From Granulimonas faecalis (GTDB taxonomy: Bacteria; Actinomycetota; Coriobacteriia; Coriobacteriales; Atopobiaceae): DNA of 64,000 nt. The stretch covers positions 1,772,501 through 1,836,500 of the forward strand of contig NZ_BQKC01000001.1 of the NCBI RefSeq assembly GCF_022834715.1, given 5' to 3'. Within the stretch, counting starts at the first letter, position 1, and every line of letters begins with the position of its first letter. The notes below the pieces were generated by a model that worked only from the letters and a program-made list of their open reading frames with translations, ran no database searches and was not told the DNA's origin. Shown here piece after piece: positions 1 to 64,000 of this stretch. Both the position numbers and the translations under genes were made by a program.

Positions 1-29
1 CCCTCCTTTTTTGACGCTTCCAAGCAATG

Positions 30-70
30 GGGCTCCTTGCGACAAGCGGAAAGCCGCCGCAAGGAGCCCC
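30..70. repeat. Long hairpin at window edge
   Basis: A 13-bp perfect stem (30-42 with 58-70, GGGGCTCCTTGCG and its complement) encloses a 15-nt loop. No T-tract follows on either strand, so it is not a typical intrinsic terminator. It borders the array of ~26-bp units that begins just to its right. Confidence 0.6.
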
Positions 71-356
71 AAATGCGCGATGGCGGGTAGCGTTGGCACG
101 AAGGCCCTCGGATGCGCGACCGTTGAGGCGTGAAGGGGTCTCGATGCGCGGTTTTGGCCCCTTGTCGACAAGAAGTCGCGCATCGGGGGCGGTTCGCGGC
201 GTGGCCATCGCGCATTGGAGGCCGTTAGCGCAAAGGGCGACGGATGCGCGGCCAAACCTGGCGCAAAGGGCCTCCAATGCACGATTTGGGGGCCTTCTCG
301 CGCATTGGAGGCCTTTAGTGCCAGGAAAGTCGCGCATCGGGGGCGGTTCGCGCCAA
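71..356. repeat. Array of ~26-bp units in opposing orientation, copy 1
   Basis: About eight diverged copies of a unit with left half TGGCACGAAAGG and right half GATGCGCGA. Direct copies lie near 94-120, 125-151, 228-254 and 259-284. Inverted copies lie near 176-200, 206-232, 298-323 and 330-355. Pairs of opposite orientation can fold into long hairpins. The same unit recurs at 18703-18870, also next to 42-bp palindromes. The stretch 1-641 holds no convincing gene; open frames here have no ribosome site and simply read through the repeats. Confidence 0.7.
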
Positions 357-454
357 GGGGCGGCCGGATCACGCACCCAGCGCGTTTCAGGTCGAGAGAA
401 TCGCACACTCGACGCCCTTCGCGCCACACCGCGCCTCTCCCGCCCGCCCCTTTC

Positions 455-496
455 CGCCTGAAAGCGATTGAGGGCGCCCTCAATCGCTTTCAGGCG
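455..496. repeat. 42-bp palindrome, copy 1 (perfect)
   Basis: Perfect 42-bp inverted repeat starting CGCCTGAAAGCGATTGAG, with centre GGCGCC. It is one of seven copies of identical length in the window. It lies 3' of the small gene ending at 642 and could act as a bidirectional terminator, but no T-tract follows. Confidence 0.9.
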
Positions 497-641
497 CAGA
501 GAGGGGTCACGCTGGGACCGCAGGTGGGGAGAGGCCCGCAGCCGGCCTATCGCCCGCAGCCGGCCCGTCGCCCGCCGCCGCATGCAAAAGGGGAGGCAGC
601 CGCAGCCGCCTCCCCTGCACAACCGCACGACCCGCGAGCCC

Positions 642-1124
642 TCAGGCCTCGTAGGCGATGGAGTCTCCCGCCCACTCGTCGAGCTTTCCGATGGCGTTGC
701 AAATCACGTCGAAAGGCTCGTCGCTGGCGCACGACGCCCGCGCAACGTCAACCTCCTCCTGCGGAACCTCCCCGGTAAAGCAGCGCTCCGCGTAGAAGCC
801 GCAGCGCATGATGGTCTTGACGGCCCCGGAAACGTCGTTTCGCATGGAAAGAGGCAGCCCTTTCTGCTCCACCAAGTGCTCCGCGATAAAGTCGCACGAC
901 GCGGTGTAGCTCTCGTCCCAGTTGAGGTTGCCGTTTTCCCGGGCCTCGGTGCGCAAGAGCTCCACCTGGCGCAGAAGCTCGCCCTGCAGGGCGCTGGAGC
1001 GGCCCCTCTCGGGCACGTACTCCTTCCAAATCCTGTCGCAGGAGTCCAGATAGGGAAACTTGACCCCGGTCGGCTCCGGCTCATCGGGATGAATCAGCTC
1101 CCAGATAGTGTCTATGAGGCTCAC
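642..1124 (-). CDS. Hypothetical protein, last gene of opp cluster
   Basis: A 160-residue soluble protein that I do not recognise. I chose the GTG at 1124 because GAGAGGAG lies just upstream; the longer frame would run back into oppA. The protein is acidic with no signal peptide or membrane segment. It has a mid-protein LNWDESYTASCDFIAEHL helix-like stretch and five cysteines. It lies 68 bp after oppA on the same strand, separated by a strong hairpin (1152-1186), so it may be co-transcribed at a reduced level. No catalytic motif is visible, and a function in peptide uptake would be guesswork. It could equally be an independent small regulatory or immunity-like protein. Confidence 0.7.
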   Translation of the reverse strand: MSLIDTIWELIHPDEPEPTGVKFPYLDSCDRIWKEYVPERGRSSALQGELLRQVELLRTEARENGNLNWDESYTASCDFIAEHLVEQKGLPLSMRNDVSGAVKTIMRCGFYAERCFTGEVPQEEVDVARASCASDEPFDVICNAIGKLDEWAGDSIAYEA

Positions 1125-1151
1125 GAAGGAACTCCTCTCAAGCAAAGCCCC

Positions 1152-1186
1152 CGCGCGGGGCGCCCAGCTGCCGGGCGCCCCGCGCG
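1152..1186 (-). terminator. Intercistronic GC hairpin between oppA and 3' gene
   Basis: A 14-bp perfect stem (1152-1165 with 1173-1186) with a 7-nt loop. It lies between the oppA stop and the ribosome site of the next gene. On the minus strand it is followed by GGGGCTTTG with no T-run, so an mRNA-stabilising or partially terminating hairpin is more likely than a full terminator. Confidence 0.5.
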
Positions 1187-1192
1187 AGCCGG

Positions 1193-2956
1193 TCAGTTCT
1201 CCTTCTGCCAGCCGATGTTCTGCGGCAGCAGCGTTTGGAGCAGGCAAGGGCCGTAGTTGGCGAGCCCCTTCTTCACCACCACGCCATCCGGGCCGTTCTG
1301 GTTGGGGACGATGGCGTAGAGCTCGAGGGCCTTCTTCTCGGCCTCGTTGCACAGCTCGACCTGCTTCTTGTTGTCGGACTCGCCGAGGACCTGGTTGAAC
1401 AGCTTGTCCGCCTCGGGGCTGCCAGCATGGGTGAAGTTGGACGGTGAGTCGGAGCCGTACAGCTGGTAGCCAAAATCGTAGCCCGTGGGAGAGCCGCCCC
1501 AGCGGATGCCGATCATGTCAAAGTCGCCGCTGTTCACCACCTTGGAGAAATCAGAGGCCGGGTGGGTCTTGATGTCGATCTTGATGCCGGCATCCTTGGC
1601 CATCTTCTGCACGGCGGCATCCAGGCTCTTGCCCGTGGCGGAGTCGCCAAAGGAGTCCAAGGAGAAGGCCGCCTGCACACCGTCCTTGGCGTAGTAGTCG
1701 CCGTCCAAGGCGTAGCCGGCGTCCTCGAGGGTCTTGCGCGCGGCCTTGGCACGGTCCTCGGAAGAGGCGCCGTCGAGCTTCTTGACGTCGTCGGGCAGGT
1801 TGTTCTCGTAGCCGGCCTGCCACGGGTACATGACGATGGAGCCGAGCCTGTCCTCATCCCAGCTCACGCCCTTGTAGGAGATGGAGAGGTCGATCTTGGG
1901 GTCGAAGCACTGGCAGAAGGCCTTGCGCACGACGATGTCCTGCAGGGCGCCGCGGGTAGTGTTCAGCTCGTAGCAGGCCAAAGAGTCAGCGAAGGCACGG
2001 CGAATCTCGGCGTCCTCCATGGTGCTGTAGTTCTGCAACTGCTCCAGATAAGCAGCGGCAGCGGCATCCGTCTCCCCGTTCTTGAAGGCGTTGATGGCCG
2101 CCTGGGCGTCCATCTGCTTGTAGGTGACCTCGTCGAGCTTGGGAGAGTCGCCCCACCACTGGGGGTTGGGCTTGAAGGTCACATGGGCATCGTCAAAGGA
2201 GTCCACCACGAAGGGGCCTGCCTGCCACTCGTTGTGGGGGTTGTTGACCCACCCCTTGGTATACACCTCGGGATCCTGGTTGGCAGGGTGCATGACGTCG
2301 ATGAATGCCTGGGGCGGGTAGGCGGGAGTGGAGAAGGTGATCACCACCTCGTGGTCGCCGGCGCCCTTCTCCACGCTCTCGATGAGCTCCACGCCGTCGG
2401 TGGAGGCGGGCGTGAAGCGCTCGTCCTTGCCGTTGCCCGTCATCCACGCGGTCTTGAAGGCCTCCACGTCCATGGGGGTGCCGTCGTTAAAGACCGCCTT
2501 GGGGTTCACCTTGATGGTGACGACCTCCTTGCCCGACTCCTCGGAGACGTCGCACGACTCCACATAGTCGGGGTTGGGCTTGATCTCCGAGCCATCGGGG
2601 GACCAGAGCCATAGAAGTGGGGCCATCTTGTTCCACAGGGTGCTCATATAGGCGGTGTTGCCGTTCACGCTGGCCTTGTTCCAGTCGGGGCCGATCTCGG
2701 AGATGGCCAAGGTGAGCGTGCCGCCGTCCTTGATGTTGTCGCGGGGCTGCTCGTTGATGTAGACCTTGCCCTTCTCGGGCAGGGGCAGCTTGTCCGCGGG
2801 GGTGGTGGCGGGCACGCCCGCCGAGGACTCGCTGTTGCCCGAGCCGTTGCCGCCGCCGGCCGCGTTGCAGCCCACGAGGCCTGCACCGGCAGCCGCAGCC
2901 CCTGCCGACCCGGCCAGGGCCACAAAGGCCCTGCGCGATATGTTGTTGGTGTCCAT
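1193..2956 (-). CDS. oppA: Oligopeptide ABC transporter substrate-binding lipoprotein
   Basis: A family 5 (SBP_bac_5) extracellular solute-binding protein of 587 residues that would capture peptides outside the membrane and deliver them to OppBC. The N-terminus SRRAFVALAGSAGAAAAGAG followed by LVGC looks like a twin-arginine-type signal with a lipobox; the mature protein would start at that Cys (about residue 30) and continue with a Gly/Asn/Ser linker. The start at 2956 is supported by AAAGGAG; an in-frame extension to 3007 lacks one. It follows the fused ATPase gene by 56 bp, and that gap can form a small stem-loop. Substrate class comes from the family; peptide specificity cannot be read from the sequence. 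Confidence 0.92.
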   Translation of the reverse strand: MDTNNISRRAFVALAGSAGAAAAGAGLVGCNAAGGGNGSGNSESSAGVPATTPADKLPLPEKGKVYINEQPRDNIKDGGTLTLAISEIGPDWNKASVNGNTAYMSTLWNKMAPLLWLWSPDGSEIKPNPDYVESCDVSEESGKEVVTIKVNPKAVFNDGTPMDVEAFKTAWMTGNGKDERFTPASTDGVELIESVEKGAGDHEVVITFSTPAYPPQAFIDVMHPANQDPEVYTKGWVNNPHNEWQAGPFVVDSFDDAHVTFKPNPQWWGDSPKLDEVTYKQMDAQAAINAFKNGETDAAAAAYLEQLQNYSTMEDAEIRRAFADSLACYELNTTRGALQDIVVRKAFCQCFDPKIDLSISYKGVSWDEDRLGSIVMYPWQAGYENNLPDDVKKLDGASSEDRAKAARKTLEDAGYALDGDYYAKDGVQAAFSLDSFGDSATGKSLDAAVQKMAKDAGIKIDIKTHPASDFSKVVNSGDFDMIGIRWGGSPTGYDFGYQLYGSDSPSNFTHAGSPEADKLFNQVLGESDNKKQVELCNEAEKKALELYAIVPNQNGPDGVVVKKGLANYGPCLLQTLLPQNIGWQKEN

Positions 2957-3012
2957 AGGCTTCTCCTTTGCTGTCAACGGGGCTGCCACGCAACCCCGAG
3001 ATGCCACGTCTG

Positions 3013-4983
<1,971 letters not shown>

Positions 4984-4995
4984 GCCTGCCGCCCC

Positions 4996-6021
4996 TCAGC
5001 TCTGAAGCTCGTGCTCGAGCTCGATTTGTTCGGACTCCTCCTCGGCCACGGTGCCGGCGGCCCTGGAGTAGGGGTCGATGGCGTCGCGCAGGCCGTCGCC
5101 CACCAGCTGCATGGAGACGCACAGCACGATCAAGACGAGGGAGGGGATGAGGATCGCCCACGGGGTGGTGAGCATGGTGGAGGAGCCCTGGCTCAGCAGG
5201 TAGCCCAGCGAGGTGTCGGGTGCCTGGATGCCCAGGCCGAGGAATGAGAAGGCGGTCTCGGAGTTGATGCCGCCGATGACCCCGAGCACCGTGTCGAGCA
5301 CCAGGATGGAGCCGAGGTTTGGGATGAGATGGCGCACGATGACGAGCAGCGGCGGCACGCCCATGTAGCGCGCGGCCCGCACGTAGTCGCGCTCGCGCAG
5401 GGAGAGGGCCATGGTGCGCAGCGTACGGGCGTAGCCGATCCACCCAAAGGCGGTGAGGCCCACGATGAGCATAATCCAGCCGGTGTTGGCTCCGGCCGCG
5501 CGCACGATCATGGCCACGAGCAGAAAGCTCGGGATGATGAGCAGCATGTCGAGGATCCACATGCCCACCTTTTCGGCCATGCCGCGGGAATAGGCGATGG
5601 ACGTGCCCACCACGGCGGCGATCACCGTAGTGAGAACCGTGTAGACCACGCCGATGGTGAGGGAGCGGCCCAGGCCGTGCACCACGCAGGCAAACAGGTC
5701 GAGGCCGCCGCCGTCGGTGCCAAAGAGGTGGCCATCGGTAAAGGGCGGAAGCGACAGGGCCGCAAAATCGGGCTCCGTGTAGTCGTAGGGGCTCAAAAAG
5801 GGGCCCACAACGGCCAAGAGTACCAGCAAGAAGAAGATCACAAGGCCCGCAACGGCCGAAGGCTGGCGAAAGAAGCGCCGCAGCACGAGCGACGCATAGC
5901 CTATGTGGCGCACCTGGCCGGTGCCCCCGCGGGCGTCGGCCATGAGCTCGAGCTCTGCGTTGGTGACATGGCGAGGCTCCGACGGCGGGGTTTTCGTGCC
6001 GTCCTTCTCGTCGATATCCAT
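4996..6021 (-). CDS. oppC: Oligopeptide ABC transporter permease OppC
   Basis: A 341-residue inner-membrane permease (BPD_transp_1 family) forming half of the peptide channel with OppB. It has an N-terminal cytosolic tail, one membrane segment near 50-75 (SAVAGLVIFFLLVLLAVVGP), then five more from about 110. The cytoplasmic coupling loop includes YVRAARYMGVPPLLVIVRHL, the EAA-type motif that contacts the ATPase. GAGGGGAG supports the ATG at 6021. Only 10 bp separate it from the upstream permease gene. Confidence 0.92.
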   Translation of the reverse strand: MDIDEKDGTKTPPSEPRHVTNAELELMADARGGTGQVRHIGYASLVLRRFFRQPSAVAGLVIFFLLVLLAVVGPFLSPYDYTEPDFAALSLPPFTDGHLFGTDGGGLDLFACVVHGLGRSLTIGVVYTVLTTVIAAVVGTSIAYSRGMAEKVGMWILDMLLIIPSFLLVAMIVRAAGANTGWIMLIVGLTAFGWIGYARTLRTMALSLRERDYVRAARYMGVPPLLVIVRHLIPNLGSILVLDTVLGVIGGINSETAFSFLGLGIQAPDTSLGYLLSQGSSTMLTTPWAILIPSLVLIVLCVSMQLVGDGLRDAIDPYSRAAGTVAEEESEQIELEHELQS

Positions 6022-6031
6022 GGGACTCCCC

Positions 6032-7024
6032 TCAGCTCATCTTGATGCGCGGGTCGAGCGCGGCGGCGAACAGGTCTGCGAGCAAGGCGCCCACGAGCGT
6101 GCAGACGCCTCCGAACGCCGCTACGGCCACCACGCCGTTGATGTCGTTGCCGTTGACGGCGTTGATGAAGTACTCGCCCATGCCATGGATGCCAAAGACC
6201 TTCTCGGTCATCACGGCACCCGTGAACACCGAGGCGATGGAGAAGGCCACCGAGACGGCCGTGGGAATCAAGGAGGCGCGTAGGGCATGGCGCCTCACCG
6301 CCTGACGGCGGGTGAGACCCTTGGCCCGGGCCGTGCGGACGTAGTCGGCGTGCATCTCGTCGAGCAGGTAGGTGCGCTGCCCCAGGTGGTAGCCCACGGC
6401 GCCGAGCACCGTGAGGACCAGCGTGGGCAAGAAGATGTGCTGCACGAGGTCCACGAGCCACAGCAACGGGTTGCCCCCGTCGTAGGACGACATGTCGGTG
6501 ACAAAGAAGATGCGGGCGCCCACCAGCTGGTTTATCTCAATGGCCACAAAGACCACCAAGATGGCGAAGACGACGGTGGGAATCACCATGAGCACCGAGG
6601 CAAAGGCGCCCGTCACGCGGTCCTGCCAAGCGTACTGGCGCTGCGCCGTATAGACGCCCAGGGCCACGCCGATAAGCACCGAGAGCACCGTGGAGGCTAT
6701 GAGCAGCTGGGCGGAGACGACCATGCGCACCGAGATGATCCGGCCCACGGAGTCGCCGGTGGGGGTGATGCCCAAGTCGCCCCGCGTGACCACCCCTTCG
6801 GCCCAGCGAAGATAGCGCTCCACCACGGGCGTCTTGTCGTTGAGGTTGGCCTCGTCAAGGGAGCGCTCGATGGACTCCTGGGGGGGGCGCGGCGTTTTGG
6901 ACTCATAGTTTGACCTCGGGTTGAGAAAGGCCGAGGCCAAAAAATACGTGAGCGACGTGGCCACAACGATCATGACCGCGTAGCCGGCCACACGCTTGAG
7001 AACATACAAAAGGAAACTCGACAT
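6032..7024 (-). CDS. oppB: Oligopeptide ABC transporter permease OppB
   Basis: The partner permease of OppC, about 330 residues. The first membrane helix is at the N-terminus (VLKRVAGYAVMIVVATSLTY), then comes a periplasmic stretch, then five helices. The EAA-like motif is DYVRTARAKGLTRRQAVRRH. I prefer the ATG at 7024 (GGGATGG upstream); an ATG at 7036 is an alternative. The external loop (about 40-95) contains the family-typical region ending GDLGITPTGDSVGRII. It follows the recombinase-like domain gene by 42 bp with no terminator, so that small gene probably heads this transcript. Confidence 0.92.
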   Translation of the reverse strand: MSSFLLYVLKRVAGYAVMIVVATSLTYFLASAFLNPRSNYESKTPRPPQESIERSLDEANLNDKTPVVERYLRWAEGVVTRGDLGITPTGDSVGRIISVRMVVSAQLLIASTVLSVLIGVALGVYTAQRQYAWQDRVTGAFASVLMVIPTVVFAILVVFVAIEINQLVGARIFFVTDMSSYDGGNPLLWLVDLVQHIFLPTLVLTVLGAVGYHLGQRTYLLDEMHADYVRTARAKGLTRRQAVRRHALRASLIPTAVSVAFSIASVFTGAVMTEKVFGIHGMGEYFINAVNGNDINGVVAVAAFGGVCTLVGALLADLFAAALDPRIKMS

Positions 7025-7066
7025 AGACCATCCCATGAACGTGCCTGCACTGCCTGCGGCGAAACC

Positions 7067-7426
7067 CTAGACAAACATGGCGCTCGGGTCCTCGTCCCCC
7101 CCAGTCTCAATGAGGTGAATCGCCATCTGGAGCTGCAGCCACCGCAGGAAGACCCTCACGTTGCAGCGGTACTCGCGAATTGTGAGCTTGGACATCGATC
7201 GGTCGAGCATGCCAACGAAACGGTCGGCGTCCTCGGGCGTGGCAACGAGCGGATCGACGTGCTCCGTTCGGCACCACGTGAGGAAGCGCCTCACCGCCGT
7301 GCACTTTGACCGAACGGTGCCGGATGCGTAACGCCCGGAAGTCGTCTCCATATAGGCGTTGAGAATGCCGTCGCAGAGCTCTCGTTGGGCAGTGCAGCTG
7401 GCAAGTGTCGCGCTTGGTGTTGACAT
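7067..7426 (-). CDS. Orphan SAM-like (integrase core-binding) domain protein
   Basis: A 119-residue protein that looks like only the N-terminal core-binding domain of a tyrosine recombinase: helix-rich, with TVRSKCTAVRRFLTWCRTEH and SKLTIREYRCNVRVFLRWLQ typical of the SAM-like fold. The catalytic domain with its R..H-R..H..Y residues is absent, and the gene ends 42 bp before oppB. The start at 7426 has an excellent AAAAGGAG. Either it is the stump of a XerC/D-type integrase whose 3' part was lost, or a retained stand-alone DNA-binding protein that now leads the opp operon. The strong ribosome site and clean stop favour a retained gene. Confidence 0.7.
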   Translation of the reverse strand: MSTPSATLASCTAQRELCDGILNAYMETTSGRYASGTVRSKCTAVRRFLTWCRTEHVDPLVATPEDADRFVGMLDRSMSKLTIREYRCNVRVFLRWLQLQMAIHLIETGGDEDPSAMFV

Positions 7427-7618
7427 CTCTGGCTCCTTTTCACGAGGCCCCGCCGGTCGCGCTCGAGAAGAAGACAATGGAAACGACACAGCAGGTGAAG
7501 CAAGGAATGGGCCCGAACACGACCGACGGGGGTCTGCGCGCAATGCCGACCGTGACTGCGCGCGCAGCCTATGATGGCCCCCTGCCGCCCCGAATTGCCC
7601 GTTGAACCAAGCAATGAA

Positions 7619-7637
7619 CTGCCGCCTTATTCGGCAA
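7619..7637. promoter_or_regulatory. TGCCG-N7-CGGCA inverted repeat, site 1
   Basis: Reads CTGCCGCCTTATTCGGCAA. Its 5+7+5 architecture is the same as sites at 18322, 23087 and 23177. It lies about 190 bp upstream of the small gene heading the opp cluster, in an otherwise gene-free 376-bp gap (7427-7802). Candidate operator of an unidentified regulator. Confidence 0.45.
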
Positions 7638-7663
7638 ACTAAGGCTATTGATCAGAGTCAGAC

Positions 7664-7699
7664 AAAAGGCGCCCTCTCTGCGCAGGACAGGGAGGGCGT
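7664..7699 (-). terminator. Terminator of the PRD-type regulator gene
   Basis: On the minus strand an ACGCCCTC/GAGGGCG stem with a short loop is followed by CCTTTTG. It lies about 100 bp past the stop of the regulator gene, so it is a plausible intrinsic terminator with a short T-run. Confidence 0.55.
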
Positions 7700-7769
7700 G
7701 ACATGGCGTTTAGGCGTTCTTGTTGTGAAGGGACATGGCCGATTCAGGCACCCCTGCCAAAACTTTTGG

Positions 7770-7788
7770 TTGCCAGCCAATTCAGCAA
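7770..7788. promoter_or_regulatory. Weaker TTGCCR-N7-YRGCAA site
   Basis: Reads TTGCCAGCCAATTCAGCAA. It fits the 19-bp motif of the other sites with one mismatch per half-site. It lies just 3' of the regulator gene. It may be a diverged second operator for the downstream transcript or a chance match. Confidence 0.25.
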
Positions 7789-7802
7789 AAGAAAGCAAGA
7801 CC

Positions 7803-9776
7803 TCAACGGGCCGCCCACTGAGGGAAACCGGTGCCCCCAAAGCGCCGCTCCTGGCCGCGGGCCTTCTGTGGGGAGTCGGCCTCCACCACAAGGCGAGTGC
7901 TGTCCAGCCCGGACAGCGCCTGCAGGCGCGCATCGTGGTCGCGAGCCTCCTTGAGCACGGAGACGGCGTCGCGCCGGTCTGCCAGACGGCACACCGAGCC
8001 CAGCAGCATTGCGGCCTCCCTGGCCGGCGCGCTCCTCGAGAGCACCAGGGCAAAGACGGCGTTCACCTGATGTGCCCCCCATGAGACAGGCTCTGGGAGC
8101 AGGACGCAGGCCAGCGAGGTCTGATGGACGGTCGCGCGGGGCGCATAGACGCACGCCACGCCGTTGCCGTAGTACATCCGCTCCTCGCCCTGGGTATCGA
8201 GCAGGCTCATGCAGAGCGCGGGGTCCCTGTCCACCAGGTCCAAAAGGGCGAGAAGGTCGCACAGGGCGCCGTGGGCGTTGGTGGCTTTGCACGCGCCGTC
8301 GAAACGCTGCTTGGGAAAGACCTTGGCCAGCATGCCGTAGCTGGCAATGGAGCGCTTTGCCCGACGCACGCACAAAAGGTCGTCGTCGCTCATGTAATGG
8401 CCCACCCTGATGACGGGTACCGGCATCGAGGGATTGCGCTCCTCGGTGGAAAGGATGTAGGAGAGGCGGGAAAGGTCGCAGTTCTTGAGGCGGCCGTCAG
8501 CCCATCCCGAGAAGCAGGTCACCTCGCTGCCAAGCTCCGAAGCGATCCTGTCGGCCAAAAAGTCGCGGGACGCCTCCCCCAGAGAGGAGACGAGCCCCAC
8601 CGGGGTCGGCCCGGTGCTATGGGACCGCCGGGCCAGGGCCCGGGCAAAAATAAAGGCGATGCTCCCGCACTCGCCATCGGGGATCTCCCGGCCGGAACGC
8701 GACTCGATGATCCGGCAGGTCTCGTTTGCAAGGACGTAGGAGAAAGGGAGGAACTCGCGCACCCCCTTGATCGGCTCGAGCCGGGCAGGGGTCTTGTACA
8801 GCATGCGCAAGAAGAGGAGGCGCAGGTGGTTTGCCGCCACCTCGTGAAGCCCCTCGTCGCTTGAGAGGTCGCACCTGAAGGTTCTGTCCAGGCTCTCTAT
8901 GAGCTGGGTGGCCAAAACGTCGGTGGTACCTCCCATGGGCTCGTCGAGGTCGCACCAAAAGGCCAGGTGCATAACTACGAAGGCGCACTCGTTGAGGTCG
9001 ACGGTGTGGCTGAGCACGCTCCTGATGGTGGAGCGCAGCGCGGAGCTCATCGTCGTGAAGCGAGGAAGCGTGAGAAAGCGGCCGAGTTCTTTGGGAAGCT
9101 CCAGGGAAGGCTCGAGGCCCGAGCGAAGGATCACGAGGGAGAGGCTCAGGATGAAGTCCCTGCGCGCCACTTCGGAGGCGGCGATGCCCACCACGCGAAA
9201 GAATGCGTCGGCGCAGGCGTTCAAGGGCCTGGAGTCGAGGCCCACGATGTTGAGGTAGCGTTCGAGGCCGCAGCGGGAGGCCACGGCGGCGCTCTCCAGA
9301 CAGAGCCGCTTGCTGAACTCCGGCCCCTCGATACGAGAGCCTTTCGCGGAGTTCCTCGCCAAGCGAAGCCCAAATTCCGAGCAGACAGCCGCCACGTCCT
9401 TGAGCAGGGCCGTTATCGTCGAACTTGAGACGAACAGCTCCGAGCGGATGTCTTTTGACTTGACCCACCGGCCGTCGCCCATGAGCTTGGCCAGCGCATA
9501 GAGCAGGCGGCTCTCCGAGTCTTGGTACACGCCGGGCTCGCCGCGCTTCGCCTGTTCCAACCTCCGCTCAAAAGCGGCGGGGTTGGAACAGCTCACCTGG
9601 TAGTCCCCACCGCGACGCTTACTCACCTTGGCAATGCCCGCAAACTCCGCATTGGCTGCCTTCACATAGGTGCGCACCGTACGCTCGCATACATCCATAT
9701 ACTCCATAACAGCCGTCATGGAGGCTCCGTCGCGACGGTAGATGTATTCCATAAATGAAGAGATTGTTTGGTCCAC
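7803..9776 (-). CDS. PTS-regulation-domain transcriptional regulator (BglG/MtlR/Mga-like)
   Basis: A 657-residue regulator of the multi-domain BglG/ManR/MtlR type. Residues 1-60 hold a first HTH (ASMTAVMEYMDVCERTVRTYVK). About 85-150 hold a second (WVKSKDIRSELFVSSSTITA), with the usual K..GSRIEGPEF continuation. The middle has PRD-like helical blocks (NECAFVVMHLAFWCDL). An EIIB-like block follows (VGLVSSLGEASRDFLADRIA), then a C-terminal EIIA-like block (GNGVACVYAPRATVHQTSL). The EIIA block lacks the usual G-P-H histidine context, so phosphorylation control may be degenerate. The GTG start at 9776 has AAAGGAGA. It follows the surface-protein gene on the same strand but behind a strong terminator. 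The target could be that gene or the PTS operon beyond it. Confidence 0.8.
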   Translation of the reverse strand: MDQTISSFMEYIYRRDGASMTAVMEYMDVCERTVRTYVKAANAEFAGIAKVSKRRGGDYQVSCSNPAAFERRLEQAKRGEPGVYQDSESRLLYALAKLMGDGRWVKSKDIRSELFVSSSTITALLKDVAAVCSEFGLRLARNSAKGSRIEGPEFSKRLCLESAAVASRCGLERYLNIVGLDSRPLNACADAFFRVVGIAASEVARRDFILSLSLVILRSGLEPSLELPKELGRFLTLPRFTTMSSALRSTIRSVLSHTVDLNECAFVVMHLAFWCDLDEPMGGTTDVLATQLIESLDRTFRCDLSSDEGLHEVAANHLRLLFLRMLYKTPARLEPIKGVREFLPFSYVLANETCRIIESRSGREIPDGECGSIAFIFARALARRSHSTGPTPVGLVSSLGEASRDFLADRIASELGSEVTCFSGWADGRLKNCDLSRLSYILSTEERNPSMPVPVIRVGHYMSDDDLLCVRRAKRSIASYGMLAKVFPKQRFDGACKATNAHGALCDLLALLDLVDRDPALCMSLLDTQGEERMYYGNGVACVYAPRATVHQTSLACVLLPEPVSWGAHQVNAVFALVLSRSAPAREAAMLLGSVCRLADRRDAVSVLKEARDHDARLQALSGLDSTRLVVEADSPQKARGQERRFGGTGFPQWAAR

Positions 9777-9902
9777 AGCGACCTCTCCTTTTTCCTCGAA
9801 GCAACTTACAGCCGCGGCAGAGTGCCGGAATAGTTCACAATTGCTACCTACCACTCGAGTAGGAGTTCAAACCTGAATTCCTATGCATGAATTCGTACTT
9901 TT

Positions 9903-9942
9903 TATGAAAAAGCGGGAGGCATTTCAGAGAAATGCCTCCCGC
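9903..9942 (-). terminator. Intrinsic terminator of the surface-protein gene
   Basis: Stem GCGGGAGGCATTT with its exact complement (9912-9942) and a short loop. On the minus strand it is followed by TTTTTCATAAAAA. It lies 45 bp past the stop of the surface-protein gene. Confidence 0.9.
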
Positions 9943-9986
9943 TTCGCTAGCTCATATCCACAACCGCCTCAAGGAAGACCTAACTC

Positions 9987-12900
9987 TTACTCCCCGTCGT
10001 TGTGGTTGCGGCGCCTGAAGACCAGTGCCACGGCACCGGCCACAGCGGCTCCCGCGCTTCCGAGGATGCCCGCGATGGCGCCGGCATCACCAAGCTTGGG
10101 AAGGAAGCCACCCGCAGAGAACACGGTCTTGGAAGGAGCACCGTTCGTACCACCGTTGTCGCCGTTCCCGTTGGAACTGTTGCCCTGGGACGGCGCCTCG
10201 GGCTTCGCGTTCTCAGGCTTTGAGTTGGGATCCTTGGGGTCGGTTCCCGCCTGGTTCTCCTGATCGTCGGTGAAGCCGTCGTTGTCGTCGTCGGGGTCGG
10301 TGACGTCGGGGGTGCCGTCGCCGTCGGTGTCGCGCTGGACGGTGATCGTGAACTCCTTGTCCTCGGTGGAGCCGTCCGGGTAGGTCACGGTCACCGTGCC
10401 GGTGAGGGTGCGCTCCTCCTCGTCCTTGCCCCAGTCGTCGATGGTGGGCGTGCCGGTGATAACGCCCTTGTCCTCGTCGTAGGTGAGGCCGTCGGGACCC
10501 TTGAGGTCGATCTTGTCCTTGTCGCCCTTGGTGACAGGCATATCCTTGATCGGGTCGCCATCCTTGATGGTTTGGTCACCGTTGCCGAGGGTGAAGTCCA
10601 CCGGCTTGGAGCTGGGGTCCTTGGGGTCGGTGCCATGCTTGATCTCGTCCTCGTCGCTCACACCATCGTTGTCGTCATCCGGGTCGGTGACGTCGGGGAT
10701 GCCGTCATTGTCGGTGTCGCGCAGGACGGTAAAGACCACGTCAGCGGACTTCTTCTCGGAGCCGTACTTGACCACGCCGGGAACCGTGACCTCGCGCTGC
10801 TCCTCGGTCTTGCCCCAATCGTTCACGATGGCGTGACCCTTGGTGTTGCCCTCACTGTCAACGGAGCAGCCGGCGTCGGTGTTGAAGAGGATCTCGGCGT
10901 CCTTCTTGTTGGGCGTCACCACCTTCTCAGGCTTGAGATCCTGGTCCTCGATCACGGGAGAAGGCTTCTTGACCTCGACATCGAGAGCCGCAGGCTTGGA
11001 GTTGGGGTCCTTGGGGTCGGTCCCCTCCTTCTTCTCGTCCTCGTCCGTCACGCCATCGTTGTCGTCGTCGGGGTCGGTGACGTCGGGGATGCCGTCGCCG
11101 TCGGTGTCGCGCAGGACGGTGACCTTGACCACGACGTCCTTAGACTCGGTGCCGTTGGTCACCTTGACGGGGAGCTCCACCTCGCGCTGCTCCTCGTCCT
11201 TGCCCCAGTCGTCGATGGTGGGCGTGCCGGTGAGCTTCCCCTGGGGGTTGACGGCCATGCCGAAGGCAATGGTGCCCTTGATGGTGGAGCCCTCCTTGTT
11301 GGGAGTCACCACCGTGACAGGGGTGATGCCCTTGCCCTCAAGCTGGGGCGTCGGGTTCTTCACGGCAACGTCGAGGGCGGCGGGCGCCTGAGGCTTGGAG
11401 TTGGGGTCCTTGGGGTCGGTCCCGGCCTTCTTCTCGTCCTCGTCAGTGAAACCGTCGTTGTCGTCGTCGGGGTCGGTGACGTCGGGGATGCCGTCGCCGT
11501 CGGTGTCGCGCTGGACGGTGACGTTCACCACGACGTCCTTGGTCTCACCGCCGTTGGTCACCCTGACGGGGACCTGGACGGTGCGCTCCTCCTCGGTGGC
11601 GCCCCAGTCGGTGATGGACGGGGTGCCCACAACCTGACCCTGGCCGTCCACGAGAATGCCGTTGGTCTGGGTGGAGGTAATCACAGAACCAGGACGGTTG
11701 GGCTCCACGGCCTTGACCGGGGTGATGGCCTCACCTTCCAGCTGGGGGCCGGGGGCGGTCACCGTGGCGTCCAGGGCGGCCTGGGGGCGCTTGACCGTGA
11801 CGGGGACCTCGACCTGCTTGGTCTCGGAGCCGTTGGTGACGGTGACGGGGAGCTTGACCACGCGCTCGGTCTCGCCGTCCTTCCAGTCGTCGATGGTGGG
11901 CGTGCCGGTGAGCTCGCCCTGGGGGTTGACGGCCATGCCGGCAACGACGTCGCCCCTGATGGTGGAGCCGGGCTTGTTGGGCTCCACGACCTTGGTGCCG
12001 GCCGGGACGGCCTGGCCCTCGGTCTGGGGGCCGGGGGCGGTCACCGTGGCGTCCAGGGCGGCCTGGGGGCGCTTGACCGTGACGGGGACCTCGACCCGCT
12101 TGGTCTCGGAGCCGTTGGTGACGGTGACGGGGAGCTTGACCACGCGCTCGGTCTCGCCGTCCTTCCAGTCGTCGATGGTGGGCGTGCCGGTGAGCTCGCC
12201 CTGGGGGTTGACGGCCATGCCGGCAACGACGTCGCCCCTGATGGTGGAGCCGGGCTTGTTGGGCTCCACGACCTTGGTGCCGGCCGGGACGGCCTGGCCC
12301 TCGGTCTGGGGGCCGGGGGCGGTCACCGTGGCGTCCAGGGCAGTAGGAGCGTCGGCAACCACGTGAATGACCTCGCCGGGAACCGGGTTGGGATCGTCGG
12401 CGCTGCGGTACACCACAAGCTGATAGTCGCCAGGGGCAAGCTTATGGGTATCGGGAATGACAAGCTCGGCCGGGATCTTACCGAGAAGATCGGCGTGGTC
12501 AATGCCAGCATTGATGGCGTCGGAGTTGTACTCCTTGTCGGGAACGCCCAAGCTGTCGCCGGTAGCGGTGGCATCGAACTTCTTGGTGGCCGCATCGTAG
12601 GGGCGCAGGGCCAAGATGAGCTTGGTGTCAGAATTGGACACCTGCTGAACAGAGTTGGGGTCCACAACGCCCGTGCTCGAATCGCAGGCGGCCGAAGGCT
12701 CCTTGGTCAGAAAGACAGCATGGGAGCCGGCAACGGAGGAGTTCCTGTCCCCGCCATTGAGGTAGAGCGTGGTCTCGCCGGGCTTTGTGGCAGCAGGGTC
12801 GTAGTCGGCGGGGGGAATCAACGGGCCCACACCCACCTTGAAGCTCTTGGGGTCCACAGGGCCGGTCTGGTCGAGGGTGAGCTCGTCACCATCAGAGCGG

Positions 12901-14369
12901 CCGTCGCCATCAGTGTCATAGAGGGCGGGGTTGGTCCCCATGTTGTTCTCGGAGAAGTCGGGGATGCCGTCGCCGTCTGAGTCGGTAAGGTCGATGAAGG
13001 CGTTGGCGTAGGAGCCCTTGATCATCTTGGTGGGATCGCCGTTGTCGTTGCCACCCACGAGCATGCCGCCACCGATGAAGGAGTCGGGGAAGTCGGCCTC
13101 AAGCCAAGAGTCAACGTTGAGCTGCGAGCCGTTCTTCTTCACGTACTCGGCAAGGTCGCGCACGAACTGGGCCGAGTCAATGTCGTCCTTGAGCGTGTAG
13201 GAGATGGTGTAGTTGCGCGACTGGCCAAGGGTGCCCCAAAAGACCTTGTTGTCGAGGTTTGTCCTGGCCTCCTTGAAGCGCTCCTTAGCGGCATTCTTAT
13301 CGCCATTGGACGAGGTGTCGATGTCGGCGATGGAGACGGCCGGCGTGCGCGAGGAGTCCACGAGGCCGGAGTCGTCGACGTTGAGGTCGATCCACTCGTT
13401 GTCGCCGGTGTAGTTGCCGAGCTTGTCAGAAACGCCCAGCTTCACGTCGTTGACCTTGATGTACTTGAGCAGCTCGGCCGGGACGCGCTCCTTGACGTAG
13501 AGCAGCCACGAGTAGTTGGATTGGAGGAAGTTCTGGTCGGGCTTGAAGGTGTGAACGGAGCGGATGGTGCGCGTCTTCTGATCGAATATGATGTTCTGGA
13601 TCATCTCGCCGTTGCAGAAGTTACGGCCAAGACCGCTGTAGTACTGGTCGTCCGGCAAAATCTTATCGTTGTTCTTCAAGATGAAGCCGTTGGAAGAGCC
13701 GTTGGGATCGATAAGACCCTCGTCGGTGAGCCAGACGGAGCCAAAGTTGACCGGCGTGTCGGCGAGGCCGAGGCTGTCCAAGGTCTGGCCGTCCTTCAGC
13801 GTGATGACGATGTCGTGGTTGGTGACAATGCCGATCTTGGCGTAATCGAACGGGTTGGGATTGGCAATGCCGATGGACCAAAGCTTTCCAGGCTGCACCT
13901 CCTTGCCGTCCACGTTGGTGACCTTGTTCATCGGCTTACCCGCAGCGGAGATGCTGGCGACCTCGTTGTAGAAGTCAGGGTTGTCGAAGTAGAGCAGATA
14001 CTGGCCGGAGAGCTGGATAGAGTCGTCGTGGCCCCAGCCCGTGGCGAGCTTGGCCCACTTGGCCTCGTTGAGCACGATGTTGCCCTTGTCGTCCACGCTC
14101 TTATACTCGAGGCCGGCGTAGCGAAGGCTCGGGTTCTCCTCGACGCCCTTGGCGGCGAACGGCAAGTTCGGGTCGATGGAACGGGTGGCGATGGCCGGCT
14201 GGGACTCAGCCGCAACTGCCGCCACGGGCGACACCAGCATCATGGTGCCGCCCAGCATGCAGGAGACCAGGCCCACCGAGAGCTTACGGAGCCCGTAGCG
14301 CGGAACCCGCTCTACCTTTACTCCCCGCTTGTTGACCGGAGGCCCGGCCGAGACGTTCTTGTGGTCCAT
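9987..14369 (-). CDS. YSIRK-type, Rib/alpha-like repeat surface protein with TSP3 modules
   Basis: A 1460-residue secreted, wall-anchored protein. A YSIRK-like signal (YGLRKLSVGLVSCMLGGTMM) lies near residues 24-45 with cleavage after AVAA. A unique N-terminal domain (about 60-420) follows, probably ligand-binding. Then come about six Rib/alpha-like modules of roughly 90 residues (hallmark TGTPTIDDW), alternating with acidic calcium-binding thrombospondin-3-type cassettes (DTDGDGIPDVTDPDDDNDG). The C-terminus has LPKLG, a hydrophobic helix and RRR. This is a sortase-like signal with Leu where LPXTG has Thr. Two modules are nearly identical in DNA (11759-12322). I chose ATG 14369 just before the signal; an extension to 14438 is possible. 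Family role: adhesion or surface variation; the ligand is unknown. Confidence 0.88.
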   Translation of the reverse strand: MDHKNVSAGPPVNKRGVKVERVPRYGLRKLSVGLVSCMLGGTMMLVSPVAAVAAESQPAIATRSIDPNLPFAAKGVEENPSLRYAGLEYKSVDDKGNIVLNEAKWAKLATGWGHDDSIQLSGQYLLYFDNPDFYNEVASISAAGKPMNKVTNVDGKEVQPGKLWSIGIANPNPFDYAKIGIVTNHDIVITLKDGQTLDSLGLADTPVNFGSVWLTDEGLIDPNGSSNGFILKNNDKILPDDQYYSGLGRNFCNGEMIQNIIFDQKTRTIRSVHTFKPDQNFLQSNYSWLLYVKERVPAELLKYIKVNDVKLGVSDKLGNYTGDNEWIDLNVDDSGLVDSSRTPAVSIADIDTSSNGDKNAAKERFKEARTNLDNKVFWGTLGQSRNYTISYTLKDDIDSAQFVRDLAEYVKKNGSQLNVDSWLEADFPDSFIGGGMLVGGNDNGDPTKMIKGSYANAFIDLTDSDGDGIPDFSENNMGTNPALYDTDGDGRSDGDELTLDQTGPVDPKSFKVGVGPLIPPADYDPAATKPGETTLYLNGGDRNSSVAGSHAVFLTKEPSAACDSSTGVVDPNSVQQVSNSDTKLILALRPYDAATKKFDATATGDSLGVPDKEYNSDAINAGIDHADLLGKIPAELVIPDTHKLAPGDYQLVVYRSADDPNPVPGEVIHVVADAPTALDATVTAPGPQTEGQAVPAGTKVVEPNKPGSTIRGDVVAGMAVNPQGELTGTPTIDDWKDGETERVVKLPVTVTNGSETKRVEVPVTVKRPQAALDATVTAPGPQTEGQAVPAGTKVVEPNKPGSTIRGDVVAGMAVNPQGELTGTPTIDDWKDGETERVVKLPVTVTNGSETKQVEVPVTVKRPQAALDATVTAPGPQLEGEAITPVKAVEPNRPGSVITSTQTNGILVDGQGQVVGTPSITDWGATEEERTVQVPVRVTNGGETKDVVVNVTVQRDTDGDGIPDVTDPDDDNDGFTDEDEKKAGTDPKDPNSKPQAPAALDVAVKNPTPQLEGKGITPVTVVTPNKEGSTIKGTIAFGMAVNPQGKLTGTPTIDDWGKDEEQREVELPVKVTNGTESKDVVVKVTVLRDTDGDGIPDVTDPDDDNDGVTDEDEKKEGTDPKDPNSKPAALDVEVKKPSPVIEDQDLKPEKVVTPNKKDAEILFNTDAGCSVDSEGNTKGHAIVNDWGKTEEQREVTVPGVVKYGSEKKSADVVFTVLRDTDNDGIPDVTDPDDDNDGVSDEDEIKHGTDPKDPSSKPVDFTLGNGDQTIKDGDPIKDMPVTKGDKDKIDLKGPDGLTYDEDKGVITGTPTIDDWGKDEEERTLTGTVTVTYPDGSTEDKEFTITVQRDTDGDGTPDVTDPDDDNDGFTDDQENQAGTDPKDPNSKPENAKPEAPSQGNSSNGNGDNGGTNGAPSKTVFSAGGFLPKLGDAGAIAGILGSAGAAVAGAVALVFRRRNHNDGE
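11759..12322. repeat. Two tandem 282-bp coding repeats, nearly identical
   Basis: Copies 11759-12040 and 12041-12322 each encode one 94-residue Rib-like module. Reading them side by side I see a single difference (ctgctt versus cccgctt near 11817/12099, Gln versus Arg). Such identity points to recent duplication or ongoing homogenisation and predicts copy-number variation between strains. Confidence 0.88.
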
Positions 14370-14556
14370 TGAACGACCCCCCCCCGTGCGGTTTTTCGGG
14401 TCCGCACGCGTAGTTGGTGAATGGTTTCTCGACCACAATAGAGATTGTTCTCTTAACTCCTAGCCCAATCGTTAACTGTAGATTTCCATCTTTACAGGCA
14501 AGGGAACAAGATAGCTGTTTTCACGAATAATTGCAGGTAAATAGCTATGATTGTAT

Positions 14557-14575
14557 TTGCCAACAAAGTTGGCTG
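14557..14575. promoter_or_regulatory. GCCAAC-AAA-GTTGGC palindrome upstream of surface-protein gene
   Basis: TTGCCAACAAAGTTGGCTG contains a perfect 15-bp palindrome and partly matches the TTGCCR-N7 motif seen elsewhere. It lies about 190 bp upstream of the surface-protein start, in an AT-rich gap (14370-14665) that must hold that gene's promoter. TGTTTTT follows on the plus strand, but no plus-strand gene ends here, so an operator is the better reading. Confidence 0.35.
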
Positions 14576-14665
14576 TTTTTCATTATGGTTTAGTATATTT
14601 ATAATAGCGAACAGCGATTTACCATTTATTCAGTTTCCTATAAGAATCAATGGAGAAATAGTCCC

Positions 14666-15109
14666 TCAAGACCCGGAATCACTGCGCATAGATGCGAGCC
14701 GCTCGAGGGCGCATAGGTGGCGCGTCATTTTGGCACGGCGCCACGGGGCGGTCACAAGGCCCACGAGCCTTCCGTTGAGGCCGCACCAAAAGCCGCTGCC
14801 GTCAAACGTCTCCTCGTAGGAGACGATGACACCCTCCCCGTTGGCCTCCAAGCCGTAGCGGACGAGGTAGGTCCCGTCTCCAGCCTGTACCGACGAGGCG
14901 TAGGCATGCCCGTCCTCGTACTCCTCGACAGAGACCGTGGCCGTGACGGTCTGGCCCATCTTGGTGACCATGGGGCGCTGCCAGGTCGTGCCGGCGCACG
15001 GCCTGCGCCCCTCCGGCAGCCCTCCTTGGGCCATATCGGCGAGAACGGCCTCCTCAAGGCAGGCAAACGCCGTCTCGGGGGCCACATCCATCCATCTCTC
15101 AACGCGCAT
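14666..15109 (-). CDS. DUF3284 family protein
   Basis: A 147-residue protein whose start MRVERWMDVAPETAFACLEE and overall length match DUF3284, small proteins repeatedly encoded beside cellobiose/lichenan-type PTS genes and of unknown function (possibly a START/SRPBCC-like ligand-binding fold). GGGAGGC precedes the ATG at 15109. Its start overlaps the end of the membrane microprotein gene by 11 bp, so the two are translationally coupled. It is the last gene of the MupG-PTS group, downstream of a terminator that may limit its expression. Confidence 0.75.
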   Translation of the reverse strand: MRVERWMDVAPETAFACLEEAVLADMAQGGLPEGRRPCAGTTWQRPMVTKMGQTVTATVSVEEYEDGHAYASSVQAGDGTYLVRYGLEANGEGVIVSYEETFDGSGFWCGLNGRLVGLVTAPWRRAKMTRHLCALERLASMRSDSGS

Positions 15110-15278
15110 GACGCCTCCCAGCCGCCCAATGGGCCACAGCGACGATACCAGCGGCCGCAATCAGCAGCACACCCCATCCCACGTTGATGTTTCCCGTGGC
15201 ATACCCGTAGGTGAAGGCGGCACAACCCATGGAGAGCAGGGCCAGGGCCCACTTGGTCGCAGAACTCAACGCATCCAT
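15099..15278 (-). CDS. Two-helix membrane microprotein
   Basis: A 59-residue protein with two hydrophobic helices (KWALALLSMGCAAFTYGYAT and GWGVLLIAAAGIVAVAHWAA) and a short basic tail. AAAGGAG precedes the ATG at 15278. It lies between the PTS EIIC terminator and the DUF3284 gene, overlapping the latter. No family is recognised. Position suggests a PTS accessory or simply a co-transcribed membrane peptide. Confidence 0.7.
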   Translation of the reverse strand: MDALSSATKWALALLSMGCAAFTYGYATGNINVGWGVLLIAAAGIVAVAHWAAGRRHAR

Positions 15279-15310
15279 GGAGGCTCCTTTTCGCAGCTTT
15301 GAGCAGAACA

Positions 15311-15345
15311 AAGAAAAGCCTCCACGCCATCTCGAGCGTGGAGGC
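15311..15345 (-). terminator. Terminator after PTS EIIC
   Basis: Stem GCCTCCACGC/GCGTGGAGGC (15318-15345), followed on the minus strand by TTTTCTTTG. It lies 15 bp beyond the EIIC stop. Genes further downstream would depend on read-through or their own promoter. Confidence 0.85.
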
Positions 15346-15359
15346 CAAAAACCGTGCGG

Positions 15360-16769
15360 CTATTGCTTCTCGGGCGCGTCCATGCGGTTGGCGAGCTTCA
15401 CGAACGGCGTCCAGATGACAAAGGAGATCAGGAGGTTGAGCAGGGCAACGAGTCCTGCGAGCACATTGCCTCCCGTGGCGAGAAACGCGCCAATGCCCAC
15501 GGGCATGATCCACGGCACCTGGATGAACACCGGCGGGATGAGCCCGGTGAAGGTGAAGGCCATGGCCACGACCGTGGCGACCACCGGAACCAGCAGCCAG
15601 GGGATGAGGTAGAGGGGATTCAAGACGATGGGCATGCCAAAGATGACCGGCTCGTTGATGTTGAAGACGCCCATGGGCGCCGACATCTCGGCCACCACAC
15701 GGCACTCGCGACGCTTGGAGAAGATCATGATGGCGATGATGAGGCCCAGGGTGATGCCGGCGCCCGAGAACATGGAGAAACACTCGAACGAGGCTTTGGT
15801 CCACAGGTAGGGCAGCTGGGCGATGTCGTGGGTGGCGTTCCAGACCTGCATGTTCTCCAAGAGCGCCGGCGTGTACAGGCCCTCGAGCACAGGGGCCATG
15901 ACCTGGGAGCCGTGGATGCCAAAGAACCAGAGGAGCTGGATCAAGAAGCTTGTGAGCACGATGGCCGGGGCGCTCTGGGAGATGCCCAGAAGGGGCTTCT
16001 GGATGAACTCCACGATGAGGTCGTTGGGGTACTGCCCGGTGAGGGCCACGCAGAGCTGGGCGAGAATAGCGCAGACGTAGACGGCCACAACGCCGGGGAT
16101 GATGGCGGCGAACGCCTTGGAGACCGCGGGCGGCACGCCCTCGGGCAGCTTGATGGTGACGTCCTTGAGCGTCAGCTTCACATAGACCATGGTGGAGATG
16201 ATGCCGAAGATGAGGGCCGAGAAGAGCCCGGTGGCGCCGGTGAGCGCTGTGGAGATGAGGTTTGCGCCCGTCACCTGAAGAGTCACCGCGCCATCGACCT
16301 CTGCCACGGCAAGACCCGCCGAGGAGAGCGCGCCCATCGCGTCGGGAGTGACGTTGGGAAGCACATAGGCAAACTCGGGGGCGAAGTTCATGGTGGCCAC
16401 TACCGAGGCGAGGGCGATCACGCCGCCGGCCAGGCCGTCCACGTCGTAGGCGCGGGACAGGCGATAGCCAAAGGCAAAGGCAAAACACAGGGCAAAGATG
16501 GCCATGGAGCCATGGCTCACAAGGCCGTCAACGTTGACCACCTGCGCGAGCGACGTGGTGACGACGTTCTCCTCGCCCAGCCACATGGTGGGCAGGTCAA
16601 CCACGAACACGTTGAGGAGCGTGGCGATGGAGCCCACCATGGTGATGGGGAGGATGGAGATGAAGGCGTCGCGCACGGCGGCAAGGTGGCGCTGGTTGCC
16701 GACCTTGCTGGCCACGGGGACAAACTTCGTCTCCATCCACTGCATGAATCCGTCCATAGGACTGCTCAT
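15360..16769 (-). CDS. PTS sugar transporter EIIC, lactose/cellobiose family
   Basis: A 469-residue integral membrane permease of the Lac/cellobiose (PTS_EIIC, CelB/LicC-like) family that imports and phosphorylates its sugar together with the EIIB encoded next to it. The family-typical GVFNINEPVIFGMPIVLNP segment with the conserved Glu of NEP is present near residues 370-390, with about ten hydrophobic segments around it. AAGGAAG supports ATG 16769. The neighbouring MupG gene suggests a MurNAc-containing or other beta-linked disaccharide; family annotation alone would say cellobiose-like. No EIIA gene is present here, so a general EIIA encoded elsewhere must serve it. Confidence 0.88.
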   Translation of the reverse strand: MSSPMDGFMQWMETKFVPVASKVGNQRHLAAVRDAFISILPITMVGSIATLLNVFVVDLPTMWLGEENVVTTSLAQVVNVDGLVSHGSMAIFALCFAFAFGYRLSRAYDVDGLAGGVIALASVVATMNFAPEFAYVLPNVTPDAMGALSSAGLAVAEVDGAVTLQVTGANLISTALTGATGLFSALIFGIISTMVYVKLTLKDVTIKLPEGVPPAVSKAFAAIIPGVVAVYVCAILAQLCVALTGQYPNDLIVEFIQKPLLGISQSAPAIVLTSFLIQLLWFFGIHGSQVMAPVLEGLYTPALLENMQVWNATHDIAQLPYLWTKASFECFSMFSGAGITLGLIIAIMIFSKRRECRVVAEMSAPMGVFNINEPVIFGMPIVLNPLYLIPWLLVPVVATVVAMAFTFTGLIPPVFIQVPWIMPVGIGAFLATGGNVLAGLVALLNLLISFVIWTPFVKLANRMDAPEKQ

Positions 16770-16823
16770 GAAACACTTCCTTTCTGTCTTCTTCCGTCTC
16801 CCGGGCCGTGCCGTGAGGAGCGG

Positions 16824-17123
16824 TTAGGCGATGTGATCGAGGGCCGAGTCCAAGACGGCGTCGCCGTCCATGCGGCCGTACTGCATGACGTCCACAACGC
16901 TCACGGGGACGGGCGTCACCTGGGCGGCGATGCGGTCCTCGAGATAGCGGATCTGAGGCCCGAGGAGCACGACGTCGGCATCCGCCCCCTCGACGGCCGC
17001 CTTGGCTTCGGGGACGGCCCAGATCCTGGCATCGATGCCGCGGCGATCGGCGGACTCCTGCATCTTCTTGACGAGCATGCTCGTGGACATGCCCATGTTG
17101 CAGACGAGCATTACTTTGACCAT
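16824..17123 (-). CDS. PTS EIIB, lactose/cellobiose family
   Basis: A 99-residue cytoplasmic phosphocarrier. The phosphorylatable Cys8 sits in CNMGMSTSMLV, the signature P-loop of the Lac-family EIIB, and length and Rossmann-like pattern (DADVVLLGPQIRYLEDRI) are normal. It passes phosphate from an EIIA (not encoded here) to the sugar on EIIC. It lies 54 bp before eiiC and 19 bp after the MupG-like gene, in one minus-strand operon. GGAGAG precedes the start. Confidence 0.9.
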   Translation of the reverse strand: MVKVMLVCNMGMSTSMLVKKMQESADRRGIDARIWAVPEAKAAVEGADADVVLLGPQIRYLEDRIAAQVTPVPVSVVDVMQYGRMDGDAVLDSALDHIA

Positions 17124-17142
17124 CTAACTCTCCAATCGTCTC

Positions 17143-18225
17143 TTACGCGAGCAACGAGAACCCGGACCACGGCCCGAGGTATCCCAGCAAGAAGCGCTCC
17201 TCCTCAACGACGTTGGCCACGACGTTCTTGGTGCCGTCGTTGTCCATGGCCTTGAGGACAACCTGCAGCTCACCGGCGTAGCGGCCGCCGCGGTCGTTGA
17301 CCACGGCCACGTCGCCCGGCACAAGGCCCCACGTGTTGTGCGGGGCGATGCCCAGAGGCGCCAGGCGGGCCCTCTGGTCGGAGTCGCGCAGCATATAGGG
17401 AGAGGAGTCGCCGCGGACCCGCAGCGAAGACCCCAGGAGCGCATTGAAAAGCGGGGCCTCGGCCCCTTTGGCCGGGACGACCCCGAGCGCGACGGTGGCA
17501 GGGTCCAGCGCTGCCAAGGAGCGAAGCTCGTCATCTGAGGCAAAGCAGTTGGACACCAGCACGTCGTCCACCACGCCCGTGGCAAACAGGTGGCGCGCCT
17601 GCAGGTCGATGGGGGCGTTGCGATGGGCCTCCACAGTGGGAAGACCCTCTTTGAGGGGCCACGGGCCGCAGGCGTCAGGCTGTCCGGACGAGACGAACGC
17701 GGCCACCCCGAGGCCGAGCTCCTTGGCGGCGCGGCTCTCCTGCTCCATGAACGAGGCACTGAGCCCGGTGTATCGCTGAGGGTAGAAGTTGTGGCACGCG
17801 CTCAGGCGGGAGCGGTCCGGCTCGCAGGCGCAGACGGCGGCTACGGTCCCGTCGGCCGTGGAGGCGTTGAGCTCCACCGCCAGGCCGTAGGGGTTGTGGG
17901 TGAGAGCCGCCACCTCACGCGGTGTGAAGGCCTCGTCGAGGCGGATGGCGTTTGCCCCCAGGTCGCAAAAGAACGAGAGGTCGTCCGGACTGATGCCGAG
18001 GCGCTCAAAGACCACAGGCGAGACGTCGAGAGTGAGCGCCATGGACGCCTCGTGCGCGGCCCGGGCCACCGGGGAAAAGCGCTCGACCACGTGGGCGCGG
18101 CCCCCCTCGGCAGACAGCAGGCAGCTGAACACCCGCGAGTACCCGAGGGTCCCCGCTCGGCCGAGGTACTGGACGATGGCGTCTACGTCAACGCGCTCCG
18201 GATACACCGATACACCGAGTCCCAT
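17143..18225 (-). CDS. mupG: MupG-like 6-phospho-N-acetylmuramidase (DUF871)
   Basis: A 360-residue TIM-barrel protein of the DUF871/MupG family. The characterised member, MupG of Staphylococcus aureus, hydrolyses MurNAc-6-phosphate-GlcNAc after PTS import during cell-wall recycling. Visible family segments are GLGVSVYPER at the N-terminus, ACHNFYPQRYTGLS at mid-protein (about 170-185) and the C-terminal PGDVAVVNDRGGRYAGELQV beta domain. AAAGGAT precedes ATG 18225; the in-frame extension to 18348 runs through the candidate operator and is unlikely. As first gene of the operon with EIIB and EIIC, it would act on the incoming phosphodisaccharide. No MurQ (MurNAc-6-P etherase) is seen nearby. 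Confidence 0.82.
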   Translation of the reverse strand: MGLGVSVYPERVDVDAIVQYLGRAGTLGYSRVFSCLLSAEGGRAHVVERFSPVARAAHEASMALTLDVSPVVFERLGISPDDLSFFCDLGANAIRLDEAFTPREVAALTHNPYGLAVELNASTADGTVAAVCACEPDRSRLSACHNFYPQRYTGLSASFMEQESRAAKELGLGVAAFVSSGQPDACGPWPLKEGLPTVEAHRNAPIDLQARHLFATGVVDDVLVSNCFASDDELRSLAALDPATVALGVVPAKGAEAPLFNALLGSSLRVRGDSSPYMLRDSDQRARLAPLGIAPHNTWGLVPGDVAVVNDRGGRYAGELQVVLKAMDNDGTKNVVANVVEEERFLLGYLGPWSGFSLLA

Positions 18226-18321
18226 GTGCACATCCTTTTGTGAGGTGGCGCCCCATTGGCTGCTATCAGCAAAATGATGTACCATCCGCCTTTGTAAAAA
18301 GTGACATTGTTGATTCATGAT

Positions 18322-18340
18322 TTGCAGGATTTTCCGGCAA
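18322..18340. promoter_or_regulatory. TGCAG-N7-CGGCA inverted repeat, site 2
   Basis: Reads TTGCAGGATTTTCCGGCAA and is embedded in a wider inverted repeat (CATGATT at 18317, AATCATG ending at 18350). It lies about 100 bp upstream of the mupG-PTS operon. Same 19-bp architecture as sites at 7619, 23087 and 23177. Confidence 0.5.
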
Positions 18341-18608
18341 CGAATCATGAGTTCCGGGCGCTGGGGGCGCGGGGGGGTACGGGCGCGGGACTGCGGCGCT
18401 GTTGCGGAGGGGGTGGGCTGCGGGGCAGGGGCGGCGCTGGACGCGGGTCGCAGCGGCGGTGCCGGCGCTGGGCGTGGGTCGCGGCCGGGCGCGACGGGAC
18501 GCTGACCTCCCCTCCGTGCGGGTCCCTTCTGCGCAGGCCCCTTCTCCGCGGGCCCTTCTCCGCCGCTTCTTCTGCGCCCGGCCTCTTTCTGTGCCGCTCC
18601 CCTCCCTC

Positions 18609-18650
18609 CGCCTGAAAACGATTGAGGGCGTCCCTATCCGCTTTCAGGCG
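18609..18650. repeat. 42-bp palindrome, copy 2
   Basis: Starts CGCCTGAAAACGATTGAG and ends CCGCTTTCAGGCG. The arms mismatch around the centre (GGGCGTCCCTAT). It lies in the gene-free stretch 18351-19136. Confidence 0.85.
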
Positions 18651-18702
18651 CGGAGAAAGGCAGGGGCTGGACGCTGGCGGGAGACGAGCGATGGCGGGAG
18701 GC

Positions 18703-18870
18703 TGGCACGAGAGGCCCCGAGCGCGCGACGAAGGGAGGCCTTGGCACAAAAGGGCACCGATGCGCGACCTTTTTGGCACGAAAGGCATCCGATGCACGAA
18801 AAAGGCCCCAAATTGCGCATCGATCGGCCTTTGCGCCACTCTATTCGCGCATTCGCAGGCCTTCGCGCCA
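18703..18870. repeat. Array of ~26-bp units in opposing orientation, copy 2
   Basis: Direct units near 18703, 18742 and 18774 (TGGCACGAAAGGCATCCGAT type) face inverted units near 18814-18837 and 18845-18870. The unit is the same as at 71-356, and this array lies between two 42-bp palindromes. The rest of 18226-19136 is very GC-rich and shows no gene with a ribosome site. Confidence 0.7.
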
Positions 18871-18960
18871 GCGTCGCCGCCCCGGCGCCGCCGGCGACCT
18901 TCTCGACAGCCCCTCCCCTCGCCTCCCCTTCTCCGCCCCATCCTCCCGCCACTACTTCTC

Positions 18961-19002
18961 CGCCTGAAAGCGGTTGAGGGCGTCCCTATCCGCTTTCAGG
19001 CG
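18961..19002. repeat. 42-bp palindrome, copy 3
   Basis: Starts CGCCTGAAAGCGGTTGAG and ends CCGCTTTCAGGCG. The outer arms pair; the centre is GGGCGTCCCTAT as in copy 2. It lies 134 bp past the stop of the frameshifted permease. Confidence 0.85.
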
Positions 19003-19136
19003 CGGAGGGGAGGCGCAGAAGAGGAGCGCGGAGAGGGAGGGAAAGAGGCGGAGAGAGTGGGCCAAGCGATGAACGAGCGAGGGCCGAACGAGGGCCGAAC
19101 GACGGACAAGCAAGAGCCGATCAGCCGCAATCGCCC

Positions 19137-20749
19137 CTACCGCGCCTTTTGCATCGGCGTCGCGCGGAAAAGGACACAGCCGCCAATCGCCAGCAAACAG
19201 GCGCAGGCAGCGAAAAGGGCGCTGAGCCGCCCGAGGCCCCAGTCGCAAGCAAGGGCGAGAACAAAGTCGGTCGCCAGGGCCGCAACGGTAAGAATCGCCG
19301 TCACAAGGCCGCAGACCACCGCCGGCCGACCGCGGCTGGCAACGGCCCCTGGACTCGCCCATTCATAGCGCGGATTCGACACGTCGAGGTACAGACCCAG
19401 ATTGGCCGTGAACCAGAACGAGGCGCAGGGGAGAAAAACGCACAGGCCAACCACCTGGCACGGCGCACCCCCTACGGCCATAAGGACCACACAGGTCAGG
19501 GAGACCGTCGCGCACATGACGCACCACGGGAGCAGCTTTGACAGCAAGATCGCCCCTGTGAGAACCGGAAGCGTGAGCATGATCCAGGCACGGTGCCCCT
19601 CCAAAGAGACGGCCGCAGCGCTTGCGGGCGAGACGGAGGCAAAGCAGGAGACGATAAGCACAACGGCAAGCTCAATGAAGTGCGCAACCTCGGGCTTGAC
19701 CGCATCAGGACCCCCTTCCGCCGCAAGTCCGGGAGCAAGAAAAGCGAACGCACCCGAAAGGGCCACCATGCATACTGCGGCAAAGAGCTGGTCGACAATG
19801 GTTACAGGAGAGCTGAAGGCTTGACGCAGCTCCTTTGCGGCAAGTGCCACAAGCGGGGAACGCTGGGGTCTGGGGCAAGCAGGCGGCGCGCTCTTGGGCC
19901 GAGCCGGGCCCGCCGCCACGGCCGTGTTGACCGCGCGATACTGCCGAGCAACGATTGCGATGCAAGCAGCGGGAACGGCGACGCACTCCGCACAGAAAAG
20001 GGCGAGGGCACCCCAGCTTTCGTGAACCCACGCATCTACGAGCGCCGCCGTAGGGGCAAACCAAAGGCCCACGGCGCCCGCGAGATCGTTAGCCGTAGTC
20101 AAAGCCGCCTCGGGGCCGCTGGAACCCAGCAGGAAGATCGGGACGAGCAAAATCGCCGACACGAGGGCCGCAACGGCGATATTCGTGGCAACAGAGAGGG
20201 CCCGCCCGCAGCAAGCCGTGCCGTCGCCACGGTGATGCCTGCCCCCAGCAGGGAAAACGCGCCCAAGGCCAAGGCGGGCACCAGCAGGGAGCAGGCAACA
20301 ACGGCGGCCATATGCACGGGGGAAAGCAGGACCGCATCGCATGACGCGGCCCCTCCCCAGAGAGGCACAACCAGCCAAGCCGCAAAGAACGCGCCCGCGA
20401 GATACAGAGGAACAAGGCGCGTCACCACGTGGACCCACTCAGAGATGGGCAAGCTCATGGAAAAGCGGTAGTCCTCGGCGGCAAACAGCGCGTCTGCGGC
20501 CGCGGGAAACGAGGCCACCGCCCCACACGCCAAGGCGAGAAGCGCCGAGAGCACGGGCAGCGCGATTCCGGCACCTGCGGCTTGAAGGCTGAAGCCGCAA
20601 TAGCCCATGAAACACAGGACGAGGACGCAGGCGACTCCGGACAGAAGCAAAGCTGCAGCGCGTCCTGGAACGGATGCTTTTTGGCACTTCTCGGGGTGAG
20701 CGTAAACAGCTTTGAGCTGCACCAACAGGACCGTGAGAAACAGCCGCAT
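19137..20749 (-). pseudogene. Frameshifted ABC transporter permease, paralogue of the gene at 24062
   Basis: The 5' part (20749 down to about 20200, MRLFLTVLLVQLKAVYAHPE) and the 3' part (about 20220 to 19137, from LSVATNIAVAALVSAILLVP) lie in different frames. Together they align along their length with the intact permease at 24062-25699: shared features include MRLFL..L.VQ.KAVYA.P, DALFAAEDYRFSMSLP, LPWCVMCA and FWFTANLGLYLDVSNP. The break falls in a G/C-rich run near 20200-20222, where one indel would restore a ~535-residue protein. AGGAGAG precedes the start, so the gene was built for expression. It may be a genuine pseudogene, a sequencing error or a phase-variable tract; I favour the first two. 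Confidence 0.8.
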
Positions 20750-20797
20750 CGGACTCTCCTCTCCTCTTCTCTTCTGCGCCTGCTCCCCCGCCCCCCG

Positions 20798-20839
20798 CGC
20801 CTGAAAGCGGTCGAGGGCGCCCTCGACCGCTTTCAGGCG
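20798..20839. repeat. 42-bp palindrome, copy 4 (perfect)
   Basis: Perfect palindrome starting CGCCTGAAAGCGGTCGAG, centre GGCGCC. Compared with copy 1, ATTGAG/CTCAAT has become GTCGAG/CTCGAC, compensatory changes in both arms. It lies in the 154-bp gap between the exporter gene end and the permease start on the same strand. Confidence 0.9.
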
Positions 20840-20903
20840 CAGAAGGGGACGCGGGGGAGCAGGGCCGGGAGCCACGGCCGGAGGCGGGGCGCGGCCGCCC
20901 GCG

Positions 20904-22556
20904 CTACAGCGGCTCCAGGGGCCCCACGCGGCCCCCTTCCACCCGCACGCGGTGCGTGAAGCCCAGCGAGGCCGGGTCGGCCGGCAGGTCGTGGACCACC
21001 GACAGCACCACGGGCGCGGCCGAGGCGTTGGCCTCGGAGAGGGCCGCGGCGGCCGAGGCCGGGTCGAGCCCGGCGCAGGCCTCGTCGAGCAGCAGGGCCT
21101 CGGGGGTGGCCAGGAGGCCGCGCAGGAGGTGCAGGCGCCTGGCCTCCCCTCCCGACAGCGATGACGCCGGGGCGCGCGGGTCCTCGGCCAGGCGGGCGGC
21201 CAGGGGGCCGAGCACCCCGGGCCAGGCGGAGGCCGCCTCCCGGGCGGCGGCCAGGGCGTCGCCGGAGCCGCCGGGGTCCATGCAGCCGGCCAGGTCGGGG
21301 GCGGCCCGGAAGGCGGCCTGGGTCACCAGGCACACCCGGCCGGCCCGGTCCTCGGCCGGCCCCAGGGGCTCCCCGCCCAGCCACACGGCGCCCGAGGCCG
21401 CCGCGGTGCCGGCCAGGGCCCGCAGAAGGGTGGTCTTTCCCGCCCCCGAGGGGCCCTCCACGAGCACCCGGGCGCCGGCGGGCACGGCCAGGCGGGCCCC
21501 GGAGAGCACCTCGCCGCCGCCCTCGGCCGCGACCGTGAGGCCCTCGCAGGCCAGGCCGTCGGCGGGGGCGGGGGCGGCGAGACCTGCGGCCGCAGCGTCT
21601 TCCCCGTCGTCCAGTTCTTCCTCCTGGGACAGGTCCTTGATCTTCTTCACGAGCGCCCGATTGGAGATAACGTCCGAGTAGATGGGGGATATCTCCTGAA
21701 TCGGGTCTTGCAGCACGGTCATGAGCTGGGCCAGGGCCACGAGCTTGGCCAGGTCCATGGACCCCTGGGCCACGGCCAAGGCCCCCAGGGCCCAGATGCC
21801 GTAGGTCACGAGCTTTCCCGAAGCAACGGACAAGGTATAAACCTCTGTCCTCACCATCAGGCGATGCACGAAGGCCCGCCTCACCCCTTCGTTGGCATCG
21901 ACCAGCGCCTGCCACGCGCGCTCAGCGCAACGACAAGAGACAAGGGACTCCATACCGTCGGTGATGCGGGAGGCCTCCGCGATGAGCACCGCAACCCTGT
22001 CAGAGGTACGGCGTTGGGCCTCAGAGAGGCGCTTCTGGGCAAACTTGGGAAGGATGGCCGAGACCAAGGAAAGGCCCAGCACAAAGGGTATGAACGAGGG
22101 GTCGATAAGGCCCGTCGCAATGATCGTGGCCACAAACGTCACCACATCATAGGTTATCCTAAATGTGTAGTAAAAATAATCTGCACCAATCAAGCCGGCA
22201 TCGTTGACGATTCCAGACCGAAAGGCATCGGGATTGTGATAGAAGCGGCTCAACCGGGGAACCTTGATGCCCTTTATCTGGTCCATAACGTTGAGTCGTA
22301 TATCGGCCTGGTAGCGGCCCACCAGATGATAGGTGAACGCCACCCAGGCGTACTCGGTCAGCGCCCACGGCACGAGATAGGCCACGGCAACCCAAGCCGC
22401 CTCGGGGTGAGCCGCAAGCTCACCCGAAGTGACCAGGGACACGAGCGCCTGCACCACAAAGGCCATGCCCACGTTCACGCAGGACGCAATTGCGACAACC
22501 ACAAGGCAAGAAGTCATCCACAGCGGGTGTCGCCGAAAAAACTCATGGACGTACAT
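20904..22556 (-). CDS. ABC exporter half-transporter (TMD-NBD fusion)
   Basis: A 550-residue half-transporter with an N-terminal six-helix exporter domain (about 1-300) and a C-terminal ATPase (about 345-545). Motifs: Walker A GPSGAGKTT, Q-loop VTQAAF, signature LSGGEARR, Walker B ALLLDEACAGLD and switch His in VVHDL, all intact. It would export a peptide or small molecule as a homodimer. It begins 4 bp after the SPASM-fragment gene, so the pair is translationally coupled, as in RiPP gene clusters. The base composition changes sharply: the ATPase half (20904 to about 21600) is extremely G/C-rich and Ala-rich, while the membrane half is much less so. A mosaic origin is possible. Confidence 0.88.
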   Translation of the reverse strand: MYVHEFFRRHPLWMTSCLVVVAIASCVNVGMAFVVQALVSLVTSGELAAHPEAAWVAVAYLVPWALTEYAWVAFTYHLVGRYQADIRLNVMDQIKGIKVPRLSRFYHNPDAFRSGIVNDAGLIGADYFYYTFRITYDVVTFVATIIATGLIDPSFIPFVLGLSLVSAILPKFAQKRLSEAQRRTSDRVAVLIAEASRITDGMESLVSCRCAERAWQALVDANEGVRRAFVHRLMVRTEVYTLSVASGKLVTYGIWALGALAVAQGSMDLAKLVALAQLMTVLQDPIQEISPIYSDVISNRALVKKIKDLSQEEELDDGEDAAAAGLAAPAPADGLACEGLTVAAEGGGEVLSGARLAVPAGARVLVEGPSGAGKTTLLRALAGTAAASGAVWLGGEPLGPAEDRAGRVCLVTQAAFRAAPDLAGCMDPGGSGDALAAAREAASAWPGVLGPLAARLAEDPRAPASSLSGGEARRLHLLRGLLATPEALLLDEACAGLDPASAAAALSEANASAAPVVLSVVHDLPADPASLGFTHRVRVEGGRVGPLEPL

Positions 22557-22560
22557 CGAG

Positions 22561-22899
22561 TTATTCCTTTCTTAAGGAATGGGAGAGCACGGCAAGGTTC
22601 GACCCGAGCACCCGTTTGAGCACGGAAGGGTCGCATTGGTCACGGCGGCAGCATGCGCGGCCGCCGCAGGCCTGCAGCGCCGGGCAACGGACGCAAGACG
22701 AATCTTGAAGCGGGTCTGTGGCCTTGATGTCGCTGTAGACCTCGTTAAGCCTCTCGGGGCAATCGACGATGTCCTCGAGAAAGACGCGGGCCTCGGGGGC
22801 GTCCATAAGGTCACAGAGGGCCACGGAACCGTCCGCATAGACCTTGCAGAAAAACGGGCCATGGGCCTGGCAGAGCCTTGGGGCCTCTCGACATGGCAT
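22561..22899 (-). CDS. Orphan SPASM-domain fragment of a radical-SAM peptide maturase
   Basis: About 112 residues rich in cysteine: MPCREAPRLC, FFCKVYADGSVALCD, then CVRCPALQACGGRACC. This is the auxiliary Fe-S (SPASM) pattern found at the C-terminus of radical-SAM peptide-modifying enzymes. The radical-SAM core with its CxxxCxxC is missing: upstream sequence (22900-23260) shows no such motif in any frame. Start uncertain; ATG 22899 follows AGAAAAAGAG, and the open frame continues to 23073. It is 4 bp upstream of the exporter gene. Likely remnant of a RiPP maturase, less likely a stand-alone Fe-S protein. Confidence 0.6.
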   Translation of the reverse strand: MPCREAPRLCQAHGPFFCKVYADGSVALCDLMDAPEARVFLEDIVDCPERLNEVYSDIKATDPLQDSSCVRCPALQACGGRACCRRDQCDPSVLKRVLGSNLAVLSHSLRKE

Positions 22900-23086
22900 C
22901 TCTTTTTCTCTCGCAAGAGCAGGAACGGCCGATCTGCACGACCGGCTTGAACGCAGGATAGGCTTTGCCGAGAAGGGCCTTTTTGAGGCCGTTTTTGACA
23001 ACTCCCTGACAGACCCTGTCAAAGACCACAAAACACTAGGTAGATTTGTCAGCAAAAGAAAAGAGCGAGACAACCGCGCTCATGGC

Positions 23087-23105
23087 TTGCCGGAACTTTT
23101 GGCAA
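23087..23105. promoter_or_regulatory. TGCCG-N7-TGGCA inverted repeat, site 3
   Basis: Reads TTGCCGGAACTTTTGGCAA. It lies in the divergent region between the SPASM/exporter operon and the ATPase-permease operon, 71 bp from site 4. Confidence 0.5.
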
Positions 23106-23113
23106 CAATAAAT

Positions 23114-23178
23114 AATCAGTTGTAAGAATATGGCATCCGCCTCTCGGTTCCCCGTGCCGGCCCTGACAACAACTGATT
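23114..23178. promoter_or_regulatory. Separated 10-bp inverted repeat AATCAGTTGT/ACAACTGATT
   Basis: AATCAGTTGT (23114-23123) and its exact complement (23169-23178) lie 45 bp apart between the two operator-like sites of this divergent promoter region. It could loop the region or bind a second regulator. Confidence 0.35.
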
Positions 23179-23195
23179 GCCGGATATATCGGCAA
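23177..23195. promoter_or_regulatory. TGCCG-N7-CGGCA inverted repeat, site 4 (best match)
   Basis: Reads TTGCCGGATATATCGGCAA with perfect 6-bp arms. It lies about 120 bp upstream of the ATPase start at 23316 and about 280 bp upstream of the SPASM gene on the other strand. Confidence 0.55.
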
Positions 23196-23315
23196 ACAAC
23201 AGCCACATATAGCAGCGGGCGAGGGGGGGTAACCTCGAACAGCCGTTGGTATGATTGACCATTTTTTGTGTCCAAGACGGCAGCAGCCCCCACCCCCTAC
23301 GAAAGGACCCCCCCC

Positions 23316-24065
23316 ATGACGCAACCAGCCCCGCGGCCCGTCCTCGACGTGCGCGGCTTCCGCAAGACCTACGGGGCCAAGGTGGCCGCGAACGGCTACT
23401 CCCTCGAGGTCGACTCCGGCCAGATCCTGGGCCTCGTGGGCCCCAACGGCGCCGGCAAGACCACGCTCATCTCCTCCGTCGTGGGCATCCAGGGCTTCGA
23501 CGGCGGGTCCATCGCCGTCTGCGGCCACGACGTGGCGTCCGACCCCGTCGCCGCCAAGGCCGGCCTCGCCTTCGTCCCCGACACGCCCTCGGTCTACGGC
23601 TTCATGACCGGCATGGGGTACCTCGACTACGTCTGCGACGTCTTCGGGGTCCCCGCCCCGGAGCGGGCCGGACGCATCGGGGGGCTGGCCGACCGCCTGG
23701 CCATGGCCGACGCCCTGGGCTCCAAGGCCTCCTCCTACAGCCACGGCATGCAGCAGAAGCTGGTGCTCATGGGCGCCTTCGTCCACAGGCCGGCCCTCCT
23801 CGTCCTCGACGAGCCCTTCGTGGGCCTCGACCCGGTGGCGACCCGCACCCTCAGGGCCATGCTCCGCGAGCACGCCGACGGCGGCGGCGCCGTGCTCTTC
23901 TCGTCCCACGTGCTCGAGGTGGTGGAGCGGCTCTGCGACACCGTGGCCATCGTGCGCGGCGGCGCGGTGCGGGCCCAGGGCCCCATCGAGGCCGTGATGG
24001 GCGACGAGACCCTCGAGGACGTCTTCATGGACGTCATGGCCGACGGCGCGGGGGAGGGGCGATGA
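23316..24065 (+). CDS. ABC transporter ATP-binding protein
   Basis: A 249-residue ATPase of the ABC-2-type class (CcmA-like). Motifs: Walker A GPNGAGKTT, signature YSHGMQQK (a natural variant of LSGGQ in this class), Walker B LLVLDEPFVGLD and switch His SSHVLE. ATG 23316 follows AAAGGA; the open frame extends upstream to 23268 without a ribosome site. Its stop overlaps the permease start by 4 bp, so the two form a translationally coupled pair. It is very GC-rich and codon-biased compared with the permease. Function: powers the neighbouring 545-residue permease; the substrate is unknown. The SPASM/exporter context suggests peptide export or self-protection, but this is inference. Confidence 0.9.
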   Translation: MTQPAPRPVLDVRGFRKTYGAKVAANGYSLEVDSGQILGLVGPNGAGKTTLISSVVGIQGFDGGSIAVCGHDVASDPVAAKAGLAFVPDTPSVYGFMTGMGYLDYVCDVFGVPAPERAGRIGGLADRLAMADALGSKASSYSHGMQQKLVLMGAFVHRPALLVLDEPFVGLDPVATRTLRAMLREHADGGGAVLFSSHVLEVVERLCDTVAIVRGGAVRAQGPIEAVMGDETLEDVFMDVMADGAGEGR

Positions 24066-25699
24066 GGCTGTTCCTCCTGATGCTAAAAGTGCAGTTCAAA
24101 GCTGTGTACGCCCAGCCGGGCAAGGAAGGGGGCAAGGGTAGCGAGGGTTTCCAGCGCGTCACCACTTGGCTGGTATCCATCCTGGTCTGCGCCCTTGTCG
24201 CCTTTTTCCTCGGCTCTTTTGGATTCAGTCTCCAAGCCCTTGGTGCCGGGAGCGCCGTGCCGGCGTTTGCGTCCATCTTCGCCCTGGCAGGCGGGGCACT
24301 GACCTCGTTCTCCAAAGCCTCGGACGTCCTGTTTGCCGCCAAGGACTACGACTTCACCATGAGCCTTCCCGTTCCCCAGCGGACCCAGGTGCTGGCACGC
24401 CTTGCGTCCCTTTACCTTGGCGGGGTATCTTTTGCGGCCGTGCTGGTGGTGCCCCTCTGCGGGGCGGCCATGTACTGCGACCCGGCCCTTGTCTCCCCTG
24501 TCCGCCTCGCAGCCGTCGTTGCCTGCACCTTGCTCATGCCGGCTCCGGTCGTTGGCGTGTGCGCCCTGTTGGCGGCCGGCATTGCAGCGTTCACGGCGCG
24601 ATTCAAGGCGGCCAAGGCGCTCTCGACCGTCCTTCAGCTCTGCGCGGGCCTCGCCATCGCAGGAGCGTGGTTTTTCATAAGCAGCTCTATTCATTCCGAT
24701 GACACGACGGCCCTCTCGGCAATGGCCGACACCCTTGCCAAGGGAATGGGCCTGTGGCTCCCTCCCGCTGCGGCCGTTATCGATACGTGGTGTCGCGGGA
24801 GCTGGGGCGCCCTTGCCCTCCTCTCCATAGAGTGCGTTGCCGTGGCGGCGATTTGCGTCTGGATAGTCTCCCACTGCTACCGCGCCATCGCCACGATGGT
24901 GTCGGCGACACCGGCCTCCTCCCAGCGGGCTTCCCAGCTGCGGCCTAGGGATTCCAGGTCCCCCCTCATGGCCCTCTCCTTGAAGGAGGTCTCCCAGGCC
25001 TTCGACACGCCAGCCGTGGTTCTCAACCAGCTTTTTGGCATGGTGGGCATGGTGGCGATGGCAGGGGCGTTTGCCTTCGCCGGCCATGCGTTCATCTCGG
25101 GCCAGGCCGGCCCCGAGGCGGTGGGCCCCGAGGTCGCGGACATTATCGAGCTCACCGTTGTGCTGTTCATCGCCTACCTGGCCTCCATCTGCCCCATGAG
25201 CGGCGTGGCGACCTCACTGGAAGGCCCGTGCGCCTGGATCATGCTCACGCTGCCCCTCCCGAAAAAGATTATTTTATTATCGAAAATGCTCCCCTGGTGC
25301 GTGATGTGCGCAGCGCTCTCCCTGGTTTGCTGCGTGCTTTTGGCCATAGGCGGCGTGGCATGGCAGGCGATAGCCCTCTGTGCCGTCCTGCCCTTCTCCT
25401 TTTTCTGGTTCACGGCCAACCTGGGCCTGCTCATTGACGTATCGAGGCCCAACTTTGGCTGGGTCAGCCCGGCCACCGTTGCCAACCGCAGCCGCTCGGT
25501 TCTCGTGTGCTCCTTTGCCTCGATGGGCCTCTGGATCGTGTGCCTGGCGGTCAAGTTCATCCTTGGCCTTGTCTTTGGGTGGAGCGTGGGAGCACTCGCA
25601 GCACTCCTTGGTGGCCTGGCCGTCGTGCTGCTGCTTGGCGGCTACGGACTTTTCCGCGCGACACTGAGACGACCCATCCTCTGCGGAGAGAAGGCCTAG
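24062..25699 (+). CDS. ABC transporter permease, ~12 membrane segments
   Basis: A 545-residue membrane protein starting MRLFLLMLKVQFKAVYAQP, with a dozen hydrophobic segments in two halves separated by a hydrophilic linker near 285-305 (SQRASQLRPRDSRSPLMALS). It is a full-length permease of the type paired with CcmA-like ATPases. Conserved blocks shared with the broken paralogue at 19137-20749 include DVLFAAKDYDFTMSLPVP and LLSKMLPWCVMCA. It overlaps the ATPase gene by 4 bp. Family members act in bacteriocin or peptide export and immunity or in unknown export; nothing here fixes the substrate. Confidence 0.85.
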   Translation: MRLFLLMLKVQFKAVYAQPGKEGGKGSEGFQRVTTWLVSILVCALVAFFLGSFGFSLQALGAGSAVPAFASIFALAGGALTSFSKASDVLFAAKDYDFTMSLPVPQRTQVLARLASLYLGGVSFAAVLVVPLCGAAMYCDPALVSPVRLAAVVACTLLMPAPVVGVCALLAAGIAAFTARFKAAKALSTVLQLCAGLAIAGAWFFISSSIHSDDTTALSAMADTLAKGMGLWLPPAAAVIDTWCRGSWGALALLSIECVAVAAICVWIVSHCYRAIATMVSATPASSQRASQLRPRDSRSPLMALSLKEVSQAFDTPAVVLNQLFGMVGMVAMAGAFAFAGHAFISGQAGPEAVGPEVADIIELTVVLFIAYLASICPMSGVATSLEGPCAWIMLTLPLPKKIILLSKMLPWCVMCAALSLVCCVLLAIGGVAWQAIALCAVLPFSFFWFTANLGLLIDVSRPNFGWVSPATVANRSRSVLVCSFASMGLWIVCLAVKFILGLVFGWSVGALAALLGGLAVVLLLGGYGLFRATLRRPILCGEKA

Positions 25700-25793
25700 C
25701 GCCCGGGCCCGAACGGCCGAAAAGCTGAAACTCTCTGCGCCGGGCCCCTGCGAGGTTCCCTGCGCCGCGACCCCTCCTGCGCGACCCCTCCTG

Positions 25794-25835
25794 CGCCTGA
25801 AAGCGATTGAGGGCTCCCTTATTCGCTTTCAGGCG
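25794..25835. repeat. 42-bp palindrome, copy 5
   Basis: Starts CGCCTGAAAGCGATTGAG and ends TTCGCTTTCAGGCG, with mismatches near the centre. It lies between the convergent permease (ends 25699) and membrane-microprotein (ends 25963) genes, where it could serve as a bidirectional terminator. Confidence 0.85.
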
Positions 25836-25962
25836 GAGGGCAGGCGCGGAAAGGGCGGGGGCGCGGAGGGCAGACAGAAGGAGCGCGGCCGGGGGAACGG
25901 CAGATGCACGGGAGGCAGCAACAAGCGTCTGCCAGCCAGGCGCGCGCTTGTCCCGCCGCAGA

Positions 25963-26154
25963 TTACTGGCGGTTGCGGAAGAAGTAGTACCAGGCGGCAT
26001 AGCAGACGCCCAGCACCACCGCCACCGGCAGGAGCCACCGCACGATGATGAACACGCCGCGGAAGAACAGGTTCACAAAAAACAGGATGATGATGACCGC
26101 CAGGCAGCCAAAGCCGCAGCCAGTGGCGTTGTCGCCGGTGAAGCGTGGGGGCAT
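25963..26154 (-). CDS. Membrane microprotein, 63 residues
   Basis: Two hydrophobic segments (GCLAVIIILFFVNLFFRGVF and LLPVAVVLGVCYAAWYYFF) and a short FRNRQ tail. A very strong AAGGAGGAG precedes ATG 26154. It lies 61 bp after the JetD-like/mIHF fusion gene on the same strand and may share its transcript. No family assignment. Confidence 0.75.
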   Translation of the reverse strand: MPPRFTGDNATGCGFGCLAVIIILFFVNLFFRGVFIIVRWLLPVAVVLGVCYAAWYYFFRNRQ

Positions 26155-26215
26155 AGCTCCTCCTTGGATCTACAGTGGCCAAGCGCACCGATGATACCAG
26201 TCGCCGGACAGTCCC

Positions 26216-28618
26216 CTACTCCCCCGTAACGGCCTCGACAACGCGCGCCCGCTGCTTCTTGCCGAGCCCGCGCAGGGTGCGGCCGGCACTGATGCCGACC
26301 TCCTCCATGAAGGCCGTGGCACGGGCGCGATCCCAGCCGGGCAGCGCCGAGAGGAACCGCACCACGGTGAGGGAGCGGGCGGCATCGTCCACGGCGTCGA
26401 GCACGTCCGCGGGCGACACGGCACCGGACTTGATGTTGGCGAGCAGGTCGCTGCGAAGCTTGCGGGTCTGGGCGGCCCTGGAGACGGGCTTGACCTCGGC
26501 AGGCGCGGGCTCCGGGGTCGCGGGCGCCTCGGGGGCGGCGTCGGCGGGCGCAGCGGCCTCGGAGGCGGCGTCGTCGTCGGCGGGCGCAGCGGCGGCATTG
26601 GGCGCGGCGGCGCCGCCGGCGACCTCGGGCTGGGCCGCCTTGGGCTTGCGGGAGCGACGGCGGCGGCGCGGCTTGGGGGCGTCGGTCTCGGGGGCCGGCG
26701 CCTCGGCGTCGGGCCGGTCGGCCGCAGGCTCGGGAGCGTCCTCGGGCTTGGGCACCTGGCCGGCCTCGGCTGCGGCATCGGCTACAGCTTCAGGCTGCTC
26801 GGCGGCCTTCTCGGCAGCGGCCTTGGACCGGGTGCTGCGGCGGCGACGCCCGGCTCGGCCGGGGCGCACGTCCTTCTGCTCCGGCTCCGCATCCTGCTCG
26901 GCGGACCGGGCGTCGCCGCCCTCGGCCTCCGCCTCGGGGGCGGGGGCATCCTCGGGCGTGGTCTCGGGTGTGGAGACCTGCCCCTCGGGAGCGTCGGCGT
27001 CGGCCGCGGGCTGCTCGGCGTCCGCCGCCTCCGCGACCTGTCCCTCCGTGTCCTGCCCCTCGGCGGCCCGTTCCTCCGCGGCCTGCCCCTCGGCGCCCTG
27101 CTCGGCCTTGGGCCTGCGGGAGCGGCGGCGACGGCGCGGCTTGGGGGCGTCGGCCTTCTCGGCGGGCGCGGCGTCCGCAGGCGCCTCCGCCCCGACGGCG
27201 GCCTCGGGCTCGGCGGGCTCAACCTTGGGTGCGGCCTCGGCCTTGGAGACCTGCTGCGAAGACTGCTGGGCGCCCTGGCCGTCGGCGGCCTGCTGCCTGC
27301 GCTGACCGCGCGAGTGCTGGCTCTGCTTGCGGTAGGTGCCCTCGCGGCGCTTGCCGTCGTCCTGCTGCCCCTCGCCCTGGCCGCCGCGGCCGGCGGGGAG
27401 GGCCGCCATGGCGGAGTCCACGTCGTAGTCGCTGAAGAGGTCCAGCGCCACGATCTCCTGCTCGAGCTTCACGTTGCGCTCGAGCATGTAGGAGACGAGG
27501 CCGCGGTAGCGCTCGTACTCCAGGAGCTGGGCCAGGAGGTCGCGGTCCTTGGACGTGAGCGGGTGGATGGCCTTGCGGTAGGCCGGGTTCGCCAGCTCGG
27601 CGATGCCCATGTGGAAGAGGCCCACCTCGCAGCCGAGGGTGTCCTCGATGACCTTGTGGGCCTTGAGGCCGGCGTAGTCGATGTCGCCAAAGTGCGCGAA
27701 CTCCACCTCGGGGTTCTGCTCGTGGATCATGCGCAGGAGCGCCCGGTGGCGCGGCGACACGGAACCCTGGGTGTAGATGTAGACGTCGTCGTCGTTGCAG
27801 CGGCGGTAGGCGTCGAGGTTCTCCACCGTGACGATGCGGCGGGCGCGCACGTAGGCGCGGTCGATGTTGGCGAGGTCGGCGTCGAACATCGAGATGCCAT
27901 TGGGCAGGATCGAGGCGTCGACGGCGCCCTTCTGGGTGATGAGCACCACGGGACCCTTGACGCAGATGGTCTTGAGGTCGGCCACGACGCCGGCCTCCTC
28001 CAGCGCTCCCACGTTGGAACGGCTGGCGCTGGAGCCGCGGCGGCGCAGGGTCTGGGCCACGCGCTTGAGGCCCACGCGGTCGAGCTTCTTGGTGTCGCCG
28101 GTGACGAGCAGCGAGAGCTCGCGCGGGGTGAGGGGCGAGTCTACCTCGTCGAGGTACTCGGCGGCCTCCTCGGTGATGCGCGGGTCCACAGGATCCGATG
28201 TGCGGCGGCGACCGTGTCGCTGCGCGTGGGTCTGACCGCCCTGGGACTGGGCCTGCCGCTTGCGGGCGACGGCCTCCTCGGCCCGGGCCTGCTCGGCCTC
28301 CTCCTGGGCCACGCGGGCAGCGAGCTTCTCGAGCTCGTGGGCTGCCTTGTCGGCGTCCTCCAGGGTGACGGTGTCCACGTAGGTGCCCCCGTCGTGCTTG
28401 GACTTGGTCATGCGCACCATGCGCTGGCTCTCCAGCGACTGCACGGCCGAGAAGATCCACTGGGCCTGCTTGCGGGAGGCCTCGTCGTCGTGCTCGAGGT
28501 AGGAAGGTAGGATGTCGGACGGGACCAGGGTGGGCGGCTCGTCGGCGGGGGCGGCCCCGTCGAAGGCGGCACAGAGCCTCTCGAGCAGCTGGTACTTGAA
28601 CGTGTCGGTGGGTTTCAA
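26216..28618 (-). CDS. JetD-like Toprim protein fused to an mIHF-like DNA-binding domain
   Basis: An 800-residue protein. Residues 1-95 look like a winged-helix/JetD N-terminal region, followed by a charged coiled segment (95-125). About 150-395 match the JetD C-terminal (DUF2220) Toprim nuclease domain of Wadjet: VENLDAY (E266), YTQGSVSPRHRALL, HFGDIDYAGLK (D312, D314) and FHMGIAEL. About 400-705 is a low-complexity Ala/Glu/Pro tail with basic clusters such as PKPRRRRRSRRPK. The last ~90 residues resemble actinobacterial integration host factor: IKSGAVSPADVLDA, FLSALPGWDRARA, FMEEVGISAGR and LRGLGKKQRARV. The TTG start has GGAGGT 6 bp upstream. JetA, JetB and JetC are absent within the window. 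Probably a DNA-structure-sensing nuclease or a nucleoid protein; activity is untested. Confidence 0.8.
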   Translation of the reverse strand: MKPTDTFKYQLLERLCAAFDGAAPADEPPTLVPSDILPSYLEHDDEASRKQAQWIFSAVQSLESQRMVRMTKSKHDGGTYVDTVTLEDADKAAHELEKLAARVAQEEAEQARAEEAVARKRQAQSQGGQTHAQRHGRRRTSDPVDPRITEEAAEYLDEVDSPLTPRELSLLVTGDTKKLDRVGLKRVAQTLRRRGSSASRSNVGALEEAGVVADLKTICVKGPVVLITQKGAVDASILPNGISMFDADLANIDRAYVRARRIVTVENLDAYRRCNDDDVYIYTQGSVSPRHRALLRMIHEQNPEVEFAHFGDIDYAGLKAHKVIEDTLGCEVGLFHMGIAELANPAYRKAIHPLTSKDRDLLAQLLEYERYRGLVSYMLERNVKLEQEIVALDLFSDYDVDSAMAALPAGRGGQGEGQQDDGKRREGTYRKQSQHSRGQRRQQAADGQGAQQSSQQVSKAEAAPKVEPAEPEAAVGAEAPADAAPAEKADAPKPRRRRRSRRPKAEQGAEGQAAEERAAEGQDTEGQVAEAADAEQPAADADAPEGQVSTPETTPEDAPAPEAEAEGGDARSAEQDAEPEQKDVRPGRAGRRRRSTRSKAAAEKAAEQPEAVADAAAEAGQVPKPEDAPEPAADRPDAEAPAPETDAPKPRRRRRSRKPKAAQPEVAGGAAAPNAAAAPADDDAASEAAAPADAAPEAPATPEPAPAEVKPVSRAAQTRKLRSDLLANIKSGAVSPADVLDAVDDAARSLTVVRFLSALPGWDRARATAFMEEVGISAGRTLRGLGKKQRARVVEAVTGE

Positions 28619-28818
28619 GGAGCGACCTCCAAGCCGCGGGAACGTGCGATGGGAGCCCGGCGGCGTGGAGCCATGGGCCTGTCAAGTGTATATCGCCCGT
28701 GTGGTGGGATTGTTTCTCGGGACTCCCCGAGGGTCCAAGGGGCCGCTTGCAGCCGGGATGGCCCGACCGCTGCCGGCTGCCGGCGCCGGCTTCCCGCTGC
28801 CCCTGCCAACCCGTCGCA

Positions 28819-28920
28819 GCCGTTTGGTACTTTTCGGTATGAAAACTCATCTAAACCACCAAATGGGGTGCCGTTTGGTGGTTTTCCGCCCCAGTACCGA
28901 GGAAAAACCACCAAACGGTT
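28819..28920. repeat. Left ~100-bp structured repeat of the bracketed element
   Basis: Begins GCCGTTTGGTACTTTTCGGT, then a hairpin of AACCACCAAAT against GTTTGGTGGTT, then AAAAACCACCAAACGG. Its first ~70 bp are repeated in inverted orientation at the right end (30108-30177). The 28619-28818 stretch before it shows no gene. Confidence 0.85.
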
Positions 28921-29003
28921 CCGAGAACAACCGCGACCTCCCCCGGCGCCGCAAAGTCCCCTAGTATGGGAGCCACCAGTTCGACCGCCTCAGGGAGCTG
29001 CCT

Positions 29004-30020
29004 ATGGGCACCGTGTTTGGCGGCCTGATGGCGAGGGCGTTTTGGACCCTTGGAATCCCGCTCAACCCCCTCTCCCCTTCCCAGACCAGCCTCGCCATGG
29101 CCCGGAGCCGCTGTTCCGCACGAGAGATCAAGCGATTCAGAGAGACCCCCGTCCACGCCGCCGTCGAGGGGTTCCTGCGCGCCGCCGCTGAGACCCACGG
29201 CCCCGCGGAAGGCCCCGAGCCGGCCGTGGACGTGGTGGTGGACACCCCCGCCAAGATCCATCGCGCGAAGGGGGTCCGCTGCCTCTGCTCGACCCTGGAC
29301 CCTCCCGCGGGGAGCCTTGCCGAGGTGGGCGGCTGCGAGGCCGTGTGCTCCCTCACGCCCGCCCAGCACTTCGTGGTGCGCGCACGCGACCTCGACCCGG
29401 TGGGATGTTGCCTGCTCGCCATGGAGCTGTGCGGCACCTACCTGCTGCGCCCGGACCTCCCGGCGGGATTCGCCACACTCCCGGAGCCCCTCGTCTCGGT
29501 GGTGGACCTCGCGCGCCAGACGGGGCGCAACCGGGGGATGCCGGGGGCGCGCCGGGCCCTCGAGGCCCTGACCCACACCTGCGACGGAAGCGCCTCGCCC
29601 ATGGAGACCGCCGTCGTCCTCCTGCTCGTGCTGCCGCCGGAACTCGGGGGCCACGGGCTCCCGCTACCCCGGCTCAACGAGGAGGTCCCGATATCGTCGG
29701 CGTCCTCCCGGCTGCTGGGCGGCACCCGGACCGTGCGCCCCGACATCCTATGGCCCGACGCCGGGCTCGACCTGGAGTACGACAGCCGCTCCTTCCACAC
29801 CCAGCACGACGCCGACCGCGATCGGGCCCGGCGGAGCGCCCTCCAGACCGCGGGCATCGAGCCTCTCTCGCTGACCCCGCAGATCGTGGGGAACGCCGCC
29901 GCCTTCGACGAGGTGGCCCGCCTCGTGGCCCGGCGCCTCTCCATGGCGGCCGAGACCCCCGACCCCCAGGCCCAGGCACAGCTCCGCCAGAGGCTCCTCG
30001 GGACCCACCCGGTCTGGTAG
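29004..30020 (+). CDS. PD-(D/E)XK/DUF559-like protein with AbiEi-like context
   Basis: A 338-residue protein. The C-terminal third resembles the DUF559/Vsr-like nuclease fold: E201 in an N-terminal helix, then RPDILWPDAGLDLEYDSRSF (D247, E258, D260), H265, a D/R-rich helix and a G-I-E-P-L-S-L-T strand, matching the D-(E)-x-D pattern of PD-(D/E)XK proteins. The catalytic Lys is not obvious. The N-terminal part (1-180) may correspond to the AbiEi-type antitoxin-like region described for related actinobacterial proteins, but I am unsure. CAGGGAG precedes ATG 29004. It is the only gene inside a pair of inverted ~100-bp repeats, suggesting a mobile or repeat-linked unit. No adjacent AbiEii-type toxin is present. 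Confidence 0.65.
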   Translation: MGTVFGGLMARAFWTLGIPLNPLSPSQTSLAMARSRCSAREIKRFRETPVHAAVEGFLRAAAETHGPAEGPEPAVDVVVDTPAKIHRAKGVRCLCSTLDPPAGSLAEVGGCEAVCSLTPAQHFVVRARDLDPVGCCLLAMELCGTYLLRPDLPAGFATLPEPLVSVVDLARQTGRNRGMPGARRALEALTHTCDGSASPMETAVVLLLVLPPELGGHGLPLPRLNEEVPISSASSRLLGGTRTVRPDILWPDAGLDLEYDSRSFHTQHDADRDRARRSALQTAGIEPLSLTPQIVGNAAAFDEVARLVARRLSMAAETPDPQAQAQLRQRLLGTHPVW

Positions 30021-30077
30021 GGCCCCACGGCCTGCCCGCCACCGAGGCCGGCGGCCCGCCCACGGCTGGCCGCCGCA

Positions 30078-30177
30078 GCCGTTTGGTACTTTTCGGCCGT
30101 CGACGGAGGAAAAACCACCAAACGGCGCCCCATTTGGTGGTTTAGATCAAATTATATACCGAAAAGTACCAAACGGC
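30078..30177. repeat. Right ~100-bp structured repeat, inverted copy
   Basis: Ends ACCGAAAAGTACCAAACGGC, the exact complement of the left copy's start. Its reverse complement follows the left copy through the TCTAAACCACCAAATGGGG hairpin for about 70 bp with few differences. It begins with its own GCCGTTTGGTAC motif, so the short motif occurs at both of its ends. Confidence 0.85.
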
Positions 30178-30252
30178 CCGAGCCGGGCGCCCCAAGCCCC
30201 ATACCGCATGCCCCATGCCAAAACGGGGCCGCGGCCCCGGGCTCACCGGCCC

Positions 30253-31206
30253 CTACAGCAGGCCGGACCTCTGCGCGCCGTGGTAGGCCGCGCCCACCAT
30301 ACCGGCAAGGTTGCCCAGGGACGCCGGGCGGATGGGGATGTCCCGGCACGTGCGGATGACCGTGTCGCGGTAGGCGTCCTCCACGAGCGGCCCAAAGAGG
30401 TCGAACGCCGCGCTCATGCCGCCGCCCACCACAAATGCGTCGGGGTCGAGGGTGCACGCGACCATGGCCAGCGCGCGCCCGAGGTAGCGGGCGTACTCGT
30501 CCAGGGCCTCCACGGCCACGTCGTCGCCGTGGCGGGCGGCCTCGAACACCGGCAGCGAGTGGGCGTCGTGCTCCAGCTCCACCGGCACCTGGCCGTGGCG
30601 GGCGCAGGCGTCGCGGTAAAGGTGCACCAGGCCGCGGGCGCTCGTGTACATCTCCAGGCAGCCGCGGTTGCCGCAGCCGCACAGACGGCCTCCGGGCACC
30701 ACGGGCAGATGGCCGATCTCGCCGGTGCCGCCGCGGCCCACGACGACCTTGCCGTCGACCACGATACCTCCGCCCACGCCGGTGCCCAGGGTCACGAACA
30801 CGAGGTTGCGCGCCCCCTGGCCGCTGCCGCGCCAGAGCTCCCCCAGCGCGGCGGCGTTGGCGTCGTTCATCGGGTACACCGGCACGCCGAAGGCCTCGGC
30901 CAAGGCGTCCACGAGCCCCTCGAGGTTCACCTGCACGTTGGGGGCCAGGAGCAGCTCGTCCTCCGGGGTGACCACGCCGGGCAGGGCCAGGCCCACGGCG
31001 GCGATGTAGGCGTCGTCGCCGGCAAAGCCCTCGGCCATGGCGCGCACCTTCCCGGCGGCCGACGCCAGCTCCCCGGGCGTCTGCATCGACTCGGTGCGCA
31101 CGGCGGAGAAGTCCGCCACGTCGCCGTCCATGGTGACCAGCGCCACCTTGACCGTGGTGCCGCCCACGTCGATGCCCACCAGGTACGGGACCTTCTCGGA
31201 AGCCAT
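30253..31206 (-). CDS. glcK: ROK family glucokinase
   Basis: A 317-residue cytoplasmic sugar kinase of the ROK family. Visible: phosphate-1 loop GIDVGGTTVKVALV at the N-terminus, PNVQVNLEGL, catalytic-region MNDANAAALGELW, GTGVGGGIV, and the zinc-binding CGCGNRGCLE motif. These fit ATP-dependent phosphorylation of glucose. ATG 31206 (MASEKVPYL) is preferred; the longer frame to 31287 runs back toward ddl. It is the last gene of a minus-strand group with the aminotransferase and the Ddl-like ligase. It could also act on another hexose, as ROK kinases vary. Confidence 0.88.
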   Translation of the reverse strand: MASEKVPYLVGIDVGGTTVKVALVTMDGDVADFSAVRTESMQTPGELASAAGKVRAMAEGFAGDDAYIAAVGLALPGVVTPEDELLLAPNVQVNLEGLVDALAEAFGVPVYPMNDANAAALGELWRGSGQGARNLVFVTLGTGVGGGIVVDGKVVVGRGGTGEIGHLPVVPGGRLCGCGNRGCLEMYTSARGLVHLYRDACARHGQVPVELEHDAHSLPVFEAARHGDDVAVEALDEYARYLGRALAMVACTLDPDAFVVGGGMSAAFDLFGPLVEDAYRDTVIRTCRDIPIRPASLGNLAGMVGAAYHGAQRSGLL

Positions 31207-31293
31207 GGCTCTCCCTCTCTCCCCTCGCGCCCGGCCGGGCCGAGAAACGAATGGGGTCGCCGGCCCTCCTCCGGCGACCCCGTCCACATACAG

Positions 31294-32286
31294 CTAGCAG
31301 CCTCGCGCGTAGGCCTGCTCGACCATGGAGTCGAGCAGCTCGGGCAGGGCGATCCCGGCGGCCTCCAGGGCCGTGGGCACGAGCGAGGTCTCGGTGAGGC
31401 CGGGGAAGACCTTGAGGTCGAGAACCCGGGGCGCGGCGCCGTCCCACACCATGTCCACGCGGGCCATGTCGCGGCAGCCGAAGGCGCGGTAGACCTCGAT
31501 GGCGGCGCGCTCGCAGGTGCTGCGGATGGACGCGGCCTCCTGCCCGTCGGGCGACAGCGACTCCGGGCGCACCGGGCAGAAGTAGCTCACGGCCTGCGGG
31601 TCCAGGCGGGCATCGGTGTCGTACACGCCCTCGGCCACGATCTCCACGGGCGGCAGCACCTCCTCGTCGCCGGGGTCGCCGATCACCGTGACGGACAGCT
31701 CCACGCCGTCCACCCACTCCTGCACGAGCACCGTGTCGTCGAAGGCCAGTGCGCCCATGAGGGCCTCGCCCAGGCCGTCGGCGGACTCCACCTTGGAGAG
31801 GCCCATGGCCGAGCCGCCGCAGGCCGGCTTCACGGCCAGCGGGAACCCGCCCACGCGCTCGGGCATGAGGTCGAGGGCCTCCGCGGCGCCAAGGTTGCGG
31901 AACGCCCCCTCGGGCAGCGCCACCTGGGCGGGCCAGCGCACCACGGAGTCCTCCGGGGCGTAGGCGCGGGCCATGACGAAGGGCAGCTCGGCCTTGTTCC
32001 AGGTGTTGCGGCACACCGGGGGCAGCGAGCCCACGAAGGGGATGTCCAGGAAGGTGAGCAGCGACGGCACGGCGCCATCCTCGCCGCCGGCGCCGTGGAG
32101 GGCGACGAAGGCCACGTCGGGGCGCTCGGTGCGCAGGGTGTCCACGAGGTTCTCGTCGGCGTCGAGGGCCAGCACCTTGTGGCCGCGGGCCTCGAGGGCT
32201 TCGACCACGTGCTTGCCGCTGGCCAGCGAGAAGCGGCGCTCGAAGGAGGAGCCGCCCATGATGACGGCAACGGTTGGCTTGTCCAT
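31294..32286 (-). CDS. ddl: D-alanine-D-alanine ligase-like ATP-grasp protein
   Basis: A 330-residue ATP-grasp enzyme of the Ddl family, which joins two D-alanines for peptidoglycan. The N-terminal MGGSSFERRFSLASGKH keeps the Glu of the usual ERE-SL motif; ARVD and PGLTETSLVP are present near the C-terminus. Two sites are unusual. The ATP loop is PACGGSAMGLSKV rather than REGSSVG. The metal-binding E-x-N before PG is D-L-K (VLDLKVFPGLT), so Asn is replaced by Lys. It may be a divergent Ddl or a paralogue with another carboxylate-amine substrate. It starts 3 bp after the aminotransferase stop, so the two are coupled. Confidence 0.75.
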   Translation of the reverse strand: MDKPTVAVIMGGSSFERRFSLASGKHVVEALEARGHKVLALDADENLVDTLRTERPDVAFVALHGAGGEDGAVPSLLTFLDIPFVGSLPPVCRNTWNKAELPFVMARAYAPEDSVVRWPAQVALPEGAFRNLGAAEALDLMPERVGGFPLAVKPACGGSAMGLSKVESADGLGEALMGALAFDDTVLVQEWVDGVELSVTVIGDPGDEEVLPPVEIVAEGVYDTDARLDPQAVSYFCPVRPESLSPDGQEAASIRSTCERAAIEVYRAFGCRDMARVDMVWDGAAPRVLDLKVFPGLTETSLVPTALEAAGIALPELLDSMVEQAYARGC

Positions 32287-32289
32287 GGC

Positions 32290-33561
32290 TCACATCCCTT
32301 TCCTGGGGGTCTCGGGCAGCGCGCCCGCCTTGAGGAAGGCGCGGTAGAGCTCCATGCGGTCGGCGATGACCTCCGAGAGGCGCCGGATGCCCTCGCGGAT
32401 CTTGTCCTCCGGCTCGTAGGAGAAGGCCAGGCGCATGGAGGAGCGGCCCTGGCCGTCGGGGAAGCAGTTGGTGCCGGGCACGTAGGCCACGCCGTTCTCC
32501 AGGGCCGCCGACATCATCTGCTCGGTGTCGAAGTACGGGGGCAGCGTGACGTAGACGAACAGGCCGCCCTCGGGGTGGGTCCAGGTGGCCTCGGGCGGGA
32601 AGAACTCCTCCAAGGCCGAGATCATGGCGTCGCGGCGGCTCCGGTAGATGGCGCGCGACTTGACCAGGGTGCCCTTCCAGTCCGTGTTGGTGAAGTACTG
32701 CTCGGCGAGGATCTGGTTGAAGGCGCTGCAGCAGAGGCTCGCGCCCTGCTCGCAGAGGTTGATCTTGGCCAGCACCGGCTTGGGCGCCACGCACCAGGCC
32801 AGACGGAGCCCCGGGGCGAAGATCTTGGACGTGGTGCCGAGGTAGATGACGTTGGGGTCCATGGACTTGAGGGGGGCGATGTGCTCCCCCTCGAAGCGCA
32901 GGCGCCCGTAGGGGTCGTCCTCGATGACCTGGATGTCGTACTCGTGGGCGAGCTCCAGGAGGCGCTTTCGGCGCTCGAGCGTCATGGTCACGCCGGCCGG
33001 GTTCTGGAAGTTGGGGATGGTGTAGATGAACTTGGCGCCGCGGGGCCCGAGGCGCTTCAGAGTCTCCTCGAGGGCGTCCATGCGCATGCCCTCGTCGTCC
33101 ATGGGCACGACCTCGACGTCGGGCTGGTAGGCGGAGAAGGCCTGGAGGGCGCCGAGGTAGCTGGGGCCCTCCACGATGATCTTGTCGCCTGGGTTGATGA
33201 AGACGCGGCCCATGAAGTCCAGGGCCTGCTGGGAGCCACCGGTGATGATGATCTCGTCGGGGTCCACGTGGATGCCGTCCTCGGCCAGCATGCCGGCCAC
33301 CATGGCGCGGGTCTCGATGCGGCCGTCGGACCCGCCGTACTGCAGCGACTTGAGGCCGTTCTCGGTCACCACGCGCTTGGCGCACTCCGCCACCTCGTCG
33401 AGGGGCAGGCTCGAGATGTCGGGGCTGCCGCCGGACAGGCCGATGACGTTGGGGCGGGATATGGCTGCGAACAGGTCTCGCACGGCGCTGCGGCGGAGAT
33501 GCTCCACGCGGTCGGCGTAGAGGTCCTCCCATTCGTCGAAGACAAGGTGAGAGCTAGGCAT
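32290..33561 (-). CDS. PLP-dependent aminotransferase, class I/II (2-aminoadipate/LysN-like)
   Basis: A 423-residue fold-type I aminotransferase without a GntR domain, most like the aromatic/2-aminoadipate group. Visible: SGGSPDISSLPLDEV at the N-terminus, GGSQQALDF, FIYTIPNFQNPAGV, the Asp of VIEDDPYG and the PLP Lys in GTTSKIFAPGLRLAW. AGGAGCCC precedes ATG 33561. Directly upstream of ddl; a role in amino-acid supply for the wall is possible but not shown. Substrate cannot be fixed from sequence. Confidence 0.83.
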   Translation of the reverse strand: MPSSHLVFDEWEDLYADRVEHLRRSAVRDLFAAISRPNVIGLSGGSPDISSLPLDEVAECAKRVVTENGLKSLQYGGSDGRIETRAMVAGMLAEDGIHVDPDEIIITGGSQQALDFMGRVFINPGDKIIVEGPSYLGALQAFSAYQPDVEVVPMDDEGMRMDALEETLKRLGPRGAKFIYTIPNFQNPAGVTMTLERRKRLLELAHEYDIQVIEDDPYGRLRFEGEHIAPLKSMDPNVIYLGTTSKIFAPGLRLAWCVAPKPVLAKINLCEQGASLCCSAFNQILAEQYFTNTDWKGTLVKSRAIYRSRRDAMISALEEFFPPEATWTHPEGGLFVYVTLPPYFDTEQMMSAALENGVAYVPGTNCFPDGQGRSSMRLAFSYEPEDKIREGIRRLSEVIADRMELYRAFLKAGALPETPRKGM

Positions 33562-33667
33562 AGGGCTCCTTTCCGATTGTTTTAGCCTATCACGGCGCCC
33601 GTGGCGCGAACCGACCGTCGCCCAAGGGGCACAATGGCCAAAGACACCCCGACGAACAGGAGCCCCC

Positions 33668-35191
33668 ATGGCAAGCCGCGACCTCGAACAAGCCCTCTCT
33701 TCCATCGACGCCATGGAGGCGCGCCGCTACGCCCTGCGCTACGCGCTCGTGAGCGCCGAATGGCTGGCCGAGACCGCCGACCCCGAGAAGGCCGCCCCCG
33801 GCCGCGGCGAGGCGGTGGCGGGCCTGGAGGAGATGGACCGCGAGGTGCTCTGCGGCGCCGAGATGGGCGCGGCCCTGGACGTGTTGGAGGCCCACCGCGA
33901 AGGGCTGGGCCTCAAGGACGCCGCGCGCCTGCGCGTGCTGGGGCGCGACCGTTCCGAGCAGACGCGCATCCCCAACGAGCTGGCCGGCGCCATGAGCCGC
34001 GCCGTCAACGACGCCACCATGGCCTGGCGCCGCGCCAAGCGGGACAACGACTGGGGCGTGTTCGCGCCGCACCTGGACGCCGTGGTGGCGCTGTGCCGCC
34101 GCCAGGCCGCCTGCCTCGACCCGGGCCGCGACCCCTACGACGTACTGCTCGACCTCTACGAGCCCGGCTGCGACCAGGCCTTCTACGACCGGTTCTTCGA
34201 GCGTGTGCGCGCCTGCGTGGTGCCGCTCGCGGAGCGGGTGGCCGCGGCGCCGCAGCCGTCGCGCGCCTGCGTGGCCGGGGCGTTCGATCCCGATCGGCAG
34301 TGGGCGCTGGCCCGCGACCTCGCCCTCTTCGAGGGCGTGGACCCCGAGAAGCTCGTGATGGGGCGCACCGAGCACCCCTTCTCCGACGGCATCGACTCCG
34401 GCCACGTGTTCATCGCCACCCACATCTACGAGGACGACGTGCTCTCCAACGTGTTCTCCGTGCTCCACGAGGGCGGCCACGCCATGTACGAGGCCGGCGT
34501 GGACCCGGAGTTCGACCGCACGTGCCTGGCCGGCGGCACCTCCATGGGCATGCACGAGGCCCAGAGCCGCTTCTTCGAGAACTACGTGGGCCGCTCCCGC
34601 GCCTTCGCGGGGCCGCTGCTGGCCGCCATGGCGTCGCACTTCCCCGAGAAGCTGGAGGGCGTCACCGCCGGGGACCTCTACCGCGCCGAGAACCGCGTGG
34701 AGCCGAGCCTCGTGCGCACCGAGGCCGACGAGCTCACCTACCCACTCCACGTGATGGTGCGCTACGAGGTGGAGAAGGGGCTCCTCTCCGGCGAGCTCGC
34801 CGCCGCCGACGTGCCCGCGGCCTGGGGCCGGCTCTACCGGGAGTACCTGGGCGTGGAGGTGCCCGACGACCGTCGCGGCGCCCTGCAGGACATCCACTGG
34901 TCCCAGGCGTCCATCGGGTACTTCCCCACCTACGCCTTGGGCGGCGCCTACGGCGCACAGCTGCTGCACGCCATGACGGCGGACCTAGCGGCCGGGGGCA
35001 CGCCCTTTGACGACGTGCTGGCCTCGGGCGACCTCGTGCCGGTGCGCGCCTGGCTGGGCGACCGCGTGTGGCGCTGGGGCCGCTCCAAGGAGCCGAGGCG
35101 GATCGTGGAGGAGGCCTGCGGCGAGGAGTTCGACCCGGACTATTACTGCGACTACCTGGAGCGCAAGTTCGGCGAGCTGTACGGGCTGTAG
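33668..35191 (+). CDS. M32 family carboxypeptidase (thermostable carboxypeptidase Taq-like)
   Basis: A 507-residue zinc metallopeptidase. The active-site motif is HEGGHAMYE (HExxH) with the third ligand in HEAQSRFFENYVGRS about 30 residues later; LYEPGCD near the middle and YFPTYALGGAYGAQL near the C-terminus are family hallmarks. The M32 family releases C-terminal amino acids from peptides in the cytoplasm. AGGAGCCCCC precedes ATG 33668. Divergent from the aminotransferase operon with 106 bp between, and followed at 46 bp by dtd. Complements peptide uptake by the Opp system elsewhere in the window. Confidence 0.9.
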   Translation: MASRDLEQALSSIDAMEARRYALRYALVSAEWLAETADPEKAAPGRGEAVAGLEEMDREVLCGAEMGAALDVLEAHREGLGLKDAARLRVLGRDRSEQTRIPNELAGAMSRAVNDATMAWRRAKRDNDWGVFAPHLDAVVALCRRQAACLDPGRDPYDVLLDLYEPGCDQAFYDRFFERVRACVVPLAERVAAAPQPSRACVAGAFDPDRQWALARDLALFEGVDPEKLVMGRTEHPFSDGIDSGHVFIATHIYEDDVLSNVFSVLHEGGHAMYEAGVDPEFDRTCLAGGTSMGMHEAQSRFFENYVGRSRAFAGPLLAAMASHFPEKLEGVTAGDLYRAENRVEPSLVRTEADELTYPLHVMVRYEVEKGLLSGELAAADVPAAWGRLYREYLGVEVPDDRRGALQDIHWSQASIGYFPTYALGGAYGAQLLHAMTADLAAGGTPFDDVLASGDLVPVRAWLGDRVWRWGRSKEPRRIVEEACGEEFDPDYYCDYLERKFGELYGL

Positions 35192-35237
35192 GGAGACAAG
35201 GTACCAGGTTGGTTTGTCACGGCAGAAAGGAAGCGGC

Positions 35238-35684
35238 ATGAGAGCGTTGCTGCAGCGGGTAACCGAGGCGTCAGTTGCCGTGGACGGCGAGGTCGTAGGT
35301 GCCATCGGAGGCGGATTCTGCATCCTTCTGGGCGTGGGGCCGCATGACGACGAGACCGTGGCCCGCAAGCTCTGGGACAAGATCTGCCATCTGCGCATCT
35401 TTGACGACGGGGCCGGCCACATGAACCTCTCGCTTGTGGACGTGGGCGGGCAGGCCCTCATCGTGAGTCAGTTCACGCTGTATGCCAACGCGCGAAGGGG
35501 GCGTCGGCCCAGCTTCACCGAGGCGGCACCCCCAGACCTGGCACGCGACCTCTACGAGCGGTTTTGCAAGATCGCAGCGGAGGACGTGCCCGTGGCCACC
35601 GGCATCTTCGCCGCAGAGATGCAGGTGTCGCTGGTGAACGACGGGCCCATCACCGTCTGGCTGGACACCGACGAGCTGTTCTAG
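35238..35684 (+). CDS. dtd: D-aminoacyl-tRNA deacylase
   Basis: A 148-residue DTD-family enzyme that removes D-amino acids from tRNAs, proofreading translation. Diagnostic motifs: MRALLQRVTEASV at the N-terminus, SQFTLYANARRGRRPSF (SQxTL), and NDGPITVWLDT (the Gly-cisPro loop). Normal length. AAAGGAAG precedes ATG 35238. It follows the M32 carboxypeptidase gene on the same strand and is followed by the first TTTTGTCCCA-type repeat. Confidence 0.95.
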   Translation: MRALLQRVTEASVAVDGEVVGAIGGGFCILLGVGPHDDETVARKLWDKICHLRIFDDGAGHMNLSLVDVGGQALIVSQFTLYANARRGRRPSFTEAAPPDLARDLYERFCKIAAEDVPVATGIFAAEMQVSLVNDGPITVWLDTDELF

Positions 35685-35693
35685 CCGCCGGTG

Positions 35694-35826
35694 CCGTCCC
35701 ACCGGCTGTCCCACTCGTCGGACACTTTTGTCCCAATGGTCGGGCACTTTTGTCCCAGCCGGCTCCGGGCGGGCGGTCACATCAACCGATTAATGGGCGA
35801 AGTGACAGATGGGCCAGACACCGCTG
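35694..35826. repeat. TTTTGTCCCA-type repeat, copy R1
   Basis: Two nearby versions of GTCGGACACTTTTGTCCCA, then a variable GC-rich joint, then the segment containing ATCAACCGATTAATGGGCGA and GGCGAAGTGACAGATGGGCC. It lies in direct orientation with R2 (38446-38748) on the other side of the two-component system. Confidence 0.85.
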
Positions 35827-36123
35827 TCACGAACTCCACGGCAGGGGGGCCGCGCCAAGAGCGACGGCCAACATCAGAACGGAGTAGAGGACAAGGAGAG
35901 CGCAGATTCCGACAAGGACAGGATGTCGCTCTCGATAAAAGCGCACACCCACAATGGATGCAGCCATCAACAGCACAGCGTTGGTGAAGATCTCTCCCTC
36001 CCGAAAACCCCAAAACCCAAGAAGACTCAGGATCATCGAGACCACAAGCGCCGCATTCCAGAGTGTCATCGGATCCCACTTGACATACATTCCGATACGG
36101 CGCAGAAGCATGATCAGCTTCAT
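35827..36123 (-). CDS. Three-helix membrane microprotein, 98 residues
   Basis: Three hydrophobic segments (LWNAALVVSMILSLLGFWGF, IFTNAVLLMAASIVGVRFYR, PVLVGICALLVLYSVLMLAV) with small loops. The upstream ribosome site (GAGGTAGGG) is moderate; an internal ATG is an alternative start. No family recognised. It lies next to another three-helix protein and the two-component system, inside the repeat-bracketed block 35694-38748, so an accessory role to the sensor kinase is conceivable but unproven. Confidence 0.6.
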   Translation of the reverse strand: MKLIMLLRRIGMYVKWDPMTLWNAALVVSMILSLLGFWGFREGEIFTNAVLLMAASIVGVRFYRERHPVLVGICALLVLYSVLMLAVALGAAPLPWSS

Positions 36124-36318
36124 ATTGACGGCCCTACCTCAAACAACGCCAAAAGCGAGCACAGCGCCAGAGCGGCCGGAACGACTTTTTTCGCAGAGAC
36201 CATGCTCGCCCCCCTTCTTCATCTGCCTTAACGATGAGGGGGATGAGGACGAGGGGCCACCGCCGCCGAGTCACAATCGGGTCACGGTTCTGTCAAAACC
36301 GGGGCCGAGCCGGCACGG

Positions 36319-36585
36319 CTAGAACGCGAAGCACCAAGCGAGCGACGCCACGGCACACACGACGCACCAGATGAGCCTGCCCCTACTCCCGCACAGGAGC
36401 GCGAGCAGGGCTGCCAGCACGAAGAAGACCAGTGAGCCCACCCGGGCGGCAAGGTCCGAGGAGCCGTACGGAAGCACGCCGAGGACCTCGAGGGTCGTCC
36501 ACAGCGCGCTCAACCCGATGCCTGCGAACCAGCAGATGTCCGTGAGCCTCTCCGCAAACGGCCTGTCGATGTATCTGTTCTTCAA
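36319..36585 (-). CDS. Three-helix membrane microprotein, TTG start
   Basis: An 88-residue protein (LKNRYIDRPFAERLTDICWF then three hydrophobic segments ending SLAWCFAF). I chose TTG 36585 because AGAGAGG lies six bases upstream; the in-frame extension to 36891 would overlap the response-regulator gene on the other strand and is unlikely. Divergent from the response regulator with 52 bp between starts, so both share a promoter region and the regulator may autoregulate both. The 36124-36318 gap shows no gene. Confidence 0.6.
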   Translation of the reverse strand: MKNRYIDRPFAERLTDICWFAGIGLSALWTTLEVLGVLPYGSSDLAARVGSLVFFVLAALLALLCGSRGRLIWCVVCAVASLAWCFAF

Positions 36586-36637
36586 CAGGAGCCTCTCTGA
36601 TAAGATGCCAGCAAGGGCGACGGTTCGGGGATTCAAT

Positions 36638-37336
36638 ATGAAGTCTATCTTGTACGCAGAGGACGACGACTCGACGCGCACGCTCGTCACGTCGTTTCTG
36701 ACGGCAGACGGCTTTGCCGTCGAGGCCTTTCCCACCGCCGACGAGCTGTTGGAAGCGTTCGGGCGCCACGAACCCGACCTCGTATTGCTCGACGTCATGC
36801 TGAGCGGTACGGACGGCCTCGAGGCCCTTGCCCGCATCCGACGCTCCTCAACCGTGCCCGTCATGCTGCTCACGGCCAAAGGCGACGACATCGACGTGTG
36901 CTCCGGCCTCGCGTTGGGCGGCGACGACTACCTGGCGAAACCGTTCAACCCGATGGTGCTCGTAAGCCGGGTGCGGGCCCTCATGCGCCGCGTGGACTAC
37001 GATGCCGCCCATCCCGGGTGCCAGCCCGTCCAGGACGACCTCACCTGCGGCAACACCAGGTTGGACCGGAGGCGCCACGCCGTCTACGTAGGGGAACAAC
37101 CCCTCCTGGCAACGCCCACGGAGCTCCGTCTTATCATTTTCTTTATGGAGAACCACGGGGAAGCTCTTTCGCGCCAGCAGATCCTCGAGGCCGTATGGCG
37201 GCTCCCCGACGGTGTCGAGAGCCGGACGCTGGACGAGACCTGCCGTCGCGTGCGGGTCAAGCTCGCGAGGGCCGGCTCCGACGTCTGCATCCAGACCGTC
37301 CGTGGCTTCGGCTACCGACTGACAGAGCTCGAGTGA
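36638..37336 (+). CDS. Response regulator, OmpR/PhoB family
   Basis: A 232-residue regulator. Receiver domain 1-120: acidic pair E8/D9, phospho-acceptor D52 in LVLLDVML, Thr in MLLTAKGDD, Lys in YLAKPFNP. The C-terminal winged helix (about 135-230) includes LLATPTELRLIIFFMENHGE, SRQQILEAVW and VRGFGYRL. ATG 36638 begins the canonical receiver; upstream codons belong to the divergent leader. It is followed by the kinase gene after one base. Most like VanR-type regulators of envelope functions. Confidence 0.92.
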   Translation: MKSILYAEDDDSTRTLVTSFLTADGFAVEAFPTADELLEAFGRHEPDLVLLDVMLSGTDGLEALARIRRSSTVPVMLLTAKGDDIDVCSGLALGGDDYLAKPFNPMVLVSRVRALMRRVDYDAAHPGCQPVQDDLTCGNTRLDRRRHAVYVGEQPLLATPTELRLIIFFMENHGEALSRQQILEAVWRLPDGVESRTLDETCRRVRVKLARAGSDVCIQTVRGFGYRLTELE

Positions 37337-37337
37337 G

Positions 37338-38444
37338 ATGGCGGAGGCTGGACGCGATGCGGTCGAGCGGCTGCGCCATCAGCTCGCCGTCACGATCGTG
37401 GGAGAACTCCTAGCCGTGGCGGCGGCGTTCCTCATCGGCCTCTCCATCCTCTGCGCGACCGGGGCGCAGAGCCTCTCGTCGCCGGAAAACGGCTGGTGGC
37501 AGATTCGGGAGCTGCCGGCCTCCTCCCCACAGGCAGGAAGCGCCGCCCGGCCCTGGGAAGACGGGCTCCGCCATCGCCTGACGGACGAGGGGTTCGCGGC
37601 CGACCCACGCCCGCAACTGATCCGGACAGGCGGCGAGCTGCTCATCTACCGGACCTCCCCCGCCGGCGGGGTGCGCTACGTCCTCGTCACGGGGCCCTGC
37701 GCCGCCCTGGCCCTTGTCTGCGGCGGAACCTTCATCGCTCTGACCGTCACAGCGACGGGGAGGTTCAGCCGGAAGGTCGCCGCAGTGGGCGCCCTCGAGG
37801 CCAGAAGGTTGCGAGCGGAGAGTTATTTTGGCGATGCCGCCCATGAGCTCAAGGCCCCGCTCATGGCCATCGGCGGCTGGAGCGCGGCGGCACGGCGCGG
37901 CCTCGTGACGACCGACGATGCCTATGCGTCGATTGGCAGGGAGGCGGGGCGGATGGCCGCGCTCGTCGACCAGATCATGGGGCTGGCCAGAGCCGACGCC
38001 GGGAGGCTCAAGCCCCACCCCCACCGGGCCGACCTACGGGAGCTCCTCTACGACGCTGAACGGAGCCTGGTCCCCACGGCGACCGACAAGGGCGTGGACC
38101 TCGTCCTCCATGGACCGCAGCCCGTCGTGTGCAGCTTCGACCTCGACCTCACCTACGCCGCCGTTCTCAACATGCTGACCAACGCCATCCGCCACGGCGA
38201 GGGCACTGTGCGGTTGGGCTGCTCGGCAGCCGATGGGAAGGCCCGCCTCTGGGCCGTGAACGACGGGGCTCCCATCTCCGAGGAGGACCTCGCCGTGGTG
38301 TTCGAGCGCTTTGGCAAGGGAAAGGGCGGCAGCACCGGCATCGGGATGGCGCTGGCACTCCGATACGCAACGGCCCAGGGGTTCTCCCTCTCCGTGCGAC
38401 CCGTCCCCAGAGGGACGCTCGCCCTGCTCGAGATCCCGCTCTGA
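37338..38444 (+). CDS. Sensor histidine kinase
   Basis: A 368-residue membrane kinase. It has one hydrophobic segment at about 15-42, a short extracytoplasmic domain (about 45-115) and a second membrane segment (about 117-137). The HisKA domain has phospho-acceptor H169 in DAAHELKAPLMAI, followed by the ATPase with N-box (LNMLTNAIRHG), DxG loop (VNDGAPI), F-box (FERFGKG) and GIGMALAL. The start ATG lies one base after the response-regulator stop. The small sensor domain suggests membrane or envelope sensing. Both genes lie between direct repeats R1 and R2. Confidence 0.9.
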   Translation: MAEAGRDAVERLRHQLAVTIVGELLAVAAAFLIGLSILCATGAQSLSSPENGWWQIRELPASSPQAGSAARPWEDGLRHRLTDEGFAADPRPQLIRTGGELLIYRTSPAGGVRYVLVTGPCAALALVCGGTFIALTVTATGRFSRKVAAVGALEARRLRAESYFGDAAHELKAPLMAIGGWSAAARRGLVTTDDAYASIGREAGRMAALVDQIMGLARADAGRLKPHPHRADLRELLYDAERSLVPTATDKGVDLVLHGPQPVVCSFDLDLTYAAVLNMLTNAIRHGEGTVRLGCSAADGKARLWAVNDGAPISEEDLAVVFERFGKGKGGSTGIGMALALRYATAQGFSLSVRPVPRGTLALLEIPL

Positions 38445-38445
38445 C

Positions 38446-38748
38446 GGGGCCGTCCCAATGGTCGGACACTTTTGTCCCAGCCGGCCGCGGAGGCTTGGAG
38501 CGAGAGGCGCGGGAGCGCCGCCCGCAGAAGCTTCTGCGGGCGGTTCGGCGGCCGGAGGGCACCCGCAGGACGTCCTGCGGGTGTTTGCGTACCCGTAGAA
38601 CGTTCCACGGGTGCCGAGGGGCCGCTCCCGCCTCGCCCGCCGCTGCCGCCACTCCAGCTGCGCCCGCCTGGGGCCGGCCCCAGGCGGGCGGTCACATCAA
38701 CCGATTAATGGGCGAAGCGACAGATGGTCCAGGCACCGCTGTCACGCC
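38446..38748. repeat. TTTTGTCCCA-type repeat, copy R2
   Basis: Shares GGTCGGACACTTTTGTCCCA and ATCAACCGATTAATGGGCGA with R1 in the same orientation, but its middle is expanded by four hairpins (38518-38690). No gene is apparent in this 323-bp gap. Confidence 0.85.
38518..38690. repeat. Row of four palindromes inside R2
   Basis: Perfect palindromes at 38518-38543 (arms CCGCCCGCAGAAG), 38560-38583 (CACCCGCAGGAC) and 38661-38690 (CGCCCGCCTGGGGCC), plus a near-perfect one at 38591-38612 (ACCCGTAGAAC). All share CCCG near the arm start but have different centres. Confidence 0.8.
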
Positions 38749-38767
38749 CGCCGTGCCGCGGGCGGGC

Positions 38768-39742
38768 CTAGCCGCCGTAGGTGTAGAAGCCCTTGCCGGC
38801 CGCCACGCCCGTCTCGCCGGCGTCGATCTTCTCCTTGAGCATGCGGGAGATGCCCTTGAAGTTGTACGGCGCCATGAAGCCCGGGACCTTGGTGTACGGC
38901 TGCACGATGTTGTAGGCGGTCACGAGGCCCACCACGTCCAGGATCTGGAACGGGCCGTTGGGCGCGCCGGTGCCGCGGACCCACGCGGTGTCGATGGACT
39001 CCGGCTCGGAGATGCCGTTGACGTAGAGGTCCATGGCCGAGAAGAGGAACGGGATGAGCATGGAGTTGAGCAGGTAGCCCGCCTTCTCCTTGCGCACCGG
39101 CAGGGGCTGCATGCGAATCTGGCCGGCGAACTCCATGATGGCGTCGAAGGACTCCTGCGACGTCTTGGGCTGGGCCATGACCTCGGCGATGTTGTTGCGC
39201 CAGATGTGGTTGGCGAAGTGCATGGCCAGGTAGCGGTCGGGTCGCCCGGTGTAGCGGGTGAACTTGGAGGGCAGCAGGCTCGAGGAGTTGGTGACCACCA
39301 CGGTCTTCTCGGCCATGAGGGGCGCGAGCTTCTTGTAGAACTCGATCTTGGCCTCCTCCTGCTCGGCCATGGACTCCACGACCACGTCGGCGTCGGCCAC
39401 GGCGGCGGAGAGGTCCAGCTCCAGGCGCAGGTTCTCGGCGGCCGCGTCCACCGCCCCGTGGCAGCGGGCCGGGTCGAAGTCGTCGGGGTCCGCGATGCCC
39501 ATGGCCCAGACACCGGGCGCCATGGGCTCGCCGTCGGCGCGGCTCTTGGCCAGGGCCGCCTCCATGGCGTCGATCTGCGCGTGGTAGTCCTTCACCAGCT
39601 GGTCGAGCTTGGGCTGCGTGCGGCCGATGCTCCCCTCGCTGCGCAGCCAGATGCAGGTGTCCAGCCCGCAGTAGGCGCTCTGGAACGCGATCTGGGAACC
39701 GAGCACGCCGCCTCCGGCGACGACGACCTTCTCAAACGCCAT
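38768..39742 (-). CDS. 3-hydroxyacyl-CoA dehydrogenase family protein
   Basis: A 324-residue NAD-dependent dehydrogenase of the HBDH/3-hydroxyacyl-CoA family. N-terminal Rossmann fold: VVVAGGGVLGSQIAFQSA. Catalytic region: TNSSSLLPS, then HFANHIWRN with the family His. The C-terminal helical domain ends SRMLKEKIDAGETGVAAGKGFYTYGG. GGAGGG precedes ATG 39742. In fermenters such enzymes reduce acetoacetyl-CoA for butyrate or related products, but no other butyrate genes are nearby, so the substrate is uncertain. The H-x-x-N-H variation from the usual HFFNP is worth noting. Confidence 0.82.
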   Translation of the reverse strand: MAFEKVVVAGGGVLGSQIAFQSAYCGLDTCIWLRSEGSIGRTQPKLDQLVKDYHAQIDAMEAALAKSRADGEPMAPGVWAMGIADPDDFDPARCHGAVDAAAENLRLELDLSAAVADADVVVESMAEQEEAKIEFYKKLAPLMAEKTVVVTNSSSLLPSKFTRYTGRPDRYLAMHFANHIWRNNIAEVMAQPKTSQESFDAIMEFAGQIRMQPLPVRKEKAGYLLNSMLIPFLFSAMDLYVNGISEPESIDTAWVRGTGAPNGPFQILDVVGLVTAYNIVQPYTKVPGFMAPYNFKGISRMLKEKIDAGETGVAAGKGFYTYGG

Positions 39743-39834
39743 GGTGTGTCCCTCCGTCTTGGACCTGTCGATACGACCACTGTTGCAGAGATTCCCAAAA
39801 CAGGTCGGTTCCAACTGCACTGAAACGCAGGGCC

Positions 39835-40455
39835 CTAGATGAGGACGTCCTCCAGGGAGCGCTTGGGCACGTGGTGCACGCCGTCGGCGTCGCGCCAGTA
39901 GCGGATGCCGTCGGGGGCGTCCCCCAAGGGCTCGAGCACGCAGGTCTCCCGCGGGGCGCCCAGGGCGATCACGAGAAGCGGCTCGTCGACCGCCGGGTCG
40001 ATGCCCAGCACCTCGGGCAGGCGGTCCGAGAAGTTGCGCACGATGCAGCCGCCGAAGCCCGCCTCGCTCGCGCCCAGCAGGATCGTCTGAGCCGCGATGC
40101 CGGCGTCCACCCACATGAGCGGCGCCACCTTGCCGGCGCAACACACCACGATGTAGCCGGTGGGGCGCTCCCCCACCTCGGGGCCGTCCCAGTCGGCGAG
40201 GTAGCCGGCCCACCCCAGGCAGCCGAAGACGTCGTCGCGCACGGTGGCGTCGGCCACCACGCGGTAGCGCAGCGGCTGCAGGTTGGCGGCCGAGGCCGTC
40301 TGCCGGGCCAGGTCCACGAGGCAGACCATGAGGTCGCGGCCGATGGGGTCGCCCTCGTCGAAGCGTCGGTAGCTGCGGTTGCGCCTCACCGTGGCGGCGA
40401 GGTCGTCGAGCCCGTAGTCGAGCTCAACGCGCGAGATGACCTTCTCCCTGTCCAT
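39835..40455 (-). CDS. Nitroreductase family protein
   Basis: A 206-residue FMN-dependent nitroreductase-fold protein. Features: RRNRSYRRFDEGDPI near the N-terminus (the R-S-x-R flavin motif), SAANLQPLRYRVV, and a C-terminal GFGGCIVRNFSDRLPEVLGI. The fold usually reduces quinones, nitroaromatics or flavin-linked substrates with NAD(P)H. GGAAGGTGG precedes ATG 40455. It begins 21 bp after the HAD phosphatase gene, in one minus-strand group that may include the dehydrogenase downstream. Confidence 0.85.
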   Translation of the reverse strand: MDREKVISRVELDYGLDDLAATVRRNRSYRRFDEGDPIGRDLMVCLVDLARQTASAANLQPLRYRVVADATVRDDVFGCLGWAGYLADWDGPEVGERPTGYIVVCCAGKVAPLMWVDAGIAAQTILLGASEAGFGGCIVRNFSDRLPEVLGIDPAVDEPLLVIALGAPRETCVLEPLGDAPDGIRYWRDADGVHHVPKRSLEDVLI

Positions 40456-40476
40456 GGGACCACCTTCCCCGGGCGC

Positions 40477-41331
40477 CTACCGCCCGCCCTTGTCCTCGAT
40501 GACGGTGTAGGTGCGGTCGCCGCCGCAGATGCCCAGGACGTCGTCGATGAGGCCCAGGTGCACACAGGCGCGGTAGATGCCCGCGTCGTCCACCGAGGTG
40601 GTGATGACGTCGGCCACGGCCTTGGCCCGGTGGTCGGCGTTGCCCATGGCCACGCCGCAGCCCACGGCGTTGAGCATGGAGACGTCGTTGCCGCCGTCGC
40701 CGAACGCGTAGGCGCCGGAGCGGTCGATGCCGTGGTGTTCGAGCACCGCCAGCACGCCCTGGTCCTTGCCACCGTCGGCCGGGATGATGTCGGCGAAGTC
40801 CTCGGTCCAGCGCACGAGCTTGACGTTGTCGGTCACCTCCAGGATGCGGTGCTCGTCCTCGGGGGCGATGAAAGCGTTCATCTGGAACACCGGGCGCCTG
40901 TAGGCCTCCTCGGGGGAGTCCTCGTCGAAGCGCACGTTGGCGTTCTCCTCGGCGCGGCGCACGAGGTCGCCGTGGCGCGGGGTGAAGGCGCGGTCGGCCG
41001 TCATGTAGACGATGTCGTAGGAGCCGTCCATGGACTGCTCGGTGATGGCGCGGACGTCGGCCGGGTCGAGCGCCGTCATGCGGAAGATGCCGCGGTCGTC
41101 CAGGCAGATCTGACCCGAGTTGCAGATGAACCCGTCGAAGCCCGGGAAGTCGCCCTCACCCTCGCGCAGGGCACGCGGGAGCTGGAACAGGGCGCGCCCG
41201 GACGCCACGTAGATCAGCACGTCGTTCTTTCTCAGCTCGCGCAGGGCCACGCGGGTGGTTTCGGGCATGGAATGGGTGCGGAAGGACAGCAGCGTGCCAT
41301 CCACATCGAAAAAGGCGATCCTGTCTGCCAC
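40477..41331 (-). CDS. HAD superfamily (Cof-type) phosphatase
   Basis: A 284-residue hydrolase of HAD subfamily IIB. Motif I FFDVDGTLLS (nucleophile Asp and acid Asp), motif II Ser/Thr in YVASGR, a large C2 cap, motif III Lys in the cap-return region, and motif IV AFGDGGNDVSML. It would dephosphorylate sugar phosphates or flavin-type phosphates in the cytoplasm; the substrate is unknown. GTG start at 41331 follows GAGGAG. Precedes the nitroreductase gene by 21 bp. Confidence 0.88.
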   Translation of the reverse strand: MADRIAFFDVDGTLLSFRTHSMPETTRVALRELRKNDVLIYVASGRALFQLPRALREGEGDFPGFDGFICNSGQICLDDRGIFRMTALDPADVRAITEQSMDGSYDIVYMTADRAFTPRHGDLVRRAEENANVRFDEDSPEEAYRRPVFQMNAFIAPEDEHRILEVTDNVKLVRWTEDFADIIPADGGKDQGVLAVLEHHGIDRSGAYAFGDGGNDVSMLNAVGCGVAMGNADHRAKAVADVITTSVDDAGIYRACVHLGLIDDVLGICGGDRTYTVIEDKGGR

Positions 41332-41415
41332 GGTTACTCCTCTGTCGGTTTTTCCGATCGGCTGCTCTCTACCCGAGATGCGCCCACGCCCTGCGGGAGG
41401 GGCGGGCGGGCGCGC

Positions 41416-42582
41416 TCACGCCCCGAAGCCGGCCTCGCCGATGACGGCGGCAGCGGCGGCGAGCTCGGCGGCGGGACGCACGAGGGCGAACCGCACGTAA
41501 CCCTCGCCCTCGGGGCCGAAGGAGGAGCCCGGCGTCACGATGATGCCGGCCCTCTCCATAAGCTCCTCGGCGAAGGCCATGGAGTCGGGGGCGTAGCGCT
41601 CGGGCAGGCGTGCCCACATGAACATGGTGCCCTTGGCGTTGGGGCGGTCCCAGCCGATGGCCTCGAGGCCGTCGGCCAGGGCGTCGCGGCGGGCCTGGTA
41701 GGCGAGGCGCTGCTCCTCCACGGGTTCCAGCGGGCCCTCGAGCGCCGCGATGGCGGCCTTCTGCAGCGGCATGAACGTGCCGAAGTCGATCTGGCCACGG
41801 AGCTTGCGGAGCGCCGCCACGACGTCGGGCCGGCCCACGAGGAACGAGAGGCGCGCGCCGGTGACGTTGAACGACTTGGAGAGCGAGAAAAACTCCACGC
41901 CCACGTCCACGGCCCCGGGGAACGAGAGGAACGAGCCGCCGGCCGGGCCGTCGAACACGATGTCGGAATAGGCGTTGTCGTGGACGACGAGCAGATCGTG
42001 CTCGCGTGCGAACTCGATGATGCCCTCGTAGAGCCCCTCGGTGCTCACGGACCCCACGGGGTTGGCCGGCAGCGACACCACCATGTAGGTGGCCTCGTCG
42101 GCCGTGGCCGGGTCGATGGAGGCGACGTCCGGGCGGAAGCCGTTCTCGCGGGTGAGCGGGTAGTACACCGGGGTCGCGCCGGCGATGTGGGCCGCACCGG
42201 CGAAGATCGGATAGCAGGGGTCGGGAACGAGGATGGAGTCGCCGGGGTCGAGCAGGGCCAGGGCGAGGTGGCCCATGCCCTCCTGGGTGCCCGAGACCAT
42301 CATCACCATGTCGGGGGAGATCTCCACGCCGAACCGCCGCCGGTAGTAGGAGCACACGGCCTCGAGGAGCTCGTCGGTGTCGTGGAGGGAGTACTTCCAG
42401 TTGGCGGGGTCGGCCGCGGCCTCCACGAGGGCGTCCACCACGTGGGCGGGCGGCTCGAAGTCCGGCGTCCCCACGGAGAGGTCCACGATGGTGCGGCCCT
42501 CGGCCTCGAGCTCACGACGGCGGGCGTTGAGCGATGCGAAGACCTCGTCGCCGAAGGCGTCGAGGCGGCGGGAGAACTCCAT
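41416..42582 (-). CDS. Aminotransferase class I/II (LL-DAP/aspartate aminotransferase-like)
   Basis: A 388-residue PLP enzyme. Family features: VDLSVGTPDFEPPAHVVDAL, GTQEGMGHLALALLDPGD, LPANPVGSV, VVHDNAYSDI and the PLP Lys in SLSKSFNVTGARLSF. Close relatives include LL-diaminopimelate and aspartate aminotransferases; which reaction applies cannot be told. GAAGGG precedes ATG 42582. It lies 84 bp upstream of the HAD gene and diverges from the SGNH hydrolase gene. Confidence 0.85.
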   Translation of the reverse strand: MEFSRRLDAFGDEVFASLNARRRELEAEGRTIVDLSVGTPDFEPPAHVVDALVEAAADPANWKYSLHDTDELLEAVCSYYRRRFGVEISPDMVMMVSGTQEGMGHLALALLDPGDSILVPDPCYPIFAGAAHIAGATPVYYPLTRENGFRPDVASIDPATADEATYMVVSLPANPVGSVSTEGLYEGIIEFAREHDLLVVHDNAYSDIVFDGPAGGSFLSFPGAVDVGVEFFSLSKSFNVTGARLSFLVGRPDVVAALRKLRGQIDFGTFMPLQKAAIAALEGPLEPVEEQRLAYQARRDALADGLEAIGWDRPNAKGTMFMWARLPERYAPDSMAFAEELMERAGIIVTPGSSFGPEGEGYVRFALVRPAAELAAAAAVIGEAGFGA

Positions 42583-42832
42583 GGGCGGTCCCTTCTCGGA
42601 GGTGGCGCGTGGCGCGTGCGTTCCTTGACGGCACCTTACGATAGCGCACGGCGGCGGCGCCCCCGCGCCCTTTGGCCGGGGCGAAACAGAGCCGCCCCGG
42701 CCGCGGCGCACCTGTCATGCCCAATGCGCGCCCGTGGCCTCACCCCACCCGCCGGTCGACCGGGTGCCCCGCAGCGGCGGTGCCTGGAACAAAATGGGTG
42801 GGTATGGCTGCACCCAAGAGAAAGCTGGCCCC

Positions 42833-43726
42833 ATGCGCGTCTCTGTCATCGGCGACTCCATCTCGACCTTCGAGGGCTACATCCCCGAGGGGTGGAACGT
42901 GTTCTACACCGGCGAGAACCTGGCCGCCACCGGCGTCGAGAAGGTGGGCGACACCTGGTGGATGAAGGTCATCGAGGGCATGGGCGGCGAGTTCCTCGCC
43001 AACGCCAGCTGGTCGGGCTCCTGCGTGGAGGGCGTGGGCTACCCCGCCGGAGAGTCCCGCACCCGCACCGACGCCCTCAAGAAGAACGGCGAGAGCCCCG
43101 ACGCGGTCCTGGTCTTCATGGGCATCAACGACTTCGGCTGGGGTGGCACCATGAACCAGATGCTGGGCCGCGGCACCGCCACGCCGTACAACATCGACCT
43201 CTCCAAGTACCCCCACGTGGCGCCCGCGCTGGCGCCGGCCGACGCCGCCGAGAAGTTCGGCGAGGCCTACAGCCGCATGCTGGCCAACATAGTCACCGAC
43301 AACCCCGGCGTCGAGGTCTGGTGCATCACCGTGCCCGTGGGCAGGCTCGCCGGCGCCCCGGGCACGTGCTTCACCTACCCCCTGCGCGGCAACCACTTCG
43401 ACCGCTACAACAACGCCATCCGCATCGCAGCGGGCCAGTGGCCCGGCTGCCACGTGGCCGACGCCCGCGCCCTCATGCTCGACTACGAGGCCGTGGACGG
43501 CACCCACCCCACCAAGCGAGGCATGGACCAGATCGCCCGGATGGTGCTCGCCTCCATGGGCAAGGGCGAGGTCCCCGAGGACTGCGACCGCAGCGAGCAG
43601 GTGTGCTTCCGCGACGACTGCATCGGCTGCCCCTACGCCCGCGGCACGGCCTTTGGCTGGAACACGGTGTGCGAGCTGCTGTTCCCTGAGCGCACCTACA
43701 CCTGCGAGCGCGGCGTTCAGGCCTAG
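42833..43726 (+). CDS. SGNH/GDSL hydrolase family protein
   Basis: A 297-residue protein with the SGNH catalytic blocks: VIGDSISTFEGYIP (Ser of GDS), WSGSCVEG (Gly region), MGINDFGWGG (Asn) and DGTHPTKRG (Asp/His). It is probably an esterase or deacetylase, cytoplasmic because no signal peptide is present. ATG 42833 directly precedes the MRVSVIGDS motif, though its ribosome site is weak; the frame is open to 42734. An unusual C-terminal cysteine cluster (CFRDDCIGCPYA and later CERGVQA) may bind metal. A terminator follows. Confidence 0.82.
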   Translation: MRVSVIGDSISTFEGYIPEGWNVFYTGENLAATGVEKVGDTWWMKVIEGMGGEFLANASWSGSCVEGVGYPAGESRTRTDALKKNGESPDAVLVFMGINDFGWGGTMNQMLGRGTATPYNIDLSKYPHVAPALAPADAAEKFGEAYSRMLANIVTDNPGVEVWCITVPVGRLAGAPGTCFTYPLRGNHFDRYNNAIRIAAGQWPGCHVADARALMLDYEAVDGTHPTKRGMDQIARMVLASMGKGEVPEDCDRSEQVCFRDDCIGCPYARGTAFGWNTVCELLFPERTYTCERGVQA

Positions 43727-43752
43727 GGCGGCGGCAGGGACCGATAACGGCA

Positions 43753-43790
43753 AGGCGACCGGACCCGGCAGGGGCCCGGCCGCCTTTTTC
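43753..43790 (+). terminator. Terminator after SGNH hydrolase gene
   Basis: GC-rich stem GGCGACCGG...CCGGCCGCC followed by TTTTTC on the plus strand, 27 bp after the stop. Confidence 0.8.
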
Positions 43791-43819
43791 ATGGGGGTGA
43801 GACGGCGCCGGCGGCGGCG

Positions 43820-45055
43820 CTACCCGCGGACGGCGCCGCGCAGACGCCGGAAGGCGTCCTGCACCACGGAGCGCTGGGTGGCCAGGTTGACGCGGATGAA
43901 GCCGGAGCCCTCAGGGCCGAACATCGTGCCGGGGTCCACCCAGAGGCCGGCGTCCACCTCCACGAGCCGCGCGAGGGCCTCGTCCGAGAGGCCGAGGCCG
44001 CGGCAGTCGACCCAGAGCAGGTAGGTGCCCTCGGGCTGCACCACGCAGAGTTCCGGCAGCTCCCCGGCCACGAAGCGGTTCACCCAGTCGACGGTGCCCT
44101 CGAGGTAGGCCTTGAGGTCGGCGAGCCACGGGCCGCCGTGCTCGAAGCACGCCACGGCCGCCTCCTGGGAGAGCGGGTTCACGCCAAAGTAGCCACAGGC
44201 GTCCATCTCGGCCTCGATGCGCGAGCGCACGTCGGCGTCGGGCACCCAGCCGCAGGCGAGCTGCAGGCCGGCCATGTTGAAGGTCTTGCTCGGCGACGTG
44301 CACACGATGCACCGGCAGCCGGCCTTCTCGGCGGCCGCGGCGAAGGGCGCGTGGGGGTGGCCCGGGCGGCCGAAGTCCGCGTGGATCTCGTCGGCCACCA
44401 CGAAGACGTCGTGGTCGGCGCAGACACGGGCCATGGCGTCGAGCTCCGCGGGCGTCCAGACGCGGCCCACGGGGTTGTGCGGGTTGCAGAGGATGAACAT
44501 GCGGGCGCCGGAGGAGACGACCGCCTCCTCGAACGCTGCGACGTCGAACGTGTAGGGGCTGGGGCCGGGTTCCTCCCCCGCCACGGCCGCGGCAAAGCCG
44601 GCGCGAGCCCGTCCGGGGTCGTAGGTGAGCGGCGCGCACACGAGGATGCGGCCGTTGGAGCGGACGGTCTCGGAGAAGGGGTAGTAGACCGGCGGTTGGA
44701 TGAGCACGGGGTCGCCGGGGGCGGTGAGGGCCCGCACGGCCTGCGCGATGAGGAAGACCACGCCCGGGCCCGTGACGAGCGTGGACGGGTCGGGAGCCCA
44801 GCCGTCGTGGGCGGCGATCCAGCCGGAGGCGGCGGAGGCGAGGCGGCCCGACGCCTCGGTGTAGCCGAAGACCCCGTGGTCGGCGCGGCCGTGGATGGCG
44901 GCCGTCACAGCCTCGGGCGCGCGGAAGTCCATGTCGGCCACCCAGAGGCGGAGGAGGTCCTCGCCGGGGTGGTCGGGGTGGTCCTGGTCGTGCTTGACGC
45001 TGCTCGTTCCGCGGCGGTCCACGGGCTCGTCGAAGTCGTGGGTCGTGGGTGCCAT
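43820..45055 (-). CDS. MalY/PatB-type aminotransferase (cystathionine beta-lyase-like)
   Basis: A 411-residue fold-type I PLP enzyme. Diagnostic features: LLRLWVADMDFRAPEAVTAA at the N-terminus (WVADMDF), ILCNPHNPVGRVW, FVVADEIHADF and the PLP Lys in CTSPSKTFNMAGLQLA. MalY/PatB enzymes cleave cystathionine or other cysteine S-conjugates, and some regulate sugar metabolism. GGAAGGAG precedes ATG 45055; the upstream open frame runs through repeat R3. It lies alone on the minus strand between a convergent gene and R3. Confidence 0.9.
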   Translation of the reverse strand: MAPTTHDFDEPVDRRGTSSVKHDQDHPDHPGEDLLRLWVADMDFRAPEAVTAAIHGRADHGVFGYTEASGRLASAASGWIAAHDGWAPDPSTLVTGPGVVFLIAQAVRALTAPGDPVLIQPPVYYPFSETVRSNGRILVCAPLTYDPGRARAGFAAAVAGEEPGPSPYTFDVAAFEEAVVSSGARMFILCNPHNPVGRVWTPAELDAMARVCADHDVFVVADEIHADFGRPGHPHAPFAAAAEKAGCRCIVCTSPSKTFNMAGLQLACGWVPDADVRSRIEAEMDACGYFGVNPLSQEAAVACFEHGGPWLADLKAYLEGTVDWVNRFVAGELPELCVVQPEGTYLLWVDCRGLGLSDEALARLVEVDAGLWVDPGTMFGPEGSGFIRVNLATQRSVVQDAFRRLRGAVRG

Positions 45056-45062
45056 GGGGCTC

Positions 45063-45298
45063 CTTCCGGGATGGGTGCCTGGCCCATCTGTCACTTCGCC
45101 TATTTTGTCATTGATGACTTCTGCCCATGCCGGGTGGCCGTGGCACGGGTTCCGGGCAGTCGGCGCCGAGAGGCCCTCGCCGGAGGGGATCCGGCACGGG
45201 CCGGACGCCCATCGACGGCGTGAGACCCAGGGCGCCCGAGTGGTGGGACAAAAGTGCCCGACCACTGGGACAGAAGTGTCCGGGTGGTGGGACGGTGG
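45063..45298. repeat. TTTTGTCCCA-type repeat, copy R3 (inverted)
   Basis: Reverse complement carries GGTCGGGCACTTTTGTCCCA and GGCGAAGTGACAGATGGGCC, matching R1 and R2 but in the opposite orientation and with a different middle. It fills the gap between the aminotransferase start and the sbcC stop; no gene seen. Confidence 0.8.
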
Positions 45299-48094
45299 TC
45301 AGCCGTCCAGGCGCATCTCCAGGGTGGAGCCCGCACGGCCGCGCCTCACCCGGATCTGGCGCGGCACGGAGTCCCGCAGCTCGTCCACGTGGCTGATGAT
45401 GCCCACGAGCTTGTCGGTGCCGGTGAGCTCCGTGAGGGCGGCGACGGCCTTATCGAGGGCCTCGCTGTCGAGGGAGCCGAAGCCCTCGTCCACGAACATG
45501 GTGTCCAGGCGCACGCCGCCGGCCTGGGCCTGGACGACGTCCGAAAGGCCCAAGGCCAGGGAGAGCGACGCCTGGAACGACTCGCCGCCCGAGAGCGTGT
45601 CGGCGGCGCGGGACTTCCCGGTGAAGGCGTCCTCGACGTCGATGTCCAGACCGGCCTGGGAGTTGCCGTGGGCCTCGGACCGGCGCACGAGGCTGTACCT
45701 ACCGCCGGTCATGACGGAGAGGCGCCGGTTGGCAGCGGTCAGCACGGCGTCGAACCACGCCATCTGGAGGTAGGTCTCGAAGTCCACCTTGCGCAGCGCG
45801 CCGGAGCCCGCCGCGGCCTCTGCCAGCTCGGACACGGCGCCGGAGGTCCCCTCGAGCGCCTCCCGGCGCTTGGCGAGCGACGAGAGCTCCCGGGCCACGG
45901 CGGCGTTGACCGCCTGACGGGAGACCGCGGCGTCGCGCCCGGCCTCCACGGCGTCGTGCTCCGCCTTCCACTCCGCGCGGTCCCGGGCCAGGGCCTCGGC
46001 GTCCACGGGCTCCTCGGACGCCAGCTGCTCCGAGAGGGTGCCATGGGACGCCCGGGCCTCCGCCAGGGCCTTCTCGGCCGCGAGCACCTTCTCGCGGGCC
46101 TTCTCCCGCTCCCCGGCGAGCGCGTCCGCCCGCTCCCTGGCGGCGTCCACGGCGGCCTGGGCCGCGACCCGGCCGCCGAACTCCAAGCCCTCGGCGCGCC
46201 CCCTGCGGGCGGCCTCCGCCTGGTCGCGCAGCGCGCAGGCGATCGTCGCCGCCTCCTTGGCCGCCGATGCGGAGCGGGTGGCCTCCGCCAGGGCCTCGCG
46301 CCCGGCGGCCAGCGACTTCTCCAGCCGCTCCTTGCGGGTGCGGTCCTTCTCGAGGGCCTCGACCTCCCTGGCGAGCCCGTCGCGGCGCTCGGCGTGGCCG
46401 CGGGACTCCTGGGCGACCGCCCGAACCTCCCTCTCCGCGGCCTCCCCGGCCTCGCCGGGGTCCTCGGGCACCGACCCCTCCCCCGCCAGGGCCTCCCGTG
46501 CCTCGCAAAACGCCTTGAGGGCCTCCGCCACCGCACCGTCCTGCCGGTCGCGCCTGGCCTGGGCACGGTCGCGGTCGGCCTCGAGACGCTCCAGCTCCTC
46601 CTCCGAGGGGACGTCGCCTGGCACCGATGCGGGGTGGGGGTGGTCGAGGGACCCGCACACGGGGCACGGCACGCCAGCCGCAAGATCTGCGGCGAGGAGG
46701 CCCGCCAGGGCCCCGTGGCGCAGGCGGTCGGCCTCGGCCCAGGCCGCCTTGGCCCCCTCGGCCTCGGCGAACAGCCGGGCCGCGCTCCTGCGCCCGTCGG
46801 CCAGGGTGCCGGCCGTCCGCCGCACCGCCTTCCACAGGCCCTCCAGGCGCTCGAGCCCGCGCAGCGCGTCCTCCTCGGCCGCCAGGGCCGTGCGGCCCGC
46901 GTCGAGCCGCGCCTGCACGTCGCCCAGGGCCGCGACCTCGCGCTCGGCCCCCTCCAGCGCGGTGCGGCCGCGGGCCTCGGCCGCCGTCGCGGCGTCGCGG
47001 TCGCGCTCGGCCGCGGCTGCCTTGGACGCGGCCTCCTCGGCGGCGGCGGAAAGGCGGTCAAGCTCGTCGTACAGGGGCAGCGTGGCCGCGACGGCCTGCG
47101 CCCGCCCCGTGAGGGCGCGCTCCTCCCCGCGGGTGCCCTCGGCCTCCGCCAGGAGGGCCCTGGCCCGCCCCTCCTCGCCGGCGAGGCGCTCCACGTCGTG
47201 GCCCTTCTCGGCCACCTGGGCCTCGAGGCCGCGGATGCGGCGCAGGCGGTCCTCGGCGTCGTCGAGGGCGCGGCCCCGCTCGCCCAGCGACGCCCGACAC
47301 TCGTCGAACCCGGCCACCGAGGCCTCGTCCGCCTCGCAGAGCCCCTGGACGACGGCCCGGGGCCGGGAGAGGTCCGCGGCAGGCCCCTCGGCCCATTCGA
47401 CCAACTCTGGCACGTCGCCCTCGGGCCCCCGGGCGCGCCGGGCGGCCTGCCGCGCGGCGTTGCGCAGCTCCGCGAGCTCCTTGTCCACGGCGCTGCCCCG
47501 CCCCTTGAGGAGGCCCTGCAGCCGGGCCGCGCGCCCGGTGGAGAAGAGCTTGGAGAAGATGGGCTTGCGGTCCTTGGTGCCGGCCGAGAGGAGCCGGGCG
47601 AAGTCCCCCTGGGCGATCATGGCGATCTGCATGAACTGGTCCACGTTGAGCCCGAGCAGCCCCTCGACGTCGCGCGTGACCGTCTGCACCTTGGTCACCG
47701 GTACGCAGTCGTCGGGGATGCCGCCCTCGTCGCCCACCCACAGGGAGGCCGTCGCCCTCGTCCACGTGGCGTCCCCCTTGCCCTTCAGCTTGGGGCGCAG
47801 GTACTCGAGGCCCCTGCGCACGCGGCAGTGCCGCGACCCGGCCATGAAGTCAAGCTCCACGAAGCCCTCGGTGCCGAACGCCGCGAAGTCCGAGTACAGC
47901 GACGTGGCGTTGTCCGACCCCGCCGCCGTCTTGCCGAACAGCGCGAACGTGACGGCGTCGAAGACGGTGGTCTTGCCGGCCCCGGTGTCGCCGCAGATGA
48001 GGTAGAGCCCGCGGGTGCCCAAGGCATCGAAGTCTATCTCCGTGCGCCCGGCGTAGGGGCCGAACGCCTGCATGGTGAGCTTGACCGGCCTCAT
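45299..48094 (-). CDS. sbcC: Exonuclease SbcC (Rad50-like ATPase)
   Basis: A 931-residue SMC-like ATPase working with SbcD to process hairpins, palindromic DNA and blocked ends. N-terminal ATPase with FGPYAGRTEIDFD and Walker A CGDTGAGKTTVF; long Ala/Arg/Glu coiled coils; a zinc-hook CPVCGSLDHP around residue 480; and a C-terminal half with signature LSGGESFQASL and Walker B DTMFVDEGFGSLD. Start ATG 48094 abuts the sbcD stop. The gene is very GC-rich. Given how many palindromes occur in this window, an intact SbcCD is of interest. Confidence 0.92.
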   Translation of the reverse strand: MRPVKLTMQAFGPYAGRTEIDFDALGTRGLYLICGDTGAGKTTVFDAVTFALFGKTAAGSDNATSLYSDFAAFGTEGFVELDFMAGSRHCRVRRGLEYLRPKLKGKGDATWTRATASLWVGDEGGIPDDCVPVTKVQTVTRDVEGLLGLNVDQFMQIAMIAQGDFARLLSAGTKDRKPIFSKLFSTGRAARLQGLLKGRGSAVDKELAELRNAARQAARRARGPEGDVPELVEWAEGPAADLSRPRAVVQGLCEADEASVAGFDECRASLGERGRALDDAEDRLRRIRGLEAQVAEKGHDVERLAGEEGRARALLAEAEGTRGEERALTGRAQAVAATLPLYDELDRLSAAAEEAASKAAAAERDRDAATAAEARGRTALEGAEREVAALGDVQARLDAGRTALAAEEDALRGLERLEGLWKAVRRTAGTLADGRRSAARLFAEAEGAKAAWAEADRLRHGALAGLLAADLAAGVPCPVCGSLDHPHPASVPGDVPSEEELERLEADRDRAQARRDRQDGAVAEALKAFCEAREALAGEGSVPEDPGEAGEAAEREVRAVAQESRGHAERRDGLAREVEALEKDRTRKERLEKSLAAGREALAEATRSASAAKEAATIACALRDQAEAARRGRAEGLEFGGRVAAQAAVDAARERADALAGEREKAREKVLAAEKALAEARASHGTLSEQLASEEPVDAEALARDRAEWKAEHDAVEAGRDAAVSRQAVNAAVARELSSLAKRREALEGTSGAVSELAEAAAGSGALRKVDFETYLQMAWFDAVLTAANRRLSVMTGGRYSLVRRSEAHGNSQAGLDIDVEDAFTGKSRAADTLSGGESFQASLSLALGLSDVVQAQAGGVRLDTMFVDEGFGSLDSEALDKAVAALTELTGTDKLVGIISHVDELRDSVPRQIRVRRGRAGSTLEMRLDG

Positions 48095-49249
48095 CTACTC
48101 CCCCTCCCCTACCAGGGCGACGCACTCGGCGAGCACGGCGCGCTGGCGATCGTCCATGGCGTGGCCGCGCTGGGCCTCGAAGAACCCGGCAAAGAGCCCC
48201 TCGAGGTCCAGCCCCGGGTCCGGCGCCCGGACCTCCGCCTCCCGCGCCCCGGTCGCGGAGGCAGGGGCGTGCTCCAGCGAGAGCAGGTTGGGGTAGGCCT
48301 CCCGGAGGCGCCCCAGGGCGTCCAGCGGCAGGGTGTCGTCCGTGAGGGTGACGGCCACGTAGTCGTCCGCCGGCGCGAGGGCCAGGACCTCCGGCGACAC
48401 GAGCTCCTCCAGGGGCCCGCACGCCTGGCGGACGTCGCGGAGGGGCTCGAAGGGCACGAGCTCGAACGAGAGGTCGCAGTCGCCGGGGCCGCGCTTCTCG
48501 CCGAGGTCCACGAGGACCATGGACTTGTCGTTCCCGGCCTCGCCCCGGGAGTACTTGAGCGGCGTCCCGGAGTAGCGCACGGTCTCGCGCCCCACCTTCT
48601 GCGCCCGGTGCAGGTGGCCGAGGGCCACGTAGTCGAACGGGTCGAACACCGAGACCTCCACGTTGTCCGCGTCACCGAGCGTGAGCTCGCTCTCCGAGCG
48701 CTCGGGCCCCACGCCGCCCGAGGTCACGAACTGGTGGGCCACGCAGACGTTGCGCACGGACCCGTCCACCCCCATGGCGTCCACGACCGCCGCCAGGGCC
48801 TCCGTGGGGGACGGGGCGTCGCAGCCCAGGGCCGCGCGCACCGTGGCCGGCCGCACGAACGGCACCGGCCAGACGCGGACCTCGCCGTGGGCGTCCTCCA
48901 GCACCACGGGCTCCACCGGCCCCTCGAGCGGGCCCACCACGTGGACGCCCGACGCCGCGAGCAGCGGGGAGGCGAACCCCACGCGCGCGGCGGAGTCGTG
49001 GTTGCCGGGCACCGCCACGACCCGCACCCCGGCCTCCGCGAGGTCGCGCAGGAAGCCGTCCACGAGCGTCACCGCGTAGTCGGGCGGCTGCGTGGTGTCG
49101 TAGAGGTCCCCGGCCACCAGCACGCAGTCCACCGAGCGCTCGCGGCAGACGTCCACCACCTGGGCGAGCGCGTGGGCGAGGTCCTCCTCCTGAGAGTATC
49201 CGTGGAGCCGCTTGCCGGCGTGGACGTCCGATATGTGGAGCAGTCTCAT
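48095..49249 (-). CDS. sbcD: Exonuclease SbcD (Mre11-like nuclease)
   Basis: A 384-residue metallophosphoesterase nuclease, partner of SbcC. Motifs in order: LHISDVHAGK, LVAGDLYDTT, VPGNHDSA and later GHLHRAQ, all intact for two-metal catalysis. It makes a complex with SbcC that opens and degrades hairpins. ATG 49249 lies about 50 bp downstream of an 18-bp perfect LexA-type palindrome, so the operon is probably DNA-damage-inducible. Its stop touches sbcC. Confidence 0.93.
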   Translation of the reverse strand: MRLLHISDVHAGKRLHGYSQEEDLAHALAQVVDVCRERSVDCVLVAGDLYDTTQPPDYAVTLVDGFLRDLAEAGVRVVAVPGNHDSAARVGFASPLLAASGVHVVGPLEGPVEPVVLEDAHGEVRVWPVPFVRPATVRAALGCDAPSPTEALAAVVDAMGVDGSVRNVCVAHQFVTSGGVGPERSESELTLGDADNVEVSVFDPFDYVALGHLHRAQKVGRETVRYSGTPLKYSRGEAGNDKSMVLVDLGEKRGPGDCDLSFELVPFEPLRDVRQACGPLEELVSPEVLALAPADDYVAVTLTDDTLPLDALGRLREAYPNLLSLEHAPASATGAREAEVRAPDPGLDLEGLFAGFFEAQRGHAMDDRQRAVLAECVALVGEGE

Positions 49250-49295
49250 GGCACCCCTTCCCGATGGGACCGACGCCTTATTCTCACTGGACAGG

Positions 49296-49313
49296 ATAGA
49301 ACATATGTTCTAT
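49296..49313. promoter_or_regulatory. LexA/SOS box upstream of sbcDC
   Basis: Perfect 18-bp palindrome ATAGAACATATGTTCTAT containing GAAC-N4-GTTC, the Gram-positive LexA consensus. It is centred about 55 bp upstream of the sbcD start and about 145 bp from the divergent pyrophosphatase start, so it most likely controls sbcDC. Confidence 0.85.
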
Positions 49314-49450
49314 TCTGAAAGCCAACGATGGGAAATCATCGAAGCTCCACCATCGCGGCCGGATTCACGTCCTTCAACTGTTCTAATGGAAACCGACCGC
49401 AACCACGGGCCGGGGGCGTCCCGGACCGTGCGCCACCAAGGAGTACGCAC

Positions 49451-51106
49451 ATGTCAGAGTCCATCCGCAAGGTAAACATCATCGGCCATCGCAACCCCGA
49501 CACCGACAGCATCTGCTCGGCGCTCTCCTACGCATGGCTCAAGAACGCCATCGGCCCCCAGATCTACGAGGCGCGCCGCTGCGGCAACATCAACCGCGAG
49601 ACGGCCTTCGTCCTCAAGCGGTGGGGCGTGGAGGAGCCCGCCCTCATCACCTCGGTGCGCCCGCAGGTCAAGGACCTCGAGTACCAGCACCAGGAGGGCA
49701 TCGACGGCGAGATGAGCCTCTACGCCGCGTGGAACAAGATGCGCGACGAGCGACAGGACACCCTGTGCATCACCGAGGACGGCGACCTCAAGGGCCTCGT
49801 CACGGTGAAGGACATCGCCAACGCCAACATGGCGATCTTTGACACCGACGTCCTGGCCACCTCCCACACCTGCTACCAGAACGTCATCGACACCCTCAAC
49901 GGCACCATGGTCCTGGGCGACCCGTCGGACGTCATCGAGAGCGGCCGCGTCTACGTGGGCACCAGCCCCGAGATGATGGAGGACACCATCGAGCCCGGCG
50001 ACATCGTGCTCGTGACCAACCGCTACGAGACCCAGCACTACGCCGTGGGCTCCGGCGCCGCCTGCCTCATCATCTGCTGCGACGCCCCGGTCACCCGCGC
50101 CCTCAAGAGCTCGGCCGAGAGCCACGGCTGCCGCATCATCACCACCCCGTACGACACCTACGCGGCCACGCGCCTCATCTGCATGTCCATGCCCGTGCGC
50201 GCCGTCATGCTCGACTCCGGCATCGTGGAGTTCTCCGTCAACACCACCGTGGAGGACGTCCGCAAGGTCATGAGCTCCACGCGCCACCGCTTCTTCCCGG
50301 TCATCGGCGAGGACGGCAAGTTCGACGGCGTCATCACGAGCGCCAACCTCTTCGACATCAACCGCAAGCACGTCATCCTCGTGGACCACAACGAGATGGC
50401 CCAGGCGGTGGACGGCCTCACCCACGCCGTCATCCTCGAGATCATCGACCACCACCGCATCGGCCCCATCGAGACCACCACGCCGGCACTCTTCCGCAAC
50501 CAGCCCGTGGGCTGCACCTGCACCATCGTGAAGCAGATGTACGACGAGAACGGCATCACCCCGCCGCCGCACATCGCCGGCCTCATGCTCTCCGCCATCC
50601 TGTCCGACACCCTCACGTTCCGCTCCCCCACCTGCACCGAGCAGGACCGCTTGGCCGCCCAGGAGCTGGCCGGCATCGTGGGAGTGGACATCGACTCCTA
50701 CGCCGACGAGATGTTCGAGGCCGGTGCCGACCTCACGGGCCGCAGCGCCGAGGAGGTCTTCCACGGCGACTTCAAGGTCTTCTCCCGCGGCAACGCGCGC
50801 TTCGGCGTGGGCCAGGGCAGCTACATGACCGAGGGCAGCCGCAAGGCCGCCGAGGAGCTCGTGGGCCCCTACCTGGCCGAGGCGGCGAAGAACGAGGACC
50901 TGCCCATCGTCATGTACATGTTCACCGACGTTAAGTCGCAGACCACCGAGCTGCTCTACTTCGGCGACGGCGCCGAGGCCGTCATCCGCTCCGCCTTCGG
51001 CGTGGAGCCCGCCGAAGGCATGGCCGTGCTCCCCGGCGTGGTGAGCCGCAAGAAGCAGATGATCCCGCCCCTCATGGCCGCCTTCGAGCGCCTGTCGGAC
51101 GACTAG
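49451..51106 (+). CDS. ppaC: Manganese-dependent inorganic pyrophosphatase with CBS-DRTGG insert
   Basis: A 551-residue family II pyrophosphatase that hydrolyses pyrophosphate in the cytoplasm. DHH-family metal residues are in GHRNPDTDS (H13, D17, D19), DHHRIGP and LSDTLTF. Between the two parts of the catalytic domain (about 70-300) lies a regulatory insert of two CBS-type regions (CITEDGDLKGLVTVKDIA and FPVIGEDGKFDGVITSANLF) flanking a DRTGG-like domain. CBS-type pyrophosphatases are regulated by adenine nucleotides, and DRTGG forms by diadenosine polyphosphates. AAGGAG precedes ATG 49451. A strong terminator follows. Confidence 0.95.
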   Translation: MSESIRKVNIIGHRNPDTDSICSALSYAWLKNAIGPQIYEARRCGNINRETAFVLKRWGVEEPALITSVRPQVKDLEYQHQEGIDGEMSLYAAWNKMRDERQDTLCITEDGDLKGLVTVKDIANANMAIFDTDVLATSHTCYQNVIDTLNGTMVLGDPSDVIESGRVYVGTSPEMMEDTIEPGDIVLVTNRYETQHYAVGSGAACLIICCDAPVTRALKSSAESHGCRIITTPYDTYAATRLICMSMPVRAVMLDSGIVEFSVNTTVEDVRKVMSSTRHRFFPVIGEDGKFDGVITSANLFDINRKHVILVDHNEMAQAVDGLTHAVILEIIDHHRIGPIETTTPALFRNQPVGCTCTIVKQMYDENGITPPPHIAGLMLSAILSDTLTFRSPTCTEQDRLAAQELAGIVGVDIDSYADEMFEAGADLTGRSAEEVFHGDFKVFSRGNARFGVGQGSYMTEGSRKAAEELVGPYLAEAAKNEDLPIVMYMFTDVKSQTTELLYFGDGAEAVIRSAFGVEPAEGMAVLPGVVSRKKQMIPPLMAAFERLSDD

Positions 51107-51135
51107 GCGCCCGCCGCGCCACGGACGGACCCCCC

Positions 51136-51175
51136 GACGGCCCCGGGGCGCCCTCGCAGGCGCCCCGGGGCCGTC
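51136..51175 (+). terminator. Terminator after pyrophosphatase gene
   Basis: A 17-bp perfect stem (GACGGCCCCGGGGCGCC and its complement) with a 6-nt loop, 30 bp after the stop. It is followed by only TT, so very strong in the stem but weak in the T-tract. Confidence 0.75.
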
Positions 51176-51196
51176 TTCCATAGCTGTCGCCCGTTT

Positions 51197-51225
51197 TTTC
51201 AGCCGCCCTTGGGCTGCGCTATACT
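51197..51225 (+). promoter_or_regulatory. Possible promoter of TPR protein gene
   Basis: TATACT (51220-51225) is a good -10. At 17-bp spacing the -35 position reads TTTCAG, which is weak. It lies about 30 bp before the TTG start of the next gene. Confidence 0.35.
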
Positions 51226-51253
51226 CGGTTGCCACCCGCGTGAGGAGACACCC

Positions 51254-53743
51254 TTGGACCAGACACCCCGCACCCACCCGCTGCCCCCGTTCACCGAGGC
51301 CCTCGTCCTGCCTCCCCTGCCCGGGGACGCCACCGACCTCCCCATGGCCGTGGTGGACGTCGAGACGTGGCGCCCGGCCGCTATGAGGACCTGGGGCTAC
51401 CTCGTGCTCCTGGAGGACGCCGTCACCGCGCGCATCCTCGGCTGCCTCGAGGCCGGCGGCATCTTCTGGCCCTGCTCGGCACCCCTCGACACCAGGCCCT
51501 CCGGCGAACCCCTGGCCCGCGGCCTCATGTACAGCGGCCGGGACGACGGCGAGGTGGAGGCGCGCGTGGGCGACGCCGTAGAGACGGCGGCGCTCTGGGG
51601 CCCGTGCCCCGGCGGCGGCCAGCGCCTCCACGACGCCGCACATGGCATCGACCTCGGCCCCTACGGCGCGCCCGACGCCCACCTGGACTTCCGCGCCGTG
51701 ACCGTGGCCGGAGCGCTCCTCGCCTGGCGCCTCCAGACCGAGGCCGAGGCCGAGACCCGGAACCCAGCAGAGCCGGAGGCCGCGCCCGCAGACCGGAAGG
51801 TCCTCGATGTCCTGCTGGAGAAGCCCCTGCCCGACGCCGTGGACGAGATCGTCGAGGCGGGGCGCGAGGGCGGGGTCGCGGCCCGCTACGCCGCCCGGTC
51901 CCTCGAGGCCGCCGGGGCCTCGGACCTCAGGTCCGCGGTGGCGGCCACCGGGGCCGACGTGGTGCGCCTCGCCAGCACCCACCTCTGGTGGATGCGCTTT
52001 CCCCCCGGCGCCGACCCCGCCCACCGCGACACCCTCCTCTCGGTGGAGGCGGCCCTCAACCGCATCCAGCTCGTCCTCGACGGCGAGGCGCCCGCCCACG
52101 ACCGGGCCTGCGACGAGGCGGGCTTCGGCGCCCTCAGGGCCTGGGCGCTCCAGGCCGCCGACGTCCTCGACGGCCACACGCGCCCCAACCCCATGGCCAC
52201 CTTCCACGGCGTCGAGTTCGCCCGCGGCGGCGAGTGGGACGTCCGCAGCCGCATGGCCAGGGCCTGCGAGCGCCTCCGGCTCCCGTTCCGCCTGGAGTAC
52301 CGCTACGATGTGGACCTGCCGTCGGGCTGCGTCTCGGTGGAGTTCGCCCTGCCCAAGGCCCAGTGGTTCCCCGCGGAGCGCATGGGCGACGGGGGCCTGG
52401 AGGACTGCCGGGCCCTCCAAGGCACCTTCGTGGCCCTCTACGGCCTCAGGCTCTCCGCGCTGCTGGCCGCCTGTGCCTTCGGCTCCTCGGTGGCCGTCAC
52501 CCGCTGCCTGGTGTGCGCCTTCGACGGCGGCCTGGGCGGCGAGGCGGTCATGGGGTGCGACTTCGACCGGCTCGGGTTCTCCCGCACGGGCATCGAGGCC
52601 CTGGAAGACGACGCATCCCGGCCCGTGGACGACCCCGCGGCCCTCGCCCGCAGCCTGGGCGCGAAGGCCACGATGGAGCTCTCCGACGGCACCCTCCGGC
52701 CCGTGGAGCCCCTGAGGGTCCCCGGCCTCGGACGCAACCGGGGCGACCTCTGGCGCGACCGACGCCCCCTCTCGGAGCCCCTCTCCTCCCTCGTCATGGC
52801 CGAAACCGGCGCCGACTTGGACGTCTACCACGACGACTTCCCCGCCGAGCTCGAGGAGGTGCGCTCCATCTGCTCCGAGGAGGCCGAGACCCCCGTCATG
52901 GCCATCATGCGCCTCGAGGAGCTCTGCGACCGCATCCTGGGCGCCCTCGAGGACCGGGGAGGCCTGGAGGGCAGGTCACCCCTGTGGTCCAACAGCTCCC
53001 CGGTACGCATGCTCATGGCCCACGCCCCCGCCGGCGGCACCCGCCAGACCGGGGCGGAAGGGGCCCGCGACCCCCTGGGCATCACCGGCGACCACGACCC
53101 CCAGCCCGGCAGGCCCTCCCGCTTCTACCAGCTGCCCGACGCCTTCTTCGAGGCCAAGGACGCCATATCGCGGCGTTACTCGGACCTCGGAGACTTCGCC
53201 CAGGCCATGGCCGTGGCCGACCAATGCGTGGCCCTGGCCCCCACCTCGGTCCCTCCCCGGATGCGCCGCGCCGTGCTCCTCGGCGACCACGGCGACTTCA
53301 CCCAGGCCGAGGCGGAGCTCAAGGTGCTGCTCACCATGCTCGTCGACACCGACGACACCGGCTTCTGCCTCTACCGCCTGGCCTTCGCCTACTGGCAGCA
53401 GGGAAAGCCCGACCTGGCAGCGGCGGCCTACGTGCTGGCCGCGCGGTGCCCACGCTTTGCCGACCAGGCCCGCCTGGAGCTCTCCGACCTGCTCCGCGAG
53501 GAGTCAGTGGAGGAGCCCTCCATGAAGCAGGCCGCCGCGGCCCTGGATGCCGACGGCGCGGAGCTGCCCCTCGACGAGACGCTCCTCGACACCCTGGGCG
53601 AGGCGGGCGGCCGTCTAGTGGACGAGGGGTTCCCCATCGCGGCGTGGCGCCCCCTGAAGCTCCTGGCCGACCGGGACAACAACGACGACCTCCACTCCAT
53701 CGCCCACAGCCTGAGGGACGGCACCCCCAGCGCCTACCTCTGA
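51254..53743 (+). CDS. Large TPR-repeat protein of unknown function
   Basis: An 829-residue cytoplasmic protein. Start is TTG 51254, with GAGGAG seven bases upstream. The C-terminal ~200 residues contain TPR-like helices (RRYSDLGDFAQAMAVADQCV, ALAPTSVPPRMRRAVLLGDH, YRLAFAYWQQGKPDLAAAAY). The central region (about 270-480) resembles no domain I know; it includes SGCVSVEFALPKAQWFP and a conserved-looking CLVCAFDGGLGG. No signal peptide or membrane segment. Monocistronic. Probably a lineage-specific protein conserved in Coriobacteriia; TPRs suggest a protein-protein scaffold. I would not assign a function. Confidence 0.8.
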   Translation: MDQTPRTHPLPPFTEALVLPPLPGDATDLPMAVVDVETWRPAAMRTWGYLVLLEDAVTARILGCLEAGGIFWPCSAPLDTRPSGEPLARGLMYSGRDDGEVEARVGDAVETAALWGPCPGGGQRLHDAAHGIDLGPYGAPDAHLDFRAVTVAGALLAWRLQTEAEAETRNPAEPEAAPADRKVLDVLLEKPLPDAVDEIVEAGREGGVAARYAARSLEAAGASDLRSAVAATGADVVRLASTHLWWMRFPPGADPAHRDTLLSVEAALNRIQLVLDGEAPAHDRACDEAGFGALRAWALQAADVLDGHTRPNPMATFHGVEFARGGEWDVRSRMARACERLRLPFRLEYRYDVDLPSGCVSVEFALPKAQWFPAERMGDGGLEDCRALQGTFVALYGLRLSALLAACAFGSSVAVTRCLVCAFDGGLGGEAVMGCDFDRLGFSRTGIEALEDDASRPVDDPAALARSLGAKATMELSDGTLRPVEPLRVPGLGRNRGDLWRDRRPLSEPLSSLVMAETGADLDVYHDDFPAELEEVRSICSEEAETPVMAIMRLEELCDRILGALEDRGGLEGRSPLWSNSSPVRMLMAHAPAGGTRQTGAEGARDPLGITGDHDPQPGRPSRFYQLPDAFFEAKDAISRRYSDLGDFAQAMAVADQCVALAPTSVPPRMRRAVLLGDHGDFTQAEAELKVLLTMLVDTDDTGFCLYRLAFAYWQQGKPDLAAAAYVLAARCPRFADQARLELSDLLREESVEEPSMKQAAAALDADGAELPLDETLLDTLGEAGGRLVDEGFPIAAWRPLKLLADRDNNDDLHSIAHSLRDGTPSAYL

Positions 53744-53863
53744 CCCACGGCACCCTTCTCCCTGACCGTTATCCAAGGGCTTGGAGGGGAATAAAGGCAC
53801 CTTATTACCGTCCCGGAACCCCGGGACGCGCCCGTGAGCCGGTGCCGAGGAGAAAGGGTCGTC

Positions 53864-54307
53864 ATGGCCGTCAACACCGACAAGGTCAAGGAAAAGAGCA
53901 AGGGGTTCATCGCCGAGTTCAAGGAGTTCATCTCCCGCGGATCGGTGATCGACCTCGCCGTAGGCATGATCATCGGCGCAGCCTTCACGGCTATCGTGAA
54001 CTCGCTGGTCAACGACATCGTGATGCCCCTCATCGGCGTCATCATCGGCGGCATCGACTTCTCGGGCATCCAGACCCAGGTGGGCGGCGCCACCATCATG
54101 TGGGGCAACTTCATCCAGGCCATCATCAACTTCCTGCTCATCGCCCTCGTGGTCTTCCTCATGGTGAAGTGCATCAACATCGCCCACAACGCCATGAGCA
54201 AGAAGGCCGAGCAGGAGCTCGAGGAGGAGGTGGCCCCCGAGGACCCCGCCACCGTCCAGGTGAAGCTCCTCGAGGAGATCCGCGACGCCCTCATCGACCG
54301 CGAGTAA
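53864..54307 (+). CDS. mscL: Large-conductance mechanosensitive channel
   Basis: A 147-residue MscL. N-terminal amphipathic helix (GFIAEFKEFISRGSVIDLAV), pore helix with VGMIIGAAFTAIVNSLVNDI, extracellular loop and second membrane helix (FIQAIINFLLIALVVFLMVK), then an acidic C-terminal bundle (EEEVAPEDPATVQVKLLEEI). The pentameric channel opens under hypo-osmotic shock. AGGAGAAAGGG precedes ATG 53864. The leader holds a CGTCCCGG/CCGGGACG hairpin (53809-53828). A terminator follows. Confidence 0.96.
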   Translation: MAVNTDKVKEKSKGFIAEFKEFISRGSVIDLAVGMIIGAAFTAIVNSLVNDIVMPLIGVIIGGIDFSGIQTQVGGATIMWGNFIQAIINFLLIALVVFLMVKCINIAHNAMSKKAEQELEEEVAPEDPATVQVKLLEEIRDALIDRE

Positions 54308-54334
54308 CCAGCGACCACGACCCATCGCACGCGA

Positions 54335-54373
54335 AGACGGCGCGCCGGCCCGATCGGAGCCGACGCGCCGTCT
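54335..54373 (+). terminator. Terminator after mscL
   Basis: Stem AGACGGCGCG/CGCGCCGTCT with an inner GC-rich loop, followed by CTTG. The T-tract is weak, so termination could be partial. It lies between convergent genes. Confidence 0.6.
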
Positions 54374-54519
54374 CTTGCCGGCAGGCCGCCTTTTTGTACC
54401 GACGGGCCGGTCTGCCGAGGGGCGAGGGGGCGCCGTCGCGGGCATCGGCGACACCGGAGACCGAGCCATCTCGACTCGAAACAGGGCCGATGGCGGCGCC
54501 ACCTGACACCGTTCGTCGT

Positions 54520-55542
54520 TCAGGGAATCATGCCACCCGCGTCCAAACCCATACTCACCGCAGACTCATAGAGAAGATGGCTGGTCACAGGGTCAGGTGG
54601 CTCCACACCGTCTTTGACGGCCAGAATGTTGTCGACCACCACGTTGCCCATACGCTCGCTGGACTCGTAGGTGTTGCCGGCAACATGGGGAGTTACCAGC
54701 ACGTTCTCGTAGTCGTAGTAGGGGCGATGCACGGGCGGCTCCCTATCGAAAACGTCCGTGGCAAACCCCTTCAACCTTCCCTCCAGCAGCGCCTTGTCGA
54801 GAGCATCGTGGCGGACGATGCCCGCGCGGGCCGTGTTGATGAGAATGGCCGAGTCCTTCATCAGGCGCAGCTCGCGAGCGCCAATGAGATTGCGGGTGCC
54901 GTCGTTGAGGGGCGTGTGAATGGTCACCACGTCCGAGCGCCTGAGCAGGTCGTTCAATGTTGTGTATATAACGCCATAAAGTGTGGGCTCGTTTCTCTGC
55001 ACGATGTCGTAGCCGAGAATGTCCATGCCAAATCCCATGGCGCGCCGGGCCACGGCACTTCCGATCTGCCCCACGCCCACGATGCCAATGGTCTTGCCGT
55101 AAAGGCTCGTACCGGCGATTTTGTCCCATCCCCCACTGCGCGTGGAGATGATCATCTGCGAGATGTGACGCTCCAAGTCGAGAATAAGGCCCATGGTAAA
55201 GTCGGCCGTCTCCTCGCGGTTGGTCGCCGGCGCGTAGGTCACTTGAATGTTGCGCGCCCGGGCCTCAGCAAGGTCAACGCCATCAAATCCCACACCGTAT
55301 CGGGCAATTATGCGCAGTTTTCTCAGGCGCTTGATAACGCTCGCCGGCAGCGGGTCATTGCCCAAGATTATAGCGCTGGCGTCCCCGGCAAACTCCACCA
55401 TCTCGCCTTTTGTGAGTGGGCGCCCGTAGGGGTTGAGGCGAACCTCACAACCGGCCTCTTCCAAGCGTCGCACCGGGCCGTCTGCGAATCGCCCGAATGT
55501 CACGGCGCTTGAAGCTACGATCCACTTTGACGGACGAGACAC
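54520..55542 (-). CDS. D-isomer-specific 2-hydroxyacid dehydrogenase
   Basis: An NAD-dependent dehydrogenase of the phosphoglycerate/2-hydroxyacid family, about 340 residues. NAD-binding GIVGVGQIGSAVARRAMGFG, substrate Arg in NTARAGIV, the Glu of FDREPP and catalytic His in VTPHVAGNTYE are all present. Start uncertain: GTG 55542 has GGGAG five bases upstream; ATGs at 55557 and 55581 are alternatives. It is the last gene of the PTS/sugar-acid operon. In this setting it may oxidise or reduce a sugar-acid phosphate or remove a hydroxyacid by-product; the substrate is inference. Confidence 0.85.
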   Translation of the reverse strand: MSRPSKWIVASSAVTFGRFADGPVRRLEEAGCEVRLNPYGRPLTKGEMVEFAGDASAIILGNDPLPASVIKRLRKLRIIARYGVGFDGVDLAEARARNIQVTYAPATNREETADFTMGLILDLERHISQMIISTRSGGWDKIAGTSLYGKTIGIVGVGQIGSAVARRAMGFGMDILGYDIVQRNEPTLYGVIYTTLNDLLRRSDVVTIHTPLNDGTRNLIGARELRLMKDSAILINTARAGIVRHDALDKALLEGRLKGFATDVFDREPPVHRPYYDYENVLVTPHVAGNTYESSERMGNVVVDNILAVKDGVEPPDPVTSHLLYESAVSMGLDAGGMIP

Positions 55543-55659
55543 GGCTGCTCCCACCATTCCACTGGCTTTACCTGAAGGCATTTTAGAGCAAGCGGGCAGC
55601 TCGAGGCCTCCTTGCCCTCGAGCCGCCCGCCGTCAACGCCGCAGCGCATCTGCCGTTGC

Positions 55660-56565
55660 CTACTCCCAGCTCAGCAGCCGCTGGGGGTTGGCGCGCACCA
55701 TGGCATCAAAGGCCTTCTCGCCAATGCAGCCCACCAGCTCCCTCTTGAGGCCTGCGAGGATGTAGGCGAGTCCCGGCTTTCCCCCGTAGGAGGGCCAGTA
55801 GTCCTTCTTACCCATATCGCCGGCCAGGCAGAGCCTGCCGCCCACGCCCAAATCCACAAGCTCCTTGATCATTGCCACACGTTCATGGTCGCGCCCCGCA
55901 AGGTCACGTCCCACATGGTCGAGGCTCACGTAGGCTCCGGCCCAGCAGATCTCCGCGATATAGGCGGTATCCAGGGTCAGGTCCACATGGGAGAGGCAGA
56001 CGTGGGACGGGTCCATGCCCTCGGCCTCGATGAGGGACAGCTGCTCCAAGGCCATGGTGCCCTTGTCGCAGTGGGTAATCATGGGCATGCGATGCCCAAC
56101 GGCCACGGAAGTGCAGATTCTGATAGCACGGCGCTCGCGCTCGGTGATGGCGTTCAGGCTCGTGCCCACCTTCACCGCGCCCGGCTTGACGTGGTGAGTC
56201 CCTATGCCGTCCTCGATCTCATCGGCGATGACCTCGGCAATCTCCGTGTCGGAGAGCCTGTCGAACCAGGAAGGCAGGTGCTCTTCCTTATGAAGCCCGG
56301 TCACGCACACGATGTGGCACCCTGCGCGCTTGGCCATGACTCGCAAGGCCTCCGTGTTTCGACCGAAGTTGAGCGGGGACAGCTCCACGATGGTCGACCC
56401 TCCCGCGGCCATGAAGTTATCAATCTCTGCCACGCCGCGATCCACGTCGTCCAACGTGTAGGGATAGAAGGCCGGCAGCTCGTTGGGCTTCACGTAGAGA
56501 TGCTCGTGGATGTAGGTGACGCCGAGATCCGCGGCCTCCACCGGGCCCAAAACCGTGTTGACCAT
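55660..56565 (-). CDS. Phosphotriesterase-like (phospho)lactonase
   Basis: A 301-residue amidohydrolase of the PTE family. Metal ligands: HEHLYV near the start, a mid-protein ITHCDKGT region where the family usually carries its bridging residue, then CLSHVDLT and CLAGDMGKKDYW. Family members encoded beside PTS genes have been shown to hydrolyse phosphorylated sugar lactones. ATG 56565 (MVNTVLGPVE) is preferred, with GAGTGG eight bases upstream; a GTG at 56577 overlaps the stop of the dehydratase. It fits as the lactone-opening step before the dehydratase. Confidence 0.8.
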   Translation of the reverse strand: MVNTVLGPVEAADLGVTYIHEHLYVKPNELPAFYPYTLDDVDRGVAEIDNFMAAGGSTIVELSPLNFGRNTEALRVMAKRAGCHIVCVTGLHKEEHLPSWFDRLSDTEIAEVIADEIEDGIGTHHVKPGAVKVGTSLNAITERERRAIRICTSVAVGHRMPMITHCDKGTMALEQLSLIEAEGMDPSHVCLSHVDLTLDTAYIAEICWAGAYVSLDHVGRDLAGRDHERVAMIKELVDLGVGGRLCLAGDMGKKDYWPSYGGKPGLAYILAGLKRELVGCIGEKAFDAMVRANPQRLLSWE

Positions 56566-56570
56566 GATCT

Positions 56571-57716
56571 TTACCACTCAGCGATGGTGCCGTCGTAGTT
56601 TTTCCAGGCGGGGTTTCGCCACACGAGCCCCTCAGCAGAGATCTGGCGAATCTTCCCCTCGTCCATGACGAGTCCCAAGCCGGGCTTGTCGGGAATCTGC
56701 ACATAGCCATCCTCAAACTGGAAGATGTCCTTGTTCTCGATGAAGTCGAGGATGTCAAAGCCCTGGTTGTAGTGAATGCCAAAGCTCTGCTCCTGGATGA
56801 ACACGTTGGGGGTGCAGGCGTCCACCTGGAGCGTGGCGGCTAGCGCGATGGGCCCGTAGGGGGCGTGGGGCGCAGCGGCCATGTCGTAGGCCTCGGCCAT
56901 GGCGCAGATCTTACGGGTCTCGAGAATGCCGCCGCACATGGCCACGTCGGGTTGAATGATGTCGATGGCGCCCTGCTGGAACAGCGTCTTGTACTCCCAG
57001 CGCGTGTAAAGGCGCTCGCCGGTGGCCAGAGGCACAGCCACCTCGTTGGCGATCTTGTCGAAAACCTCCCAGTTCTCAGGCAGCACGACCTCCTCCAGGA
57101 ACATGGGGTGGTAGGGCTCCAGCGCCTTGGCGAGCACCTTGGCCATGGGCTTGTGCACGCGGCCGTGGAAGTCGATGCCAACCTCGATATCGTCGCCGCA
57201 AAACTCGCGGATGGAGGCTATGCGGTCCACCACCGCCTTCACCTTGTCGTAGGTGTCAACGTAGTGAAGCTCCTCCGTGGCGTTCATCTTCACCGCGCGG
57301 AACCCACGGTCGAGGCGGCTTTTGGCCTGCTCGGCAACGTCGGAGGGCCGGTCGCCGCCGATCCAGGAGTAGACACGGATGCGGTCGCGGGCCGCGCCGC
57401 CGAGAAGCTCGTAGACGGGCACGCCGAAGGCTTTGCCTTTGATGTCCCACAGCGCCATCTCGATTCCCGAGACGATCGTGCCGTTGATGGGGCCGCCGCG
57501 GAAGAAGGAGCGGTGGAGCTCTTGCCAAAGGCGCTCAATCTCAAACGGATTGCGGCCGATGATGCGCTCGGCCAGCTCTTTGGCCCCCTCCACCACGGTG
57601 CGGGTCTTGGTGCCGGAGATGAGCTCGCCCCAGCCCGAGACGCCCTCGTCGGTGTTCACTTTGATAAAGATCCAACGGGGTTTGACCTCGAAGAGCTCCA
57701 CGTCGGTGATTTTCAT
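56571..57716 (-). CDS. dgoD: Galactonate dehydratase-like enolase-superfamily enzyme
   Basis: A 381-residue member of the mandelate racemase/galactonate dehydratase family, the length of E. coli DgoD (382). The N-terminal cap begins MKITDVELFEVKPRWIFIKV. Metal and catalytic residues are visible in VGIDFHGRV, FLEEVVLPEN, PLATGERLYT and AAPHAPYGP (catalytic His). It would dehydrate an aldonate to the 2-keto-3-deoxy acid. AAAGGGGATGG precedes ATG 57716. In this PTS operon the true substrate may be a phosphorylated aldonate, which would differ from classical DgoD. A hairpin terminator lies just upstream. Confidence 0.85.
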   Translation of the reverse strand: MKITDVELFEVKPRWIFIKVNTDEGVSGWGELISGTKTRTVVEGAKELAERIIGRNPFEIERLWQELHRSFFRGGPINGTIVSGIEMALWDIKGKAFGVPVYELLGGAARDRIRVYSWIGGDRPSDVAEQAKSRLDRGFRAVKMNATEELHYVDTYDKVKAVVDRIASIREFCGDDIEVGIDFHGRVHKPMAKVLAKALEPYHPMFLEEVVLPENWEVFDKIANEVAVPLATGERLYTRWEYKTLFQQGAIDIIQPDVAMCGGILETRKICAMAEAYDMAAAPHAPYGPIALAATLQVDACTPNVFIQEQSFGIHYNQGFDILDFIENKDIFQFEDGYVQIPDKPGLGLVMDEGKIRQISAEGLVWRNPAWKNYDGTIAEW

Positions 57717-57732
57717 ATCCATCCCCTTTTTC

Positions 57733-57764
57733 AAAAAGGCCCAGAGGGGACCGCCCCCTGGGCC
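57733..57764 (-). terminator. Intra-operon terminator between EIIC and dehydratase genes
   Basis: Stem GGCCCAG...CTGGGCC with a GC-rich inner arm, followed on the minus strand by TTTTTGAAAAAG. It would lower expression of the three catabolic genes relative to the PTS genes, or act as an attenuator. Confidence 0.75.
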
Positions 57765-57779
57765 TGACGGACAAACCGA

Positions 57780-59048
57780 TTAGCCGAACAGGCCGCCCAC
57801 GAGGGAGAGCAGGTATCCGATGAGGTGGGTACCGGCGTCCTCGGTGCTGATGAGCTCCATGCCGTCGGGAAGGACGAAGCCTCCGGTGAGAGCGAGCTCG
57901 GTGTGGACCGGGGCCATAGCGGTGCCGATGAGCAGCACGGCCGCAGTGATGAGCGTTGCCGACAGGATGCCGCGAACGATGTTGCCCTTGGCAAAGGCGC
58001 AGGGCCACGCCGCCAGCCACATTGCTTGGTAGGCGATGTCGGCCACGGGGAGGAGCTTATTGCCGGGTAGGAAGGCCGCGAGCACCAGGGTGATGGGCAC
58101 CATGATGATGCCCACGGTGATGACGGAGTCGTCGGCCACGGTGAGGGCGGCGTCAACGCCCATCGTGAAGTTGGCGTCAGGGAACTTCTTGGACAGGGTG
58201 TTCTTGACAGCGTCGGCGAACGGCAGCAAGCCCTGCATGAGGATCTGCATCATCTTGGGGGTGAGGACCATGGTGGCCGAGGTGCTCATGGCAACGATCA
58301 TGATCTGCTCGACGGAATCGCCGGCGAGGATGCTGATAAGGGCGCCAAAGATAAGACCCATGAACATGGGCTCGCCCACGAAGCCGAAGCGCTCCTGGAT
58401 GCCCGCAGGGGAAGCGTTGACGTTCTTGAGGCCCGGAACGATGCCCCAGAGCTTGTCGAGGAAAAAGGCGATGGGAGCCCAGCAGACCGAGTTTGAAGTG
58501 GGGAAGTTCACGCCTTCAAGCTCGAAGTAGTCCTCCACCACCGGCGTTGTCCAGTCGGCGAGCTTGAACGAGATGATGGCGTCGATAGCTGCGGCGACAA
58601 GGGCGATCCACGGGTTGCCGCCGGTGGCGTACCACACGAGGGCACCGGTGAAGATGTAGTGGTTGTACGACCAGAAGTCGACCATAACCGTGCGGGTCTG
58701 CTTGATGAGCAGCATCACGACGTTCACGCCGAGGATGACAAAGACCACAGGCGCCGCCAGCGGGAACGACCAGGTGGCGGCTGCGCGGGCCGGCCAGCCC
58801 ACATCCATGATGGACGTCTGAATGCCCCAGTTGGCAACCATGGCCTGAACGCTCCCGGCCACTTGGCCCACAAACCAATTGATAACGATGTTGACGCCTG
58901 CGAAGCCCACGCCCACCAAGAGGGCCGACTTCAAAAGCGTATTCATCTTCACGCGGAAGATGAGACCCAACACAAAGATGATGATGGGCATCATGCACAT
59001 GGGGCCAAGCGACGCGAACGTCTGCAAGGCGGTGATCACGATCTCCAT
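57780..59048 (-). CDS. gatC: PTS EIIC, galactitol family
   Basis: A 422-residue integral membrane transporter of the galactitol (Gat) PTS family, with about ten hydrophobic segments. Family-like blocks include LGPMCMMPIIIFVLGLIFRV near the start, MLLIKQTRTVMVDFWSYNHY and GFVGEPMFMGLIFGALISIL. It transports and, with EIIB, phosphorylates a polyol or sugar acid. TAGGAGG precedes ATG 59048. Gat-type systems also import sugar acids in several bacteria, which fits the dehydratase and aldolase genes here better than galactitol itself. Confidence 0.9.
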   Translation of the reverse strand: MEIVITALQTFASLGPMCMMPIIIFVLGLIFRVKMNTLLKSALLVGVGFAGVNIVINWFVGQVAGSVQAMVANWGIQTSIMDVGWPARAAATWSFPLAAPVVFVILGVNVVMLLIKQTRTVMVDFWSYNHYIFTGALVWYATGGNPWIALVAAAIDAIISFKLADWTTPVVEDYFELEGVNFPTSNSVCWAPIAFFLDKLWGIVPGLKNVNASPAGIQERFGFVGEPMFMGLIFGALISILAGDSVEQIMIVAMSTSATMVLTPKMMQILMQGLLPFADAVKNTLSKKFPDANFTMGVDAALTVADDSVITVGIIMVPITLVLAAFLPGNKLLPVADIAYQAMWLAAWPCAFAKGNIVRGILSATLITAAVLLIGTAMAPVHTELALTGGFVLPDGMELISTEDAGTHLIGYLLSLVGGLFG

Positions 59049-59088
59049 GGACCAAGCCTCCTACCTGTTTGCGCACCTCGTTTTGGTG

Positions 59089-59385
59089 TTATTTCTTGAG
59101 TTCTTCTGCAATCTTGTCGAGCACTGCCTGCTCTCCGACGCCCGTGATAAAGGCGGTGCCTTTCACGATGGGCACGTCAGTCTCGACGCCTTTGAGCTTT
59201 CCGGTGGGAACGATGAGGTCAACCTTGCTGGTAGCGAGGTTGCCGAGCACCTCGGAGAACTTGCATTGGATGAAATTGGGCTCGGGGGCACCGATGGCCT
59301 TGGCTACCCCTTTGATCTTCTCCACGGCAACCGTAGAGGTGATCATCGACGAGGCGCAGCATACGATTACGGTCTTCCTCTCCAT
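59089..59385 (-). CDS. gatB: PTS EIIB, galactitol family
   Basis: A 98-residue cytoplasmic phosphocarrier. Phosphorylatable Cys (C9 or C10) in VIVCCASSMITSTVA, then the Rossmann-like pattern typical of GatB (KVDLIVPTGKL). It receives phosphate from the EIIA encoded next to it and passes it to the substrate on EIIC. AAAAAGGA precedes the start. It lies 40 bp before eiiC. Confidence 0.9.
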   Translation of the reverse strand: MERKTVIVCCASSMITSTVAVEKIKGVAKAIGAPEPNFIQCKFSEVLGNLATSKVDLIVPTGKLKGVETDVPIVKGTAFITGVGEQAVLDKIAEELKK

Positions 59386-59400
59386 GGTCCTTTTTCCTTT

Positions 59401-59859
59401 CTAGTTAAAAATACTTACCACTTCATCCGGGCCTGAAGCGCTCAAGACCTGCTTGAGAGTGTCTTGGTCTTGAATGATTCCCATTATTTTCTTAAGTGCT
59501 TCCAACTGCTTCTCAGCTTTGTCGAACAGGCTCAGGACGACCACAGACACCATCACCTGATCGTCGGGGTCCTCCATGTTCTTCCAGGCCACGGGACTGG
59601 CCAGTGTGGCGACCACAAGCTTGGTGTCGCGGGCGTACTGAGGGTCAGTGTGAGGGATGGCTGCACATACCTCGCCCAGGTCAAGGCCCGTGGGGTAATC
59701 TTCCTCGCGCTCCAGCAGGCTCTCCTCATAGCCGGAAACAATCGCCTCTTGGCCGGCCAAGTGCTCACAGAGCTGATGGACGACCTCTTCCTGGCTTACC
59801 GCCTCGAGCCCCAGCAGCACGTCCTCAGGAGAAACGCTGAACCTGTCCACGGCTACCAC
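59401..59859 (-). CDS. gatA: PTS EIIA, fructose/galactitol type
   Basis: A 152-residue EIIA. The phosphorylated His is H70 in CAAIPHTDPQ; GLDLGEVC just before and the VVLSLFDKAEKQLEALKKIM region match the PTS_EIIA type 2 fold. It accepts phosphate from HPr and passes it to GatB. GTG 59859 overlaps the aldolase stop by 7 bp; GTG 59850 is an alternative. Its presence makes this PTS complete, unlike the cellobiose-type PTS at 15360-17123. Confidence 0.88.
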   Translation of the reverse strand: MVAVDRFSVSPEDVLLGLEAVSQEEVVHQLCEHLAGQEAIVSGYEESLLEREEDYPTGLDLGEVCAAIPHTDPQYARDTKLVVATLASPVAWKNMEDPDDQVMVSVVVLSLFDKAEKQLEALKKIMGIIQDQDTLKQVLSASGPDEVVSIFN

Positions 59860-60479
59860 CTCACCTTTTTCTCAAGTTCTGCCAAGGAACGGGCGATTCC
59901 CGCCCCATTGAGGGATGCGATGTCTTCCGGCTTGAAGCAGCCGGACCCGATGCCCGCATAGGAGGCGCCGGCATCGAAGTAGTCCTGCACGTTCTGGGCG
60001 TTGATGCCGCCCACCACCATGAGCGGCAGGGGTCCCAAGGGTGCGGCCAGGTCCTTGAGGTAGGCGGGCCCCAAGCGGCTTGCGGGAAAGACCTTCACGA
60101 TGTCTGCCCCCATATCAAACATGGTTGCAATCTCCGTGGGGCTGAAGCCCGAGGGCACCGAGATCACGCCGGCCTCCTTGGCCACATCGATAATCTCTTG
60201 GGAAAAGCCCACCGGCGAGAGCAGGAAGGAGGAGCCAGCCCCGATGGCTCCGCGGGCATCCTCTGCCGTGCGCACGGTGCCAGCACCGATGCTGAGCGCG
60301 TCGCCGAACTCGTCGTTGAGCGTGCGGATGATGTCGAGCGCATCGCCCGTGACGAGAGACACCTCCATGGAGCGGATGCGGCTCTTGGTCATCTGGAGGG
60401 CGATGACCCGCGCCGCCTCCAGGGGAACCCGTCTGAGAATCACGGTCACCTTGGAGAACGCCACGTCTTGACCAATCAC
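59853..60479 (-). CDS. KDPG/KDPGal-type aldolase
   Basis: A 208-residue class I aldolase of the KDPG/2-dehydro-3-deoxy-6-phosphogalactonate family. ILRRVPLEAARVIA, SIGAGTVRTAEDA (Glu region altered), SPVGFSQEIID, VPSGFSPTEI and the Schiff-base Lys in VKVFPASRLGP. It splits 2-keto-3-deoxy-6-phosphosugar acids into pyruvate and glyceraldehyde 3-phosphate. GTG 60479 follows AAAGGAGG; the longer frame runs through the promoter. First gene of the operon; an 18-bp palindrome lies 51-68 bp upstream. Confidence 0.88.
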   Translation of the reverse strand: MIGQDVAFSKVTVILRRVPLEAARVIALQMTKSRIRSMEVSLVTGDALDIIRTLNDEFGDALSIGAGTVRTAEDARGAIGAGSSFLLSPVGFSQEIIDVAKEAGVISVPSGFSPTEIATMFDMGADIVKVFPASRLGPAYLKDLAAPLGPLPLMVVGGINAQNVQDYFDAGASYAGIGSGCFKPEDIASLNGAGIARSLAELEKKVRW

Positions 60480-60529
60480 TCTCTCCTCCTTTGCTGTCTT
60501 GCTGTCGTATTTTTTTCTGTTATTGAGAT

Positions 60530-60547
60530 TAGAGCACATGTATTCTA
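60530..60547. promoter_or_regulatory. 18-bp operator-like palindrome upstream of sugar-acid operon
   Basis: TAGAGCACATGTATTCTA: TAGA..ACATGT..TCTA is symmetric with two mismatched positions per arm. It lies in AT-rich sequence 51-68 bp upstream of the aldolase start, a typical place for a repressor site. No regulator gene for this operon lies in the window. Confidence 0.5.
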
Positions 60548-60799
60548 CACAGTCAAAAGGGATGGGTGATCTGTGTCTGTTAATTATATTGGTGAGGGAA
60601 AATCCCTGCATTATGCCTGCTAATTTGCTCTATACGCATTATTGGCATATTCAGATTCCGTTATGTAGGAACTATGTGCTAACTAGCATGGTAGTTTGTC
60701 TATGCATATTTTTTGCTATTTTGCGAGTAACTTTGTAATTTGATTATTCGTGCGGGACCTGCGGGCTTGCACCTCGTGGCCATCTCCTCTCCCTCTCTC

Positions 60800-60841
60800 C
60801 GCCTGAAAGCGTCTGAGGGTATCCTTATTCGCTTTCAGGCG
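60800..60841. repeat. 42-bp palindrome, copy 6
   Basis: Starts CGCCTGAAAGCGTCTGAG and ends TTCGCTTTCAGGCG; flanking CTCTCTC and GAGAGAG extend the pairing outward. The 60548-60799 stretch before it is AT-rich and shows no gene; it contains a TGCTAACTAGCA palindrome (near 60680). Confidence 0.85.
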
Positions 60842-60885
60842 GAGAGAGCGCGGGGAACGTGGCCGGGGGCGTGTCGACCGAGGCA

Positions 60886-60919
60886 GAAAAACCCGTGCCG
60901 GAAGCTGCTCCGACACGGG
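60886..60919 (-). terminator. Terminator of nifJ
   Basis: Stem CCCGTGTCGGAG/CTTCCGGCACGGG on the minus strand followed by TTTTTCTG. It lies about 210 bp past the nifJ stop, between two 42-bp palindromes. Confidence 0.8.
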
Positions 60920-60946
60920 TTTTGGCGGCCCAAGGGTTCATTTTCC

Positions 60947-61027
60947 ATGCCACAGGCCGCTGCGGCATGGGTCTTCACTCTGTCATCGGCCCGTACCCCA
61001 TGCCGCAGGCCTCCGCGGCATGGGGCC
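60947..61027. repeat. Two further CATGCC/GGCATG hairpins
   Basis: Hairpins at about 60947-60972 (CCATGCCACAGGCC / GGCATGG) and 60997-61027 (CCCCATGCCGCAGGCC / GGCATGGGG) are related to each other. With the terminator they form a row of three hairpins between palindrome copies 6 and 7. Confidence 0.65.
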
Positions 61028-61030
61028 CTG

Positions 61031-61072
61031 CGCCTGAAAGCGACTGAGGATGCCCTCAATCGCTTTCAGGCG
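61031..61072. repeat. 42-bp palindrome, copy 7
   Basis: Starts CGCCTGAAAGCGACTGAG and ends CAATCGCTTTCAGGCG, with a few mismatches. It is 57 bp past the nifJ stop. Confidence 0.85.
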
Positions 61073-61129
61073 CAGGGGGGGGAGGCGCGGGGAGAGGCGC
61101 GGGGCCTAGGCGGCAGTGGGGGGGGGCGC

Positions 61130-64000
61130 CTACTTGCCGCTCTTCTCGTCCAGTCCGCCGTACACCTGCACCAGGGCGTCCAGCTTGCGATAGACCGCCT
61201 CGCTGTCCTTGGCCAGCTCGCTCTGGAGCCTGGCGCTCACGGCCGGCTCGCGGTCGGCCAGGCTCGCATAGCGGCGCATCTTGGCCAGGAACGGCCCCAT
61301 GGGCTTGCTCGGCGCCGCGGAGTCCAGCACAAAGGCGTCGCCGCCCTGTTCGGCCAGGCGCGGGTCAAAGTGCCAGAGCGGCCAGTAGCCGGTCTCCACG
61401 GCCTCGCGCATGATGCCCGTGACGCTGCCCATGCCGCCCTCGATGCCCCAGCTGATGCAGGGGCAGAAGGCGATGACCACGCTGGGCCCGTCGTAGGCGT
61501 CGGCCTCCCGCATGACGTCGATCACCTGCTGCATGTCGCCGGCAAGGCTCACGTGGGCCACATAGACGTAGCCGTACTGCATGAGCATGGTGCCCAGGTC
61601 CTTCTTGGGCGTGCCTTTACCGTTGTAGGTGAACCCGGTGACGGCACCCATCTGGGTGGCCTTGCTCATCTCGCCGCCGGTGTTGGAGTAGCCCTCGGTG
61701 TCCAGCACCAGGATGTTGAGGTTCTCCCCGCTCGCCACCACCTCGTCGAGGCCGCCGTAGCCGATGTCGTAGGCCCAGCCGTCGCCGCCCACGGCCCACA
61801 CGCTCTTCTTGCCGAACATCTCGCCGTAGTCCAGGATCTGCCGCGCGAGACCCGCGCCCTCCCCCGTGCCCGCGGCCGTGCCCTCGAGCTCGGTGCGGAT
61901 GGCGCGCCCCAGGTCGTAGGCGGCCTCGGGGTCGTCCTTGCCCTCGAGCCAGCTGGACATGAGGGCGGTGGCCCCGGCGGGCAGCCCGGCGCCCTCGTCG
62001 GCCACGGCCCGGGACACCAGGCGCTCCAGATGCCCCCGGCGGATCCTGACGCCCTTGGCGATGCCGTAGCCGTACTCCCCGTTGTCCTCGAAGAGCGAGT
62101 TGCCCCAGGCAGGGCCGTGCCCGGCGGCGTTGACAGCATAGGGCATGGCCGGCATGTAGGCGCCGTAGATGGACGAGCAGCCCGTGGCGTTGGCGATGAT
62201 GAGGCGGTCGCCGAAGAGCTGGGTCAGCAGCTTGATGTAGGGGGCCTCCCCGCAGCCGCCGCAGCAGCTGGAGAACTGGAAGAGCGGCTGCTGGAGCTGC
62301 GTGCCAGGCACCGTGGCGGCGGGCAGCAGGTGGTCCTTGAGGGAGACGGACGACCGGCAGAAGTCCAGGGCCTCCCTCTGGGTCTCGAGCTGCGTGGGCA
62401 GCGGCTCCATGGACAGGGCGTGGCCCGGGCAGTTGTAGGCACAGCTGCCGCAGCCCACGCAGTCCTCGGGGAAGACCTGGATCCTGAAGGACAGGCCCTC
62501 GTCCTTGAGGGCCGGCAACGTGACCGGCTTGGTGTCGAAGCCCTCCGGGGCGAAGGCGAGCTCGTCCCCCGTGGCGAGGTAGGGCCGGATGGCGGCGTGG
62601 GGGCACACGTAGGAGCACTCGTAGCACTCCACGCAGGCGTCGGCGTCCCACCGCGGCACCGAGTAGGCCACGGCCCGCTTCTCCAGGGCCGTGGTGCCGA
62701 GGGGCACGAAGCCGTCCGGCGTCATGGCGCTCACGGGTAGGTCGTCGCCGCGGAGCTCCTCCATGGGCCAGAAGACGTCGCGCACGTAGCCGCTCCTGTC
62801 GGCCGGTGCCATCCTCTGGGCCACGGTCTCTGGGCCCTCGCCGTCCGTGGCCCAGGAGTCGGGGTAGTCGATGGCGGCGAGCGAGGCCAGCGCCCCGTCC
62901 ACGGCCTCGAGGTCGGCCTTCACGACGTCGGCGCCCTTGGCGGCGTAGACCTCCTGGATGTCCGCCTTGAGGGCGGCCACGAACGCGTCGTAGTCCATGA
63001 GGCCGGTGAGCTTGAGGAACACGCACTCCATGATCATGTTGACGCGCCCGCCGAGCCCGGAGCGCTCGGCGAGGCCGCTCGCGTCCACGGCGTAGACCTT
63101 GGCCTTCTTCCTGGCGAGCGCCTGGCGCAGCTGCGCGGGGACGTGCTCCTCCCACGAGGCGGCGTCGGCCCAGGGCGCGTTGAGCACGAACGTGCCGCCC
63201 TCGGCCAGGCGGTCGGCCATGGGGTAGCCGCGGCGCACGTAGGTGGACTTGTGGCAGGCCACGTAGCCGGCGTCGTCAACGAGGTAGGGGCTCTGCACGG
63301 GCCTGTCGGAGAGCCGCAGGTAGCAGATGGTGAGGCCGCCGCTCTTCTTGGAGTCGTACCAGCTGTACTCCTGCACGCAGGCGCCCTGCTCCCGCGACAG
63401 GATGCGCGCCACCTGCTTGGAGGCGCCCACGGTGCCGTCGGAGCCAAAGCCGTAGAACACCGCCTGGGAGCACGGCCCCGGCAGGCAGCGGACGGGCCCG
63501 CCCACGGGCAGGGACAGGTGCGTGACGTCGTCGTCGATGCCCACGGTGAAGCGGCGCCTGGGCTCCTCGAGGGCCATGTTGTCGAACACCGCCTTGACCT
63601 GGGCCGGCGTGAAGTCCTTGGACGAGAGGCCGTAGCGGCCGCCGAGGACCTCGACGGGACGTCCGGAGGACAGCACGGCCAGGGCCACGTCCCCATAGAG
63701 TGGCTCGCCCAGGCTGCCGGGCTCCTTGGTGCGGTCGAGCACCGAGACGCGCCTGGCCGTGGCGGGGATGGCGTCGAGGAGGTGCTCGGCGGAGAAAGGC
63801 CGGTAGAGACGTACCGTTACCACGCCCACCTTCTCGCCGGCCGCCACGAGGTGCGCCACGCACTCCTTGGCCACCTGGGCCGAGGAGGCCATGGTCACGA
63901 CGACGCGCTCCGCGTCGGGGGCGCCGTCGTAGTCGAAGAGGTGATACCGCCGGCCCGTAAGCTTGGCGACCTTGTCCATGTTGGCCTGCACGACGGCGGG
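61130..64000 (-). CDS. nifJ: Pyruvate:ferredoxin (flavodoxin) oxidoreductase, partial
   Basis: The C-terminal ~957 residues of a single-chain PFOR; the usual length is near 1,180, so roughly 220-240 N-terminal residues lie beyond the window edge and the frame is open to base 64000. It oxidises pyruvate to acetyl-CoA and CO2 and reduces ferredoxin, the key step of anaerobic pyruvate metabolism. Two 4Fe-4S motifs (CVECYECSYVCP and CVGCGSCAYNCPG), a third cluster-binding CCGGCGE, and the TPP site with GDGWAYDIGYGGLDEV and DTEGYSNTGG are present. Very GC-rich and codon-biased, as for a highly expressed gene. Confidence 0.95.
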   Translation of the reverse strand, partial: PAVVQANMDKVAKLTGRRYHLFDYDGAPDAERVVVTMASSAQVAKECVAHLVAAGEKVGVVTVRLYRPFSAEHLLDAIPATARRVSVLDRTKEPGSLGEPLYGDVALAVLSSGRPVEVLGGRYGLSSKDFTPAQVKAVFDNMALEEPRRRFTVGIDDDVTHLSLPVGGPVRCLPGPCSQAVFYGFGSDGTVGASKQVARILSREQGACVQEYSWYDSKKSGGLTICYLRLSDRPVQSPYLVDDAGYVACHKSTYVRRGYPMADRLAEGGTFVLNAPWADAASWEEHVPAQLRQALARKKAKVYAVDASGLAERSGLGGRVNMIMECVFLKLTGLMDYDAFVAALKADIQEVYAAKGADVVKADLEAVDGALASLAAIDYPDSWATDGEGPETVAQRMAPADRSGYVRDVFWPMEELRGDDLPVSAMTPDGFVPLGTTALEKRAVAYSVPRWDADACVECYECSYVCPHAAIRPYLATGDELAFAPEGFDTKPVTLPALKDEGLSFRIQVFPEDCVGCGSCAYNCPGHALSMEPLPTQLETQREALDFCRSSVSLKDHLLPAATVPGTQLQQPLFQFSSCCGGCGEAPYIKLLTQLFGDRLIIANATGCSSIYGAYMPAMPYAVNAAGHGPAWGNSLFEDNGEYGYGIAKGVRIRRGHLERLVSRAVADEGAGLPAGATALMSSWLEGKDDPEAAYDLGRAIRTELEGTAAGTGEGAGLARQILDYGEMFGKKSVWAVGGDGWAYDIGYGGLDEVVASGENLNILVLDTEGYSNTGGEMSKATQMGAVTGFTYNGKGTPKKDLGTMLMQYGYVYVAHVSLAGDMQQVIDVMREADAYDGPSVVIAFCPCISWGIEGGMGSVTGIMREAVETGYWPLWHFDPRLAEQGGDAFVLDSAAPSKPMGPFLAKMRRYASLADREPAVSARLQSELAKDSEAVYRKLDALVQVYGGLDEKSGK

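Follow-up and report, generated by a model that had tools for sequence, protein, structure and literature searches.

How the JetD nuclease of Wadjet is switched on is an open question; according to the current proposal, JetABC brings it together with DNA that is sharply bent. On its own, JetD has low and unspecific activity, needs artificially high concentrations to cut, and is probably held in an autoinhibited state up to the point where JetABC acts (PMC10586767). Its homologue MksG cuts DNA without MksBEF (PMC10123090). The DNA bound by JetD is bent by about 95–100 degrees, and cleavage has been proposed to take place once bending is sufficient (PMC13040014). The nucleoid protein mIHF bends DNA by 58–80 degrees with no sequence specificity (PMC3724605). 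The H2TH domain of Top6B supports engagement of bent DNA.

The gene described here, from a genome of the Atopobiaceae, brings a JetD-type nuclease and an IHF domain together. Its nuclease half resembles the JetD of type I Wadjet and MksG, as exemplified by the Butyrivibrio pCY360 JetD (BPR_RS17240): PADLOC PDLC00526 is the top match for both proteins, both have the acidic Toprim residues and the LEQE motif, and the two are 26% identical over the aligned length. Unlike type I Wadjet, however, the fusion comes without JetA and JetB, carries a linker and an IHF domain C-terminally, and is paired with a membrane microprotein where Wadjet has its motor genes. The C-terminal part is like the actinobacterial IHF proteins (sIHF, SCO1480; mIHF, Rv1388) in sequence, scoring above the NCBIfam cut-off, and in its predicted fold, which is that of DNA-bound sIHF, but it is joined to a nuclease and has LPGWD for LPGxG. 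With topoisomerase VI the likeness is a works-like analogy, in that the Toprim is related to Top6A and the H2TH-type domain resembles that of Top6B; the fusion has no GHKL ATPase or transducer, its domains sit on one chain via a low-complexity linker, and strand passage is not expected.

JetD half, linker and IHF domain in a single gene

The window analysed is a stretch of 64 kb (bases 1,772,501–1,836,500 of a 2.08 Mb contig, in an assembly of 2.23 Mb), with the following features:

26216..28618 (-), JetD-mIHF fusion gene: ORF of 800 aa with TTG start, family matches, syntenic orthologues in G002 and G060 (two species of a second genus)
27404..28618 (-), JetD half, residues 1–405 (N-terminal/CAP-like part and Toprim): PADLOC JetD1, alignment with the Butyrivibrio Wadjet JetD
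27437..27955 (-), Toprim core, residues 222–394: PF09983, columns invariant with Bacillota JetDs, dN/dS 0.12, topoisomerase VI-A profile match
26504..27403 (-), low-complexity linker with Arg clusters, residues 406–705: composition, internal repeat, no confident structure
26219..26503 (-), actinobacterial IHF (S13-like H2TH) domain, residues 706–800, pI 10.5: NCBIfam, PDB sequence match, model
28619..28637 (-), 5' leader with Shine-Dalgarno, GCGGCTTGGAGGTCGCTCC ahead of the start codon: conserved in the second genus
25963..26154 (-), 63-aa membrane microprotein, second gene of the cassette: homologue after the fusion in G002 and G060
30253..35684 (.), conserved context block ROK kinase – ddl-like ligase – aminotransferase – M32 peptidase – Dtd, outside the cassette: core in eight genera

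An earlier note on this DNA had proposed a JetD-like Toprim core, and profile searches recovered it, with Pfam JetD_C (PF09983) matching residues 222–394 (E 4.6e-11, 42.8 bits vs. a cut-off of 22) and PADLOC JetD1 matching residues 31–392 (E 1.3e-57). The note's range of residues 150–395 thus held as a match but was too narrow as an extent, since the span of the JetD1 model indicates that the N-terminal half of JetD is also present. Residues E266, D312 and D314 and the LEQE motif at 385–388 (E386, E388) are intact, and invariant in the alignment with Bacillota JetDs. MksG has counterparts of the acidic Toprim residues in E236 and D279, as well as the conserved Glu pair, and the equivalent residues in MksG and JetD bind metal or are the proposed nucleophiles (PMC10123090). 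Judged by these acidic residues and the Glu pair, the fusion belongs to the JetD/MksG nuclease family. The best PDB sequence match of a profile of four JetDs is topoisomerase VI-A (Top6A, 1d3y; E 1.2e-5). The Pfam scan of the fusion protein detected no ATPase family, and thus no GHKL ATPase (Top6B), and the Pfam and PADLOC scans detected no ABC-type ATPase before the Toprim, unlike in the Gabija GajA and OLD nucleases.

The mIHF-like C-terminus suspected in the same note is likewise supported: NCBIfam actino_IHF matches residues 713–797 (E 2.2e-18, 66.6 bits, above the cut-off of 60), the Pfam S13-like H2TH family matches residues 743–795 (E 2.1e-10), and PDB entries 4itq and 6tob are matched by sequence. 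The full-length AlphaFold model built from the single sequence was of low confidence (pLDDT 45) and was set aside as too poor, so that only a model of the IHF domain was used (residues 706–800, single sequence; pLDDT 82). In Foldseek, the best match of this model was the DNA-bound sIHF structure 6bek (6bek_D; TMq 0.82, rmsd 1.4), followed by 4itq and then by mIHF 6tob, with a next tier (E 0.14 and worse) in which ribosomal S13-type chains are mixed with Top6B H2TH chains (E 0.19, TMq about 0.52), including the 2026 Top6–minicircle complex 9o0g. This model suggests that the fused domain has the sIHF/mIHF fold, here as the C-terminal domain of an 800-residue protein and not as a free-standing nucleoid protein of ~100 residues. 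The LPGxG signature of the genome's two free copies is lost in the fused domain, and its DNA binding may differ for this reason; the R..xGLG loop is kept. A canonical standalone mIHF is retained upstream of gmk, and three mIHF-type domains occur in each of G000 (the present genome), G002 and G060, as against one in most Coriobacteriia. The second standalone mIHF is found at about 9173–9484 of locus L012 (contig C2), after a DNase-like gene and Type I-C cas genes, the latter being a cas5-cas8-cas7 set (L012:4524-7797) behind an ArdC gene.

Between the two domains, residues 406–705 correspond to the ~300-residue low-complexity segment with Arg clusters that had been noticed from the sequence (27% Ala, 12% Glu, 12% Pro, and three such clusters), and hold two near-identical KPRRRRRSRxPK motifs as an internal repeat. 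A GGAGGT ribosome site lies upstream of the TTG start, which is supported by a 5' leader that is nearly identical between the two genera despite high synonymous divergence; as start codon, one genus has TTG and the other GTG. Promoter and terminator scans added nothing. Overall, these results confirm a full JetD nuclease half, a linker and a true actinobacterial IHF domain in one gene, and the outcomes that the earlier note had named as contrary (no Toprim/DUF2220 match, no IHF match, or a JetABC operon nearby) did not occur. No paper describing a JetD-IHF layout was found in the open-access literature searched, where the architecture is, as far as found, new; the earlier note, too, knew of no such system.

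A conserved two-gene cassette without JetA and JetB

The membrane microprotein noted 61 bp past the fusion stop was located there, preceded by AAGGAGGAG, and comprises 63 residues with two hydrophobic stretches. Its counterpart in the relatives has 59 residues, occupies the same position and is 29–32% identical (tblastn E 0.002–0.008). This conservation behind the fusion makes the unit a two-gene cassette of fusion and microprotein. Searching the 140 Atopobiaceae genomes with a two-sequence profile of the microprotein gave no other clear small-protein match, the remaining weak matches sitting inside much longer frames; since the profile was built from the same sequences, its strong matches in the three genomes arise by construction, and it is the lack of others that counts.

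Clear relatives of the fusion were present in 3 of the 140 Atopobiaceae genomes, i.e., its own, G002 and G060. The G002 and G060 proteins are 717 residues long, with the same domain order and 64% identity overall to the 800-aa protein, and the Toprim is 91% identical among the fusions over the columns used for the tree. No further carriers turned up among 119 genomes scanned for the class and 396 scanned for the phylum (the latter with a JetD alignment), and no relative in scans of genome contigs (with the fusion protein and a three-sequence alignment) or of phage sequences, while plasmids gave two distant Wadjet JetDs only and viral contigs one weak fragment. The cassette is thus known from two Atopobiaceae genera only, in the genomes scanned. 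A contig chimera or sequencing artefact is ruled out by the independent assemblies of another genus.

Evolutionarily, constraint within the fusion is highest on the Toprim, which is under strong purifying selection, with a dN/dS of 0.12 compared to 0.36 for the IHF part (neighbours: ddl 0.19, aminotransferase 0.08). The linker is barely alignable between genera (300 vs. 190 residues) and differs in its number of Arg clusters.

The survey of neighbouring genes in Coriobacteriia that the earlier note had suggested shows the fusion to be syntenic in another genus, with the microprotein conserved alongside. The cassette sits on the ROK side of the context block, the core of which, formed by ROK, the ddl-like ligase and the aminotransferase, occurs in eight genera as against two for the cassette; the M32 peptidase follows this core in most genomes, and Dtd often. 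Neither fusion nor microprotein was found in any of the seven other block loci read. In G104 (the next closest ddl copy, 79%), the place beside ROK is occupied by a gene that looks chloride-channel-like by eye. Between fusion and ROK, the window has an unrelated gene (29004–30020) that the relatives lack at this place; it is bracketed by the repeat GAGGAAAAACCACCAAACGG (28883–28918 and 30090–30125) and may be an inserted unit. Convergent with the cassette in the second genus is a gene (L015:6686-7957, +) whose product has three matches of the XRE helix-turn-helix type and, between them, Arg-rich low-complexity sequence similar in kind to that of the fusion. Two repeat families were also seen in the window. 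A dispersed palindrome of about 42 nt, CGCCTGAAAGCG...CGCTTTCAGGCG, occurs at 455, 18639, 18961, 20798, 25794, 60800 and 61031, and in none of four other stretches of the same genome or two of relatives. Repeats with CACTTTTGTCCCA (GTCGGACACTTTTGTCCCA) lie at 35708–35768 and 38452–38490, with several copies in L011 and none in the relatives' stretches checked.

The absence of JetABC claimed from the sequence was sustained as far as the search reached, which was the JetA (PF11855) and JetB (PF13835) families: neither was detected in any of the three carrier genomes, with a C. glutamicum control positive in both searches. Nor does a Jet operon flank the fusion, and no JetC or SMC gene was recognised in the flanks read. 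With JetA and JetB missing from three genomes, a remote JetABC is unlikely. The same genome has a second orphan JetD 90 kb away (L011:9173-10576, +; DUF3322 and JetD_C), around which no Jet genes were recognised, and whose C-terminal stretch gives a sub-threshold match to the ribbon-helix-helix protein NikA (E 6.6e-4, 20.2 bits, cut-off 27).

A JetD_C match of some kind was obtained in 101 of 348 Coriobacteriia genomes. Weak PF09983 matches were considered as orthologues and rejected, those examined being of a JetD3-like lineage, without IHF and at a different locus. This lone JetD3-like family is common in Atopobiaceae and Coriobacteriaceae (20 loci, L046–L065), with housekeeping neighbours (TsaE-like, PcrA/rpsL-rpsG-fusA-like, CstA-like) and no conserved partner within 7 kb in the loci examined. 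Like the fusion, these proteins have a JetD-type Toprim, often an Arg-rich region, and no Jet operon in the loci examined; unlike it, they are of the JetD type III lineage, with many placing the Arg-rich low-complexity region before the Toprim, and their locations are unrelated. Together with the second JetD, they suggest a recurrent theme in the class, of orphan JetDs that have gained charged or DNA-binding parts. In a tree of JetD Toprims, where some joins involve long branches, the three fusions group with Butyrivibrio (99/85) and then with Cohnella (97/88), apart from the other Coriobacteriia JetDs, and the Butyrivibrio and Cohnella JetDs lie in complete Bacillota type I Wadjet operons. 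The simplest reading is a single acquisition of a Bacillota-type JetD in a putative ancestor of both genera, after which JetABC was lost or absent and JetD was fused to an IHF copy.

A proposed bend supplied in cis, and rival readings

Taken with the anatomy of the fusion, the published data on JetD, MksG, mIHF and Top6B suggest that the bend is supplied in cis by the IHF domain. We thus propose that the fusion may be an orphan JetD-type endonuclease in which the loop-extruding JetABC motor has been exchanged for a DNA-bending domain of its own, and which would act independently of JetABC; from the sequence evidence, we give this a probability of about one half. The JetD half would dimerise through its Toprim, as expected from its relatives, and the dimer would make double-strand cuts where DNA is sharply bent. 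Wadjet would obtain this bend from JetABC, after the whole plasmid has been reeled in. In the fusion dimer, two IHF domains on long, flexible, Arg-rich tethers could bind the DNA arms flanking the Toprim groove, where they would either impose a bend or capture DNA already bent, so that DNA shape would gate a nuclease that has no motor. As targets, supercoiled plasmids, other foreign DNA (e.g., phage) or strongly bent chromosomal sites are likely, and the microprotein probably anchors or restrains the nuclease. A role in defence is not suggested by the housekeeping neighbourhood; its stability argues for a fixed cellular role, yet is compatible with defence. It is tempting to take the topoisomerase VI analogy further and see here a motor-free, single-chain counterpart of that architecture (a Top6A-like cutter with an H2TH-type bender), in which a nucleoid domain replaces the SMC motor as shape sensor and JetD is active in vivo without JetABC, although this is a tentative extension that we hold to be somewhat doubtful.

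The microprotein invites a different reading, in which the two genes form a toxin-like effector pair following abortive infection or toxin-antitoxin logic, with the microprotein holding the nuclease inactive until phage or plasmid entry, or acting as a holin-like effector. It has been kept behind the nuclease in two genera, with no separate gene elsewhere in the 140 Atopobiaceae genomes, and has a weak match to a PHROG membrane 'moron' (E 0.03). That match is near chance, however, two hydrophobic segments are unlike a typical antitoxin, and the cassette holds a stable position by a housekeeping block and not in a defence island, so that we consider such a pair rather unlikely. A domesticated nucleoid protein, which would organise the DNA of the chromosome while cleaving it little, if at all, and whose Toprim half would mainly serve as dimerisation and DNA-groove scaffold, would fit the IHF domain, the long flexible linker, the housekeeping neighbours and the number of mIHF-type domains in carrier genomes. 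It is an unlikely explanation given that E266, D312, D314 and LEQE show no change between the genera or in comparison to Wadjet JetDs, and that selection is strongest on the Toprim.

Alternatively, the fusion might have remained an SMC-triggered nuclease, with Smc-ScpAB or some unrecognised motor like JetABC as its docking partner, as its retained N-terminal JetD region and an absence search confined to JetA and JetB would allow; the lack of JetA and JetB families in three genomes (one assembled as a single contig, and with a positive control) and of any recognised SMC gene nearby makes this improbable. Finally, the closest outside relatives being JetDs of complete Bacillota type I Wadjet operons, the gene could be what was left when a Wadjet operon decayed, having become part of a fusion by drift. 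This is very improbable, as genera whose synonymous sites are heavily diverged have both kept the open reading frame, the leader, the two domains and the second gene, and the dN/dS values of 0.12–0.36 contradict decay.

As an orphan endonuclease with its own bending domain, the fusion would show that an actinobacterial lineage has fixed in its chromosome a nuclease of the plasmid-defence type, and would be a natural case in which nucleoid proteins are linked to DNA cleavage. A natural JetD with a bending domain and without the motor would also separate the bend from the motor, and thereby make the bent-DNA proposal for JetD activation testable in one protein.

Follow-up and report, generated by a model that had tools for sequence, protein, structure and literature searches.

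Genes of an AbiEi-like/Vsr-like protein family bracketed by their own dispersed palindromic elements in Coriobacteriia: a possible counterpart of REPIN-RAYT partnerships

The window, that is, the whole stretch of 64,000 nucleotides analysed here (C1:1772501-1836500 in a 2.23-Mb genome), harbors a gene for a 338-residue protein, P0001, which lies between two palindromic elements of the kind termed family A. As the first-pass annotation had it, this is the only gene inside the repeats: 29004-30020 is the sole long gene there, no other long open reading frame between the elements being taken as a gene. The features of the locus are the following:

28820-28918, plus strand: left palindromic element, family A, about 99 bp
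28820-28834 (+), 28853-28866 (-), 28871-28885 (+), 28904-28918 (-): the four arms of the left element, of the CCGTTTGGTRSTTTT type
29004-30020, plus strand: P0001 gene, 338 aa, with a predicted AbiEi-like N-half and a predicted Vsr/EDxHD-like nuclease C-half; member of a multigene family
29004-29591, plus strand: N-half of P0001, residues 1-196, the proposed recognition half, from the predicted model compared with 6y8q
29589-29945, plus strand: nuclease-like domain of the C-half of P0001, residues 196-314, from the predicted fold and the invariant residues
30079-30176, minus strand: right palindromic element, family A, about 98 bp, inverted relative to the left one
30079-30093 (+), 30111-30125 (-), 30130-30144 (+), 30162-30176 (-): the four arms of the right element

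One element lies 85 bp upstream of the gene and the other 58 bp downstream. The arm pair 28819-28906 and 30090-30177, of 88 nt each and with 1183 nt between, is inverted and 82% complementary, which bears out the earlier claim of inverted, structured repeats bracketing one gene; the inversion had been read correctly, while the length, put at about 70 bp, had been underestimated. Each family A element is built of four CCGTTTGGTRSTTTT copies that alternate in orientation (+,-,+,-) at conserved distances, and it owes its direction to an asymmetric spacer. The underlying 15-16-nt word GCCRTTTGGTRSTTTT occurs four times per element in alternating orientation and, allowing at most two mismatches, has 8 matches in the window against 0.03 expected, a number that none of 100 shuffles reached. 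As single-stranded DNA the elements fold strongly, with -25.9 and -33.6 kcal/mol (z -5.3 and -8.9), and none of 200 shuffles folded as well as either of them. The neighbors of the P0001 gene encode a JetD_C/H2TH protein and a ROK kinase. The former (26216-28618, minus strand) combines a JetD_C domain, the C-terminal domain of Wadjet JetD, with a C-terminal S13-like H2TH domain, both linked by a long low-complexity stretch.

Family A elements are dispersed through the genome. A pattern search together with a covariance model found 11 of them, counting the two at the gene; the other nine have no family gene within 1.5 kb, and a P0001-type gene with the family A word occurs a single time. According to a rough gene caller, 9 of the 11 lie outside predicted genes. 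Repeats away from any linked gene, which had been named beforehand as counting against the first-pass reading, do exist: they contradict an insertion sequence, yet they are expected of a REP-type system. The proposed search of the genome and its relatives succeeded in the former and failed in the latter, the full 99-bp element being confined to the source genome among 140 genomes of the same taxonomic family, a set in which this genome alone represents its genus. In other genera, the covariance model returned only weak 58-nt hairpins, in five genomes of the genus referred to as g33, with no family gene within 1.5 kb. A variant element (L087, C1:1493217-1493324) has TTTGG changed to TTCGG in every one, or almost every one, of its four arms, a common swap which indicates that arms change together; the pattern would fit a new subfamily word that originated in a single step or through copy correction. 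The ends of the 10 family A elements that were aligned, read by eye, carry neither a GTAG nor a CGTC tag; in many g33 elements, GTAG occurs within the core (GCAGGTAG).

It had also been suggested that the locus recalls an insertion element with terminal inverted repeats, in which case the gene and its bracketing elements would form one mobile unit of the IS or MITE kind. The inverted bracketing of the window gene, shared by the gene at L044, is what this would predict, and the elements resemble MITEs and insertion sequences in being short, dispersed and polymorphic, with inverted ends. However, this reading fails because 9 of the 11 elements have no gene, which leaves one full unit and one gene copy against 11 elements in the genome. 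Target duplications, looked for at the outer flanks of the window pair, were not found, and these flanks differ. Moreover, the two bracketing elements in g33 have the same orientation instead of being inverted, and synteny downstream of the g33 gene is preserved in three genomes. The elements thus depart from MITEs and insertion sequences in having no transposase, no target duplication seen and a gene that stays outside the repeated unit, and a mobile unit of this kind appears highly improbable.

P0001 belongs to a protein family found in 131 of the 140 genomes and in 32 of the 35 genera of the taxonomic family, a group of bacteria from gut and rumen, with 1 to 15 members each and about 30 to 40% identity to P0001. 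The named members are mostly from Coriobacteriia, a few (L130, L132 and L136) coming from bins labelled Clostridia and Lachnospiraceae; at L130, repeated words flank the gene on both sides. A Pfam scan of P0001 gave no family at E<=1, so that the DUF559 part of the original PD-(D/E)XK/DUF559-like label has no support from Pfam; its superfamily call was right in kind, because residues 196-314 are predicted to be Vsr-like (Z 8.3 and 7.4). Pfam, NCBIfam, PADLOC and PHROGs yielded no confident family for P0001 or 18 further members, no Y1 transposase family occurs among their Pfam matches, a PDB sequence profile search gave no match at E<=1, and Foldseek gave none at E<=0.001 with either predicted model. 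In the predicted model (pLDDT 89.9), residues 196-314 align with I-Bth0305I (Z 8.3, 95 aligned, 2.5 Å), NGO0050 (Z 7.4) and Vsr (Z 6.3), and the N-half (approximately residues 1-193/196) aligns with residues 67-195 of the AbiEi antitoxin 6y8q (Z 7.9, 122 aligned, 3.6 Å) and with Rv2827c and the MenAT1 entry (Z 5.2), both fold assignments deriving from second looks with VIA-align at middling Z. All 18 of the 18 members aligned have E201, D247, E258, Y259, S261 and H265 without variation, and four of these residues (E201, D247, E258 and H265) may correspond to the catalytic positions of EDxHD/Vsr-like nucleases. By its predicted fold, the C-half belongs to the EDxHD/Vsr-like nuclease superfamily, with a putative nuclease activity. 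Unlike the nucleases of that superfamily (I-Bth0305I, Vsr, NGO0050), P0001 is fused to an AbiEi-like half, its gene is bracketed by cognate palindromes, lies outside any intron and has no methylase beside it. The predicted N-half fold in turn resembles that of AbiEi/Rv2827c antitoxins, which belong to type IV toxin-antitoxin systems. In contrast to these, P0001 has a nuclease-like half added, matches the C-terminal part of AbiEi alone, the winged-helix domain of AbiEi having no counterpart in the alignment, and has no AbiEii nucleotidyltransferase toxin among its immediate neighbors or the open reading frames between the elements.

Weak profile matches to REase_MTES_1575 (4 of 18 members, E 0.02) and to type II methyl-directed REase (3 of 18, E 0.019), together with the many paralogs per genome, would agree with a role in self-marking or defense, in which a restriction-like nuclease cuts foreign or stalled DNA and the elements, rather than being mobile passengers, serve as Chi-like sites for loading, sparing or control. 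However, no methylase or other partner adjoins the window gene, its neighbors being those named above, and the words differ between close species, with the presence/absence polymorphism and replacement described below, all of which makes this role rather improbable. The fold matches also include mitoribosome proteins, presumably through their Vsr-like RAP domains, and the elements form strong hairpins; P0001 could therefore be an RNA-binding Vsr-like protein of the RAP/FASTK kind whose targets are transcribed hairpins at the ends of mRNAs. Against this, bracketing is two-sided whatever the orientation of the gene, elements undergo inversion, and the word is conserved, not pairing alone, so that an action on RNA is considered very unlikely.

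The other members of the family are associated with other words. In the source genome, 6 of 9 paralog loci (a count without a matched control) are flanked on either side by a repeated 12-mer of their own, which differs from locus to locus: ACCACCAAACGG at the P0001 gene, CCACCCGCAGAA, CGCTCACTGAGC, CCATGCCAAAGG, CCCTTCTCCGCA and GCACCTGAACGC. GCACCTGAACGC belongs to a dispersed high-copy family (125 matches), which also adjoins a broken paralog. ACCTGAACGCGGTTGAGGG, the word of a further paralog, has 125 matches in the source genome against 0 for its reversed control, and CCATGCCAAAGG has 50 against 6; the L032 word is nearly confined to the flanks of its own gene (3 of 4 copies), and at L037 a both-side word is not clearly present. 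L038/L039 represents a broken paralog, and L040 (at 444484 in the source genome), which lies inside a 1646-aa frame, was rejected as probably not a member.

The link between gene and repeat in this protein family is not due to chance. Across named relatives, starting from all 61 loci and keeping the 33 family genes with gaps of at least 90 bp on both sides, a shared word of at least 14 nt is present in both flanking intergenic regions of 11 of the 33, compared with 1 of 81 other genes at the same loci, a control matched for intergenic flanks with genes from a rough caller; the remaining 22 family genes share no such word. In further tests, from which 12 of the 61 loci were dropped for short flanks or nearness to contig ends, a shared flank word of at least 16 nt was found at 14 of 49 family loci versus 13 of 573 controls, and at least five repeated words on both sides at 9 of 49 versus 0 of 857 control windows, the P values being indicative because these control windows overlap and are mostly coding; 15 of the 49 scored zero in a related flank-word test. 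Bracketed examples include genes of Collinsella stercoris DSM 13279 (L135), Coriobacteriales bacterium OH1046 (L139) and RUG12554 (L103). Coincidence would mean that intergenic regions are rich in palindromes and some genes fall between two copies by accident. Several dispersed palindrome families are indeed present in the genome, but the result of the intergenic-matched control, as well as the co-divergence of word and protein and the reciprocal copy numbers in g33, render this explanation scarcely credible.

Of the 19 intact orthologs that one member has in g33, 18 show a both-side word. These words follow a common plan with variations and are distributed, according to the identity of the ortholog to the query, as follows:

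TGAGGGTATGTACAC: orthologs 84-100% identical
TCCGGGTACGTACAC: orthologs 71-72% identical
AGGGTACGTACAC: ortholog 63% identical
GTGTACACGATGCG: ortholog 62% identical
CGAGGTTATGCGG, CCGGTTACGTACAC, CGGTTATGTACAG, CGGTTATGCGCA, GGTATGCGCAA and others: orthologs 57-61% identical

TGAGGGTATGTACAC has 43 copies in G094, 28 in G099, 33 in G100 and 53 in G104, the genomes that hold the sole intact orthologs at least 84% identical to the query, and 0-6 in the other 136 of the 140 genomes, among them G083 (6 copies) and G091 (5), where no ortholog exceeds about 44%. Reciprocally, TCCGGGTACGTACAC is absent from those four genomes and has 12 copies in G090 and 13 in G097, which carry the 71-72% orthologs, 8 in G112, 2 in G098, 1 in G095 and 0 in the other 26 of the 31 genomes searched. 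The copies in G112 (99% complete) lie on contigs C1, C2, C13 and C64 of a genome with no ortholog above about 44%, and are possibly orphan repeats that outlived their cognate gene. A word is shared by 7 of 8 ortholog pairs above 80% identity, by 1 of 4 at 70-80%, and by 4-8 of 38-62 in each bin below 70%. Among the 19 orthologs, the N-half is 56% conserved and the C-half 66%, a difference that fits, without proving it, a recognition half joined to a conserved catalytic half.

The g33 elements share a defined anatomy. Those of G099 have arms W-W and W'-W', with 22-bp spacing, flanking an oriented core of 69-70 nt that contains GTTCTTCTCG plus a CTACCTGCG- or CTGACCTGCG-like motif, and 10 of 15 lie outside the genes predicted by a rough caller. 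Cores at unlinked sites, the gene-flanking elements of four genomes included, are more alike than shuffled cores in 263 of 325 pairs, which identifies them as copies and not as independent hairpins. CTACCTGC-like cores are found near 16 of the 19 g33 orthologs; a universal core motif is not claimed, because their enrichment near family genes of other genera is weak (P 0.007 to 0.04).

Orthologous intergenic sites were compared among G099, G094, G100, G104, G097 and G090, eight sites being queried and four aligned. At site 5, the element is missing in G100 between flanks that are 98-99% identical, with a possible but ambiguous 4-nt direct repeat; at site 8 it is missing in G094, and at site 1 in G097 and G090. 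At the latter site in G100 (L258), a different palindrome family (CCGCCGTGGCAGGGG) replaces the TGAGGGTATGTACAC element carried by three relatives. These are differences of presence and absence, mostly not polarised as gain or loss, and no clean target duplication was found at the four aligned sites. At site 8, the core in G104 is the reverse complement of that in G099 (63/70 matches versus 45/81 forward), and the core in G100 has the G099 orientation (64/69). Absence, replacement and core inversion between relatives indicate that both the presence of elements and the orientation of their cores are dynamic. At site 8, G100 and G104 (L270 and L271) also carry an extra palindromic insert of about 122 bp with the word CGAGTAAGAG, located beside the TGAGGGTATGTACAC element and missing in G099, which represents another element family at the same intergenic site.

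The main rival explanation is that the proteins are AbiEi-like regulators whose bracketing repeats are autoregulation operators, proliferated into dispersed copies that form a regulon or serve as decoys spread by other means, the nuclease fold being perhaps inactive or acting elsewhere. The AbiEi-like N-half and the position of repeats directly upstream of many family genes agree with it, as does the binding of AbiEi and Rv2827c to their own promoters, at two or four inverted repeats of 23 bp, described in a passage of PMC7319586. However, repeats also lie downstream of the genes; the 28-53 dispersed copies per genome are found, in many cases, at convergent or non-promoter gene ends; the proposed nuclease residues are invariant; the part of AbiEi that is matched is the C-terminal domain and not the winged helix; and core inversion and element turnover are unexpected of operators. 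We regard the operator model as unlikely.

The likeness to REP-RAYT pairs noted at first, taken as an analogy, has held up: the palindromes are dispersed, they bracket one cognate gene, and the word differs from gene to gene. Passages of two papers (PMC3116915, PMC8266576) describe REP/REPIN systems with RAYT (TnpA-REP) transposases, also called REPtron, as distinct groups of repeats, each beside its own single gene and with most copies elsewhere. The present system resembles them in its dispersed, extragenic, hairpin-forming palindromes in inverted pairs and, as far as those passages go (PMC3116915, PMC8266576), in the non-repeated gene bordered by its own cognate repeats, in the several unrelated pairs per genome and in the co-divergence of repeat and protein. 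It is not a RAYT system, because its protein is an AbiEi-like/Vsr-like nuclease by predicted fold and not a HUH Y1 (IS200/IS605-like) transposase; the window elements differ further in having no GTAG or CGTC end tag, and the elements here are 99-144 bp long and have four arms that enclose spacers or an oriented core of about 70 nt.

Bracketing by an own word, dispersal, different words at paralogs, co-divergence of word and protein, and turnover between close relatives are observed directly. The interpretation that we somewhat favor is a REPIN/RAYT-like partnership built on an unrelated nuclease, which would maintain and probably spread its cognate palindromes. The proposed system has multiple units, and each unit joins an AbiEi-like/Vsr-like protein to a separate family of palindromic elements in intergenic regions. 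The variable N-half would read the word in the element arms, and the conserved nuclease half would cut DNA at the element, be it at a cruciform, a hairpin or the core; repair or copying of the cut would then spread, replace or invert elements, core inversion being a by-product of palindrome resolution. Acting in trans, the gene would thereby sustain a set of palindromes that are themselves non-autonomous, in the manner assumed for RAYTs and REPINs. Extended further, and with the balance about even, the proposal is that Coriobacteriia-wide AbiEi-Vsr fusion nucleases, with up to 15 paralogs per genome, constitute a second, independently evolved REPIN-like kind, in which private palindromes are spread in trans by cutting and copying, recognition half and arms co-evolve, and nuclease half and core are conserved.

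No description of such a nuclease-palindrome pairing was found in the open-licence PMC literature. The spread of REP-type palindromes and the reason for their retention in bacteria are unsolved questions, the enzyme linked with such palindromes to date being the RAYT transposase. If an unrelated nuclease follows the same genomic logic, it offers a natural replicate, and the features that both systems have in common point to the function of REP systems. With many independent pairs in each genome and a visible code between word and protein, the target words of nucleases could be read from the genome, and many unannotated genes of common gut bacteria would gain a likely role.

Other hairpin families also occur in the window. 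A palindrome of about 40 bp, GCCTGAAAGCGATTGAGGG..CCCTCAATCGCTTTCAGGC with a 2-nt loop, lies at 456-496 and also at about 18962, 20799 and 25795; it represents a second high-copy hairpin family of the genome, related to the ACCTGAACGCGGTTGAGGG family. Copies of CCATGCCAAAGG with one mismatch are located at about 11255 and 60945, this word being the one that brackets the paralog at C1:2030031.
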